Assembly: GCA_017450325.1 (NCBI GenBank)
Contig: JAFSVB010000026.1
Location: 1-42,391, forward strand
Source of the DNA: Bacilli bacterium
GTDB lineage: Bacteria > Bacillota_I > Bacilli_A > RFN20 > CAG-826
Direction of reading: 5' to 3'
Length of the DNA: 42,391 nt
This document shows positions 1 to 42,391 of this stretch, in pieces. Both the position numbers and the translations under genes were made by a program. The first letter of the stretch is position 1, and each line of letters opens with the position of its first letter. The notes beneath the pieces were generated by a model. It saw only the letters and a program-made list of their open reading frames with translations, searched no databases and was not told the DNA's origin.

Positions 1-1259
1 ACGTCCCATTGAAAGATAAGCTTATTAATTCGTTTTGCTCGGTTTGAACAAACGGCTGATTGTTAGTTGCTTTCCTAAAGAGCACACGTTGCATGAAGCG
101 GTGCTTCTCCGCAAACAAGAAGACGTGTTGCCTTACATCAACACAAATCGATTCATTCATCTCTGCGGGCGCTTTGGAGGGACATGTTTCCCGCGAGAAG
201 AGTGGCAATAAACCTGATCACATCCATCACACGCTATCAAGAGGTAGCCTGAAGCCGTATAAGGAATCCGAGGAGGAAATCAAAATAAATACCGCCCAAT
301 CAGTCGTTTGTTAAAACAGAGGCGCTTATCTATATAGATACAAGAACGCGTGTTCAGACACGCTCAATATAATGAGTGTTCCTAAGGCCATACCTCATCG
401 AGTAGATGTGTTTCTCCGTTTTGCGGTTTTCTCTTGCGGTTTTGTTTTGCCTTTAGGCATAAATGATGTGCACTCTCTTTGAACGCCATTCTCATTTCGT
501 TGGCCTCAGTATCAAACTGGACAAGTCAAAGTCTACTGTGTTGAGCAGAGTTAAATAACCGCTTAGGCATACGTTTGCCACCCGTCACATTATCTGTCCA
601 GTAGGTCGCGACCGTAACTCTAAACCCTTTGGCCAGATCTTTCATTATCCAAGTAAGGTACTTATGTGGGCTAGCAGGGAATGCATAGTCAATCCTCAGC
701 CAAATCCAATCCACTTGCGCTTCGCTCGAATCGACTTAAAAAGCGCCTGCGCTGAGTTGAGTTAGCCAGCAGCTAGTCAAGGCATTAAATATCGCATTTT
801 GAAGTTTGGCCCACATTTATTTAATGGCCCATTAAAGCAACATATGAGGGCACAGGCCTTTAGCTTTGCAAAACCGAAGAAAGATGCCACTTGCGGAAAA
901 AGCCGATGCTTAGGTGCACTACGGAATGCTTGCAATGTCTTCACCGCTTGTTTGCCATGATCAAGCGGTAAAAAAGCTTGTAAGTAGTACCTGAAACGTA
1001 TTCTCTTTACCTGAGAAAAGGACAAAATAAAATGCTGTGAAACGCTGAAAATATTTTCACAGAAGTGCCAAAAAGTAACCTAGTATTAAAAACAAGATAT
1101 ATTTCGCTTGCTCTATTCAAAAATTTTACGACCCGAAATTATATGAACAATGTGGTATATTTTTATCGATAATATCGCGCATTTCTATTTTTGAGAGAGT
1201 GGTTTAAATCGTTCTAGAATCGTGAGAATGAATTAGAAAAAGACTCGATGTAAAAATAG
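1..1259. other. AT-rich, gene-poor region with decayed-looking ORF fragments
   Basis: I found no convincing gene here. Small open frames exist (60-314 plus, 526-714 minus, 777-1025 minus), but none has a good ribosome binding site or a recognisable domain. In a different plus frame, 29-211 reads as a protein-like stretch (…LHEAVLLRKQEDVLPYI…) with no start codon, ending in TAA. This could be a remnant of a lost gene. A 10-bp direct repeat TTGCGGTTTT occurs at 421-430 and 434-443. A small hairpin (GCGTGT/ACACGC) lies at 348-363. Base composition is clearly more AT-rich than the genes that follow, so this may be an old insertion or decayed locus. Confidence 0.4.
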
Positions 1260-1316
1260 TTGTTGGCTTTTTCAAAGATATGCGTAATATATACCGACCC
1301 CAAAGGAGGTCACGTT

Positions 1317-2342
1317 ATGGCAAATCAAAACACAAGCGTTAAAAAAGTCATTCCAGTCTTCTTCGGATGCGATCAAAGGTTCACCCCTTATTTCATGACT
1401 TCCCTTGCTTCTTTGCTGGATCACGTTTCTGGACGCCGCAAATATGAAGTTCATATTCTTCATACTGATATCAATGAGGAAACCCAACGTTCCGTTTGTA
1501 AAATGGCTAAGCCGAACGTCAGCATCGTTTTCGATGACGTATCAGACCTCATTAATAAAATCGTTGGTAGCCTTCCTATCAGAGACTATTATTCCCCATC
1601 CACGTATTACCGTTTCGTAATCGCTTCGCATTTTAAACAATACGAAAAGGCCATTTATATCGATTCCGACACTGTTATCATGGATGATGTAGCAAAGCTT
1701 TACGACACTCCGATGGGCAATAACTATGTCGCCGCCGTTCCGGAGGCCGTCATGTCAAACATCAAAGACGCCGGAGACTATGCAGAGCGTGTCCTTGGTA
1801 TTAATCGTCATAAATACTTCAACGCCGGCATGCTCGTTATTAACTGCAAGCAATGGCGGGAACATGATGTTCTTGGCCAATTCCTCGTCCTCATTGGCTA
1901 TTACAACTTTGTCGTAGCCCAGGATCAGGATTACTTGAACGTCATTTGCAAAAACAAAGTTTTCTATCTGCCCAGACGTTGGAACATGGAGACCATCAAG
2001 AACTGGAATATCGACCGCAAAAAACTCGGTATTGTTCACTACGCTTTCGCTGCAAAGCCATGGCAAAACATCAATTGCTACTATGGTGATATCTTCTGGA
2101 AATACGCCTCTAAACTCCCTGTATATATGGAAATTAAGGCGGGATTTGCGGCGATTACTCCTGAAAGACTCGAAATGATTGAGAAGGTCGTCGATTCCGT
2201 TTGCGAGACCTGCAGGAAGGAAATCGCCCGCCACGACAATTTCCTTCGCCGTGTTGACAGCAAAAAGGGCGCGAAGCCCCTCACCGCCGATCCTGCCCTT
2301 GCCGAGCTTGTCACTCGCTTGCGCGTTCACGCAGCCGCTTAA
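1317..2342 (+). CDS. Glycosyltransferase family 8 protein
   Basis: A 341-residue GT8-type glycosyltransferase, expected to move a sugar from a nucleotide-sugar donor to a surface glycan or lipid with retention of configuration. Visible motifs are the metal-binding DSD at residues 116-118 inside YIDSDTVIMDDV, KYFNAGMLVINC around 167-177, DQDYLN at 203-208, and a late HYAFAAKPW at 241-249 that matches the family's H-x-x-G/A-x-KPW element. There is no membrane segment, so it is probably cytoplasmic and works at the inner membrane face. The start at 1317 is chosen over an upstream in-frame TTG at 1260 because a strong AAAGGAGGT (1302-1310) sits 6 nt before it. A weak -10 (TAATAT, 1285-1290) lies upstream. 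It is followed by an acyltransferase gene, which suggests glycolipid assembly. Donor and acceptor cannot be read from sequence. Confidence 0.88.
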   Translation: MANQNTSVKKVIPVFFGCDQRFTPYFMTSLASLLDHVSGRRKYEVHILHTDINEETQRSVCKMAKPNVSIVFDDVSDLINKIVGSLPIRDYYSPSTYYRFVIASHFKQYEKAIYIDSDTVIMDDVAKLYDTPMGNNYVAAVPEAVMSNIKDAGDYAERVLGINRHKYFNAGMLVINCKQWREHDVLGQFLVLIGYYNFVVAQDQDYLNVICKNKVFYLPRRWNMETIKNWNIDRKKLGIVHYAFAAKPWQNINCYYGDIFWKYASKLPVYMEIKAGFAAITPERLEMIEKVVDSVCETCRKEIARHDNFLRRVDSKKGAKPLTADPALAELVTRLRVHAAA

Positions 2343-2350
2343 GCTATAAT
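2323..2350 (+). promoter_or_regulatory. Predicted leaderless promoter of the first acyltransferase gene
   Basis: A perfect -10 box TATAAT at 2345-2350 lies just past the stop of the previous gene and only 10 nt before the ATG at 2361. No Shine-Dalgarno sequence separates them. Transcription starting 6-8 nt after the -10 would give a 2-4 nt leader. The -35 is poor: GCGTTC at 2323-2328 with a 16-nt spacer. Confidence 0.5.
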
Positions 2351-2360
2351 TGTTCATAAG

Positions 2361-3149
2361 ATGCCTAAAGACCAGCTTCCTGAAACGATTGTTTACTCGG
2401 ATCCTTTGCATGACGAGTTTTCCGTGATGGAAATCCATTCGGATCCAATTTTGGAGGATTATAAGTACATTCGCGACCGAGGTTTTTTTGGAAAACTAAA
2501 GAGGTTTTTCTTATTCCGTATCATCGCGAAACCGATTGCAAAGATTTACCTGCATAACACGTTTCATCATGAAATCGTTGGAAAATGGAAACTGAAAAGA
2601 TATAAAAAGCAAGCCGTTTTCCTTTATGGCAACCACACTCAGATCATTGGGGATGCCTTAATGCCGGCTTTTATGCTTTCCCCACGGTATATCAACGTCA
2701 TCGTTCACCCGAATAACATCAATATTCCAACGATCGGAAAATACGTTCCTTTATTGGGAGGTCTTCCGTTGCCTGGTTCGGCGAAAGCCAAAGAGAACTT
2801 TAACGACGCCATCAAAACCCGCGTGACGCAGCATCAGCCAATCGTCATCTATCCAGAGGCGCATATTTGGCCTTATTACACGGGTATCCGACCGTTTGTT
2901 TCGGATTCCTTCTCCTACCCCGTTTTCTATGGCGCTCCCACGTTCTGCTTCACCAACACTTATCATAAAAGAAAGAACGGCAAAGTGAGGATCCGCACCT
3001 ACATCGACGGGCCGTTTTTCCCCGATTTCGAGGCCTCTCCGAAAGAGGCGAGAGAATTCTTGCGCAACGAAGTCTATAATACGATGTGTGAACGGGCCGC
3101 GTTGTCGACCTATGAAAAAATAAAATACGTGAAAAAGGGCGATGATTAA
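2361..3149 (+). CDS. PlsC-type (1-acyl-glycerol-phosphate) acyltransferase family protein
   Basis: A 262-residue protein of the lysophosphatidate acyltransferase superfamily, which transfers acyl chains to hydroxyl groups of lipid precursors at the membrane. The catalytic NHx4D motif is present as NHTQIIGD (residues 91-98), and the substrate-binding block appears as IYPEAHIWPY (163-172, the EGTR-equivalent region). The N-terminal 40 residues are an acidic extension. A hydrophobic stretch around 48-66 could be an interfacial helix. It overlaps the next glycosyltransferase gene by 8 nt. It has its own TATAAT but no ribosome binding site (see the promoter entry). Acting next to GT8 enzymes suggests acylation of a glycolipid intermediate; a general phospholipid PlsC role is the alternative. 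Family assignment is solid; substrate unknown. Confidence 0.82.
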   Translation: MPKDQLPETIVYSDPLHDEFSVMEIHSDPILEDYKYIRDRGFFGKLKRFFLFRIIAKPIAKIYLHNTFHHEIVGKWKLKRYKKQAVFLYGNHTQIIGDALMPAFMLSPRYINVIVHPNNINIPTIGKYVPLLGGLPLPGSAKAKENFNDAIKTRVTQHQPIVIYPEAHIWPYYTGIRPFVSDSFSYPVFYGAPTFCFTNTYHKRKNGKVRIRTYIDGPFFPDFEASPKEAREFLRNEVYNTMCERAALSTYEKIKYVKKGDD

Positions 3150-3969
3150 TCTTCTGTATTGCGGAAATGAAAAGGTGTTCGATGGTGTATTGACATCCCT
3201 CCTTTCCATCATGATGCGTGACCCGGCAAGCGACGAATACCACGTGACGATTTTAACGATGTCTTTGACGCGTCTAAATCCCCAATACACCGCGATTTCC
3301 GACAAGCTCATCCATTTTCTCGACCGCGTCGTCAAGGAATTTAACCCCGCTTCATCCGTTCGGAAAATCGACGTCTCGGACCTTTACGAAGAACATTTGG
3401 GCAAATCGCCTAACGAAGGCTGCTATTGCTCTCCTTACACATTGCTTCGCCTACTTGCCGACAAGATTGAAGGCTTCCCTTCGAAAGTCCTTTATCTTGA
3501 CTGTGACATCATGTTTAACCGAGACATTCATCTGCTGACTGATCAGGATATCTCCGAAGTAGAATTCGCAGGCGCCAACGACCACTATGGAAAATACCTT
3601 ATCAACCCTCGATATATGAATGCTGGGGTACTGTACTTCAACATGGACAAATGCCGTCAAACGGACCTGTTCGCGAAGGCGCGCGCATGGATCTGGAAAA
3701 AGAAACTGGTCTTTGCAGATCAAAGCGCGCTTTTAAGGGCGGCGAGCAAACGCAAATTGCTCCCCCAAAGGTTCAACGATCAAAAATTTTTGCATTCATG
3801 GACTGTCGTTCGTCATTTCTCAAAGCGTCTTTTCTGGCTTCCTTACCCGCATACCGCGAACATCAAGCAATGGATGATAGATGACGTGCACCGCATCTTC
3901 AGGTATCATCAATTTGACGATATCTATGAAAGGTATCTGCAATATAAATCCGAGTACGAGGCGATATAG
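3142..3969 (+). CDS. Second glycosyltransferase family 8 protein
   Basis: A 275-residue GT8-type glycosyltransferase. The metal-binding DxD is DCD at residues 120-122 (VLYLDCDIMFNRDI). The acceptor-side NAG is at 160-162 (YMNAGVLYFNM), and a DQ pair at 193-194 corresponds to the DQxxLN block of the family. Residues 1-25 form the usual first beta strand and helix (MINLLYCGNEKVFDGVLTSL). Its ATG overlaps the end of the preceding acyltransferase gene, so translation is probably coupled. It differs clearly from the GT8 gene at 1317 (shorter, different flanking residues), so it is not a recent duplicate. Together with the two acyltransferases it likely adds sugars to a membrane lipid or polymer. 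No membrane segments seen. Confidence 0.85.
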   Translation: MINLLYCGNEKVFDGVLTSLLSIMMRDPASDEYHVTILTMSLTRLNPQYTAISDKLIHFLDRVVKEFNPASSVRKIDVSDLYEEHLGKSPNEGCYCSPYTLLRLLADKIEGFPSKVLYLDCDIMFNRDIHLLTDQDISEVEFAGANDHYGKYLINPRYMNAGVLYFNMDKCRQTDLFAKARAWIWKKKLVFADQSALLRAASKRKLLPQRFNDQKFLHSWTVVRHFSKRLFWLPYPHTANIKQWMIDDVHRIFRYHQFDDIYERYLQYKSEYEAI

Positions 3970-4824
3970 ATGGTCCAGGATCCCGAACGATTAGCTGTCC
4001 TTGCCCGCATCGACGACCTAGAACGTCGCGGTATCTTTGACCAGGATGTCGAAGAAGATCCGCCTGGAGAAATGATTCTTCCAGGGACGGTCGATTATTG
4101 TCAAAAAAAGCTTTCGACGCGCATTAAAGCGAAAATCGCTTTTGCTTCCGCGCGCAAATTCCTTAACAAGATCATTGCCGACGGGACTTTGAGAATCAAA
4201 GACATTCGAGGCATCGAATTCCTCGACAATCTTAAAACCGGGGCCGTCATCACCTGCAACCACTTCAACGCGCTCGATTCCTTTGCGATGCAAGTCGCTT
4301 ATGAGCGCTCCACTTGTCATAAACAACGAAAGCTATTTCGCGTCATCCGTGAAGGGAACTATACTTCGTTCCCGGGTTTTTATGGCAAGTTAATGCGTAA
4401 TTGCAATACGCTTCCTCTCTCCTCCAACATGGCGACGATGAAAGAATTCATGGATGCCGTCGTGCTCCATCTGCAAAAAGGGAACCTCGTCCTCGTCTAT
4501 CCTGAGCAATCTATGTGGTGGAATTACCGGAAGCCGAAGCCGTTGAAAAGAGGAGCCTTCACGTTCGCCGCCAAAGCCAACGTCCCCGTTGTCCCGATTT
4601 TCATCTGCCAAGAAGACAGTCCCGATTTCGGTCCGGATGGCTTTCCGATTCAAGAAATGACCATCTTCGTTCTCGACCCTATCTATCCCGACCCAAGCGT
4701 TCACCCTATCATCGCATCCCAAGCGATAATGGACGCGAATTACGAGGCTTGGAAGAAAGTCTACGAGAGCTTCTATAAAACAAAATTAACCTATCTTTGC
4801 GGAGATATTCCGAAAAAAGCGTAA
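3970..4824 (+). CDS. Second PlsC-type acyltransferase family protein
   Basis: A 284-residue acyltransferase of the PlsC superfamily. The catalytic motif is NHFNALD at residues 97-103, and the downstream substrate block is LVYPEQSMWWNYRKPKPLKRGAF (split here as YPEQ at 177-180 and KPLKRGAF about 190-197). The segment NVPVVPIFIC that follows is typical of the family. The N-terminal 85 residues precede the catalytic core and lack an obvious membrane span. The ATG lies directly after the TAG stop of the upstream GT8 gene, with no strong ribosome binding site, so translation probably depends on coupling. It forms the second half of a GT8-acyltransferase pair and likely modifies the same class of glycolipid. 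Exact acyl donor and acceptor are unknown. Confidence 0.82.
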   Translation: MVQDPERLAVLARIDDLERRGIFDQDVEEDPPGEMILPGTVDYCQKKLSTRIKAKIAFASARKFLNKIIADGTLRIKDIRGIEFLDNLKTGAVITCNHFNALDSFAMQVAYERSTCHKQRKLFRVIREGNYTSFPGFYGKLMRNCNTLPLSSNMATMKEFMDAVVLHLQKGNLVLVYPEQSMWWNYRKPKPLKRGAFTFAAKANVPVVPIFICQEDSPDFGPDGFPIQEMTIFVLDPIYPDPSVHPIIASQAIMDANYEAWKKVYESFYKTKLTYLCGDIPKKA

Positions 4825-4827
4825 ATT

Positions 4828-5592
4828 ATGAAATTTGTTTGCTTCAACGTTAACGGCCTCCGGGCCATCCTACAAAAGGACTTTGCTCAGACGTTCCAAC
4901 AGATGGACGCAGATGTGTTTTTCATCGAAGAAACGAAGCTCAGCGAGGAGCCAGGGCTATTGTCTCCATTCCAGCCAGAAGGCTATGATGCCTTTTGGAC
5001 GGTTTCGAAAGTCCGGAAAGGATACTCGGGCGTCGCCGCGTTTACGAGAAAGCGTCCCCTATCCGTTCGTTACGGATTACTTGATGGCAAATACGACGAG
5101 GAAGGTCGCATTATCACCCTTGAATTCGATAATTATTTTTTCGTGGGCGCCTATGTTCCTAATGCAGGAGATGGTCTTAAAAGGCTCGACTTCCGCATGC
5201 AATACGAAAAGGATCTCCTCGTATATTTTTCCTCGCTCGAGAAAAAGAAGCCCGTCATCTATGGCGGCGACCTGAACGTCGCGCACCATCCTATCGATTT
5301 AAAGAATCCAAAGTCCAACGAGCAGAATCCGGGTTACACCATTGAGGAGCGCACGGCGATGACCGCATTGCTCGATGCAGGATATGTGGATACCTTCCGT
5401 TATCTGCATCCTGAGGAAATCAAATATTCTTGGTGGAGCTATCGTTTCCATGCGCGCGAAAATAACGCAGGTTGGCGCATCGATTATTTCTTGGTGTCCT
5501 CGTCTTTAGCTTCCCATGTCGTTTCCGCCGAAATCCACAATGAGTTCTTTGGATCCGACCATTGCCCCATAAGTCTGGAAGTTGATTTGTAA
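4828..5592 (+). CDS. xth: Exodeoxyribonuclease III / AP endonuclease family
   Basis: A 254-residue exonuclease III-type enzyme that cuts DNA at abasic sites and trims 3' ends in base excision repair. All catalytic blocks are visible: N7 in FNVNGLRA, E34-E35 in IEETKL, Y109 in AYVPNAGDG, D148 and N150 in YGGDLNVAHHPID, the WW/NNAGWRIDY region at 202-220, and the terminal GSDHCPI with D244-H245. Length is normal for the family (about 250-270). The gene begins 3 nt after the acyltransferase stop and has no good ribosome binding site, so it is probably read from the upstream transcript. Its place after glycolipid genes looks like simple operon sharing. ExoA/xth naming is by homology. Confidence 0.93.
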   Translation: MKFVCFNVNGLRAILQKDFAQTFQQMDADVFFIEETKLSEEPGLLSPFQPEGYDAFWTVSKVRKGYSGVAAFTRKRPLSVRYGLLDGKYDEEGRIITLEFDNYFFVGAYVPNAGDGLKRLDFRMQYEKDLLVYFSSLEKKKPVIYGGDLNVAHHPIDLKNPKSNEQNPGYTIEERTAMTALLDAGYVDTFRYLHPEEIKYSWWSYRFHARENNAGWRIDYFLVSSSLASHVVSAEIHNEFFGSDHCPISLEVDL

Positions 5593-5594
5593 CC

Positions 5595-7040
5595 ATGAGA
5601 CCGATCCAACGCTTCCGTGAGTTCTACCGTAACCGCAGTCCAGAAAACCTCTTTCGTTTAGATGGAGCCGTCCGCATTGCGCGAGCGATTCCGTTTGGTC
5701 TGCAGCACGTTTTATCGATGTTCGTTTCCAACATCGTGCCGATCATCATATGCATGACCAGCATCGGAACGGCAAATGGCGCCACGGCAGAAGTTATCAA
5801 TAACTCCGTCCGCGCCGCAATTTTCATGGCTGCAATCGGCACCACGATTCAGCTTTATCCAGTTTGGAGAATCGGCGCAAGGCTACCCATTGTGGTCGGT
5901 GTTTCTTTTACCTTTTTGGGAGGGCTCACCCTCATTGGAACAAAATACGGACTGGGTACGATGTTCCTCTCCATCATCTTTGGCGGGATCGTCATCGGTA
6001 TCCTTGGCTTGTTTGCCCACAAGTGGAAACGCTTCGTGAAACCGATTGTCTCGGCCGTTGTGATACTCGGCATCGGTTTCAGTCTCCTTCAAGTAGGTAT
6101 TTCTGACTTCCTGTCGTTGAGTTCCCTCGGAGTCGGTGTAGGCGACCCCTACCCCTTCGACCGCGGATGGCCTTTCTTGTTGGTCGCGTTTATCACGTTA
6201 ATCGTTTCGATCCTATGGCAATGTCTCATTAAAGGGATATGGAAAAACGTTTCGACTCTGGCGGGACTGATCGTCGGGTATCTCGTGGCGCTTTGTTTCC
6301 CTGGGATGGTGAATTTTTCATCGATGGCCATTCATTCCGTCGCGGACGTCATCAACGTCCCGAGGCCATTTTTCACGCTTGTGCCCGTGGGCGTAAAGGA
6401 CATCAATTTCGGCGCCATCGCGGTTCTGCTGCTCATCTATCTGGTCGCCACAACCGAAGGTCTCGGCGATATCGCAAGCCTGACAGATGCAGGATTAGGG
6501 CGTGAACCCACAGACCGCGAAATATCCGGTGGTATTGCCGCCGATGGCATTATCTCTTCTCTTTCAGGTTTCTTTGGAGGCTTCCCTTTAACGACATTTG
6601 CGCAGAACGTCGGCATCGTCGGACAGACGAAGGTCGTAAACCGCTTTGTAGTATTCCAAGGCGCGTTGCTTTTGTTTGTCGCCTCCTTCTTCCCGCCGAT
6701 ATCCGCTTTCTTTCTTACCGTCCCCTCCCCCGTGCTAGGAGGGTCGATGATCATGCTCTTCGCATCAATACTCGTCATTGGCATGCAAATGGCATCAAAG
6801 GTCGGTTTTTCCCGCAAAAACGTCATGATTTTATCCTTATCCATCGGCCTAGGATATGGAATTACCCTAGTACCAGGACTATTTGCGAACGACTTTGGCG
6901 TCCCGTTCCTGAGTTATCTTTGGATCATCCTTCAGAACCCCGTCGCGAACATGTTCATCATCGCGTTAATTCTTTCTTACGTCATTCCAGAATCCATTAA
7001 TGGACCTTCGATCAAGCAGGAAAATTCCAACGCTCGCTAA
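5595..7040 (+). CDS. NCS2 family xanthine/uracil permease
   Basis: A 481-residue polytopic membrane protein of the nucleobase:cation symporter-2 family, which imports purine or pyrimidine bases with protons. The opening IPFGLQHVLSMFVSNIVPI is the family's first transmembrane block. The signature TTFAQNVGIV (about residues 334-343), followed by a G and a TKVVNR segment, is typical of the xanthine/uric acid branch. A T-E-G-L-G-D element at about 287-292 fits the second signature, where the Glu contacts substrate. About 12-14 hydrophobic segments can be counted. It starts 3 nt after the xth stop without a clear ribosome binding site. Substrate preference (xanthine rather than uracil) is an inference from the signature only. 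No terminator was seen after it. Confidence 0.88.
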   Translation: MRPIQRFREFYRNRSPENLFRLDGAVRIARAIPFGLQHVLSMFVSNIVPIIICMTSIGTANGATAEVINNSVRAAIFMAAIGTTIQLYPVWRIGARLPIVVGVSFTFLGGLTLIGTKYGLGTMFLSIIFGGIVIGILGLFAHKWKRFVKPIVSAVVILGIGFSLLQVGISDFLSLSSLGVGVGDPYPFDRGWPFLLVAFITLIVSILWQCLIKGIWKNVSTLAGLIVGYLVALCFPGMVNFSSMAIHSVADVINVPRPFFTLVPVGVKDINFGAIAVLLLIYLVATTEGLGDIASLTDAGLGREPTDREISGGIAADGIISSLSGFFGGFPLTTFAQNVGIVGQTKVVNRFVVFQGALLLFVASFFPPISAFFLTVPSPVLGGSMIMLFASILVIGMQMASKVGFSRKNVMILSLSIGLGYGITLVPGLFANDFGVPFLSYLWIILQNPVANMFIIALILSYVIPESINGPSIKQENSNAR

Positions 7041-7049
7041 GCGGATTGG

Positions 7050-7077
7050 TTGAATTTCAAAATATATCTAGTATTAT
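7050..7077 (+). promoter_or_regulatory. Sigma-A-type promoter of the degV gene
   Basis: TTGAAT (7050-7055) and TATTAT (7072-7077) are separated by 16 nt. The expected start near 7084 leaves about 30 nt of leader containing an AGAAAGG ribosome binding site. This gene therefore follows the conventional layout, unlike several leaderless neighbours. Confidence 0.6.
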
Positions 7078-7114
7078 GAACGAGATGAACTGTTTTTTAA
7101 AACTAGAAAGGTAA

Positions 7115-7969
7115 ATGAATATGTCGATTGCATTGTCCTGCGAATTCCAAGTAGACCTACCAATTGAGCTCTTAGAAAAGCTCAATATCCACGTTGTCCA
7201 CATGTACGTATCCTCGTTAGAGAAAACATACCGCGACGATGAGATGCCCTTAGCGAGCTTCTATGAACTAGCCCGTAAAGAAGGCAAAATCGGACAGACA
7301 AGCGCGGCGAACCTCCTCGACTACGAAGAGCATTTTAAGAAGCTGCTCGCTGAATATGACGAGGTCATTCACCTTGCGATTTCTTCCGGTCTATCGAGTG
7401 GCTATAACAACGCCTGCATCGCTGCAGACAGGAACCCAAAGATTCACGTTATAGACTCGAAGCGGGCCTCGGGCGGTACGGCCATTCAGCTCCTTTACGC
7501 CCACGATCTTCTAAAAGAAGGGCGCGATGCAGATTATATCGTCTCCGAGTTGTTGCGCAGGCAAGACGATATGGAATGCTCCTTTCAAATCGACACACTT
7601 GAATTCCTCGTCCGCGGCGGAAGATGTTCTCGCGCAAAAATGCTCGGGGCAAACCTTCTTCGAATCAAACCCGTCATCGTTTGCACCAAAGAAGGGAAAC
7701 TCGTCATGGGCAAACTACACCGCGGCAAGATGAAGAGGACTGTTCGTGAGTACTTTGACGAAATACTCGCCAAGCCCAACATTGATTACCATCGCGCAAT
7801 CATCGAATACAGCACTTTAGACGAAGAAGGCATGGAATTATACAAAGAATGTCTGCAAAGGCTCAAAGACGCCGGGTTCGAAGAAGTCGTAGAAGGGCGC
7901 TGCTCTCCCATTGCCGCTTATCACGCAGGGCCGAATATCATAGGCGCCCAATTCTATCTAGCCAAATAA
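7115..7969 (+). CDS. DegV family fatty-acid-binding protein
   Basis: A 284-residue DegV family protein. Members bind a long-chain fatty acid in a cleft between two domains; some serve as FakB subunits that present the acyl chain to a FakA kinase. Visible family features are the opening LSCEFQVDLP (strand plus Ser/Asp), ISSGLSSGYNNA at about 90-100, HVIDSKRASGG at about 112-122, and EFLVRGGRCSRAK about 165-177. ATGs at 7115 and 7121 are both possible; the AGAAAGG at about 7104-7110 fits either, with 7121 at slightly better spacing. The gene stands alone between its own promoter and a strong terminator. No FakA gene lies in the window, so its kinase partner, if any, is elsewhere. Fatty-acid ligand is inferred from the family. 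Confidence 0.88.
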   Translation: MNMSIALSCEFQVDLPIELLEKLNIHVVHMYVSSLEKTYRDDEMPLASFYELARKEGKIGQTSAANLLDYEEHFKKLLAEYDEVIHLAISSGLSSGYNNACIAADRNPKIHVIDSKRASGGTAIQLLYAHDLLKEGRDADYIVSELLRRQDDMECSFQIDTLEFLVRGGRCSRAKMLGANLLRIKPVIVCTKEGKLVMGKLHRGKMKRTVREYFDEILAKPNIDYHRAIIEYSTLDEEGMELYKECLQRLKDAGFEEVVEGRCSPIAAYHAGPNIIGAQFYLAK

Positions 7970-7975
7970 AGTGAA

Positions 7976-8008
7976 GGCTCCCCAGACCATGCACCGGGGA
8001 GCCTTTTT
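7976..8008 (+). terminator. Rho-independent terminator, probably bidirectional
   Basis: A perfect 8-bp stem GGCTCCCC/GGGGAGCC (7976-7983 with 7996-8003) with a 12-nt loop, followed by five T residues. It ends degV on the plus strand and also lies just beyond the stop of the convergent secreted-protein gene at 8017. Confidence 0.9.
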
Positions 8009-8016
8009 AAATCCCT

Positions 8017-8814
8017 TTAATCGTCAAGTTCGCTGCTGATCGTGACAGAGAACCCGACCGTTTCGCTACGCGCGATGTCTTGTATGTCGTCGACGGTTCC
8101 TTCGAACCAGAAGGAAACTTTAAAGAATTTCGTCGTTGGAGTGGAATAGGTTGCCATCTTTTTGTTTAAGCCCTTTCCACCATAGGTGAAGTCCACATAG
8201 CTTTCTTTCGTAAAGGTATGCGAGTCTTCGTTGTACTCCATAAAGTATTTCTTGCTCGGACTCGTGTCGCCTAGCCATGCAAATTTCGAAGAGGAAGCAG
8301 TCGAGAATGTGTCGTCCGTGCACTCCAAGACAGAACCGCGGATCCATCTTTCGACGTTGGTTTTTGTCGTGGATACAGAAGAATTTGCCGTCCAATCTAG
8401 CTTGAAATGGATGGTGGATGCGTTGACGACTTCCTCGGCGTGGACTTCAATGCCAAAGGTCATGACGGAATCGGCAACGGTTTCGTCAGAGGCAAGACTA
8501 TACGTCTCATCTCCGGTCTTTTGGACGAAGGATTCGCCATACGAGCTGGAAAGATCTGCCATCGCCCAATTGCCCGTATGCGTCTCTTCTGCGGAAGAGA
8601 TATTGATGGCGCTGGAGGTGGAGTCGATGGCCTTGCCGATTGGATGCAAGGTAATCGCGAGGTTGGGGGCGTTCGATTTAATGGTTGCGGTATTGAAGTT
8701 GAGTTGAGTGGATGCGCGTTGCGTGAACCATGCAAAGGTCGTCGCGCCAAACGCACCCAGCGCAGTCAATGAGATGGCCGCGCTTAAAAGAGCGACTTTG
8801 GTTTTGTTTTTCAT
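8017..8814 (-). CDS. SipW-dependent-type secreted protein (TasA/camelysin-like)
   Basis: A 265-residue exported protein. Residues 1-28 are a signal peptide (KNKTKVALLSAAISLTALG) ending in the ATTFAWFTQ pattern seen in proteins cleaved by SipW-type signal peptidases, such as TasA and camelysin-like fibre proteins. The mature part is rich in Ser/Thr and beta-strand patterns. It ends with KVSFWFEGTVDDIQ and a short strand, resembling the tail of this family (…WLEG…D). No protease motif was seen. The start has a GAAAGGA ribosome binding site 5 nt upstream. It is preceded by a structured leader and its own promoter. The dedicated peptidase is probably the SipW-type enzyme at 13878. A role as surface fibre or matrix protein is inferred. 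Confidence 0.75.
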   Translation of the reverse strand: MKNKTKVALLSAAISLTALGAFGATTFAWFTQRASTQLNFNTATIKSNAPNLAITLHPIGKAIDSTSSAINISSAEETHTGNWAMADLSSSYGESFVQKTGDETYSLASDETVADSVMTFGIEVHAEEVVNASTIHFKLDWTANSSVSTTKTNVERWIRGSVLECTDDTFSTASSSKFAWLGDTSPSKKYFMEYNEDSHTFTKESYVDFTYGGKGLNKKMATYSTPTTKFFKVSFWFEGTVDDIQDIARSETVGFSVTISSELDD

Positions 8815-8842
8815 TTTTTCCTTTCATGACCGTCAAGTGGCT

Positions 8843-8908
8843 GACGATCGTAAGACTTTGGTAACCAGGGGGACATGGCCGTGGCATCCATGTCCTGCCT
8901 GGATCGTC
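8843..8908 (-). promoter_or_regulatory. Structured 5' leader of the secreted-protein gene (candidate cis-regulatory RNA)
   Basis: On the minus strand the leader can fold into a stem GACGATC/GATCGTC (8902-8908 with 8843-8849) that encloses a long hairpin. The hairpin has CCAGG/CCTGG (8898-8902 with 8865-8869) and a perfect 8-bp GGACATGG/CCATGTCC (8888-8895 with 8871-8878). A second small hairpin, CGTCA/TGACG, follows close to the ribosome binding site. I could not match it to a known riboswitch class; in particular, the conserved blocks of the c-di-GMP-I aptamer are absent. Confidence 0.5.
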
Positions 8909-8911
8909 TTC

Positions 8912-8939
8912 ATTCTAGCAAGACATTTTCAAAACACAA
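8912..8939 (-). promoter_or_regulatory. Promoter of the SipW-type secreted protein gene
   Basis: On the minus strand TTGTGT (8934-8939) and TAGAAT (8912-8917) are 16 nt apart. A start about 7 nt further on lies right at the 5' foot of the structured leader, leaving about 90 nt before the ATG at 8814. Confidence 0.6.
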
Positions 8940-9277
8940 AACGCGAGTTTCATTTATTTTTTTACACGAAATCTGCGCAAATCGCGCATATTTTTGCTAA
9001 TACGCTGTCTTAGTAAAGTATATGGGAAACTAGTAACTTATCGCGCGTGAAAACAAACGCGAGCTCAATAAAAGATTGATTTGCGAAACGCGTCCAATTC
9101 TTTTCATACTTCTCGAAATCACAGGTCACAATCTAGGGCTGCTTAATGGAGAAAGAACACGGCTCTAAAAAATTTTTTCGCAAAATTATTCCGATGGCAC
9201 CTACGTTTTTTCGATTATTTAACGTGGAAACAAAAACTCGCGTTACCTACTTCGAACAAAAATAATGTACATTGTAT
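8940..9277. other. AT-rich intergenic region with three copies of an 8-mer
   Basis: There is no gene in this stretch between divergent secreted-protein genes. The 8-mer AACGCGAG occurs at 8940-8947 and 9056-9063 on the plus strand and inverted at 9237-9244. One copy lies next to the minus-strand promoter and the inverted one upstream of the plus-strand operon leader. They could be binding sites of a shared regulator. No convincing -35/-10 pair was seen for the plus-strand operon. Confidence 0.35.
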
Positions 9278-9418
9278 GTGAGGCCAGCGATGGCCGGCGT
9301 CGGCTCACCGATCTCATAAAAGAAATTTTGGCGAGCTACGTTTTACGGGATATTCTTGTGCTCTAGTGCAAAGTGGCTTGCCATGAACAAAAAGAGAACC
9401 CATCTAAGGTGGTTTTTT
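9278..9418 (+). promoter_or_regulatory. Structured leader with terminator-like hairpin before the SipW operon
   Basis: Successive helices can be drawn: GTGAG/CTCAC (9278-9282 with 9304-9308) around a GGCC/GGCC hairpin, then GGCGAGC/GCTTGCC (9330-9336 with 9376-9382, one G-T pair). A short CCATC-TAA-GGTGG hairpin (9400-9412) follows, with six T residues, the form of an intrinsic terminator. It lies only 22 nt before the first gene. GGTGG can instead pair with CCACC (9426-9430) next to the GGGGG ribosome binding site. This suggests transcriptional attenuation or a riboswitch of unknown ligand. Confidence 0.45.
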
Positions 9419-9440
9419 CTTACACCCACCGGGGGCAAAA

Positions 9441-10331
9441 ATGATGCGAAAAGTCTATGAAAGCCATATAAAATCAGCAAAAAGCATACACTTCGCTCGT
9501 TCTGGGCAACGTATTGCAGCGGCTGTAGGATCCGGGTGTGCTTTTACGGTCGGCCTCATGGCAACGCTCGGCTACTTTCTCGGCACGCAACCTGGCTTTT
9601 CCATTCAGATCGAGGACGGATCCGCCTTGCGAAAAAGCGTGTTCCTTCATTCGGACCGCTCCAAGATAGAAAGCCATGATGATGGCGTACTGCGCCTTTA
9701 CGCGACTGGGCTTATGAACGCAAAGCCCACCACCGCTCGATTCGTCATGGACTATTTTTGGAGCCTGAACGAGGAAGAGAATCTTACCGGGACGCACGTT
9801 TTTAGTCGAGGCGAATCCGTCCAAGAAGCCCTCATTTTCACTTTTTATTTGAGTAACATCACCTCTCAGGACAAGGAGTTTACGTTCTTCGTACAGCTCG
9901 ATGCATATCTTCCACCTAAGAACCTAGACGTCAACCACCCCTACTCCTATCTTAGGCTAGCGACGGTTGTCGGCAGGGAAGACGGATCCTATAGCAACAT
10001 CACTTTTTATGGCAGCCCCAATAGCGCGGGTTTAGGCACCGTTGACGGAGGACCCTTCGATAATCGAGAGTGCGTCTCCGAATACGAGTTACTTCAAAAA
10101 GACGATTCAAAAATTCGTAATCCGTTATTTGGCGTGGATGGCAATGACTATTGCGTGAACTTCCTTGAGGATACCCAATCCATTCTCGTCCAGAACTACT
10201 CCATGCTACCAAATGACGTTTGGAGGTTCAGCATCATCGTTTTCTTGGAAGGCAACGATCCAGACTGCACCCGTTCGGCCCCAGAGGGTTGTCGGCTCAG
10301 CCTAAGCGCTCACTTTGGAGATTGTCGATGA
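9441..10331 (+). CDS. Secreted/membrane-anchored protein of the SipW operon
   Basis: A 296-residue protein with one N-terminal hydrophobic segment (about residues 26-48, VGSGCAFTVGLMATLGYF), which is either a signal peptide or an anchor. It is followed by an extracellular beta-rich domain. The C-terminal tail (IIVFLEGNDPDC…) resembles the end of SipW-dependent TasA/camelysin-like proteins, where a strand with LEGxDP is common. It lacks the AWF-type cleavage pattern of its neighbours, so it may stay anchored. Cysteines near 215 and in the last 30 residues could form disulfides. A GGGGG site 5 nt before the ATG serves as ribosome binding site. It overlaps the next gene by 4 nt. Function unknown; likely a fibre component or assembly factor. 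Confidence 0.65.
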   Translation: MMRKVYESHIKSAKSIHFARSGQRIAAAVGSGCAFTVGLMATLGYFLGTQPGFSIQIEDGSALRKSVFLHSDRSKIESHDDGVLRLYATGLMNAKPTTARFVMDYFWSLNEEENLTGTHVFSRGESVQEALIFTFYLSNITSQDKEFTFFVQLDAYLPPKNLDVNHPYSYLRLATVVGREDGSYSNITFYGSPNSAGLGTVDGGPFDNRECVSEYELLQKDDSKIRNPLFGVDGNDYCVNFLEDTQSILVQNYSMLPNDVWRFSIIVFLEGNDPDCTRSAPEGCRLSLSAHFGDCR

Positions 10332-11332
10332 AGTGCAACGGTCATCGGCTTTCAAAGCTAATCGCCGTTGTGGTATCTCTGACCTCAATTGGCTTGTTGA
10401 CATCAACCATGGTGTCCTTTGCGTGGTATCGCCTCGATGCTTTCGCCTCTATTTCAAACCTCTTCATCACGACAAGGGCGGGCAATGATTTAGAAGTTGG
10501 CTTCCGGCACGGGGACGACATTATTTATTCCGAAGCATTGAAGGAAAAAGAACTGTCACTCCTAGACCCACAATTCGAAAAGAATCGCTATCTCGCAGAC
10601 GTGTCAGGCATGTTCCTCGGCTCATGGTTTAACCAGGACACGGATTTAGGGAGTTCCTTCCCTGTCCTAAGACAAGCGTACACCGCCGGGGGGCCTACGA
10701 CGATTACCCCGAAAGCAGAGAGCAGATTTCTGCAGTTTGAGCTATTCTTCCGTTCCTCAGAACCCTGCCATCTGTATTTAGATCCCAGCACTTCATTAAG
10801 GAACGCAAACGAGGAAGCCGACCTCTTGGCGAGCATGCGCGTTTCCTTTCTTAGCGAAGATCGGTATCTGATTGCTGAGCCGAAGAAAAGCGATGCGCCG
10901 ACGCGCTTTGGAGGATTGCTCTCCCTGCATGATGGCAACGGTTTCTTCGATAACGTCAACGGGCGCGAAATCCTTTATGGTGAATATACCGGCAAGCCCA
11001 AATATCTGCCACCCATTGATCAAAATTCCGAAGTTTTAGAGGAAAAGGACGCCTTCCATGCACAACACCAGCCTGGCGTGGAACGCGTTGACCTCAACAG
11101 CGTTTCTTTTGCCTATGAACGCGCCGTTGCTTTGGAGGATTTGGTATATAGCCCTGGGTCCAACAACAAAGTGAGCTTCGGTGTCGTACCCGCGAAAAAA
11201 GAATATCGGGTTGTGCTAACGATATATATCGAGGGGTGGGATACCGAGTCTATCGACAGGCACAGTACCGGTTCGGTCCAAATAACGCTTTCGTTCTTAG
11301 GCGTGTACGACCTCTTAGGAGAAAAAACATGA
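10328..11332 (+). CDS. SipW-type secreted protein (TasA/camelysin-like), second in operon
   Basis: A 334-residue exported protein. Residues 1-35 form a signal peptide with hydrophobic core KLIAVVVSLTSIGLLTS and the cleavage-type pattern VSFAWYRL, as in SipW substrates. The mature part is soluble and mixed. The end carries VLTIYIEGWDTESID and a closing beta strand, the same C-terminal element as the other two secreted proteins here, and in a better form. The ATG at 10328 overlaps the TGA of the preceding gene and has a TTGGAG ribosome binding site. An upstream in-frame ATG at 10220 would give a nonsense extension and is rejected. It overlaps the ATPase gene by 4 nt. Probably a surface filament or matrix subunit processed by the SipW-type peptidase three genes later. 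Confidence 0.72.
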   Translation: MKCNGHRLSKLIAVVVSLTSIGLLTSTMVSFAWYRLDAFASISNLFITTRAGNDLEVGFRHGDDIIYSEALKEKELSLLDPQFEKNRYLADVSGMFLGSWFNQDTDLGSSFPVLRQAYTAGGPTTITPKAESRFLQFELFFRSSEPCHLYLDPSTSLRNANEEADLLASMRVSFLSEDRYLIAEPKKSDAPTRFGGLLSLHDGNGFFDNVNGREILYGEYTGKPKYLPPIDQNSEVLEEKDAFHAQHQPGVERVDLNSVSFAYERAVALEDLVYSPGSNNKVSFGVVPAKKEYRVVLTIYIEGWDTESIDRHSTGSVQITLSFLGVYDLLGEKT

Positions 11333-12804
11333 GTACCACATATTTCGTATTCGCATACCGTTTAATGACCGCGATTCATAACGACATCTCCTCCTTCTTC
11401 GCAGGAAAGGGGAAGGAGCTCCTGAATTTTGACAATTACCACTCCATTTTCCTTGAATATTCCGCCGGATTCGGCGTTGGAGGATGGACGATGTACATCT
11501 TGCTGATCCTCCTTGTTTTCGGACTCGCTGGGAGCGCGGTCGCTTTCTTCGTCTTCACGCTGCGGCGTTTTGTTCTCCGTGTAATCCCTAAGAAAGCAGG
11601 CGTCATCCAAGCGGAAGAGGAAATCGAATCGCTGAAAATGGCCCTACATAAATCGGAGAAGCAAAAAGACATTTTGCTTGAAGGAAATAAAAGAAACACA
11701 TTCTCGGGTACGGCGCTTGCGTCGCCGCAATCGCGGTTTCCGCGTCTCGAGCAGTTGGATATCCTGTATTCCGATCAAAAGCCACGCGAAGTCGCCAAAT
11801 GCGTTGAACTGCATTCGCTCGCGCAGGGCTTTCGAAACTACGCCGCGTCAAAGCTTCACCTATTTTATTCAGAGGAAATCGTGCGCCAGTTTCTTTCTTC
11901 CCTTGCATCGTCCAGATTGCTCGTGCTCGAAGGCATCTCCGGAACGGGCAAAACCTCTCTTCCCTATGCCTTTGGGGAATACGTCGGCGCGCACCCGAAT
12001 ATATGTTCCGTTCAATCATCTTGGCACGAAAAAAGCGACTTCATCGGCTATTACAATGACTTCACGGCAAAGTTCACCGAAACAGAAGCCCTCATCTCTA
12101 TGTACCGGGCCCTTTATGAACCCACGCCGAGTATCATCGTTCTTGATGAAATGAACATCGCACGCGTTGAGTATTATTTTGCCGAAATACTCTCGCTTCT
12201 TGAGAACCCCTCAAACGAAGACAAGGAAATACAACTTGTCGCCCAGCCCCTAGAGGACGATCCAAAGCATTTACGAAACGGGAAACTCAAGTTAGCCGAT
12301 GGCCTCTTTTTCGTCGGCACGATTAACAACGATGATTCTACATTTGCACTCGCTGATAAGGTTTATGACCGCGCGATGACGGTTTCCTTGCAAGAGCGTG
12401 GCGTTCCATTTGAATGCGAGGATACGGAAAGCGCCCCTCTAGCGGTCGCAGCTTTGAATGCCGCCTTCGCCAAAGCCGTGGAAGATCATCCAATTCCTCA
12501 AAAAATCGAAGAATCCCTGCAAAACCTCGTTGAATTCCTCTATGAAGAATATGGCATTTCCATCGGAAACAGGCTACAAAGGCAATGGAGTTCCTATTTG
12601 CCTTGTTATGTTGCTTGCGGTGGCGAGATGGACGAAGCCGTCGATTCCTTCCTAGTGAACAAGCTGCCGAGAAAGCTCGCAATCAGCATAAGCCGCGGAA
12701 ACGGCAGGTCGTTCCAGCCTTTATTGGACTTCCTTACCGATGCTTTCGGGCAAGATGCACTGCCTATGACTTCTCACAAGATCCGTTCGTTGGAGGCGAG
12801 GTAG
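11329..12804 (+). CDS. Membrane-anchored McrB-like AAA+ ATPase
   Basis: A 491-residue protein. Residues 53-80 are a transmembrane helix (YILLILLVFGLAGSAVAFF) followed by a basic stretch and a short coiled coil (about 95-120). The AAA+ domain begins near 185: Walker A GISGTGKTS (202-210), Walker B and family block IIVLDEMNIARVEYY (269-283), and sensor region GTINNDDST (about 335-343). These match the McrB branch, which in type IV restriction is a GTPase driving McrC. No DNA-binding domain was seen at the N terminus; the membrane anchor takes its place. AGGAGA precedes the ATG at 11329; the longer frame from 11236 is rejected. It is followed 4 nt later by a DUF2357 gene, the usual McrB partner type. 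In this setting a role in envelope or filament assembly is more likely than restriction. Confidence 0.8.
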   Translation: MSTTYFVFAYRLMTAIHNDISSFFAGKGKELLNFDNYHSIFLEYSAGFGVGGWTMYILLILLVFGLAGSAVAFFVFTLRRFVLRVIPKKAGVIQAEEEIESLKMALHKSEKQKDILLEGNKRNTFSGTALASPQSRFPRLEQLDILYSDQKPREVAKCVELHSLAQGFRNYAASKLHLFYSEEIVRQFLSSLASSRLLVLEGISGTGKTSLPYAFGEYVGAHPNICSVQSSWHEKSDFIGYYNDFTAKFTETEALISMYRALYEPTPSIIVLDEMNIARVEYYFAEILSLLENPSNEDKEIQLVAQPLEDDPKHLRNGKLKLADGLFFVGTINNDDSTFALADKVYDRAMTVSLQERGVPFECEDTESAPLAVAALNAAFAKAVEDHPIPQKIEESLQNLVEFLYEEYGISIGNRLQRQWSSYLPCYVACGGEMDEAVDSFLVNKLPRKLAISISRGNGRSFQPLLDFLTDAFGQDALPMTSHKIRSLEAR

Positions 12805-12808
12805 AAAG

Positions 12809-13891
12809 ATGATGAGTAGCGTTTCCTTTTACGCCCAAAAAGAAAGCGGGCATCTCGACCGGTCTATTTCCGACATATTTGAAGAGGTTCTCCCTTCCAT
12901 CCAGTCCATTATCGACCGTTTCTCGAGCGTCCTTTCTTCTAAGCGCGTCATGGTACGGGCCGAAAGGGCAAAGCATACCGATGCGGAAACCCTTTTGCAT
13001 CTGTCCGCACATTCAGAAAAGCTTCGCTATGTCCAGGGAAATCGCATCGTCCCCAGCGAGGTCCTTTCGAAAGAGTTTTATGACGACATCCATTCTTATG
13101 AAAACCGTTTCTTGATGACCCTGCTTAAAAGGGCGTTGGTCTTTTTGAACGACAGAATCGAATACATTCAGGCAAACTTGCCCTTATTTCATGCACTGCA
13201 GGCTTCCTTTGCCTTTGGGGACCAACGACTTCAAATACTTTGGAAACGTCCCGTAGATTCTCTCCAGCTCGAAAAGGATCTAGAACGCCTTAAAAAGCTC
13301 CGTTCAACGGTGGTTGCCTTAGGGCAGAAGCCATTGATGAAGGCCCTTCTGGGGAGTCCGGAAATCGTCCTCCCCCTCGCTCCCACAAACCTCCTCCGGC
13401 TTGATCCAGATTATAAGAAGGCGGTTGAACTTTGGGATTATATCCACGCCTATCGTTCGATGGGCGTTCTCTATGACGCGGAACGAGGAGAAAACCTATT
13501 GAGCCCAGAAGATATGGATGAGTTTCGCTCCATATTGCAGATCTTTGAAAGGAAGTTAAGAACCTTCGAACGTACTTCTTCGTCCTCTGCTCATGAGTTA
13601 TTTCAACCAATGTCGACTTTTTCTCTGGAACATGAAACTTTAGATGGTGGGCGTTTCTTTTACGCCTCCTTTCGAAGTTTCCTGAAACAGGAAGAAATGC
13701 AAAAACAGGTTTCGATTGAGACCGATTTGGCGGAACGGGGCGCCAAATCCATCGATTCATATCAGCGTAGACGCACGGCGGCCTTCCGTGAGGTCTATGC
13801 TGGCCCCGCCATGGAATCCCAACAATGCAACGATTGCATCAAGGCATTGCGTAGGGAAAAGAAAGGGGGACGCAAAAATGAGACGCGATAA
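12809..13891 (+). CDS. DUF2357 (McrC N-terminal-like) protein without nuclease domain
   Basis: A 360-residue soluble, largely helical protein. The element SYENRFLMTLLKRALVFLNDRI (residues 96-117, given in parts: YENRF at 97-101) is the hallmark I associate with DUF2357, the N-terminal domain of McrC-like proteins that work with McrB-type ATPases. After it come helical segments and a basic C terminus; no PD-(D/E)xK nuclease motif is visible. It starts 4 nt after the McrB-like gene and overlaps the signal peptidase gene by 14 nt. ATG at 12812 is an alternative start. It probably acts as regulator or substrate adaptor of the ATPase. The family call rests on one motif plus its neighbour, so it is moderate. 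Confidence 0.6.
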   Translation: MMSSVSFYAQKESGHLDRSISDIFEEVLPSIQSIIDRFSSVLSSKRVMVRAERAKHTDAETLLHLSAHSEKLRYVQGNRIVPSEVLSKEFYDDIHSYENRFLMTLLKRALVFLNDRIEYIQANLPLFHALQASFAFGDQRLQILWKRPVDSLQLEKDLERLKKLRSTVVALGQKPLMKALLGSPEIVLPLAPTNLLRLDPDYKKAVELWDYIHAYRSMGVLYDAERGENLLSPEDMDEFRSILQIFERKLRTFERTSSSSAHELFQPMSTFSLEHETLDGGRFFYASFRSFLKQEEMQKQVSIETDLAERGAKSIDSYQRRRTAAFREVYAGPAMESQQCNDCIKALRREKKGGRKNETR

Positions 13892-14555
13892 CCGGATATC
13901 AGAAATCTTGTCCACGTTCGCGCTCGCGTTGGCCCCTTCGGTCGCTGCGATTTTGATCGCAGGAGGGTCGAGCGCAAGGGATAACTTCGGGATCCCCGTC
14001 CTTTATGGTTATTCGCTTCTATACGTCTCGACGGATTCCATGGTGGGGTTTCAAGAGGACTCCCTTCCACAGGGAACGGGAGTCCTCGTTCGCAAAGTTC
14101 AACCATCCACGCTATCCATCGGGGATGTAGTAACCTTCTATGATCGTCGCATCGAAGCGATGAACACCCACCGGTTGGTGGCGGCCCCCGTGTATGAAAA
14201 CGGAATGTATCGATTCCATACGATGGGAGATAACCGCAAGAGCGCACTATATTCCTACGAAGGCGAGCGTTTCACGGAAAAGGAATTGCTCGGCAAAGTG
14301 GAGGTCCACTCGGACGCCATATCTTTTCTGCTCGCCGCTTTTTCTCCGTCAATTTCTGCAATGGCAGAGACGATGGGAAACCTTTCTCAAGCATTTTTAT
14401 TTCCGCTTTTCACGCTGCTCCCATTAGGAATCTTTACCGTCGTCGCCACGATATCAGGAATCCGTGAATGGTTTCGCGAAGAGGAGGAGCAATCTAAAAG
14501 AGACGTGGCTAGCCTATCGATGCAACGTTTGAAGCAAGAGGTAACATCATGTTGA
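13878..14555 (+). CDS. sipW: SipW-type (ER-type) signal peptidase I
   Basis: A 225-residue membrane-bound signal peptidase of the ER/SipW type, which removes signal peptides from TasA-like proteins. Residues 12-30 form the first membrane helix. The catalytic Ser is S54 in YVSTDSMVG, and the general base is His98 in AMNTHRLVA, replacing the Lys of ordinary bacterial enzymes. The GDNRKSALY block (117-125) supplies the conserved Asp. A second membrane helix lies at about 168-190, followed by a charged tail. AAAGGGGGA precedes the ATG at 13878, which overlaps the DUF2357 gene by 14 nt. It likely processes the secreted proteins at 10328 and 8017. The usual SM-x-P proline after SM is replaced by G. 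Confidence 0.85.
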   Translation: MRRDNRISEILSTFALALAPSVAAILIAGGSSARDNFGIPVLYGYSLLYVSTDSMVGFQEDSLPQGTGVLVRKVQPSTLSIGDVVTFYDRRIEAMNTHRLVAAPVYENGMYRFHTMGDNRKSALYSYEGERFTEKELLGKVEVHSDAISFLLAAFSPSISAMAETMGNLSQAFLFPLFTLLPLGIFTVVATISGIREWFREEEEQSKRDVASLSMQRLKQEVTSC

Positions 14556-17239
14556 ACAATCATCGAATTACTATGATCGTTTCCTACACAGCCATAGGGG
14601 TTTTGCTGGGAATTTTAGGGGTAAGATATCTTTTTCTGAAAGAATACTTATTCGCTGTTTTAACTTTCTTCGTCCTTATTGTCTCCCTTGCGTTTAGCTG
14701 GCAATCTCTCATGGATCTACGAAATGGGAAGCAGGCAATAAATCAAATAAGAAGGAGCGTTGAGAAACTGGGGATACCCGTTTCAGAACAAGGTCAGCAT
14801 CAAAACTGCAACAAAGCACTGCAGTCTATCTATGAAGACATCGAGAAAGCTCTTTGCATAGAACAAGGACCAAATAAGCAGCAAGAGGAAGGCGATATGC
14901 AACGTACATCAGAGAACGCTTTTTTTGAAAGGATTCCCGTTTCAAAATGCGTCTGTTATTTTCAAACAAGCGAGCAGAATGATGCGACGCTTTCCGAGCT
15001 TGGCCAATTGATTGGCGAGCATTTCCCATATGCCGACGTCGATGCGCGGCGATTTGGCGTATACGTCACGTTCTCTTGCTTTGACTCCGAGCAGGAAGTA
15101 TTCGGCCAAATCGAAGAGTTCCAAAAATCATGGAACGATCATCACGAGCGTCTCTCCCCGCTTTCCGTTGGCATCTCGTTTAGCCATAAGCAGGACGACC
15201 AGAGAGATCTCCATGAAGAAGCCAGGCAAGCCGCGTTTCTAGGAAAGGGGGTGCGCGTTCTGCCGCAAGAGAGCATCAACGAAAACCCTGCTCATAGCGA
15301 AACGTCCTCATCAAAGATGGCAGAGCTTTTGGATTCCTTCGATCAACTCGGAAGGAATCTGTTGAAAAAACTACCCTTCGATTGCGTTGGCATGATATCG
15401 CGTGATATTGAAACGGAGGAATACAAGGTTTTGTCGGAAGTGCGCTTCAGCAAGCCGTCCATTCTAGAGCACGCGAAGAATAACGTCCTTCCATGGAACG
15501 ATATCGGCAGTTTTTTGGACAGCATACAAGGTAGGGCGTTATGGGGCGTATCGAAAAGGGGGTATCTATCAAGGAACCAAGCAGAAATAGCGGAAAAATG
15601 GGGTGCTGATTCCGTTTACTTTATTCCTTATCAAATCGGAGGTTCTCTGGAGGGGCTCTGTTATCTTCTTTCCGAGGACCCCACAATACTTCTCCCAGAA
15701 CACCGCGAAGTGCTTCGGCCTTTTCTATCGCAGTTCCATCTCATCATTGCGAGCCAAACAGCCCTCGCCCAATATCGGAAACGGCAGGCAGAACACCGCA
15801 TGCTACTGAAACAATTTGGAGGAGTGCTATATAGTGTGGACCCATCATGCCATAGCATCCGATTTCTTTCATTGCCCGACGCAAACCCCAATGAAAAGAA
15901 GTGCCATGAATTCTTCTTCGGATCATCGGAGCCATGTCCATCCTGCCCGCTGCTCACACGAAGTCCTATGGTTGCCGCTTCGCCCGTGCTTGGAAAGGGC
16001 AACCAACGCTTTGTCTTGCTTCAAGACGGCACTTCCCCTACTTTGTTAATTTCGCCAGAAAACATAGGGATTGAAGAACAAAAAAACGCAAGTTTTGCGG
16101 AGATATTCGAAAAAGAGCTCATCTATGGCCGAAGCGGTTCCATTCTCTTTGCGCGTCTAGAAGACTACGTTAAGGAGGAGCGCGACTCCGTGGATCGATT
16201 CGTCCGCGGCAAAATGGAAGGCTTGGGGCTCGCCGAGGACCTATATGAGTATCAGCCCGGCGTCTATGCTTTTGTTCTACGCGGCGTCAACCAACGACAA
16301 GCGGCCTTCTTTGCCGCGAAAATCCACGAGGCACTGCGCATGCCGCCGGGATTCTCGCGTTTCCCCATCTTTTCCTGGTCCATGGGCGCATTTGAGTATC
16401 CCTACCGCGTCAATTCGCTATATACACTGAACGTTCTTTATGAATCCGCCATGGAAAAAGCCAAAACGCATGGACTCAATCGCTTCCTTTCCTTGCCCAA
16501 TACGCCATCGCTATCGCTCATGGACCGCCTTTATGAGGCGACGAACTATATTCTTCGCTCGGATCATATCCCTCTTCGATTCTCGGTCCTTTACGAATGC
16601 AAAACACGCATCCCCCGTTACGTCGTAACCCGCATCGATACCTCCCGCTTTGAGTTCCTATCCACTGACCAAGATGAGCTATACCGCCAACTAAGGGAAG
16701 GCCCGTACAGAATGCATATTAGTAACTTGATGTTGATGCAAGTCGAGGCGTTTCTTTGGAAGAATCTCAAAGACCTTCATCGACTCTCCCTCAAAGAATT
16801 CCACATCGAGATTCCTTCATCGTATTCCTTGAACGAACAGTGGGTCCGTCGTCTTTGTTCCATGGTGAGGATTACGAAGTGCCCAAAGGGTTTCCTCAAG
16901 TTAAGAACGCTCGACGGCCTAACGGTTTCGCAGAATCTTTCCAGCGCATTATCACGCGTTGGCGTTGAAATCGTAACGTGCGACTTCGCCGAGGATAAGC
17001 GTTTCTCTTTCTTAGATGCCAATGCAATCACGGCCGCAACGACTTCTTTGGATGCTTTGCTCCGTTTGCAGGAAGATGTAAACAAGTCGCCCAGCGCTTG
17101 GCTTGTCGCGCGCTTGCACAATAAAAAAGAGAAAGAGTATGCGACCGCGCTCGATATCCCCTACGGGACAGGCCCTTATTATGGCGGATACTGTGACGAA
17201 AAGACCTTGCTTCGGCAGATCCGGCAATGCGCTTCCTAG
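14549..17239 (+). CDS. Large membrane protein with degenerate GGDEF-GAF-PAS-GGDEF-EAL architecture
   Basis: An 896-residue protein, last in the SipW operon. Two membrane helices lie at about 8-28 and 33-52. Residues 125-240 fit a GGDEF fold without its motif (RRFGVYVTF where RxGGDEF is expected; then SVGISF and ARQAAFLGKG). Residues 260-405 look like a GAF domain. At 420-490 is a PAS-like segment with KCHEFFFG…PCPSCP, the C-x-x-C pattern seen in some PAS sensors. A second degenerate GGDEF lies at 520-647 (QPGVYAFVL; SMGAFEY; ESAMEKAKTHGLNRF). Residues 655-896 resemble an EAL domain ending in IPYGTGPYYGG, where EAL proteins have QGYxF. Neither cyclase nor phosphodiesterase residues are preserved, so it probably senses or binds c-di-GMP or another ligand rather than making it. 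Assignments are by pattern reading only. Confidence 0.6.
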   Translation: MLNNHRITMIVSYTAIGVLLGILGVRYLFLKEYLFAVLTFFVLIVSLAFSWQSLMDLRNGKQAINQIRRSVEKLGIPVSEQGQHQNCNKALQSIYEDIEKALCIEQGPNKQQEEGDMQRTSENAFFERIPVSKCVCYFQTSEQNDATLSELGQLIGEHFPYADVDARRFGVYVTFSCFDSEQEVFGQIEEFQKSWNDHHERLSPLSVGISFSHKQDDQRDLHEEARQAAFLGKGVRVLPQESINENPAHSETSSSKMAELLDSFDQLGRNLLKKLPFDCVGMISRDIETEEYKVLSEVRFSKPSILEHAKNNVLPWNDIGSFLDSIQGRALWGVSKRGYLSRNQAEIAEKWGADSVYFIPYQIGGSLEGLCYLLSEDPTILLPEHREVLRPFLSQFHLIIASQTALAQYRKRQAEHRMLLKQFGGVLYSVDPSCHSIRFLSLPDANPNEKKCHEFFFGSSEPCPSCPLLTRSPMVAASPVLGKGNQRFVLLQDGTSPTLLISPENIGIEEQKNASFAEIFEKELIYGRSGSILFARLEDYVKEERDSVDRFVRGKMEGLGLAEDLYEYQPGVYAFVLRGVNQRQAAFFAAKIHEALRMPPGFSRFPIFSWSMGAFEYPYRVNSLYTLNVLYESAMEKAKTHGLNRFLSLPNTPSLSLMDRLYEATNYILRSDHIPLRFSVLYECKTRIPRYVVTRIDTSRFEFLSTDQDELYRQLREGPYRMHISNLMLMQVEAFLWKNLKDLHRLSLKEFHIEIPSSYSLNEQWVRRLCSMVRITKCPKGFLKLRTLDGLTVSQNLSSALSRVGVEIVTCDFAEDKRFSFLDANAITAATTSLDALLRLQEDVNKSPSAWLVARLHNKKEKEYATALDIPYGTGPYYGGYCDEKTLLRQIRQCAS

Positions 17240-18366
17240 TCCTTATAAAACTTTTCAACGCAGGCGAGGAACTTTCGCTCGCTTAAGTAAAATCGAAAGC
17301 ATTTCTGTTTCGGACAATCAGGTCCGTAAATATAGATTGGATCGCGCGGACCAGATATCTCGATTTTCGTCGGAAACGAAAAGAACTCATTGTTCTCATC
17401 ATTCCCGATGACGATGAAATAGATGCCGACGTCCGGCCCAAATTTGGAAACGATGCCAATGCCATCGAGCATATTCGTACGCTCTGCTTCGTCGACGACC
17501 GCAATGATATAAGGAAATTTCTTTTTGGCAGTCTTATTATGCTCCTCGAAGTTGCCGAACTTTCCGTTCGCGTCAAGGACGTTCAAACGGCGATGCATCT
17601 CGTCTTCCAAGGCGTAGATTCCATCCCAAAGTTCCTGCTGGTCGCGGGCGATATCGCGGTACAAAAAACGAAGGCGGTCACAGTAGCCCATTCTCTTCAA
17701 GGGGTCGAAGAACATGAACTGAAGTCTTGATGGAACGTTGGTCCGTAGAAGATTCAGGACCATTTGGTTTACGTAGGACAAACGGCCAGACCCTTGCTTC
17801 CCATAGACCCATACATTTTTTAGATGCATCAGGTTTGAATCGACGAATGAGGGGCCGGAAAAAGACCCTAACGTTACATCGAGATTTGGGTAAAGTTCTG
17901 GCTCTTCATTGTAGTCACAGTAATCGAAATAGTTTTGCGATAGCGATGTCATCGCGTGCTTTTTCGTTTGCCAAGGATGATCAAACCTCGCCCAGGAAAA
18001 CGCTTTGTCAAAGAGACGATAAAAGCGTGGGTCGTCATAATTTAGGAAAACGACAACCGAGTATCCGATTTCCGGTGCGTAATCTTCAGGGTCACCCACC
18101 ATAACGCCGACGACGAATAGGCCATATCCGCGTGCACGATGGATTTGCTCCACCACTTCCCCATAGGATCCCGGCTTCTCTGAGACAACTACGAAAGCGA
18201 GTTGCGTCGCCCCAGCCACTTCTTCGTCAAGCGGCGGCATATGCTCGCCCCAAACGTACGGCGCAAAAGATTCGCATTGGTTTCTATGAAACCAGCGATA
18301 CATCTCCATGGCGATGTCGCTATCCACGTCGCGGTATATGGGGAGAACGGATTTATAAAGTTTCAT
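17236..18366 (-). CDS. FtsK/HerA-like ATPase fold with degenerate Walker A
   Basis: A 376-residue protein. The C-terminal half resembles the FtsK/SpoIIIE motor: VWVYGKQGSGRLSYVNQMV (186-204) sits where GxxGxGKS belongs, but the Lys is replaced by Arg-Leu. LQFMFFDPLKRMGY (215-228) and LEDEMHRRLNVLDANG (253-268) match the FtsK core, and FPYIIAVVDEAE (284-295) is Walker B. The N-terminal part (GATQLAFVVVSEKPGSYGE at 52-70, then YGLFVVGVMV at 81-90) recalls a tubulin/FtsZ-like Rossmann segment, which is speculative. No membrane helix was found. AGGAAGAG lies 4 nt before the ATG. It converges on the GGDEF-EAL-like gene and shares a CTAG with it. ATP hydrolysis is doubtful. A secretion or division role is possible but unproven. 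Confidence 0.55.
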   Translation of the reverse strand: MKLYKSVLPIYRDVDSDIAMEMYRWFHRNQCESFAPYVWGEHMPPLDEEVAGATQLAFVVVSEKPGSYGEVVEQIHRARGYGLFVVGVMVGDPEDYAPEIGYSVVVFLNYDDPRFYRLFDKAFSWARFDHPWQTKKHAMTSLSQNYFDYCDYNEEPELYPNLDVTLGSFSGPSFVDSNLMHLKNVWVYGKQGSGRLSYVNQMVLNLLRTNVPSRLQFMFFDPLKRMGYCDRLRFLYRDIARDQQELWDGIYALEDEMHRRLNVLDANGKFGNFEEHNKTAKKKFPYIIAVVDEAERTNMLDGIGIVSKFGPDVGIYFIVIGNDENNEFFSFPTKIEISGPRDPIYIYGPDCPKQKCFRFYLSERKFLACVEKFYKD

Positions 18367-18380
18367 GTCTCTTCCTTTGA

Positions 18381-18409
18381 ATTATAACCAAGCGCGGCAT
18401 AAGAGAAAA
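18381..18409 (-). promoter_or_regulatory. Promoter of the FtsK-like gene
   Basis: On the minus strand TTTTCT (18404-18409) and TATAAT (18381-18386) are 17 nt apart. The ATG at 18366 is 14 nt beyond the -10, so the leader would be only about 8 nt and begin within the AGGAAG ribosome binding site. Confidence 0.55.
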
Positions 18410-18485
18410 TGCTAGGAACTGATCGGTCCATCCTTGCCTTTTTGCTTCTGAAGTCATGCGAAATAAGTTAATAAACCAATAAGTC

Positions 18486-18514
18486 TTTTCGAATACTTGC
18501 AAAGCAAGTAGAAT
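18486..18514 (+). promoter_or_regulatory. Predicted leaderless promoter with palindrome in the spacer
   Basis: TAGAAT (18509-18514) lies 8 nt before the ATG at 18523, with no ribosome binding site. A weak -35 (TTTTCG, 18486-18491) is 17 nt upstream. The spacer contains a perfect inverted repeat CTTGC-AAA-GCAAG (18496-18508) ending at the -10, a good position for a repressor operator controlling the ABC transporter operon. Confidence 0.5.
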
Positions 18515-18522
18515 ACGTTGCT

Positions 18523-19224
18523 ATGGGTATTTCTGTCTCTCATCTTTTCAAAATCTACAATGAAGGCCACAGCAATGAAGTCCGCGCTTTGAATGATGTC
18601 TCCTTTGAATTGCAAGAAGGCGAGCTCGTCGTCATTCTTGGCCCCTCTGGAGCTGGAAAATCAACATTACTCAACATCCTCGGCGGCATGGACACCGCCA
18701 CGAGCGGCTCTTACTTAATCGGTGGGCGCGACATTGGCAAATTCAAGACGAATGAACTGACCGATTTTCGGCGGACCGACATCGGATTTGTCTTTCAGTT
18801 CTATAACCTCGTTCCGAATCTAACCGCCCTTGAAAACGTCGCCTTAGGCGCGAGCGTATCCAAAAACCCAATGGACCCGGAGGAAGCATTGGACGCCGTC
18901 GGTTTGCTCAAACGGAAAACCAACTTCCCTAGCCAACTCTCTGGGGGCGAACAACAGCGAATCGCCATCGCGCGAGCAATTGTGAAAAACCCAAAACTCC
19001 TTCTGGCGGACGAGCCTACTGGAGCGTTGGATTCCAAAACAGGCGTCGAGATTCTCGCTTTGCTGAACCGTCTTGCAAAAGAATACAAAAAGACCGTCAT
19101 CATGGTAACCCATAACGCTCAAATCGCTTTGATGGCGGAGCGCGTGATTCGTATTGCTGATGGCCAAATCATAGAAAACACCGTAAATCAGGAACCGCTG
19201 GATCCACGTGACATTCGTTGGTAG
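18523..19224 (+). CDS. ABC transporter ATP-binding protein (MacB/LolD type)
   Basis: A 233-residue ATPase subunit. Motifs are complete: Walker [11 protein letters not shown] (39-48), Q-loop [18 protein letters not shown] about 90-107 (in parts: VFQFYNLVP), signature [14 protein letters not shown] (about 138-151), Walker [14 protein letters not shown] (about 158-170), and the H-loop MVTHN. The [15 protein letters not shown] and [10 protein letters not shown] segments are typical of the MacB/LolD/FtsE-like branch, which powers FtsX-type permeases instead of classical import. It has a predicted leaderless promoter and sits 3 nt before the permease gene. It probably drives lipoprotein or peptide transport, mechanotransmission, or antimicrobial resistance together with the permease and lipoprotein that follow. 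Substrate is not readable. Confidence 0.92.
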
Positions 19225-19227
19225 AAA

Positions 19228-21804
19228 ATGAAAAGAGGGTTGTTCTACAAAGTTTTTGGGCGATTGCTCTATCGCGAGATCTTCAAGGATTGGGCGCAAT
19301 CTCTCGCAATTGTGAGCATCGGCGCGATTGCCACAACGCTTTTTGTCGGTCTGCAAGCCAACACGAGCTCCATGAGTGATCGGCTGGACCGCATGCTCAC
19401 CCTTTCCACCCCGGCGGATATTTATGTGACAACCGATCCGCGTTCTTTCGTTGCGGAAGATGACGCGGATAACATCTTGAAGCTTCTTGGCGAGAACGAC
19501 TATCTTGAGACGAGGTTTCTAACCTATTGCAGCCTCGAATCCCATGATGTAGCGCTTGCTTGCTCTTTTGCTCTGCCTACGATTTCAACCCCATACGACG
19601 TCGAGACTTCTGAGTTCTCAACGGCAACCAGCTTTTTCTATGTGGATGAGACCATAGCCGGAGACCTCACCACCAAGCATCCCGACACGGCCGTGTTAGG
19701 CATGGACGTCGACCTAAGTTTTGACCTGCAGGGCTTTTCCTTAGACGATTCATATCTAGACACTCTTGATTCCTTCTTAAAGCAAGGGAAGAAGAACCCG
19801 TTCCGCGAAGGATCTTTCCCATTCCGCGCAACGATAAGTGGAATCATGAAACATCCCGAGAACACGACGAAGGCCAGCCCGATGCCGATGGTCACGCTTC
19901 TTTCCAACAAAGTGTTTCAAGAAGCCGTTGTAAATACGCTGCAGGACTGCTTTATGCCCATTGGCGCCCAACTGATTTATCGTCTTGGCTTCTATGAGCA
20001 ACTCGGCTGGGGAGACGGGGATATTCACGGAAGCGCAGTGAACTTCCCAAAGCACAATCAGTACTTAATTCGTCTACAAGACGGAACAAGCGCAAAGGAA
20101 AAGAAATCGTCAATTGAATCCTATTACAAAGAAAAAACAGAGAACAATCTTTATAGCGCGCAAACGCTAGAGGAGACGAACTTCGTGTCGACGCTTCGCG
20201 ACGAAATTCATCAAGCGCGCATGCTTTCCTTGATTTTCCCCGTCGTATTCTTCCTCGTCGCGGTACTCGTCATCATCACAACGCTCAGGCAGAACATCCT
20301 AAAACGTAGGCAGGAAATCGGCACCTTTAAGGCCCTTGGGCTGACAAAACGAGAGATTCACGGCCATTTCTTATTCCAAACGGGAACCCTCGTCGCCCTA
20401 GCGAGTCTTCTCGGGGCGATCATTGGACCCGTTCTGCTTCCTTTGATCATGGCGCATAAATACGACATCCTCTACACCCTGCCTACCGCACGGTATGTAT
20501 TCCCCATTATGGCGGGCGTTTTGTCCATCGGCGCTTTCCTGCTTTTATCTCTCGGCGCTACGTTCTTTATCACCCGGCGCGAAATCGCTTTGAAACCCGT
20601 TGAATCCATGCGACCAAAAACCATGAAGATGCACCATAGCTTCTTCAAATCTCAAAAGGGAAGGCAAAACGCAGTGAGCCTATCTGCAAAGATGGCGGGA
20701 AGAAATATCATTTATGACCCCGTAAAAGCCTTGATGGTTGTCCTTGGAATCGCAGGGTGCACCGCATTGCTGGTATGTGGCTTCGGCATAGACAATACGC
20801 TCAATTACGACATCCACACCGACCCGTATGTCAATTCGTTTCAAGACGAAATGGCCCATTTTCTCCCATCCCAAACCGGAGAAAAAATAGAGTTGGACTT
20901 CAGCCAAGTCGTCGGCGAAGGAGGGGAACCCCTTATTGCCTCCTATCAGCCCTACAGCCGCATGTCCTTAGAGGTCCTTTCCAGCGATTACTCCTATACC
21001 ACTTATTTATTCGTCTTGGGCAAAGGGATTGGGTTAAACGGAAACACGCCCCCCGTTCATATGCCGTCGGACTTCCCGCGCGACGAAATACTTTTATCCA
21101 CAAAAGCGGCCCAAAGGCTTCACGTCAGCGCAGGCGACACGGTGAAATTCTATGTCGGCTCTTCTTACGTAGAACCAAAAATACACGCGATTTACGAGGC
21201 TTTTTATGGTAATTCGATTATCATGCACTTTGATTCATCCTTGCTTGCGCAGCCCTATGACGAATTCCAAAGCGCGTGGGTCGAAGGCGCGAAAGAAGTC
21301 GATTCCGAGCAATTGCGGGACCATTTAATGGAGATTGACTATGTGCGCATGGTCGATACTTCCATAGAATGGATTCGCCGCGTCGAAGATATCGTCTCCT
21401 CCATTTCTACGATGACCATGGCCATCAAGGTCTTCGCATTGCTTCTGGCTGTTGTCGTCATTTATAACCTTGGCCTATTGAATTTCCGCGAACGCACGCG
21501 CGAAATCGCAACGTTGAAAGTCCTTGGTTTCCATACGTTAGAGATTTCCGCGGGCTTATTGATTGAAACGCTTTCGATGACACTGCTTGGGATCGCTGGC
21601 GGATTGGCCGTCGGCTTCCCGTTTATGAAGGTGGTCCTGATGATCAATCAAATCGACGTGATTCATTATATTTACCGTATCTATCCATTGACCTATTTGT
21701 TCTCCGCTTTGTTTAGCTTTGGCGTCGCGTTATTCATCAATCTTGGGTTGACGCGCCGCATCAAGAACGTCCACGCGGTCGAATCGTTGAAGTCCGTAGA
21801 ATGA
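19228..21804 (+). CDS. FtsX/MacB-type ABC transporter permease with two FtsX domains
   Basis: An 858-residue permease. The first membrane helix (about 24-44) is followed by a large extracellular domain (45-330). A first FtsX block follows with three helices (about 330-450), including TTLRQNILKRRQEIGTFKALG (split: RRQEIGTFKALGLT), the usual coupling motif. A fourth helix lies at about 495-515, followed by a second extracellular domain (520-730) and a second FtsX block (735-850) with RERTREIATLKVLGF. The duplication is typical of large DUF214/SalY-type permeases in Bacillota. It begins 3 nt after the ATPase gene without a clear ribosome binding site. With the lipoprotein downstream it probably forms one export or envelope-remodelling complex. 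Substrate unknown. Confidence 0.88.
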   Translation: MKRGLFYKVFGRLLYREIFKDWAQSLAIVSIGAIATTLFVGLQANTSSMSDRLDRMLTLSTPADIYVTTDPRSFVAEDDADNILKLLGENDYLETRFLTYCSLESHDVALACSFALPTISTPYDVETSEFSTATSFFYVDETIAGDLTTKHPDTAVLGMDVDLSFDLQGFSLDDSYLDTLDSFLKQGKKNPFREGSFPFRATISGIMKHPENTTKASPMPMVTLLSNKVFQEAVVNTLQDCFMPIGAQLIYRLGFYEQLGWGDGDIHGSAVNFPKHNQYLIRLQDGTSAKEKKSSIESYYKEKTENNLYSAQTLEETNFVSTLRDEIHQARMLSLIFPVVFFLVAVLVIITTLRQNILKRRQEIGTFKALGLTKREIHGHFLFQTGTLVALASLLGAIIGPVLLPLIMAHKYDILYTLPTARYVFPIMAGVLSIGAFLLLSLGATFFITRREIALKPVESMRPKTMKMHHSFFKSQKGRQNAVSLSAKMAGRNIIYDPVKALMVVLGIAGCTALLVCGFGIDNTLNYDIHTDPYVNSFQDEMAHFLPSQTGEKIELDFSQVVGEGGEPLIASYQPYSRMSLEVLSSDYSYTTYLFVLGKGIGLNGNTPPVHMPSDFPRDEILLSTKAAQRLHVSAGDTVKFYVGSSYVEPKIHAIYEAFYGNSIIMHFDSSLLAQPYDEFQSAWVEGAKEVDSEQLRDHLMEIDYVRMVDTSIEWIRRVEDIVSSISTMTMAIKVFALLLAVVVIYNLGLLNFRERTREIATLKVLGFHTLEISAGLLIETLSMTLLGIAGGLAVGFPFMKVVLMINQIDVIHYIYRIYPLTYLFSALFSFGVALFINLGLTRRIKNVHAVESLKSVE

Positions 21805-21817
21805 AAGGAGCCAAACC

Positions 21818-22975
21818 ATGAAAAATCGAATTTGTGCCTTATTAAGCGCCACGTTGTTAGGGTGCAGCCAAGCACCTGCTGGCGTTACGGCCATCGCGTT
21901 TGCGAAGAACTACTATGAGTTAAATGTCGGGGACTCTATTTCGTTGACGGCGATCCTTTCCGGTTCGGGAAAAGTGGTCTACCTTTCTTCAAACGAAGAT
22001 ATCGTCTCCATTGACGGCGCCGGCAACGCAAAGGCCTTAAGTGCGGGGGATGCCACGATCTTCGCCGTCAGCGATGGACTTAGTGCTCGAACAGATGTAC
22101 ATGTCATCGGCAAATCGGAATCGCCCCTTGTACAACGTTACGTCGTCGAAGGCACCATGCGTGCCTCGATGCCTGCTTTTGCCGCAAGTCTTGAGGAGCC
22201 GTTCGCCGTGACGTTTGCCTACGAAAAAGGCGACTCCCCTCGCTTTTACCTAGAACAAGCAATTCCAGTCACCACGTTTGGCCAAGCTCTTTTGGCCCTA
22301 GCGGATTCGCCCTTTATGCAGCAAAACCTTTCGCATCCGCTCCCCCAGGGATACCAAGACCTACGCGCCATCATCCAAAACGCCACCGGGCCGCTTCTTG
22401 CCAAATCCATCGTCCACGAAGGGGTTATCGACGCCTATTTCTATGAAGAGGGAATATTCGTGGGGACGGCTTCTTTTGACGTTTCAAGCAGCGTTAGCTC
22501 AACAAAAGACATCTTGGAGTTGATCAAGACCATTTCTCTTGAAGACCTGTCTGCCCAGGATCTTCTCTCCGTCCTTGCCGCCACGCTAGACAAAGGGCCT
22601 ATCGATAGTGGCGACCCTGAGGTCGCATTAATGCAATCGCTGCTCAGCCATGCGAATTTCCATTTAGAAAAGGCGGAGGACAAAATGAGCCTTTCATTCG
22701 GCGTAGAAAGCGGATTTGGGGATTCTCTCTTTAACTATTTCTCAGATTATTCTTTTGGAGATAGCCCAGTCCTCGGCGCGCTTGGCATGTCCGCGTCTAT
22801 CCAAAGGGAGGGCGACGAATATCATCTAACCAAGGCATCTTTTGCAGCATCGGCAACGCTTTTTGGCGAAGCGAACGAACTCGAAATCGCCTGTATCCCC
22901 ACCACCCGCTCGAAAGAAGCGTCGGACTATATCCAAAAGATTGAGTCGTCGCTGCGCGAAGACGCCGAGAAATAG
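21818..22975 (+). CDS. Lipoprotein with bacterial Ig-like (BIG2) domain
   Basis: A 385-residue predicted lipoprotein. The short signal peptide ends in a lipobox ATLLGC with Cys16 as the lipidated residue. Residues 25-95 form a BIG2-type Ig-like domain (YYELNVGDSISLTAIL, then SSNEDIVSIDGAGNAKALSAG in parts, and ATIFAVSDG). The rest is a mixed domain with no recognised motif. A strong AAAGGAG lies 6 nt before the ATG. It follows the FtsX-type permease by 13 nt and is probably co-transcribed, so it may be the substrate-binding or extracellular partner of the transporter. No catalytic motif was seen. The lipoprotein call is firm; the partnership is inferred. Confidence 0.8.
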   Translation: MKNRICALLSATLLGCSQAPAGVTAIAFAKNYYELNVGDSISLTAILSGSGKVVYLSSNEDIVSIDGAGNAKALSAGDATIFAVSDGLSARTDVHVIGKSESPLVQRYVVEGTMRASMPAFAASLEEPFAVTFAYEKGDSPRFYLEQAIPVTTFGQALLALADSPFMQQNLSHPLPQGYQDLRAIIQNATGPLLAKSIVHEGVIDAYFYEEGIFVGTASFDVSSSVSSTKDILELIKTISLEDLSAQDLLSVLAATLDKGPIDSGDPEVALMQSLLSHANFHLEKAEDKMSLSFGVESGFGDSLFNYFSDYSFGDSPVLGALGMSASIQREGDEYHLTKASFAASATLFGEANELEIACIPTTRSKEASDYIQKIESSLREDAEK

Positions 22976-22976
22976 C

Positions 22977-23005
22977 GCGTTCTTTGAGCGTAAAACACGT
23001 ATAAT
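22977..23005 (+). promoter_or_regulatory. Predicted leaderless promoter of lrgAB
   Basis: A perfect TATAAT (23000-23005) lies 10 nt before the ATG at 23016, and no ribosome binding site lies between. The -35 is unclear; GCGTTC (22977-22982) is 17 nt upstream, the same weak hexamer as in the promoter at 2323. Confidence 0.5.
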
Positions 23006-23015
23006 ACTTCCTGAC

Positions 23016-23414
23016 ATGAAAATCTTTAAACAACTGCTCATCATTTTGACCTTCACGATCATCGGCAGTCTTCTTTCCTACTTGCTCTCGCTGATTCACT
23101 TTCCCTTTCCAGGATCGCTCATCGGCATGATTTTATTATTCATCTTCCTCCTTATCGGGCTAGTCAAAGTCGATAGCATCACCGAAGTCGGCCAATTCTT
23201 CATCGATAATATGGGCATCTTCTTCGTCCCTGCCGCCATCGCCATCTTAAAGCAAATCGAGATTATATCGCTCCACTGGTGGAAGTTGCTCATCATTCTT
23301 TTCGCCGCGTTCGTCATCTCGTTTACGGCGACGTATTGGGCCGTAAGACTCACGATTTTCCTGCAAAACCGCCACAAAAATGAAAATGAACCCGCGGAGG
23401 TGCCCCATGATTGA
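23016..23414 (+). CDS. lrgA: LrgA/CidA family holin-like membrane protein
   Basis: A 132-residue protein with four predicted membrane helices (about 6-24, 30-50, 62-84, 91-113). The family's conserved blocks FPFPGSLIGMILLF and NMGIFFVPAAIAI are visible. LrgA/CidA proteins form holin-like pores that influence murein hydrolase activity and, in several Bacillota, pyruvate or by-product export. It overlaps lrgB by 8 nt. ATG at 23016 is the start because the frame before it has no start that fits the hydrophobic N terminus; the longer frame from 22842 covers part of the lipoprotein gene. It is predicted to be leaderless. No LytSR regulator gene is in the window. Confidence 0.9.
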   Translation: MKIFKQLLIILTFTIIGSLLSYLLSLIHFPFPGSLIGMILLFIFLLIGLVKVDSITEVGQFFIDNMGIFFVPAAIAILKQIEIISLHWWKLLIILFAAFVISFTATYWAVRLTIFLQNRHKNENEPAEVPHD

Positions 23415-24150
23415 AGCCATCTTCGCCTCCCCACTTTTCTATCTTTTCATAACGGTTGGGATCTATTTCCTCTTTGCTTTTTTGCAGAAAAAATTCCATA
23501 CCCCTATTTTCAATCCCCTTCTATGGACCATCATCATTCTGTGCGGGTATATCCTCCTCATAGTCTTCATCGATAAGGGGAACATCGACCAAGCGAACAT
23601 CAATGAAGCCGTGGACAAATATCGTTCCTCGGTATCGATTCTCGATATTCTACTCGCGCCCGTGACGGTCGCGCTCGCGCTTCCTCTTTATGCGAATAGG
23701 CATGTCTTAAAGCAGAACTGGCTACCAATTCTCGTCGGCAGTATCGTCGGCGTCGGCACCTCGATAGGGTCCGTTGTTCTGCTCGGCCATTTATTGAACC
23801 TAGACGGCGGCATCACCTTTGCGCTTTATCCCCGTGGCGTCACCACCGCGATCGCGCGTGAAATTACAGAGATCCTCGGTGTCGGAGAGCATACGTCCAT
23901 CACCGTGGCCATGGTCGTGCTCACGGGCGTTGTCGGCGCATTGCTCGCCCCACCGCTTATCAAATTGTTCGGCAGCAAAGAGGATACGACGATTGGGATG
24001 GCGCTAGGCTCCGCAAGCCACGCGATTGGAACCTCCGTTGCGTTTGGATATTCGTCTAAGGCCGGGGCAATCGCGAGCGTCTCCATGGTTACGAATGGTT
24101 TCCTGACCGTAATCGTTGCCGTTATTGTCCGCCTGATTGTCGCTAGGTAA
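23407..24150 (+). CDS. lrgB: LrgB/CidB family membrane protein
   Basis: A 247-residue integral membrane protein with about seven helices, the usual partner of LrgA. Family blocks are FHTPIFNPLLWTI (31-43), SVSILDILLAPVTVALALPLY, GVTTAIAREI and the late LGSASHAIGTSVAF. The LrgAB pair modulates autolysis or transports pyruvate or glycolate-like metabolites in related bacteria and plastids. A GGAGG lies just before the start at 23407; the ATG overlaps the end of lrgA. The upstream ATG at 23380 in the same frame lies within lrgA and has no ribosome binding site. It is the last gene of this transcript, with a weak hairpin after it. Confidence 0.92.
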   Translation: MIEAIFASPLFYLFITVGIYFLFAFLQKKFHTPIFNPLLWTIIILCGYILLIVFIDKGNIDQANINEAVDKYRSSVSILDILLAPVTVALALPLYANRHVLKQNWLPILVGSIVGVGTSIGSVVLLGHLLNLDGGITFALYPRGVTTAIAREITEILGVGEHTSITVAMVVLTGVVGALLAPPLIKLFGSKEDTTIGMALGSASHAIGTSVAFGYSSKAGAIASVSMVTNGFLTVIVAVIVRLIVAR

Positions 24151-24166
24151 TTACAAGTTTTATTAC

Positions 24167-24193
24167 GGCGCGCTAGTCATCGAAAAGCACGCC
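24167..24193 (+). terminator. Weak terminator after lrgAB
   Basis: GGCGCGCT (24167-24174) can pair with AGCACGCC (24186-24193) with one mismatch, followed by TTTAT. The T tract is short, so termination may be inefficient. Confidence 0.35.
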
Positions 24194-24266
24194 TTTATCG
24201 CTCGCATCATCGCAAACATAGGATGTTCTTTAGCCGGTTCGAAAGAGCGTTCATGAAGGCGAGGAA

Positions 24267-24298
24267 AAAGCGCGGCCACTTCCGTGATACCGCGCTTT
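24267..24298 (-). terminator. Terminator of the 24314-25636 operon
   Basis: On the minus strand AAAGCGCGG (24298-24290) pairs perfectly with CCGCGCTTT (24275-24267) around a 14-nt loop, followed by further T residues and CC. It lies 15 nt past the stop of the small membrane protein gene. Confidence 0.75.
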
Positions 24299-24313
24299 GG
24301 ATTCTTTAGGGAA

Positions 24314-24709
24314 TTAGGCGTCCGCTTCAGGAGCCGGTTCCGCTTTAGCCTCTTCGTCTTTCGGATCGTCGACGACAGATGAAGAGGAGGCCATGGCAAG
24401 ACGCTGCTGGCGGCGGAGGGCGCGCTCGGTGTCGCGATCGCCTTCCTTAGCAAAGTAGGTCAGGCTCACAACCGCGATGAACGCAGCCACCGTGATGAGG
24501 ATGACGCCCCACCAGCGATAGCCGAGGTGGGACCAATTGGTGAGCCAGGCGTTCTCGCTGGAGACCACCCAGTTGTCTTCGAACTTACCAGGGAAGTTCG
24601 CCCCGATAATGCCAAAGACAAGAAAGACGATGCCAACGATGCCGATGATGGCGGCAATCACGTACCACGCGATTTCCTTGTTGCTAAGTTTTTTCGGGGT
24701 AGAAGACAT
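24314..24709 (-). CDS. Small membrane protein, two helices, acidic tail
   Basis: A 131-residue protein of unknown function. Two hydrophobic helices (about 15-37 and 68-90) flank a short loop rich in Trp and aromatic residues (WVVSSENAWLTNWSHLGYRWW in part). After RALRRQQRLAM comes an Ala/Glu/Pro/Asp-rich tail (EEAKAEPAPEADA). AAGGAAC lies before the ATG. It follows the gene at 25636 by 21 nt and shares its terminator. Codon use is strongly G/C-ending, which suggests high expression. A similar loop-helix layout occurs in many short Bacillota membrane proteins, so no name is proposed. Confidence 0.65.
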   Translation of the reverse strand: MSSTPKKLSNKEIAWYVIAAIIGIVGIVFLVFGIIGANFPGKFEDNWVVSSENAWLTNWSHLGYRWWGVILITVAAFIAVVSLTYFAKEGDRDTERALRRQQRLAMASSSSVVDDPKDEEAKAEPAPEADA

Positions 24710-24730
24710 AGTTCTTGTTCCTTGGGTTTA

Positions 24731-25636
24731 TTAGGCTTTGGGGGTGCCGTCGGCCGGGTTTTCGGTCGCGGAGGCGCCGGTCTCGGGAGTTTCGCCCTTA
24801 GCGCGGCGCTCGTCGTCCGCCTTGACCTGTTCGAGAAGGTCGCGGATACAGGTCGGATAGACGGAGCGGAAGGCCGCTTCGGCATCGCGCACGAAGAGGT
24901 TGATGGTTTCGGCGGTCTCACGCATGACATCGGGGAAGCGCTTGCCAGCGGGCAGATCGCGACGGCCGGTCATGTATTCGGTGAGGGCGACAACCTTGTC
25001 TTCCATGTTCTTGTACACGGCGTTGGTAAGCTTGGCGTTGGCGCGAACGTAGTTGATGTTCTGAATCATCGCGGAGATGTCGTTGCCGATGAAACGGGAG
25101 GCAGCGGTCTCTTCGCCCTTGGCTTCGTTGCGGGCCTTATTGTATTCGTCAAAGAAACGGTTGAGGTCGTTGACGAGGGTCATGAAGGCAACGCCACGGA
25201 ACATCGCCTCTTCCGCATTGGCGACGGCCTCGACCTGAGCGACGTCGATGTTCTTGCTATGCGCATCGTTGAGGATGCCAAGGACCATCGAGTTGACGTT
25301 CTCGTGGATGGGGAGGACGTGTTTGTAGATGGCGACGTGCTGATTGTGATCGACGCGGAGTCCTTCTTCGGCGAGATGGAGGATCGTGGAATCGTCTCCA
25401 TAGACCTCGTCATAGAACGTGCGGATGGCTTTTTCGAGCTTCTCGCCGTTCTCGCCCGAGTTGTCGATGATGTTTTTTAACGGGGTGTGCTGATCGACCT
25501 CGACGAGGACGGAGCGTTTCTTCTCCTTGAAAAGGTTGACATCATAGGTTTCTTTTTGGAGGCAGTACTCCAAGGTATCGCGCACTTGAACGTTGTAGTG
25601 CAGCAGAGTGGTGATGACGACGCTAGTCTGGTTCAT
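24731..25636 (-). CDS. Conserved helical protein of unknown function
   Basis: A 301-residue soluble protein, predicted mostly helical, with a low-complexity Ala/Glu/Thr/Pro tail (last about 30 residues). No signal peptide, membrane segment or catalytic motif is visible. Blocks such as VANAEEAMFRGVAFMTLV and NDISAMIQNINYVRANAK (partial) suggest a regular helical bundle. GAAGGA lies 6-7 nt before the ATG. It is the first gene of a two-gene unit with the small membrane protein. Codons are heavily biased to G/C in the third position, matching hpf and metK nearby, which suggests high expression. That bias also opens a 317-codon frame on the opposite strand, which I reject. I do not recognise the family. 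Confidence 0.7.
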   Translation of the reverse strand: MNQTSVVITTLLHYNVQVRDTLEYCLQKETYDVNLFKEKKRSVLVEVDQHTPLKNIIDNSGENGEKLEKAIRTFYDEVYGDDSTILHLAEEGLRVDHNQHVAIYKHVLPIHENVNSMVLGILNDAHSKNIDVAQVEAVANAEEAMFRGVAFMTLVNDLNRFFDEYNKARNEAKGEETAASRFIGNDISAMIQNINYVRANAKLTNAVYKNMEDKVVALTEYMTGRRDLPAGKRFPDVMRETAETINLFVRDAEAAFRSVYPTCIRDLLEQVKADDERRAKGETPETGASATENPADGTPKA

Positions 25637-25649
25637 ATCTTTTCCTTCT

Positions 25650-26510
25650 TTATTTGTCGGATGGGGTGCTATCCACCGATGGGCATAGCACAGGTCGTAA
25701 ATCGGAGACGCGGCGGATGACGTGGGCCGCTTTTTGCCTCACGGATTCCTTTGCATGTTCCATGCAATAGGAGTTCTCGTGGAAGGCTGCGAACATCGGC
25801 GCATCGTTGCCAGAGTCTCCAACAACCAGCACATTATCGTGGCTTATCCCAAGATAATCAAGATAAAAGGATACTCCAGATGCTTTTGAGCACCCCTTAG
25901 GGGTGATTTCAATGAACTGATTAAGCCACGTGAATTCGAAATCAGGGTAGCGATTCGAAAGCGTTTCGGTGATCTTTTCGGCGAGCATCTGTTTCTTTTT
26001 CGTAATGCCGATGAGAACCATTAACTTTCGCACTTCCCCTTTGGCCAACTCGTTGTAGAAGAGGTGGTCGCTGCGAATCCAGGGTTCGCGGTAGGCGCCT
26101 TGGACGGCTTCGTAGACGAAATAGAAGAAATTCGTCACGTTCGATACGCGCGTCTTCGTCATGATCGTCGGGTGCTCGCGGGTGGCCATCAGGATTAGCC
26201 CCGGGTCGTAGTCCTTGCGGATTTCGGCGATGAGGGCACGCGCTTGGGTAGGGTCGAAAACACGGTCGAGGACATTTGTCCCATCCACGTTCACCACCGT
26301 GCCATCGCATCCGATGAAGTCGACGGGGAGCTGAAGCTTGTCTTTGACCTTGTTCAAAAACGCCTCCGCGCGGCTCGTCACGAGGGCAACGCGTCCACCC
26401 GAGGATATGAAATCCCTCAGCAACGCTTTGTTTTTGGCGTTGACGAGGGAAATGGGGCTCTTGGGATAGAAGAGCGTACCATCAAGATCGGTAGCAAGCA
26501 CTTTGATCAT
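25650..26510 (-). CDS. Cof-type HAD-superfamily phosphatase
   Basis: A 286-residue Cof/YbiV-type HAD hydrolase, acting on phosphorylated sugars or cofactors. Motif I is DLDGTLF with Asp8 and Asp10, motif II is ALVTSR (Thr/Ser in the S/T position), motif III Lys is in the TPKGCSKASG region, and motif IV is VVGDSGNDAPMF. The C2 cap spans roughly residues 80-200. The start at 26510 is taken because the sequence before it is a promoter; the longer frame to 26546 would translate through it. Predicted leaderless (see promoter entry). Its stop lies 13 nt before the start of the next minus-strand gene (25636), which has its own ribosome binding site. Natural substrate unknown. Confidence 0.9.
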   Translation of the reverse strand: MIKVLATDLDGTLFYPKSPISLVNAKNKALLRDFISSGGRVALVTSRAEAFLNKVKDKLQLPVDFIGCDGTVVNVDGTNVLDRVFDPTQARALIAEIRKDYDPGLILMATREHPTIMTKTRVSNVTNFFYFVYEAVQGAYREPWIRSDHLFYNELAKGEVRKLMVLIGITKKKQMLAEKITETLSNRYPDFEFTWLNQFIEITPKGCSKASGVSFYLDYLGISHDNVLVVGDSGNDAPMFAAFHENSYCMEHAKESVRQKAAHVIRRVSDLRPVLCPSVDSTPSDK

Positions 26511-26518
26511 GTGCGATA

Positions 26519-26546
26519 AATATACGACAAACGCGCGAAGATGCAA
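26519..26546 (-). promoter_or_regulatory. Leaderless promoter of the Cof-type phosphatase gene
   Basis: On the minus strand TTGCAT (26541-26546) and TATATT (26519-26524) are 16 nt apart, and the ATG at 26510 follows after 8 nt with no ribosome binding site. This is one of the clearest leaderless promoters in the window. Confidence 0.65.
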
Positions 26547-26571
26547 GGCGCGTGCATAGGGGAAACCGTAT

Positions 26572-26985
26572 TTACTCCTTAATGATGCTTTTTGCCCAAT
26601 CTGCGGCTTTGGCGAGGTCTTCCTCGTTAGGGCGTCCCTTATTCATGAACGCGAACGAACCGGGAATGTAGAGCGTCCGTTCGTCTACGGGGATGCCTTT
26701 TCCATCCAGCGCCCTTTTCATCATCCCGATCGGTTTTCTCCCGCCAGCCGATGTCCCAAAGAGAAAGACACGGCGCGCGCTAGTCCCATCTAAGGAATCG
26801 ATGAAACGCTTCGTCTTTTTATCGAGCATGGCGGCATAAACGGCGGAGCCGAGGATTAAGACGTCACAGTCAAGGTCCTTGACTTCCTCTACGCTCCAGG
26901 CAGCCGTATGCAGTGCCCTGGCGATGGCTTCGGCCACCTTCTTGGTGTTTCCGCCTCTGGATTGGTAAACGACGGCGATGTTCAT
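26572..26985 (-). CDS. Flavodoxin-like protein
   Basis: A 137-residue flavodoxin-fold protein that binds FMN and carries electrons or reduces a partner. The phosphate loop is YQSRGGNTKKVAEAIA (8-23). The second strand/loop is VLILGSAVYAAML (44-56), and the third is RVFLFGTSAGGRK (72-84). The length fits a short flavodoxin or protoporphyrinogen-oxidase-like member. GGAGG lies 7 nt before the ATG. It stands upstream of the HAD gene and downstream of hpf on the same strand; the hpf terminator separates it from hpf. Physiological partner not identified in the window. Confidence 0.8.
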   Translation of the reverse strand: MNIAVVYQSRGGNTKKVAEAIARALHTAAWSVEEVKDLDCDVLILGSAVYAAMLDKKTKRFIDSLDGTSARRVFLFGTSAGGRKPIGMMKRALDGKGIPVDERTLYIPGSFAFMNKGRPNEEDLAKAADWAKSIIKE

Positions 26986-27050
26986 GGCAATACCTCCAAA
27001 AATAGTCTATCACCGAAGAAACGAGATGAATCGCTTTTCTTGAAAAGAAA

Positions 27051-27068
27051 ACCGCGCAGAAGCGCGGT
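27051..27068 (-). terminator. Terminator of hpf
   Basis: On the minus strand ACCGCGC/GCGCGGT form a 7-bp stem with a 4-nt loop, followed by TTTCTTTTC. It lies 18 nt past the hpf stop codon. Confidence 0.85.
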
Positions 27069-27086
27069 CTTCGTGACAGGAGAATG

Positions 27087-27629
27087 TTATTGGAGTTTGT
27101 TCTCCGCCTGAATGACGCCATAACCGCCATCGAAGCGCTTATATGCGACGCAAATGCGGTCATCCTCATCATCGAGATAGAGGAAGAAGCTATGGCCTAG
27201 TGCCTCCATGCGGGTGATGGCGGCATCGATGCTCATGGGTTCGAGGTAAATGGATTTCGTGCGGACGATTTCGTCTTCCGCTTCTTCGGCGGCGACTTCC
27301 TCGAGCACGAACGCCCTGCCTAAGGAAGCGGCTTCCTTGCTGCGGTCCATGCGGGTCTTAAGCTTGCGCATCTGGCCTTCGAGTTTATCGATGGCTAGGT
27401 CGACCGCTGCGTAGAGGTCATCGTTCTTGACCTCGGCGCGCATGTCCATCAATTTGGTGAAGATGGTGATCTCCACCTTGGCGCCGACGGTATAGGACCT
27501 TACGACGGCGCGAGCGAGTACCTCGTCGTCGATGACAAAGTACTTCTCCATGCGGGAAAGTTTGCCTTCGATGGTTTCCCGAATGGCATCGGTGACCACG
27601 ATGTTTTTCCCAATGATTTGGTATTTCAT
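27087..27629 (-). CDS. hpf: Long-form ribosome hibernation promoting factor
   Basis: A 180-residue long-type HPF. The N-terminal domain (1-100, MKYQIIGKNIVVTDAIRETI… read in part) is the RaiA/YfiA fold that blocks the ribosomal mRNA and tRNA channel. After a linker, residues 125-180 form the C-terminal dimerisation domain (RTKSIYLEPMSIDAAITRME and SFFLYLDDEDDRICVAYKRF in part), needed to join ribosomes into 100S particles. The ATG at 27629 has a GGAGGGG at a fitting distance. The longer frame to 27704 is rejected because its promoter lies inside that stretch. Monocistronic, with its own terminator. Expression presumably rises in stationary phase or stress. Confidence 0.95.
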   Translation of the reverse strand: MKYQIIGKNIVVTDAIRETIEGKLSRMEKYFVIDDEVLARAVVRSYTVGAKVEITIFTKLMDMRAEVKNDDLYAAVDLAIDKLEGQMRKLKTRMDRSKEAASLGRAFVLEEVAAEEAEDEIVRTKSIYLEPMSIDAAITRMEALGHSFFLYLDDEDDRICVAYKRFDGGYGVIQAENKLQ

Positions 27630-27662
27630 ATGTTTCTGCCCCTCCAGTGGGCTTACACCATT

Positions 27663-27690
27663 ATTGTAACGAAAAGAGAAAAACGTGGAA
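27663..27690 (-). promoter_or_regulatory. Promoter of hpf
   Basis: On the minus strand TTCCAC (27685-27690) and TACAAT (27663-27668) are 16 nt apart. A start near 27656 leaves about 27 nt of leader with a GGAGGGG ribosome binding site. Confidence 0.5.
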
Positions 27691-27739
27691 GTATTCTTTT
27701 TCAATTTCGTGCGGGTTTTGCGAGGATTTTATAGAAAAA

Positions 27740-27760
27740 GGGCAAGTCAATCGCTTGCCC
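27740..27760 (-). terminator. Terminator of metK
   Basis: On the minus strand GGGCAAG/CTTGCCC form a 7-bp stem around a 7-nt loop, followed by TTTTTC. It lies about 17 nt past the metK stop codon. Confidence 0.9.
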
Positions 27761-27776
27761 ACTAATTGATTATACA

Positions 27777-28946
27777 CTATTTCAGGAGAAGATTCCTCAG
27801 TTCTTCCACTTTATCGAGTTTTTCCCAAGGAAGATCCAAATCCGGTCGCCCGAAGCAGCCATAGTTGCACGAGTCGCGATAAGAGAAAGATGGCTTGGTG
27901 AGGTGGAAGGCGGAGATAATCGCCCCTGGCCTCGCATCGAAAACTTTGTCAATGGCTTCGAGGATGCGCTCCGTCGGGACGGTTTCGGTCCCAAAGGTAT
28001 CGAGGCAGATCGATAGGGGCTTCGCGACGCCGATGGCATAGCCAAGTTGTACTTCCGCTTTCTTCGCAAGGCCGGCGGCCACGATGTTCTTCGCGATATA
28101 GCGTGCATAATAGGAAGCGCTGCGATCAACCTTAGAAGGGTCTTTCCCCGAGAAAGCTCCACCGCCATGGCGGGCATAGCCGCCATAGGTATCGACGATG
28201 AGTTTTCGCCCCGTAAGGCCGGTGTCGCCAAGGGGCCCGCCGATGACGAAACGCCCAGTCGGGTTGACGAGATAGTTGAAATCGATATTCAAGCCAAATG
28301 ACAGCGCGACGGGGACCATGACCATTTCGTAAAGGAAGCTGGCGAGCTCTTCGGTCGTCGCGTTTTCGTCATGCTGGACAGACATGAGGATGGTCTCGAT
28401 GCGCGGTTCGTTCGGATTGGTGTAGTCGATGGTGACTTGGGACTTCATATCAGGACGCGCATGAGGGAACTTGCCCGATTTGCGAAGATTCGAAGCAAGG
28501 CGGACGAGCTTATGGGCGATGCCGATGGCTAAGGGCATATAGCCACTGCTCTCATCGGTCGCATAGCCGAACATGATGCCCTGATCTCCCGCGCCCTGCT
28601 CGAGGATATCGCCGCGATCCACGCCCTGCGCGATGTCGAGGCTTTGGGTGTTAATGCGCACATCGACAATGCAACTATCCGCGCCAATGCCGATTTCGGG
28701 TGAAACGTATCCGATATCGCGGAGCACTTTGCGGGCGATGCCCTCATAATCGACTTGTGCATCGCCATGGAGCGTGATCTCGCCGCCGATGAGGACGTAT
28801 TCCTTGGTCGCGAAAACCTCGCAAGCCACATGAGCCCGCTGGTCTAGGCACAGACATTCGTCCAAAATGGCGTCCGCGATTTGGTCGCACACTTTGTCGG
28901 GGTGGCCTTCGGACACAGATTCGCTGGTGAAAAGTTTCTTTTGCAT
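27777..28946 (-). CDS. metK: S-adenosylmethionine synthetase
   Basis: A 389-residue methionine adenosyltransferase making SAM from methionine and ATP. Signature blocks are all present: TSESVSEGHPDKVCDQIADA (6-25) with the ATP-binding His and Asp, the hexapeptide GAGDQGIMFGYA (about 115-126), GGGAFSGKDPSKVDRSA (about 255-271), and the late GCFGRPDLDLPWE. Length fits the family (about 380-400). The start is MQKK at 28946, 7 nt after a strong GGAGGAGG; the ATG two codons earlier lies too close to that site. The open frame extends upstream into the riboswitch and terminator, so the longer reading is rejected. Controlled by the SAM-type riboswitch at 29019-29117, so expression should fall when SAM is plentiful. 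Confidence 0.97.
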   Translation of the reverse strand: MQKKLFTSESVSEGHPDKVCDQIADAILDECLCLDQRAHVACEVFATKEYVLIGGEITLHGDAQVDYEGIARKVLRDIGYVSPEIGIGADSCIVDVRINTQSLDIAQGVDRGDILEQGAGDQGIMFGYATDESSGYMPLAIGIAHKLVRLASNLRKSGKFPHARPDMKSQVTIDYTNPNEPRIETILMSVQHDENATTEELASFLYEMVMVPVALSFGLNIDFNYLVNPTGRFVIGGPLGDTGLTGRKLIVDTYGGYARHGGGAFSGKDPSKVDRSASYYARYIAKNIVAAGLAKKAEVQLGYAIGVAKPLSICLDTFGTETVPTERILEAIDKVFDARPGAIISAFHLTKPSFSYRDSCNYGCFGRPDLDLPWEKLDKVEELRNLLLK

Positions 28947-28973
28947 ATTCATACCTCCTCCAAGAGAAGAAAA

Positions 28974-28996
28974 GCCTTCCCACTCTTCGGGAAGGC
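28974..28996 (-). terminator. Riboswitch terminator hairpin upstream of metK
   Basis: On the minus strand GCCTTCCC/GGGAAGGC form a perfect 8-bp stem with a 7-nt loop, followed by TTTTCTTCTCTT. It lies between the aptamer and the metK ribosome binding site, as expected for transcriptional OFF control. Confidence 0.85.
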
Positions 28997-29018
28997 GACG
29001 CTTGGACGAGGCTTCCTC

Positions 29019-29117
29019 CTTCATCGTTCCCCCGGTGGGAGGGGCTTTGGCAAGCACTTACCGAATGGTGTTCGGAGTTGCTAACGGGGCGATGCCCTAC
29101 CCCGTTTCTTGATGAAG
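29019..29117 (-). ncRNA. SAM-I-clan (S-box-like) riboswitch aptamer of metK
   Basis: On the minus strand the aptamer is closed by a perfect P1, CTTCATC/GATGAAG (29117-29111 with 29025-29019). P2 is AACGGGG/CCCCGTT. A GCAAC…GTGC core flanks P3 (CCGA/TCGG), matching the GCAACC…GGTGC arrangement of SAM-I riboswitches, and P4 is a CCCC/GGGG hairpin. ATCAAGA after P1 also fits the S-box. Several consensus positions deviate, for example AGCAACT for GGCAACC, so it may be a divergent subtype. The intrinsic terminator and metK follow directly. Ligand SAM is inferred from this context and core. Confidence 0.8.
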
Positions 29118-29130
29118 GTTTTCTTCGGCG

Positions 29131-29136
29131 AGTATA
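29131..29136 (-). promoter_or_regulatory. Probable -10 box of the metK riboswitch transcript
   Basis: On the minus strand TATACT lies 13 nt upstream of the P1 stem, the expected distance for transcription to start just before the aptamer. The -35 is weak (CTTTCA, 16-nt spacer). Confidence 0.45.
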
Positions 29137-29181
29137 TTGCCATCTCGAATCGTGAAAGGCAAGGACATTGATAAAAAGAAA

Positions 29182-29195
29182 CCACCCTAAGGTGG
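29182..29195 (-). terminator. Terminator of the pduL-TSCPD unit
   Basis: On the minus strand CCACC-loop-GGTGG (5-bp stem, 4-nt loop) is followed by TTTCTTTTTATC. It starts a few bases after the stop of the TSCPD gene. It closely resembles the hairpin at 9400-9412. Confidence 0.75.
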
Positions 29196-29201
29196 AATCT
29201 T

Positions 29202-29459
29202 TTATCGAATGGTCTTCAACGCGTTGGCGAGTTGGGCGGGACAGGAGGTCTTATAAGGACCCGACCCTGGGCATTGAATGCCATCAAGCAGGCGAATCAG
29301 TTCTTCAACCGGTCGCCCTTCCGATAAACGGCTCACGCCCTGGGTGTTGCCCGCGCAGCCACCGACGAAAGTCACTTTCTTCACGATGCCGTCTTCATGG
29401 ACGATCGTGATACGGCGGGAGCAGACGTGTTCAGGCGTGTATACGAGCGTTTGCTCCAT
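29202..29459 (-). CDS. TSCPD domain-containing protein (TIGR03905-like)
   Basis: An 85-residue protein matching the small TSCPD-domain family related to the C-terminal domain of ribonucleotide reductases. Visible pattern: VCSRRITIVHEDG (12-24), VTFVGGCAGNTQG (29-41), the central VEELIRLLDGI, and the Cys-rich end CPGSGPYKTSCPAQLANAL (read in part), which gives the TSCP motif. The cysteines may bind metal or carry redox activity. Its ATG overlaps the TAA of the PduL gene by one base, so translation is coupled; a strong terminator follows. Cellular role not established. The family call is confident from length and motifs. Confidence 0.88.
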   Translation of the reverse strand: MEQTLVYTPEHVCSRRITIVHEDGIVKKVTFVGGCAGNTQGVSRLSEGRPVEELIRLLDGIQCPGSGPYKTSCPAQLANALKTIR

Positions 29460-30175
29460 TATTTGTCCTCATGATGGTGACAGCAGCATTCGCCACCCTC
29501 ATGATCTTCGCCTTCGCAGCAGCATTCCTCGCCATCGCCGTTGCAATCGCCGACCATGTCCACGAGTTGGCCATAGACGACGCCAGCGCAGCCAGCAGCA
29601 TTGGATTCATCGGTATCGATATGCATGGCGAGGGAGAACTTTTCGGAGACGCGGACCACGGTATCGCCATAGATGGTCGTGCGGCCATCGGTCTCGATGA
29701 GGACGAAGACGGACTCGCCATCCTCAACGCCGAACTTTTCGGCGTCGGCGGGAGTCATATGGATGTGACGCTTGGCGACGATGACGCCTTCTTCGAGGTG
29801 GAGCTCACGGCCGTTCTCCGGGTTTTGAAGGGTGATGGGGGCGCTGCCTTTGACGTCGCCAGAGAGGCGAACGGGGGCCGAGACGCCTAAAGTGCGGGCA
29901 TCGGTCGCGCTGACTTCGACCTGGTTGAGATTCCTAAGAGGTCCGAGGATCGAAACGCCGGCGATCATGCGCGGCTTGCCTGTTTTGGGATTAGGCTCAC
30001 CGATGAGGTTGAGGCGGGTATTGGAGACGTATTGTCCCGGCTGAGAAAGCATTTTCTTGACTTCGAGTTCAGCATGCTGGCCTTCTTCGCAGCCCATAAG
30101 ATAATCGAAGGCCGCCTGGTCCAAGTGAATGTGACGAGCGCTGGTCTCGACGAGAATCTTGTATTCTTCTTCCAT
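29459..30175 (-). CDS. pduL: PduL-like phosphate acyltransferase with Cys/His-rich C-terminal tail
   Basis: A 238-residue phosphate propanoyl/acetyltransferase of the PduL type, which interconverts acyl-CoA and acyl phosphate with zinc at the active site. Both duplicated beta-barrel halves show the His pair: ARHIHLD (13-19) and KRHIHMTPADAEKFG (about 132-146), plus SVSILGPLRN-like strands. The family usually ends near residue 205-215. Here an extra tail (about 208-238) holds seven Cys, four His and many acidic residues (ending ECCCHHHEDK), a likely metal-binding appendix. AGGAG lies 6 nt before the ATG. It has no microcompartment neighbours, so it probably works as a housekeeping phosphotransacetylase in fermentation. 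The TSCPD gene follows, with a one-base overlap. Confidence 0.92.
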   Translation of the reverse strand: MEEEYKILVETSARHIHLDQAAFDYLMGCEEGQHAELEVKKMLSQPGQYVSNTRLNLIGEPNPKTGKPRMIAGVSILGPLRNLNQVEVSATDARTLGVSAPVRLSGDVKGSAPITLQNPENGRELHLEEGVIVAKRHIHMTPADAEKFGVEDGESVFVLIETDGRTTIYGDTVVRVSEKFSLAMHIDTDESNAAGCAGVVYGQLVDMVGDCNGDGEECCCEGEDHEGGECCCHHHEDK

Positions 30176-30183
30176 AAAAAACT

Positions 30184-30208
30184 CCTGTTTGGTAACAGGG
30201 TCATTATA
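30184..30208 (-). promoter_or_regulatory. pduL -10 box and hairpin overlapping the ribosome binding site
   Basis: On the minus strand TATAAT (30203-30208) precedes a perfect hairpin CCTGTT-ACCA-AACAGG (30199-30184). Its 3' arm shares the AGG of the AGGAG ribosome binding site, so folding could reduce translation. No good -35 was seen. Confidence 0.4.
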
Positions 30209-30232
30209 CTCCGACGATACAGATTGTGTTTG

Positions 30233-31297
30233 TTAATGCAACGTCTTTTTTCGGCCGAATTTGCGATTGGCGAAAGTGATCATCAAATTGATGAAATACG
30301 TGATGATGCCCAAGGCGATGGAAACGAGCACTTTCACGGGGAAAGCCGCGGGCCAAAAGCGCGTGAATAAGTACGTTAAGGCGAAGGACGTAAGGACGGA
30401 AGTCGCCGCCAAAACGAAATATTTGTAAAAGGAATAATGGAAGATGTGCTTGTGATGAAAGACGATGGTTTCAAGGAGGATGTAATTGTATGGGAACGAG
30501 ACGGCGCGGGCACACAAGGAGGCATAAAGCAAGTCCAGGACATCCGTATCGGCATTCACGAAGACAAAGCGGGCAAAGAGATAGAACGCGAGAATATCGA
30601 TGAGAAAGGATGTGACGCCCACGAGAATATAGGCGAGGGGCGTGCGCATGATGAGCAAACTATCCGCGACGGGTCGGAAATGCGTGCCTTCGTTGTTGTT
30701 CTCGTAAACGGTTTCGATCACCACTTCCTTCACCCCATATTCGCGCGAGGCGGGCAAGAGGAAGTTCATCTCGTAATCGAAACGCTCCCCATAGGTGTGA
30801 AGCGCCATATCAAAGGAATCCTTCGGAAGAGCACGCAACCCCGTTTGGCAATCGCTGACCTTCCGCTGGGTGGCCAAAAAGAAATACCGGGCGCTCCATT
30901 TGTTGCCTGAGGCGCTTTTCCTCGGGGCAAGAGAAAAATCTCGGACCCCCAAAATCACCGCAGAAGGGCACTCTTTTGCTTTTGAAGATACACGGAGAAT
31001 ATCTTTCCTTAGGTGCTGCCCATCGCCATCGGCCGTCACGATTGTATCGAGTTCTGGATACTGTTTCAGCAATAGGGCGATGCCTTCTTTTAAGGCGTGG
31101 CCTTTCCCTTTATTGCCCGGATAGGAATGGACGGGGAAAACCGTTTCGGCCGCGATGGAGTCGAAGATGGGGCGATAGGATTCGCCAGATCCGTCGTCGA
31201 CGACGAGAAAATGGTCAAAGTCTTCTTTTTGGAATTCTTTCAAAAAGGGGAGGACCTTCTCCGTCGGCTCGTAAATAGGAATCAGAAGCGCGTTCAC
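30233..31297 (-). CDS. GT2 glycosyltransferase (DPM1-like) fused to a GtrA-like membrane domain
   Basis: A 354-residue two-domain protein. Residues 1-215 form a family 2 glycosyltransferase (ALLIPIYEPTEKVLPFL at the start, VVDDGSGESY with the DD/DxD region, ADGDGQHLRKDIL with the catalytic DxD, and QTGLRALPKDSF). Residues 225-340 carry four helices typical of GtrA/DPMS (PLAYILVGVTSFLIDILAF in part, YFVLAATSVLTSFALTYLF in part, then ITYFINLMITFANRKF). Such fusions load sugars onto polyprenyl phosphate and may flip them. The GTG at 31297 is chosen because it directly precedes the conserved N terminus; a TTG at 31333 is the alternative. The GTG start fits a leaderless promoter. It diverges from mgtE. 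Sugar unknown. Confidence 0.88.
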   Translation of the reverse strand: MNALLIPIYEPTEKVLPFLKEFQKEDFDHFLVVDDGSGESYRPIFDSIAAETVFPVHSYPGNKGKGHALKEGIALLLKQYPELDTIVTADGDGQHLRKDILRVSSKAKECPSAVILGVRDFSLAPRKSASGNKWSARYFFLATQRKVSDCQTGLRALPKDSFDMALHTYGERFDYEMNFLLPASREYGVKEVVIETVYENNNEGTHFRPVADSLLIMRTPLAYILVGVTSFLIDILAFYLFARFVFVNADTDVLDLLYASLCARAVSFPYNYILLETIVFHHKHIFHYSFYKYFVLAATSVLTSFALTYLFTRFWPAAFPVKVLVSIALGIITYFINLMITFANRKFGRKKTLH

Positions 31298-31304
31298 CAG
31301 GGGT

Positions 31305-31390
31305 ATGAAACCGCATTTTTCTTCTAAGTACAAGCGAAAAACAATTTCCTAAAGGAAAAACTTGTACTTTCGCGCGCATGAATTTATAGT
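31305..31390. promoter_or_regulatory. Divergent promoters of the GT2-GtrA gene and mgtE sharing an inverted repeat
   Basis: Plus strand: TTGTAC (31362-31367), 17 nt, TATAGT (31385-31390) for mgtE. Minus strand: TTGTAC (31328-31333), 17 nt, TTTCAT (31305-31310), then 7 nt to the GTG start. Both -35 boxes lie inside a perfect 9-bp inverted repeat AAGTACAAG (31326-31334) / CTTGTACTT (31361-31369) separated by 26 nt. Confidence 0.55.
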
Positions 31391-31415
31391 TTGTCCCGAA
31401 AGGGGGCCGCCTTTT

Positions 31416-32912
31416 ATGGACCAGGAAAAGAAAATTCCCGAACCTAAGGAAGAAGAACTCGTTGAACCCAAGGTTCCTTCCATAGATCCTGAGAAGATCC
31501 TGAATTATATCCGTAAGAAGGATCGGAAGGCCCTTTTGACGATTTTTGAAATCGTTCCGAACATCGATATCGCGGAGGCCGTTGAGGATTTCGAACCCGC
31601 TGACCTTCTTTACATTTTCCGAGCGGTGCCGAGTGAAATCACGGCGGACTTCTTCGATGAATTATCCAACGACACCAAAGAAGCCTTGATCAAGGCGATG
31701 ACGGATAAGGAACTCATCGAGCTCATCAACCAATCCTATGCCGACGACGTCGCCGATACGGTCGTCGAGTTGCCCGCGAACCTCGCATCTAGGGTCTTGC
31801 GCGCAGCGGACAAGGACATGCGCCGCGACATCAATCAGCTTCTCCAATATGCCGACGGAACCGCCGGCGCCTTGATGACGACGGAGTATTTGGAATTCGT
31901 CGACTCATCGAAAGTGGCGGACGTCATCGACGAAATCCGTGCGAAAGGCAAGGATGCGGAAACCGTTTACACCATCTTCGTGCGGAATAAGAAGCGCGAA
32001 TTCGTCGGTACCGTCGGTTTGGACGATCTAATCTTCGCGGACCCGAAGCAGACGCTTTCGGACATCATGAATCGCGACATCGTCTCCTGCTACACCGCGA
32101 CCGACCAAGAGGAAGTCGCCAAGCTCTTCCGTCGTTATGACTTGACCGCGATGGCCGTCTTAAATGCGGATTCGCGCCTGGTTGGCGTCATTACCGTTGA
32201 CGACGCAATCGACGTCATGGCCGAGGAACAGGAAGAAGACTTGGCCCGTTTGACCAACATGGAGCCGACGGACAAGCCCTACATGGAACTGACCGCTTGG
32301 GACAACGCGAAGAAATGCTTCCCTTGGCTCATCGCTTTGTTGATTCTTGGAACGTTCACCACGATGGTCCTCGACCGCATCGAAAAATCGAGAATTTTCA
32401 CGATGCTGCCCATGCTCATCGCCTTTGTGCCGACTTTGATGGATACCGGTGGCAACGCGGGCGCACAAACGACAGGCTTGATGATTCGCGGTCTCGCCGT
32501 CGACGACTTCGGGCCAAAGGATATCCTCCGCGTCTTGTGGAAGGAATTTAAATCCGCGTTGATCATCGCAGGAATCGTCGCTGCCTTTGCTTTCCTTTGG
32601 ATCACCATCGAACAATATGCGGGCATCGTTTCGGATGCGGAGCATTTTGAAGGGGTAAACGTTTGGGCGGGCAACTGCTGGACGCTCGACTTCTTCCGCC
32701 ACACCATTAGCAACAGCGCCTTAATCTCCATCACCATGGGTGTAGCCGTCCTCTTCTCTAAGACAATCGGCACCTGCTTGCCCTTGGGCGCGGCCGCGAT
32801 CAAAAAAGATCCCGCCTTGCTTTCGCAGCCGATGCTCACCACCATTATGGACGTTGCGACTCTCTGCATCTTCTTATTGATGGCCATGGCCTTCTTCCCA
32901 CAATACGCATAA
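31416..32912 (+). CDS. mgtE: MgtE family magnesium transporter
   Basis: A 498-residue magnesium channel. An N-terminal acidic extension (1-30) precedes the helical N domain (about 35-160, superhelical repeats such as DFEPADLLYIFRAVP). A pair of CBS domains follows (about 165-290, TTEYLEFVDSSKVADVIDEI in part and YDLTAMAVLNADSRLVGVIT in part), sensing cytosolic Mg2+. Five membrane helices (about 320-495) include the pore signature DTGGNAGAQTTGLMIRGLA, split by the ion path. Length is slightly above the usual 450. AAAGGGGG lies 10 nt before the ATG. An upstream in-frame TTG at 31362 would lie at the promoter -35 and is rejected. A strong terminator follows. Confidence 0.95.
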   Translation: MDQEKKIPEPKEEELVEPKVPSIDPEKILNYIRKKDRKALLTIFEIVPNIDIAEAVEDFEPADLLYIFRAVPSEITADFFDELSNDTKEALIKAMTDKELIELINQSYADDVADTVVELPANLASRVLRAADKDMRRDINQLLQYADGTAGALMTTEYLEFVDSSKVADVIDEIRAKGKDAETVYTIFVRNKKREFVGTVGLDDLIFADPKQTLSDIMNRDIVSCYTATDQEEVAKLFRRYDLTAMAVLNADSRLVGVITVDDAIDVMAEEQEEDLARLTNMEPTDKPYMELTAWDNAKKCFPWLIALLILGTFTTMVLDRIEKSRIFTMLPMLIAFVPTLMDTGGNAGAQTTGLMIRGLAVDDFGPKDILRVLWKEFKSALIIAGIVAAFAFLWITIEQYAGIVSDAEHFEGVNVWAGNCWTLDFFRHTISNSALISITMGVAVLFSKTIGTCLPLGAAAIKKDPALLSQPMLTTIMDVATLCIFLLMAMAFFPQYA

Positions 32913-32955
32913 TCCGCGTTTTCCACGCAAAACCGCGCTAAATTTATTCCGTAAT

Positions 32956-32987
32956 CGCTCCTGTACCACACCGAGAAAACAGGAGCG
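32956..32987 (+). terminator. Terminator of mgtE
   Basis: CGCTCCTG/CAGGAGCG, an 8-bp perfect stem with a 16-nt loop, followed by TTTTTGTTTTTC. Confidence 0.9.
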
Positions 32988-33054
32988 TTTTTGTTTTTCC
33001 CTTTCCCCGTGTTAAGATGAACTTGAAGAAACGCGCGTGAAGGAGGGACATTCG

Positions 33055-33696
33055 ATGCTGCGTTATGAAATATCCATCGATGGCTCGATACAGCAAGACC
33101 TGGGTTTTGCTTTGACGCCCTTGCAGGATATCCGAGCAGTTTGGTTCCTGACTTCCCCCACCTTTTCCTTGCAAGGCGTCGCGAACGAGCTCACCTTGCT
33201 TCTTCTGAACCGAGATTTCCATCGAGCGGACTTTCGCTTCGGCGAAAACGAGGTCTTCCACATCGAGGAGGATAAGCCCATAGACATTCACTATGTCACG
33301 GAAGATAGGCACCTTTATCTGCGTTTCACGCTACGCGTACGCGAAGTTGGTGAGCAACGATACAAAGAAGGATATCGGCTATCCATCCAAGAAAAAGCAA
33401 GCAAGGAAGACTCCTCGGGCACGGAAAACGCAGAACGCCATTATGAGATAGATATAGATAACGGCGGCGTCGTATATCTCGAGGCCCTCAAACAGTATCT
33501 ACTCATCGATGGGGTATATCCAAGCCGAGACATGATCACGGTCATATTTGGTCCTTCCCCTGGCGTTGGAAAAGTCTACGAGATCAGTGAGACGAAGCCC
33601 GGGGGCTTCAAATACCATAACACCGGGGGAGCTTACGAAAACTTCTATGACGAATATCAGGAGTTGTCCTTATCCATAGAGGAAAAAGAACAATAA
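33055..33696 (+). CDS. Hypothetical protein, beta-rich
   Basis: A 213-residue acidic soluble protein. Strand-like segments alternate through the length (LRYEISIDGSIQQDLG, HYEIDIDNGGVVYLEALKQY in part). No signal peptide, helix pair or catalytic motif is visible, and I do not recognise the family. AGGAGGG lies 7 nt before the ATG at 33055; a GTG at 33037 in the same frame is rejected for lack of spacing. It stands alone between the mgtE terminator and the tRNA-Leu region, and codon use is like its neighbours. It may be lineage-specific. Confidence 0.6.
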   Translation: MLRYEISIDGSIQQDLGFALTPLQDIRAVWFLTSPTFSLQGVANELTLLLLNRDFHRADFRFGENEVFHIEEDKPIDIHYVTEDRHLYLRFTLRVREVGEQRYKEGYRLSIQEKASKEDSSGTENAERHYEIDIDNGGVVYLEALKQYLLIDGVYPSRDMITVIFGPSPGVGKVYEISETKPGGFKYHNTGGAYENFYDEYQELSLSIEEKEQ

Positions 33697-33802
33697 GCCT
33701 CATTTTCTTCGCAAAAACCTTTCCATTTAGAAATAAATACGTTTTTTCGCGCGATTGGGAATACCATTGAGAAAGCGTGTGAAAGTGTATTAAGGGAAGA
33801 TC

Positions 33803-33868
33803 ATGGACACTCCGCACGCATGTGTGGGTTCAAATGGGGGTTGCAAACTTTTCTCCATGTCCCTATAA
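33803..33868 (+). CDS. Possible 21-residue small ORF upstream of tRNA-Leu
   Basis: An ATG at 33803 follows AAGGGAAG at good spacing and opens a 21-codon frame (MDTPHACVGSNGGCKLF…) ending at TAA 33866. A -10-like TATTAA (33788-33793) and TTGAGA (33767-33772) lie upstream with a 15-nt spacer. A CCGCAC/GTGTGG hairpin lies within it. The frame overlaps the tRNA-Leu promoter, so it could be chance. Confidence 0.2.
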   Translation: MDTPHACVGSNGGCKLFSMSL

Positions 33869-33869
33869 T
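33841..33869 (+). promoter_or_regulatory. Strong promoter of tRNA-Leu
   Basis: TTGCAA (33841-33846), 17-nt spacer, TATAAT (33864-33869). The first tRNA base lies 11 nt after the -10, so the primary transcript needs little 5' trimming. Confidence 0.85.
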
Positions 33870-33879
33870 CTTTGTCGCT

Positions 33880-33964
<85 letters not shown>

Positions 33965-33976
33965 CAGTGAAAGAAT

Positions 33977-34002
33977 GTCCCTGGCGCAATCGCGACAGGG
34001 AC
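33977..34002 (+). terminator. Terminator of tRNA-Leu
   Basis: GTCCCTG/CAGGGAC, 7 bp with a 12-nt loop, followed by TTTTCTTATTT. Confidence 0.85.
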
Positions 34003-34058
34003 TTTTCTTATTTCGCGCTCCTCAAATGAGGTCAAGGCGCGAATCGAGTGGGTTTCCT

Positions 34059-34087
34059 TTGCGCATTATGCGCGGACGCTTGATAAT
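34059..34087 (+). promoter_or_regulatory. Leaderless promoter of the ABC-F gene with palindrome in the spacer
   Basis: TTGCGC (34059-34064) and GATAAT (34082-34087) are 17 nt apart. The ATG at 34095 follows after 7 nt, so transcription should start at or next to the A of ATG. A perfect palindrome GCGCAT-T-ATGCGC (34061-34073) overlaps the -35 and spacer and could be an operator. Confidence 0.6.
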
Positions 34088-34094
34088 AAGAGCC

Positions 34095-35630
34095 ATGGCA
34101 ATCCTCGACGTATCCGACGTGTTCTTCGATTATGGGGACAAACCCCTACTTTCGGGCGCGAGTTTTAAGGTGAATCCAGGCGAACATTGTGCCTTGGTCG
34201 GCATCAACGGATCGGGGAAATCCACGATGATGCAACTGCTCATCGGCGATAAAAGCCCCGACAAAGGTACCATCACATGGGAACCGCATGTCACCTATGC
34301 CTATCTCGACCAGCAGATGAGCGTTGATATGGATCAGACGGCCGCGGATTACTTCTATGGCGTCTATCGTGACCTTTTTTTGAAAGAAAAGGAAATGGAG
34401 CGTCTTTATATGGAGGCCGCCTTAGGGGAGCCTGGCTATGAGAAACTGCTCTCCAAAGCAGAGCGCCTTGGAAACGAGCTCCTTGAATCGAATTTCTATA
34501 ACCTGCAATCCAAAGTCGGAAGCGTCATCGATGGACTTGGTTTTGCCAAGGAAGATATAGAGAAGCCGCTGAGCATCCTCTCCCCGGGCATGAGGGAGAA
34601 AGCATTCCTTGGGAAAATGCTCCTCGAGGAAAAAGACGTCCTTCTTATGGACGAACCGACGAACTTCCTCGACCCGGGCCAGGTCGCTTATCTTTCGCAA
34701 TATCTAAAGAATTACCCCGCGGCGTTTTTGCTCATCAGCCACGATGAGGCTTTCCTCAAGGACGTCGCCGATGTCGTCTTTTACCTGCGGGCAGGAAAAA
34801 TCAGCCGATATAAAGGAAGCTTCGAACATTTTTTGGAGCAGAAGGAAATCGACCTCGCCCAAGCGGAAAAGAATTACGAGGCCCAACAACGCTACATCAA
34901 GAAAGAGGAGGCGTTTATCGCCGCCCATATCGTTCGTGCCACTTCGGCCCGCGCCGCCAAGTCGCGCAGGGCGCGCCTCGCCCATTTGGAACGTCTAGAA
35001 GCTCCTAGCAAAGAAGGCGGCGAGGTGCACTTTCACTTTCCCTATTCGACTGGAACAGGACGCAATGTGCTGACAGTGGAGAACCTTGAAATCGGTTATT
35101 CACGCCCATTAATCGCGCCGATTAGTTTGGAGATTCCATCGGGTTCCAAGGTCGCTTTGCTCGGGAAAAACGGAATCGGAAAAACCACCTTTATCCGCAC
35201 GATTTTAGGGCAAATCCCCGCCATTTCTGGAAATTTCTTCTTTCACGAAAATGCGGATATCCAATATTTCGAGCAACAAGTAAGCATCGATTTGGAGATG
35301 TCTCCTTTTGAGTACCTTCGTTCTTTGTATCCGGATTTTGACAATACGAAGATCCGTTCGATTTTAGCCCGTGTCGGATTGCGGAATGAGGCGGTCATGC
35401 GCAAGCTGAAGGAACTCTCGGGCGGCGAAATCGCCAAGACGAAGCTCGCGCCCATCACGATTGAGAAATCCAATCTTCTTCTCCTGGACGAGCCGACGAA
35501 CCATTTGGATCAAAAAGCCAAGGATTCTTTGTTCAGCGCGATTGAGGATTACCCAGGAACCGTCATCATCGTCTGTCACGAAAAGGACTTTTCAGAAAGC
35601 CTGGTGGATTTTGAGATTCGCTTTAGTTAA
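34095..35630 (+). CDS. ABC-F family ATPase (ribosome-associated)
   Basis: A 511-residue soluble protein with two ABC domains and no membrane segments, of the ABC-F type that acts on ribosomes in translation regulation or antibiotic protection. Domain 1: Walker A GINGSGKST (about 34-42), signature LSPGMREKA (a relaxed LSGGQ), Walker B LLMDEPTNFLD. A charged interdomain linker follows (about 240-310, KKEEAFIAAHIVRATSARAAK in part). Domain 2: Walker A GKNGIGKTT, signature LSGGEIAKTKLA, Walker B LLLDEPTNHLD. The start is the ATG at 34095, since the longer frame runs through the tRNA gene. It overlaps the convergent LemA-like gene by 8 nt. Whether it is a resistance or housekeeping type cannot be read. 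Confidence 0.92.
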   Translation: MAILDVSDVFFDYGDKPLLSGASFKVNPGEHCALVGINGSGKSTMMQLLIGDKSPDKGTITWEPHVTYAYLDQQMSVDMDQTAADYFYGVYRDLFLKEKEMERLYMEAALGEPGYEKLLSKAERLGNELLESNFYNLQSKVGSVIDGLGFAKEDIEKPLSILSPGMREKAFLGKMLLEEKDVLLMDEPTNFLDPGQVAYLSQYLKNYPAAFLLISHDEAFLKDVADVVFYLRAGKISRYKGSFEHFLEQKEIDLAQAEKNYEAQQRYIKKEEAFIAAHIVRATSARAAKSRRARLAHLERLEAPSKEGGEVHFHFPYSTGTGRNVLTVENLEIGYSRPLIAPISLEIPSGSKVALLGKNGIGKTTFIRTILGQIPAISGNFFFHENADIQYFEQQVSIDLEMSPFEYLRSLYPDFDNTKIRSILARVGLRNEAVMRKLKELSGGEIAKTKLAPITIEKSNLLLLDEPTNHLDQKAKDSLFSAIEDYPGTVIIVCHEKDFSESLVDFEIRFS

Positions 35631-36150
35631 GCGAGGCCCTCGCCTTATTCCCCAGCAGGCGAGTAAGCCAGCCTACGGTCGGGATGCGTATCCAATAGTT
35701 GTACCCAAGGACGTCCGCGTTATAAAGGCCGACCAGCGAGCGGTAGTTTCTTTCGAGGTCGTTTAGGAGATCCTGATGAAAGGAATAGGCTTCGTCCTGC
35801 TGGATTTGAGGTTGCTGTTCCGCGAGGGCTTTTAAGCGGGAAGTGCCTTCTTTGACCAACGCCACGGTTTCTTTGATGCTCGCCTCGGTCGGTGTGGCAA
35901 AGTCGATGTGCTCGAGTTTCTCAAAGCAAGCGCGGTCGTCCTGAGGAATGGCGATTTGCGCGCTTTCGAGGATGGCGACGGAACGCAGAATCGTCTCGCG
36001 TCGGCGTGAAAGCAAAAGGTTCAGGCCTTGTAAGCGGCGCCTAAGGCGGAGACTAAAGGCATGGGTCTGACTAAAAACATAAACGACCAGCACCACGTAG
36101 AGGAAGGTGATGAGGACGGCGATGAGCAGTAAGACTTGGTACGCTTTCAT
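35623..36150 (-). CDS. LemA-like membrane protein
   Basis: A 175-residue protein with one N-terminal membrane helix (about 5-27, VLLLIAVLITFLYVVLVVY in part) and a helical cytoplasmic or extracellular domain. The end DLERNYRSLVGLYNADVLGYN (in part), followed by IPTVGWLTRLL, matches the conserved C-terminal region of LemA proteins, where YN and a hydrophobic closing segment recur. Usual length is about 180-190. The stop overlaps the end of the ABC-F gene. The start shows no ribosome binding site and a TAGAAT 10 nt upstream, so it is also probably leaderless. Function of LemA proteins is poorly known. LemA call moderate. Confidence 0.65.
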   Translation of the reverse strand: MKAYQVLLLIAVLITFLYVVLVVYVFSQTHAFSLRLRRRLQGLNLLLSRRRETILRSVAILESAQIAIPQDDRACFEKLEHIDFATPTEASIKETVALVKEGTSRLKALAEQQPQIQQDEAYSFHQDLLNDLERNYRSLVGLYNADVLGYNYWIRIPTVGWLTRLLGNKARASLN

Positions 36151-36160
36151 AGCAAGGATT

Positions 36161-36189
36161 ATTCTATGCCAATGGAGACGTTTTTATAA
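36161..36189 (-). promoter_or_regulatory. Predicted leaderless promoter of the LemA-like gene
   Basis: On the minus strand TAGAAT (36161-36166) lies 10 nt before the ATG at 36150. A TTATAA (about 36184-36189) is 17 nt upstream as a weak -35. No ribosome binding site is present. Confidence 0.45.
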
Positions 36190-36219
36190 GGCACAATAAG
36201 GGAGGGGAATAACGCTATC

Positions 36220-36248
36220 TTTTGCTTTGCAATAAGATAAGGTACAAT
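36220..36248 (+). promoter_or_regulatory. Leaderless promoter of the HAD phosphatase gene
   Basis: TACAAT (36243-36248) lies only 6 nt before the ATG at 36255. TTTTGC (36220-36225) is 17 nt upstream of it. Transcription 7 nt after the -10 would begin exactly at the A of ATG. Confidence 0.6.
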
Positions 36249-36254
36249 ACGCTC

Positions 36255-37094
36255 ATGAGCAAAAAACCGATTGTCGCTATCCTCTATGACTTTGACGCCA
36301 CGCTTTCTCCGACTGATATGCAGGCGTACGGCTTCATCCCTGCGATGGGCATGACGCCCGATCAATTCTGGGCACGGACGGGAGAATTCTCGAAGGCCAC
36401 TGGCTGCGAGAAGATTCTTTCCTATCTTTACACCATGGTTGCCGTGGCGAGGGAAAAAGGCATCAAGTTGACTCGCCAGTTCCTCAATGAATGTGGTCGC
36501 AGCGTCCAGTTCTATCCGGGTGTCACCACGTGGTTTAAGCGCATCAACGAATACGCGGAGACCAAAGGGGTGCGCGTGGAGCACTACCTCGTTTCTTCTG
36601 GCAATAAGGAAATCGTCGAAGGATGCGCGATCGCCCAGGAATTCAAGAAGCTCTATGGATGCGAGTTCATCTACGACAAGAAAAGCGGAGAGGCCATCTG
36701 GCCGAAACTCGCGATCAACTACACGCAGAAGACGCAGTATTTCTTCCGTATTTCCAAAGGTGTTTTCGATACGACGGACGATGATTCTGTGAACCAAAAA
36801 TCCGGAAAACGCCGCATTTCCTACTCCAATTTCGTTTATATTGGCGATGGGATGACGGATGTACCCTCCATGCTCATTGTGAAGAACAACGGCGGGCGAT
36901 CCATCGCGGTTTACCCAAAAGGCAAGGAACAAAAGGTCATCGGGCTCAAGGACGACGGGCGCGTCAACTATGTTGCCGTCGCGGATTATTCATCCGGCCG
37001 TCGGCTCGAGCGTATCATGCGGTTGATCATCGATTCCGCCGCGATTCGCGACGCGATGGATTATTTTGAAGGCCAAGGGCCCATTGGCGAATAA
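36255..37094 (+). CDS. HAD superfamily phosphatase
   Basis: A 279-residue HAD hydrolase. Motif I is YDFDATLSP with the catalytic Asp pair (residues 12 and 14), motif II HYLVSSGNKEI, and motif IV VYIGDGMTDVPSM with the Mg2+-binding acidic pair; a Lys in the SGEAIWPK region may supply motif III. The insert between motifs I and II is helical, as in C1-capped phosphatases such as phosphoserine phosphatase-like proteins. The start at 36255 is preferred to an upstream TTG at 36222, which lies in the promoter. The IspD-like gene follows 10 nt later, so they are probably co-transcribed. Substrate unknown. Confidence 0.85.
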   Translation: MSKKPIVAILYDFDATLSPTDMQAYGFIPAMGMTPDQFWARTGEFSKATGCEKILSYLYTMVAVAREKGIKLTRQFLNECGRSVQFYPGVTTWFKRINEYAETKGVRVEHYLVSSGNKEIVEGCAIAQEFKKLYGCEFIYDKKSGEAIWPKLAINYTQKTQYFFRISKGVFDTTDDDSVNQKSGKRRISYSNFVYIGDGMTDVPSMLIVKNNGGRSIAVYPKGKEQKVIGLKDDGRVNYVAVADYSSGRRLERIMRLIIDSAAIRDAMDYFEGQGPIGE

Positions 37095-37104
37095 GAGGTT
37101 TGCT

Positions 37105-37806
37105 ATGAGCGGTTCGAGACATATTTGCATCGCTTTGTTTGGGGGGAAGGGGGAGCGTTTTGGCGCACCTTATCCCAAGCAATTTGTTCCTCTAGGCGAG
37201 GATCCGATGCTCATCGTAACCCTAAGGGAGCTTTCCCGCTGCGTGGATATCAACGAGATTTATGTCGTTACGGAAGCGTCAAGCCGCGACGATGTCTATA
37301 ACCTGATTTTGGCAAAGCAAATCAAGAAGGTGCGCGCCATCATCAAAGGTGGACCGACCAGGCAGGATTCTTCGCGCATTGCCCTAGAGTTTTTGAAACG
37401 GTCGGGAACGCCGGCGGACGCGCTGGTGATGATCGCGGATGGAGACCGCCCTTGCATCGACCCCGAAGTCATCCATAAAAGTTTCGTCGCCGCTGAAAAA
37501 ACGGGCGCTTCTGTCGTTGCGATACCGGTTTCAGAATCCGTTTTGCTATCCAAAGACGGCGAGCGCGTCCTACAATATGTCAAGCGCGAGGAGGTCTATG
37601 TGGTTCAGACCCCGCAGACATTCCTCTTCGCCACCATCTTGAATGCTCATATTCGCTTCCGAAAGAAGAGGGTCACCGACGACGCCAGTCTCGTCGCGAT
37701 GATGAAAAAACCCGTCTCCATCGTTCTTGGGAGCAAGGATAACATCAAGATCACCGTCCCCGAGGACGTGACTACGTACTTAACATGGAAAGCCAAACAA
37801 AAATAA
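37105..37806 (+). CDS. ispD: IspD/TarI-type cytidylyltransferase
   Basis: A 233-residue nucleotidyltransferase of the IspD/TarI family. Motifs: LFGGKGERFGAPYPKQFVPL (8-27, glycine-rich CTP loop with Lys-Gln), VMIADGDRPCID (about 107-118, the DxxR-type block), VVQTPQTF (about 160-167), TDDASLVAM (about 181-189) and NIKITVPED (about 215-223). The last block is typical of IspD, which makes CDP-methylerythritol in the MEP isoprenoid pathway; TarI, which makes CDP-ribitol for teichoic acid, is the main alternative. AAGAGGT precedes the ATG at 37105. The 3' end overlaps the S1 gene by 22 nt. No other MEP gene is in the window, so pathway choice is uncertain. Confidence 0.85.
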   Translation: MSGSRHICIALFGGKGERFGAPYPKQFVPLGEDPMLIVTLRELSRCVDINEIYVVTEASSRDDVYNLILAKQIKKVRAIIKGGPTRQDSSRIALEFLKRSGTPADALVMIADGDRPCIDPEVIHKSFVAAEKTGASVVAIPVSESVLLSKDGERVLQYVKREEVYVVQTPQTFLFATILNAHIRFRKKRVTDDASLVAMMKKPVSIVLGSKDNIKITVPEDVTTYLTWKAKQK

Positions 37807-38159
37807 TCAAGAAATTGCCCGAGGTTGGGGAAATCGCCGTTGGGACCGTCGTGAAAGTGTTTCAATCCTATGCAATCATGCTTTTCGATGATGGCTGGAC
37901 GGGGCTTTTGCATATCTCGGAGTTGTCTCATTCCTACATCCGCCATTTCACCTCTTTTGTGACGATTGGATCCATCTATTCCGTTAAGGTAATTCAAATC
38001 GACGAGGCGACGGGGAAGGTTCACGTGTCCTTGAAACAGATGTCGTCTTCCGAGAGAAAACGTAGTTTTTCCCATCGCCCCATCGAGGAACATGAGATAT
38101 CATTCGTTGCTTTGCGGGACAATTTGCCCCGTTGGATAGAAGAGCAAAATAAGGAGTAA
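37785..38159 (+). CDS. S1 RNA-binding domain protein (CvfD/YabR-like)
   Basis: A 124-residue protein with a single S1 domain at residues 13-85: EIAVGTVVKVFQSYAIMLFD (in part), WTGLLHISELS and VKVIQIDEATGKVHVSLKQM (in part). The S1 fold binds RNA; small Bacillota members such as YabR/CvfD associate with ribosomes or regulate mRNAs. A Lys/Arg/Ser linker and a short charged tail follow the domain. The ATG at 37785 lies inside the end of ispD with no ribosome binding site, so translation may be coupled; a TTG further in is the alternative start. It sits 4 nt before pgi. Confidence 0.82.
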   Translation: MESQTKIIKKLPEVGEIAVGTVVKVFQSYAIMLFDDGWTGLLHISELSHSYIRHFTSFVTIGSIYSVKVIQIDEATGKVHVSLKQMSSSERKRSFSHRPIEEHEISFVALRDNLPRWIEEQNKE

Positions 38160-38163
38160 AAAC

Positions 38164-39444
38164 ATGATCAAAGTGAAAACGGACCACGTCCTAAGAACGA
38201 TAGACATGGCTCAGTTCAAAGAGCAGGTTGCACGTGCCCATTCGCTGATTGAGGAACGCAATGGCCCTGGCGGAGATTTTCTCGGCTGGGCGCATTATCC
38301 TGAGACCTATGACAAAGAGGAGCTCGCGCGGATTAAGGCTGCGGCGAAAGAAATCCGCGAGAATTACGATGTACTTTTGGTGTGTGGCATCGGCGGTTCG
38401 TATCTTGGCGCAAGGGCCGCGATCGAAGCGATCAATGGCCTTTATGGCAAGGGCAAGCCGGAGATTATCTTCTTCGGTCAGACGCTGTCCCCCACTTATG
38501 TAAAGCAGGTCTTGGATTATCTTGAGACGAAGACGTTCGCGATTAACGTCATCTCGAAGTCGGGAACGACGACGGAGACGGCGGTCGCGTTCCGTTTAGC
38601 CCGCGATTTGCTGATTCGCAAAGTCGGGGCGGAAAAAGCCGCGAAGGCGATCTATGCGACAACGGATAAGGAAAAGGGCGCGTTGCTGCAGCTTTGCAAG
38701 AAATATGGCTATGAACGCTATGTCTTACCTGCGGATATCGGTGGACGCTATAGTGTCTACACGGCGGTTGGTCTGTTGCCGATGGCCGTTGCGGGCATTG
38801 ATGTCGAGGCATTCCTCGCCGGCGCGAAGAAGGGCCTTGAGCTCTATGGCAAAGCGGAGAATAACCCCGCGTATGAATATGGCGTGCTCCGCCATGTCCT
38901 CTATAAGGCCGGATACCCGGTTGAAATGCTCGTCACTTATGAGCCGTCGCTAGTGCAACTTGGCGAATGGTGGAAGCAGCTTTTCGGCGAATCCGAAGGC
39001 AAGGATCATACGGGCTTATTGCCGGATTCAGCGACGTTCACCACGGACTTGCATTCTCTTGGGCAATTCATTCAAGAAGGTTCCCCCGTGTTATTTGAGA
39101 CGGTTCTCGAGGTGGAAAAGCCTACGATGGATATTACCGTTCCGCACGATGAAGATGATTTGGATGGCCTGAACTATCTTGAAGGCAAGGGCCTCAACTA
39201 CGTTAACTCCAAGGCGCGCGAAGGCACGATTGCAGCGCACGCGGAAGTTGGCAAGGTTCCGAACATCCTCCTTAACATGGAGAAGATGGATGCGGAAGGA
39301 CTTGGCGAATTGATGTATTTCTTCATGAGGGCGTGCGCGATGAGCTGCTATCTCAATGAGGTGAATCCATTCAACCAGCCAGGCGTCGAAGTTTATAAGA
39401 AGAATATGTTCGCCTTGCTCGGAAAGCCGGGCTATACGAAGTAA
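38164..39444 (+). CDS. pgi: Glucose-6-phosphate isomerase
   Basis: A 426-residue isomerase interconverting glucose-6-phosphate and fructose-6-phosphate in glycolysis. Signature blocks: VCGIGGSYLGARAAIEA (about 76-92), VISKSGTTTETAVAFR (about 130-145), PADIGGRYSVYTAVGLLPMA (about 190-209, sugar-phosphate loop), and the late NPFNQPGVEVYKKNMF (about 403-418), with the catalytic Glu in GESEGKDHTGLLP. Length is typical of the short Bacillota form. AAGGAG lies 6 nt before the ATG. It is last in the HAD-ispD-S1-pgi unit and is followed by a terminator. Confidence 0.97.
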   Translation: MIKVKTDHVLRTIDMAQFKEQVARAHSLIEERNGPGGDFLGWAHYPETYDKEELARIKAAAKEIRENYDVLLVCGIGGSYLGARAAIEAINGLYGKGKPEIIFFGQTLSPTYVKQVLDYLETKTFAINVISKSGTTTETAVAFRLARDLLIRKVGAEKAAKAIYATTDKEKGALLQLCKKYGYERYVLPADIGGRYSVYTAVGLLPMAVAGIDVEAFLAGAKKGLELYGKAENNPAYEYGVLRHVLYKAGYPVEMLVTYEPSLVQLGEWWKQLFGESEGKDHTGLLPDSATFTTDLHSLGQFIQEGSPVLFETVLEVEKPTMDITVPHDEDDLDGLNYLEGKGLNYVNSKAREGTIAAHAEVGKVPNILLNMEKMDAEGLGELMYFFMRACAMSCYLNEVNPFNQPGVEVYKKNMFALLGKPGYTK

Positions 39445-39464
39445 AATAGCGATTCTATCGAGAA

Positions 39465-39489
39465 ATACGGGCTTGAATAAGGCCTGTAT
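39465..39489 (+). terminator. Terminator of pgi
   Basis: ATACGGGC/GCCTGTAT, 8 bp with one G-T pair and a 9-nt loop, followed by TTTTCTTTC. Confidence 0.8.
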
Positions 39490-39507
39490 TTTTCTTTCAA
39501 AAATACG

Positions 39508-39536
39508 TTGACCCTCTAGGGCCACGATGGTATATT
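39508..39536 (+). promoter_or_regulatory. Promoter of the tRNA-Val-Tyr-Gln-Lys operon
   Basis: TTGACC (39508-39513), 17-nt spacer, TATATT (39531-39536), 26 nt before the first tRNA. This is close to the consensus, as expected for a stable RNA operon. Confidence 0.85.
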
Positions 39537-39562
39537 TTATGAGCGCGTTTCAGGCGCCCCGC

Positions 39563-39637
39563 GGATGCTTAGCTCAGCGGGAGAGCATCGCCCTTACAAG
39601 GCGGGGGTCGTAGGTTCGAAACCTACAGCATCCACCA
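39563..39637 (+). tRNA. tRNA-Val (anticodon TAC)
   Basis: Acceptor GGATGCT/AGCATCC with encoded CCA. The anticodon loop CTTACAA gives TAC, reading GUA. The T loop GTTCGAA is standard. Confidence 0.95.
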
Positions 39638-39675
39638 CTTCTTGTGGGCGTAACGCGCGAAGAGTAATTGGCCGT

Positions 39676-39759
39676 GGGTGAATAGCGAAGTGGCCAAACG
39701 CGGCTGACTGTAAATCAGCTCCTTCGGGTTCGGTGGTTCAAATCCATCTTCACCCACCA
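39676..39759 (+). tRNA. tRNA-Tyr (anticodon GTA)
   Basis: Acceptor GGGTGAA/TTCACCC, discriminator A and encoded CCA. The anticodon loop CTGTAAA gives GTA. A long variable arm is present, as in bacterial tRNA-Tyr. Confidence 0.93.
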
Positions 39760-39780
39760 CTCTTATTACTCAAAATAGCT

Positions 39781-39855
39781 TGGGATGTAGCCAAGCGGTA
39801 AGGCACGAGACTTTGACTCTCGCATGCGCTGGTTCGATCCCAGCCATCCCAGCCA
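39781..39855 (+). tRNA. tRNA-Gln (anticodon TTG)
   Basis: Acceptor TGGGATG/CATCCCA, discriminator G and encoded CCA. The anticodon loop CTTTGAC gives TTG, reading CAA. Confidence 0.94.
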
Positions 39856-39875
39856 TTTATTGATGGCTTGCACCT

Positions 39876-39950
39876 CCTCCGCTAGCTCAGTGGTAGAGCA
39901 CTTGACTTTTAATCAAGGGGTCCTGAGTTCGAGTCTCAGGCGGGGGACCA
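39876..39950 (+). tRNA. tRNA-Lys (anticodon TTT)
   Basis: Acceptor CCTCCGC/GCGGGGG, discriminator A and encoded CCA. The anticodon loop CTTTTAA gives TTT, reading AAA. Confidence 0.94.
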
Positions 39951-39964
39951 CCATAAAACAAAGA

Positions 39965-39979
39965 ATGGGCTAGGCCCGT
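39965..39979 (+). terminator. Terminator of the tRNA operon
   Basis: ATGGGC/GCCCGT with a 3-nt loop (one T-G pair), followed by a run of T residues and C. Confidence 0.8.
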
Positions 39980-40022
39980 TTTTTCATTTATAGAAGCGAA
40001 TCTGGTTCAAACTACTGCCGTA

Positions 40023-40083
40023 TTTTTCCTATTATTTCCCAATTTATGATGGTAAATTAGCACTCTATGCTTGAAAGTGCCAA
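40023..40083 (+). promoter_or_regulatory. htpG promoter with CIRCE operator
   Basis: A -10 TATGAT (40045-40050) with TTTTTC (40023-40028) 16 nt upstream is followed by TTAGCACTC-N9-AAGTGCCAA (40057-40083). This matches the CIRCE consensus TTAGCACTC-N9-GAGTGCTAA with two mismatches in the right arm. HrcA is therefore the expected repressor, relieved on heat shock. Confidence 0.85.
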
Positions 40084-40124
40084 CCATTTGTACGAAGATA
40101 TTAGCGCCATAAGGAGCAAGTCTT

Positions 40125-42041
40125 ATGAAACAAGAAAAACAATTTGAAACGCAGTCCCAACAACTGCTCGATCTAATGATCAACTCCATCTATTCTGAGA
40201 AGGAGATCTTCCTTCGTGAACTCTTGTCCAACGCGAGTGACGCCATTGACAAATATCGCTACCTTTCGTTAACAGAATCTGAAAAATACCCCGCAAAATC
40301 GCATTCAATTCGTATTGATGTGGACAAAGAAGCGCGCACGATCTCCATCACCGATGATGGCATCGGCATGTCCTTGGAAGATATGGAGAAGAACCTTGGC
40401 ACCATCGCTCGTTCGGGCTCCAAAGAATTCATGGAGAAGCTCGAGGATGCCCAACAATCCGAAGACCTTTCCATCATCGGCCAATTTGGCGTTGGTTTCT
40501 ATAGCGCCTTCATGGTAGGCGATTCGGTGGAGGTGCTTTCCAAGACAGTCGATGGTCCCGCGCACCGTTTCTTTAGCGAAGGCAAGTCCACTTATACCGT
40601 CGAGGACGCTGAATTCGATACTGTCTCTGGCACGAAGGTCATCGTTCATCTCAAAGAAGACAAAGACGACCTAAAATACTCCGACTATCTTGAGACCTAT
40701 CGCATCGAGAATCTGGTCAAGAAATATAGTGACTATATCCGCTACCCAATTAAGATGCTCGTTAAGGTCTCGAAGCAGGATGTCGATGATGAAGACAAAC
40801 CCGTCGATGGCAAGTTCCATGATGAGATCGAAGACAAGACCCTCAACTCCATGATTCCGTTATGGAAGAAGTCGGTCAATGACGTCAAGCCCGAGGACTT
40901 GAATGAGTTCTATAAGAATAAGTTCAGCGACTACGAGGAACCACTACTTTCTTTGAATGTCCACGTGGAAGGCCTTTATACCTATGAAGCCTTATTGTTC
41001 ATCCCAAGCCATGTCCCCTATAACTTCTACAGCGATTCCTATGAACAGGGTCTATCCCTATATAGCCATGGCATCTTCATCCAGGACCATTACAAGGACT
41101 TGATTCCGAACTATCTTCGCTTCGTCAAGGGCCTCGTGGATTCGGATGACTTCCCATAGAATGTATCCCGCGAAATGCTGCAGAAGACGCCCGAAATGGC
41201 CAAGATCGCCAAGAATATCGAGAACAAAGTGCTCGCCGAGCTTAAGAAAACTAAGAAGAACGACGAAGAGAAATACCGGAAGTTCTTCGATATGTTCGGC
41301 GAATACATCAAGTACGGCATCTATTCAAGCTATGGCATGAAGAAGGACGACTTGCAGGATCTTCTGCTTTTCCACCACCTCAACGACGATAAGCTCATCT
41401 CGCTGGAAGATTATGTCAACGCGATGCAGGAAGGCCAGAAGGAAATCTACTTCGCATCGGGCAAGAATCTCGCGGAAATCCGTACCCTGCCGCAGCTGGA
41501 ACAAAAGAAGAAAGACGGCATCGACGTACTGCTCCTCGATAAGAACATCGATGAATTCTGCGTAATGTCGATGATGAATTACAAGGAAAAGGAGTTCAAG
41601 GACGTCTCCAGCGAAAAGGAAGAGATCTCTAAAGAAAAGAAAAAGGAGCTCGATAAGCTCACCAGCGACCACAAGCGCATCCTGGATACGCTGAAAGAAG
41701 GCTTGGGCGCGAAGGTCGACGATGTCGTCTTCTCCGCAAAGCTCGTCGATTCGCCCGTCTGCCTCACCACGAAGGACGGCCTCTCCATGAACGCGGAGCG
41801 CGTCCTGAACGAGGAACCGGGCGAGCGCGATGAGAACATCAAATCGAGCAAGGTCCTTGAAATCAATCCGGACCACGCCTTGTTCAAGGCTCTCTCGGAC
41901 GTCTCATCCGATGAAGAAGTGAAATCCTACGCGAGCATCCTTTATGATGAAGCAATGCTCTTGCAGGGGTACGAAATCGAGGACAAGGCCGGTTTCGTGG
42001 GCAAACTCAACGAGCTGCTTATCAAGGCCGCCAAGGCGTAA
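40125..42041 (+). pseudogene. htpG: htpG (Hsp90 chaperone) interrupted by an in-frame TAG
   Basis: The frame 40125-42041 encodes a full-length 638-codon Hsp90-type chaperone (ATPase with GHKL motifs LLSNASDAIDKYRYLS, DDGIGM, GQFGVGFYSAFMV), but codon 345 is TAG at 41157-41159. It falls in …SDDFP-stop-NVSREMLQ, where HtpG proteins have PLN, so a Leu codon (TTG by one base change) is the likely original. The rest, 41160-42041, stays in frame and keeps the middle-domain end and the dimerisation domain. AAGGAG lies 9 nt before the ATG. Possible readings are a sequencing or assembly error, a very recent loss, or amber readthrough. TAG also ends several neighbouring genes normally, so codon reassignment is unlikely. 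As written, two products could form: 344 residues, and a restart at 41175. Confidence 0.85.
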
Positions 42042-42060
42042 TAGCAAGTCTTTGCCCAAA

Positions 42061-42087
42061 ACCTCTCCGATTACGAGAGGTTTTTTT
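42061..42087 (+). terminator. Terminator of htpG
   Basis: ACCTCTC/GAGAGGT, 7 bp with a 7-nt loop, followed by six more T residues. It lies 20 nt past the stop. Confidence 0.92.
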
Positions 42088-42133
42088 CGATACTTTCGCT
42101 TTTCCTGTCTATATGTGTATGGGGGAAATGCTC

Positions 42134-42391
42134 ATGAAATACAATCCTACAACCGAAGGCGACTTCCTCGCCGCCGCAAGCTTCAACCATCGTTTGGTAT
42201 CGGAACTAAATCCAAGCCAACAGCAATTCGTCAAGGCGGCGTTTCCTTGCTGCAAGGACGATGACGTTATCCAATGTGGGATCTGCAACCGTTTCTCCAA
42301 ACCTGATTTCTATTTGCAGATTGGGGATTCTCGAAAGATGGTCTCGTTAAAAAGCGGTTCCTCGTGTAGCGTCCACACGCAGCACATTAAG
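42134..42391 (+). CDS. Truncated ORF at the window edge, Cys-rich, possible nuclease-like N terminus
   Basis: An open frame running off the right edge (86 codons seen) with GGGGGA 7 nt before the ATG at 42134; an ATG at 42128 is the alternative. The start is MKYNPTTEGDFLAAASFNHR. Cysteines in FPCCKDDDVIQCGICNRFS could bind zinc. The segment FYLQIGDSRKMVSLKSGSSCSVH recalls the core of some restriction-type endonucleases (D…K on a beta hairpin followed by a H), but this is only a visual impression. It follows the htpG terminator, so it is a separate unit. Product unknown. Confidence 0.55.
   Translation, partial: MKYNPTTEGDFLAAASFNHRLVSELNPSQQQFVKAAFPCCKDDDVIQCGICNRFSKPDFYLQIGDSRKMVSLKSGSSCSVHTQHIK

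Follow-up and report, generated by a model that had tools for sequence, protein, structure and literature searches.

The window, that is, the whole stretch of 42,391 nucleotides analysed here from a Bacilli bacterium (contig JAFSVB010000026.1), carries six open reading frames on the forward strand between positions 9441 and 17239, all of which were found intact and open when the frames of the window were checked. These comprised two genes read as TasA-like, A (9441–10331) and B (10328–11332), followed by C (11329–12804), a membrane-anchored McrB-type AAA+ NTPase of the NxD class, D (12809–13891), a DUF2357 protein of the McrC N-terminal type, E (13878–14555), a SipW-type signal peptidase, and F (14549–17239), a membrane protein with a CxxCP motif and a degenerate GGDEF-EAL region. 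Successive genes overlapped by 4 nt (A/B and B/C), 14 nt (D/E) and 7 nt (E/F), and C was separated from D by a 4-nt gap. The coordinates and junctions of the coupled six-gene unit proposed in an earlier, sequence-only reading were reproduced exactly. The locus itself is wider than these six genes. A TasA-like gene with a SipW-type signal peptide (TTFAWFT) is divergent from the operon (8017–8814, reverse strand), and gene G (17236–18366, reverse strand), which encodes an FtsK/EssC-like protein with a degenerate Walker A motif (GKQGSGR) and a match to Pfam FtsK_SpoIIIE (31.8 bits), is convergent with it. Both were counted into the locus because their positions are conserved in the sister species. 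As a general component of the system, G was rejected, with 0 BLAST matches in 40 relatives and a counterpart in the sister species only. The window flanks that were scanned consisted of housekeeping genes, without defence genes.

The identification of C as an McrB-type ATPase, previously read from its Walker A motif GISGTGKTS (residues 202–210; 11932–11958) and a membrane segment at residues 53–80 (11485–11568), was confirmed by motif conservation, by a profile search and by hhalign. In an alignment of 34 homologues (A1), G202 and S204–S210 of the Walker A motif were invariant and position 203 was nearly so. Equally invariant were D273, E274 and N276 of the Walker B region DEMN (DExN; residues 273–276; 12145–12156) and the NNDD motif (12325–12336). 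McrB was the sole match when the PDB was searched with the alignment profile (hmmsearch), and hhalign aligned C with E. coli McrB at E 2.7e-10. The C of the sister species carries NNDE, which fits NxD and breaks NxxD, so the NxxD reading of this motif was rejected. The NxD form was also seen in plasmid-borne McrBs of the CoCoNuT type (GTANHDETT or GTANTDEST). C has a single transmembrane segment near residues 53–80, and the mean number of lysines and arginines in the 34 homologues was 0.5 before this segment and 4.8 after it, from which the AAA domain is predicted to lie inside and the N-terminus outside. No DNA-binding domain was matched by Pfam at the N-terminus of C, where the membrane segment stands instead. 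Homology to FtsB/DivIC was detected by Pfam in only one of the 34 members (E 7e-4); the transmembrane segment and the charged region are clear.

D (360 aa) scored 29.5 bits against DUF2357, above the Pfam cut-off of 23.3, which upheld its earlier assignment to this family. It was matched by hhalign to four CoCoNuT-type McrCs (99.2%, E 2e-19), and the same method detected no sequence similarity to the single E. coli McrC. The predicted structure of D contained a long C-terminal helix (residues 286–359). In the PDB, the profile of this tail matched coiled-coil or low-complexity helices, and matches to the profile of D as a whole were mainly of the same kind. Neither Foldseek nor VIA-align returned an McrC structure with the D model, an absence that shows nothing because the model was middling (pTM 0.57). 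No nuclease had been visible in the sequence, and in line with this Pfam found no nuclease domain in the operon or in a DUF2357 homologue of 1596 aa. No further Pfam domain exceeded its cut-off in D or in this long relative, and the RxxxxH motif was absent from every operon protein.

The window copy of E matched the NCBIfam SipW family weakly (E 3.9e-5, below the curated cut-off). Its assignment as a SipW-type peptidase with a Ser54/His98 dyad nevertheless stood, as model NF046067 was matched by 35/35 members of the E family and both residues were invariant in the aligned family. A charged C-terminal tail, predicted to be cytoplasmic, was found on E in most relatives. F itself gave no Pfam match to GGDEF or EAL, and no catalytic motif was found in it. 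An EAL domain (Pfam, 112.6 bits) is present in the F homologue encoded by the second operon of this genome, and for this reason F was taken, as it had rightly been read from the sequence before, to be a degenerate GGDEF-EAL protein. The CxxC motif of F was kept in 15 of 17 proteins.

A and B had both been described as secreted TasA-like proteins. For B this description probably holds, as judged from its structural model and its SipW-type signal, and for A it failed as regards the signal: the FAW[FY] motif was present in 35 of 46 B proteins (VSFAWY in the window) and in 30 of 34 TasA-like neighbours, and in none of the 30 A proteins. A, with an N-terminal membrane segment and a C-terminal EGxD signature, may be an anchored subunit. 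Neither A nor B matched a family in Pfam or NCBIfam, their profiles found nothing in the PDB, and similarity between B and TasA was not detectable in sequence. The neighbouring protein at 8017–8814 matched TIGR04088 (14.0 bits) and Peptidase_M73/camelysin (12.3 bits), both weakly and below cut-off. The AlphaFold2 model of B (pLDDT 88, pTM 0.83) gave no significant match by Foldseek. When the top 1000 Foldseek chains were realigned to rank structures, the TasA fibre 8aur came out first (Z 6.2, 134 residues, rmsd 3.3), and the top ten also included two further TasA structures, the Sulfolobus 0406 filament and the Pyrobaculum bundling pilus. These archaeal filaments are of the donor-strand type. 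FimA pilins scored close behind TasA, and structural Z values below 8 can reflect a common arrangement. The model suggests that B likely has a TasA-like fold, at a modest Z.

Homologues of D and C were found in 57 and 68, respectively, of the 96 genomes searched. In a phylum-wide draw, C was recovered at E 1e-20 in 46 of 245 genomes, and within the genus a C homologue was present in 28 of 31. The gene order recurred in dozens of genomes and was usually (S)-A-B(-B)-C-D-E-X-Y-F, in which S is a small membrane protein, X a membrane EAL protein and Y a phosphorylase/nucleosidase-like protein. In 61 fetched loci, which were picked by similarity to the window, were in some cases cut by contig ends and are not an unbiased sample, the gene chain containing C (with genes in relatives called as mechanical ORFs) included D in 60, SipW in 51, TasA-like genes in 47, X in 34, Y in 29 and F in 20. 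The recurrence of the gene order with SipW and TasA-like genes, which the sequence-only reading had named as a check, was borne out by these counts. Elsewhere in the class, the order A-B-E-C-D-E was found, and C-D also occurred without SipW in the variants L138, L140, L142, L145 and L146. The SipW-less form adjoined giant proteins of 9–11 cadherin-like repeats in 4/4 cases scanned, and a C-D-C form adjoined transglutaminase or MBG proteins; the constant theme across variants is therefore the presence of surface-type or secreted-type proteins. In viral contigs, no C homologues were found apart from three distant matches.

HMM searches found X, Y and S to be absent from the window operon. The second operon of the same genome, apparently split across two contigs (C23 and C176), has X, Y and F, and several genomes contain two copies, one of an A-B-C lineage and one of an A-B-B-C lineage. 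In the sister species (G003), the window locus was recovered with its gene order preserved across two contigs, the break between them falling between D and E. There, E and F overlap directly with neither X nor Y between them, and an assembly artefact was accordingly rejected as the cause of the missing genes. Identities between the two species were 81% for the flanking DegV, 32% for the TasA-like neighbour, 38% for A, 30% for B, 38% for C, 27% for D, 37% for E, 22% for F and 25% for G, and beyond G they were 80% for an ABC ATPase, 59% for FtsX and 76% for LrgB. The six operon proteins, at 22–38%, thus lie between flanks of about 80%. In the other operon of the same two species, C was 87% identical. 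A further reading takes the window copy as a paralogue in decay that retains little function or none, the complete version being the second operon; it could be argued from the missing X and Y, from D and F being shorter than in most relatives and from the long branch of C. We regard this as very improbable, since none of the frames is broken, a syntenic locus reduced in the same way and with E and F coupled is present in the sister species, and the C encoded there retains 64 of the 65 invariant residues at 38% identity. The shared reduced order and the retained residues indicate that the window locus is real, reduced and fast-diverging, with a constrained core.

The system had been taken to be undescribed, which did not hold, as its class was named CoCoPALM in 2024 by Bell et al. 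(eLife; PMC11090510), in a few sentences and, in that part of the text, without a tested function. The features given there are an NxD McrB GTPase/ATPase to which a transmembrane/coiled-coil (FtsB-like) segment is fused, a DUF2357 partner containing a coiled coil, and a signal peptidase family protein nearby. In the literature searched, only Bell et al. and the preprint of that paper were found to discuss CoCoPALM. By its sequence, the window operon matches the CoCoPALM type in most of the features published in those sentences: an NxD McrB (NNDD invariant, NNDE in the orthologue), a DUF2357 partner with a predicted coiled coil (the modelled helix of D) and an adjacent SipW-type gene. For the fused segment, the transmembrane part is clear in C, and an FtsB-like match was seen in one of the 34 members. 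Relative to the main text of that paper, the TasA-like subunits, the EAL, nucleosidase-like and degenerate GGDEF-EAL genes and the variant without X and Y are new; the TasA-like partners may be covered in its supplement. McrB-type proteins on plasmids of Deinococcus, Polaromonas, Rhodoferax and Nostoc were found in kinase/phosphatase/VWA operons, which were identified as type III-A-like CoCoNuTs from the description in the main text (PMC11090510). These have the NxD motif and a homologous DUF2357 in common with the window operon. They differ in lacking the SipW/TasA context and in that CoCoNuTs encode or associate with a nuclease, whereas none was found here. With E. coli McrBC (type IV restriction), the operon shares the AAA+ domain of C, which is likewise paired with a DUF2357 protein. 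In contrast to McrBC, it has no methylcytosine-binding domain, possesses a membrane anchor and lacks a PD-(D/E)xK nuclease, since nothing was seen in D besides the DUF2357 match and a helical tail. The B. subtilis tapA-sipW-tasA operon likewise combines a SipW-type peptidase with TasA-like secreted subunits, but contains no McrB/DUF2357 pair. The SipW-type signal peptide that marks the subunits of such fibre systems was found on B and the neighbouring TasA-like proteins and not on A.

We consider that the locus probably encodes a module, anchored in the membrane and driven by nucleotides, for the assembly or regulation of a TasA-like surface fibre whose subunits are processed by SipW. An envelope or fibre role, rather than restriction, had already been preferred in the sequence-only reading and is the better-supported one: D passes the DUF2357 model, no nuclease was found, TasA heads the structures aligned with the B model, and the order with SipW and TasA-like genes recurs. 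It withstood both refuting conditions set in that reading, a failed DUF2357 match and a nuclease domain or restriction context among conserved neighbours. A surface role is further favoured by the company these genes keep, the housekeeping flanks and the near-universal presence in the genus (28/31). The modest Z for TasA, with FimA pilins close behind, counts against this module, as do the assembly of B. subtilis TasA without a known ATPase and the listing of a model matching C as a candidate defence protein in PADLOC, and the hyperdivergence between species also fits an arms race.

Computation supports the protein families, membrane topology, conserved active sites and recurrent gene order, together with the likely fold of B; an active ring that is contacted by D and E and has the fibre as its target is what we infer beyond this. 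In such a module, C would be held in the membrane by its single segment, exposing about 55 residues outside and keeping its AAA ring inside, and D would bind and activate this ring through DUF2357. The analogy with McrBC, as set out in PMC11090510, leads us to expect NTP hydrolysis by C-D, with D acting as activator. The long helix of D and the charged cytoplasmic tail of E could link the ring to the peptidase, and the maturation of B and of the TasA-like protein encoded next to the operon would fall to E, while A might serve as an anchored base of the fibre. NTP hydrolysis by C-D may then drive or gate fibre assembly, release or turnover; the sequence-only reading had likewise proposed that the ATPase may remodel or gate secreted subunits. 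Regulatory input could come from F and, in relatives, also from the EAL protein and the nucleosidase-like protein.

The main rival to the fibre reading is anti-phage defence, in which the membrane McrB/DUF2357 pair would sense infection, for example at the envelope, and trigger a membrane or signalling response, the SipW and TasA-like proteins being the surface structures monitored. Outside their own class, C and D are closest to CoCoNuT-type systems, which are predicted to be defensive, and C is matched by the PADLOC model PDC-M26A (127.5 bits, 1.6e-37). This model is no more than a computational candidate; D, E and F gave no match to other PDC-M26 components, and no paper on PDC-M26 was found in the literature searched. 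An arms race could also account for an operon that is 22–38% identical to that of the sister species between flanks of 76–82%. However, the operon yielded neither a nuclease nor any other effector domain, the scanned flanks are housekeeping genes, secreted-type partners occur in all main variants, and homologues are near-universal in the genus, with just the three distant matches in viral contigs. Defence systems are usually less common within a genus than 28 of 31. Taken together, these observations make a defensive role unlikely. A different division of labour, in which the C-D pair regulates the SipW peptidase, or else effects the turnover of membrane proteins by extraction or quality control, and the fibre assembles spontaneously as in B. 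subtilis, would be consistent with the charged tail of E in most relatives and with the overlap that couples E to D. In that species, TasA is built into fibres through donor-strand exchange, for which TapA and SipW are used but no ATPase is known (PMC9674648, PMC10151520). The retention of C-D in the five variants without SipW implies, however, that SipW cannot be the only client, and we judge this alternative to be improbable, more so than defence.

Rings of the McrB type are familiar from nucleic-acid restriction. If the fibre reading is true, the locus would provide a McrB family member with an envelope role, in a widespread branch without a detectable nuclease, and a nucleotide-driven component for a type of fibre system thought to assemble without one. 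A broader and more doubtful possibility, which we put forward tentatively, is that nuclease-less membrane McrB/DUF2357 rings constitute a machine of general use, powered by nucleotides, that assembles or remodels beta-sandwich proteins outside the cell, such as TasA-like fibres and cadherin-repeat adhesins. On that view, a surface-structure motor would have arisen from a family so far known only in nucleic-acid defence. The comparison with the sister species, for its part, provides an example of a fast-diverging surface-type locus in which the catalytic core has remained unchanged.

Across the entire window locus (8017-18366), identity to the counterpart in the sister species G003 (split between L157 and L177) was 22-38%. 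Between the same two species, identity was 76-82% for the flanking DegV, ABC ATPase and LrgB genes, and 87% for the membrane-anchored McrB-type ATPase (C) of the second, more complete operon. The window locus may have diverged under diversifying selection or relaxed constraint, or through allelic exchange. The FtsK/EssC-like neighbor G (17236-18366, minus strand; G003 counterpart at L177 7130-8272) has a degenerate Walker A motif in both species and is therefore probably inactive as an ATPase.

The nucleosidase/phosphorylase-like protein Y, found in operons of relatives (L069 4165-4884; L070 13469-14197; L122 3059-3799), has apparently lost the usual catalytic Asp, as judged by eye. Y may be a ligand-binding sensor.

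Other arrangements were also present. A single DUF2357 gene (D) lay between two C-type ATPases in L098, L103, L146, L154 and L168, and in the three of these five loci that were scanned (L098, L146, L168) transglutaminase-like or MBG-domain proteins were among the neighbors. SipW was absent from L138, L140, L142 and L145, where the C-D pair adjoined a giant cadherin-like protein with 9-11 repeats as well as a protein of ~420-455 aa. The DUF2357 proteins of L084 (4452-9242), L085 (5145-9071) and L078 carried very long tails, with total lengths of 1167-1596 aa; in the one scanned, no Pfam domain besides DUF2357 was detected. In L155 (6355-10619), a DUF2357 gene was adjacent to that of a 901-aa protein with a McrB-type domain and ~12 predicted membrane segments.
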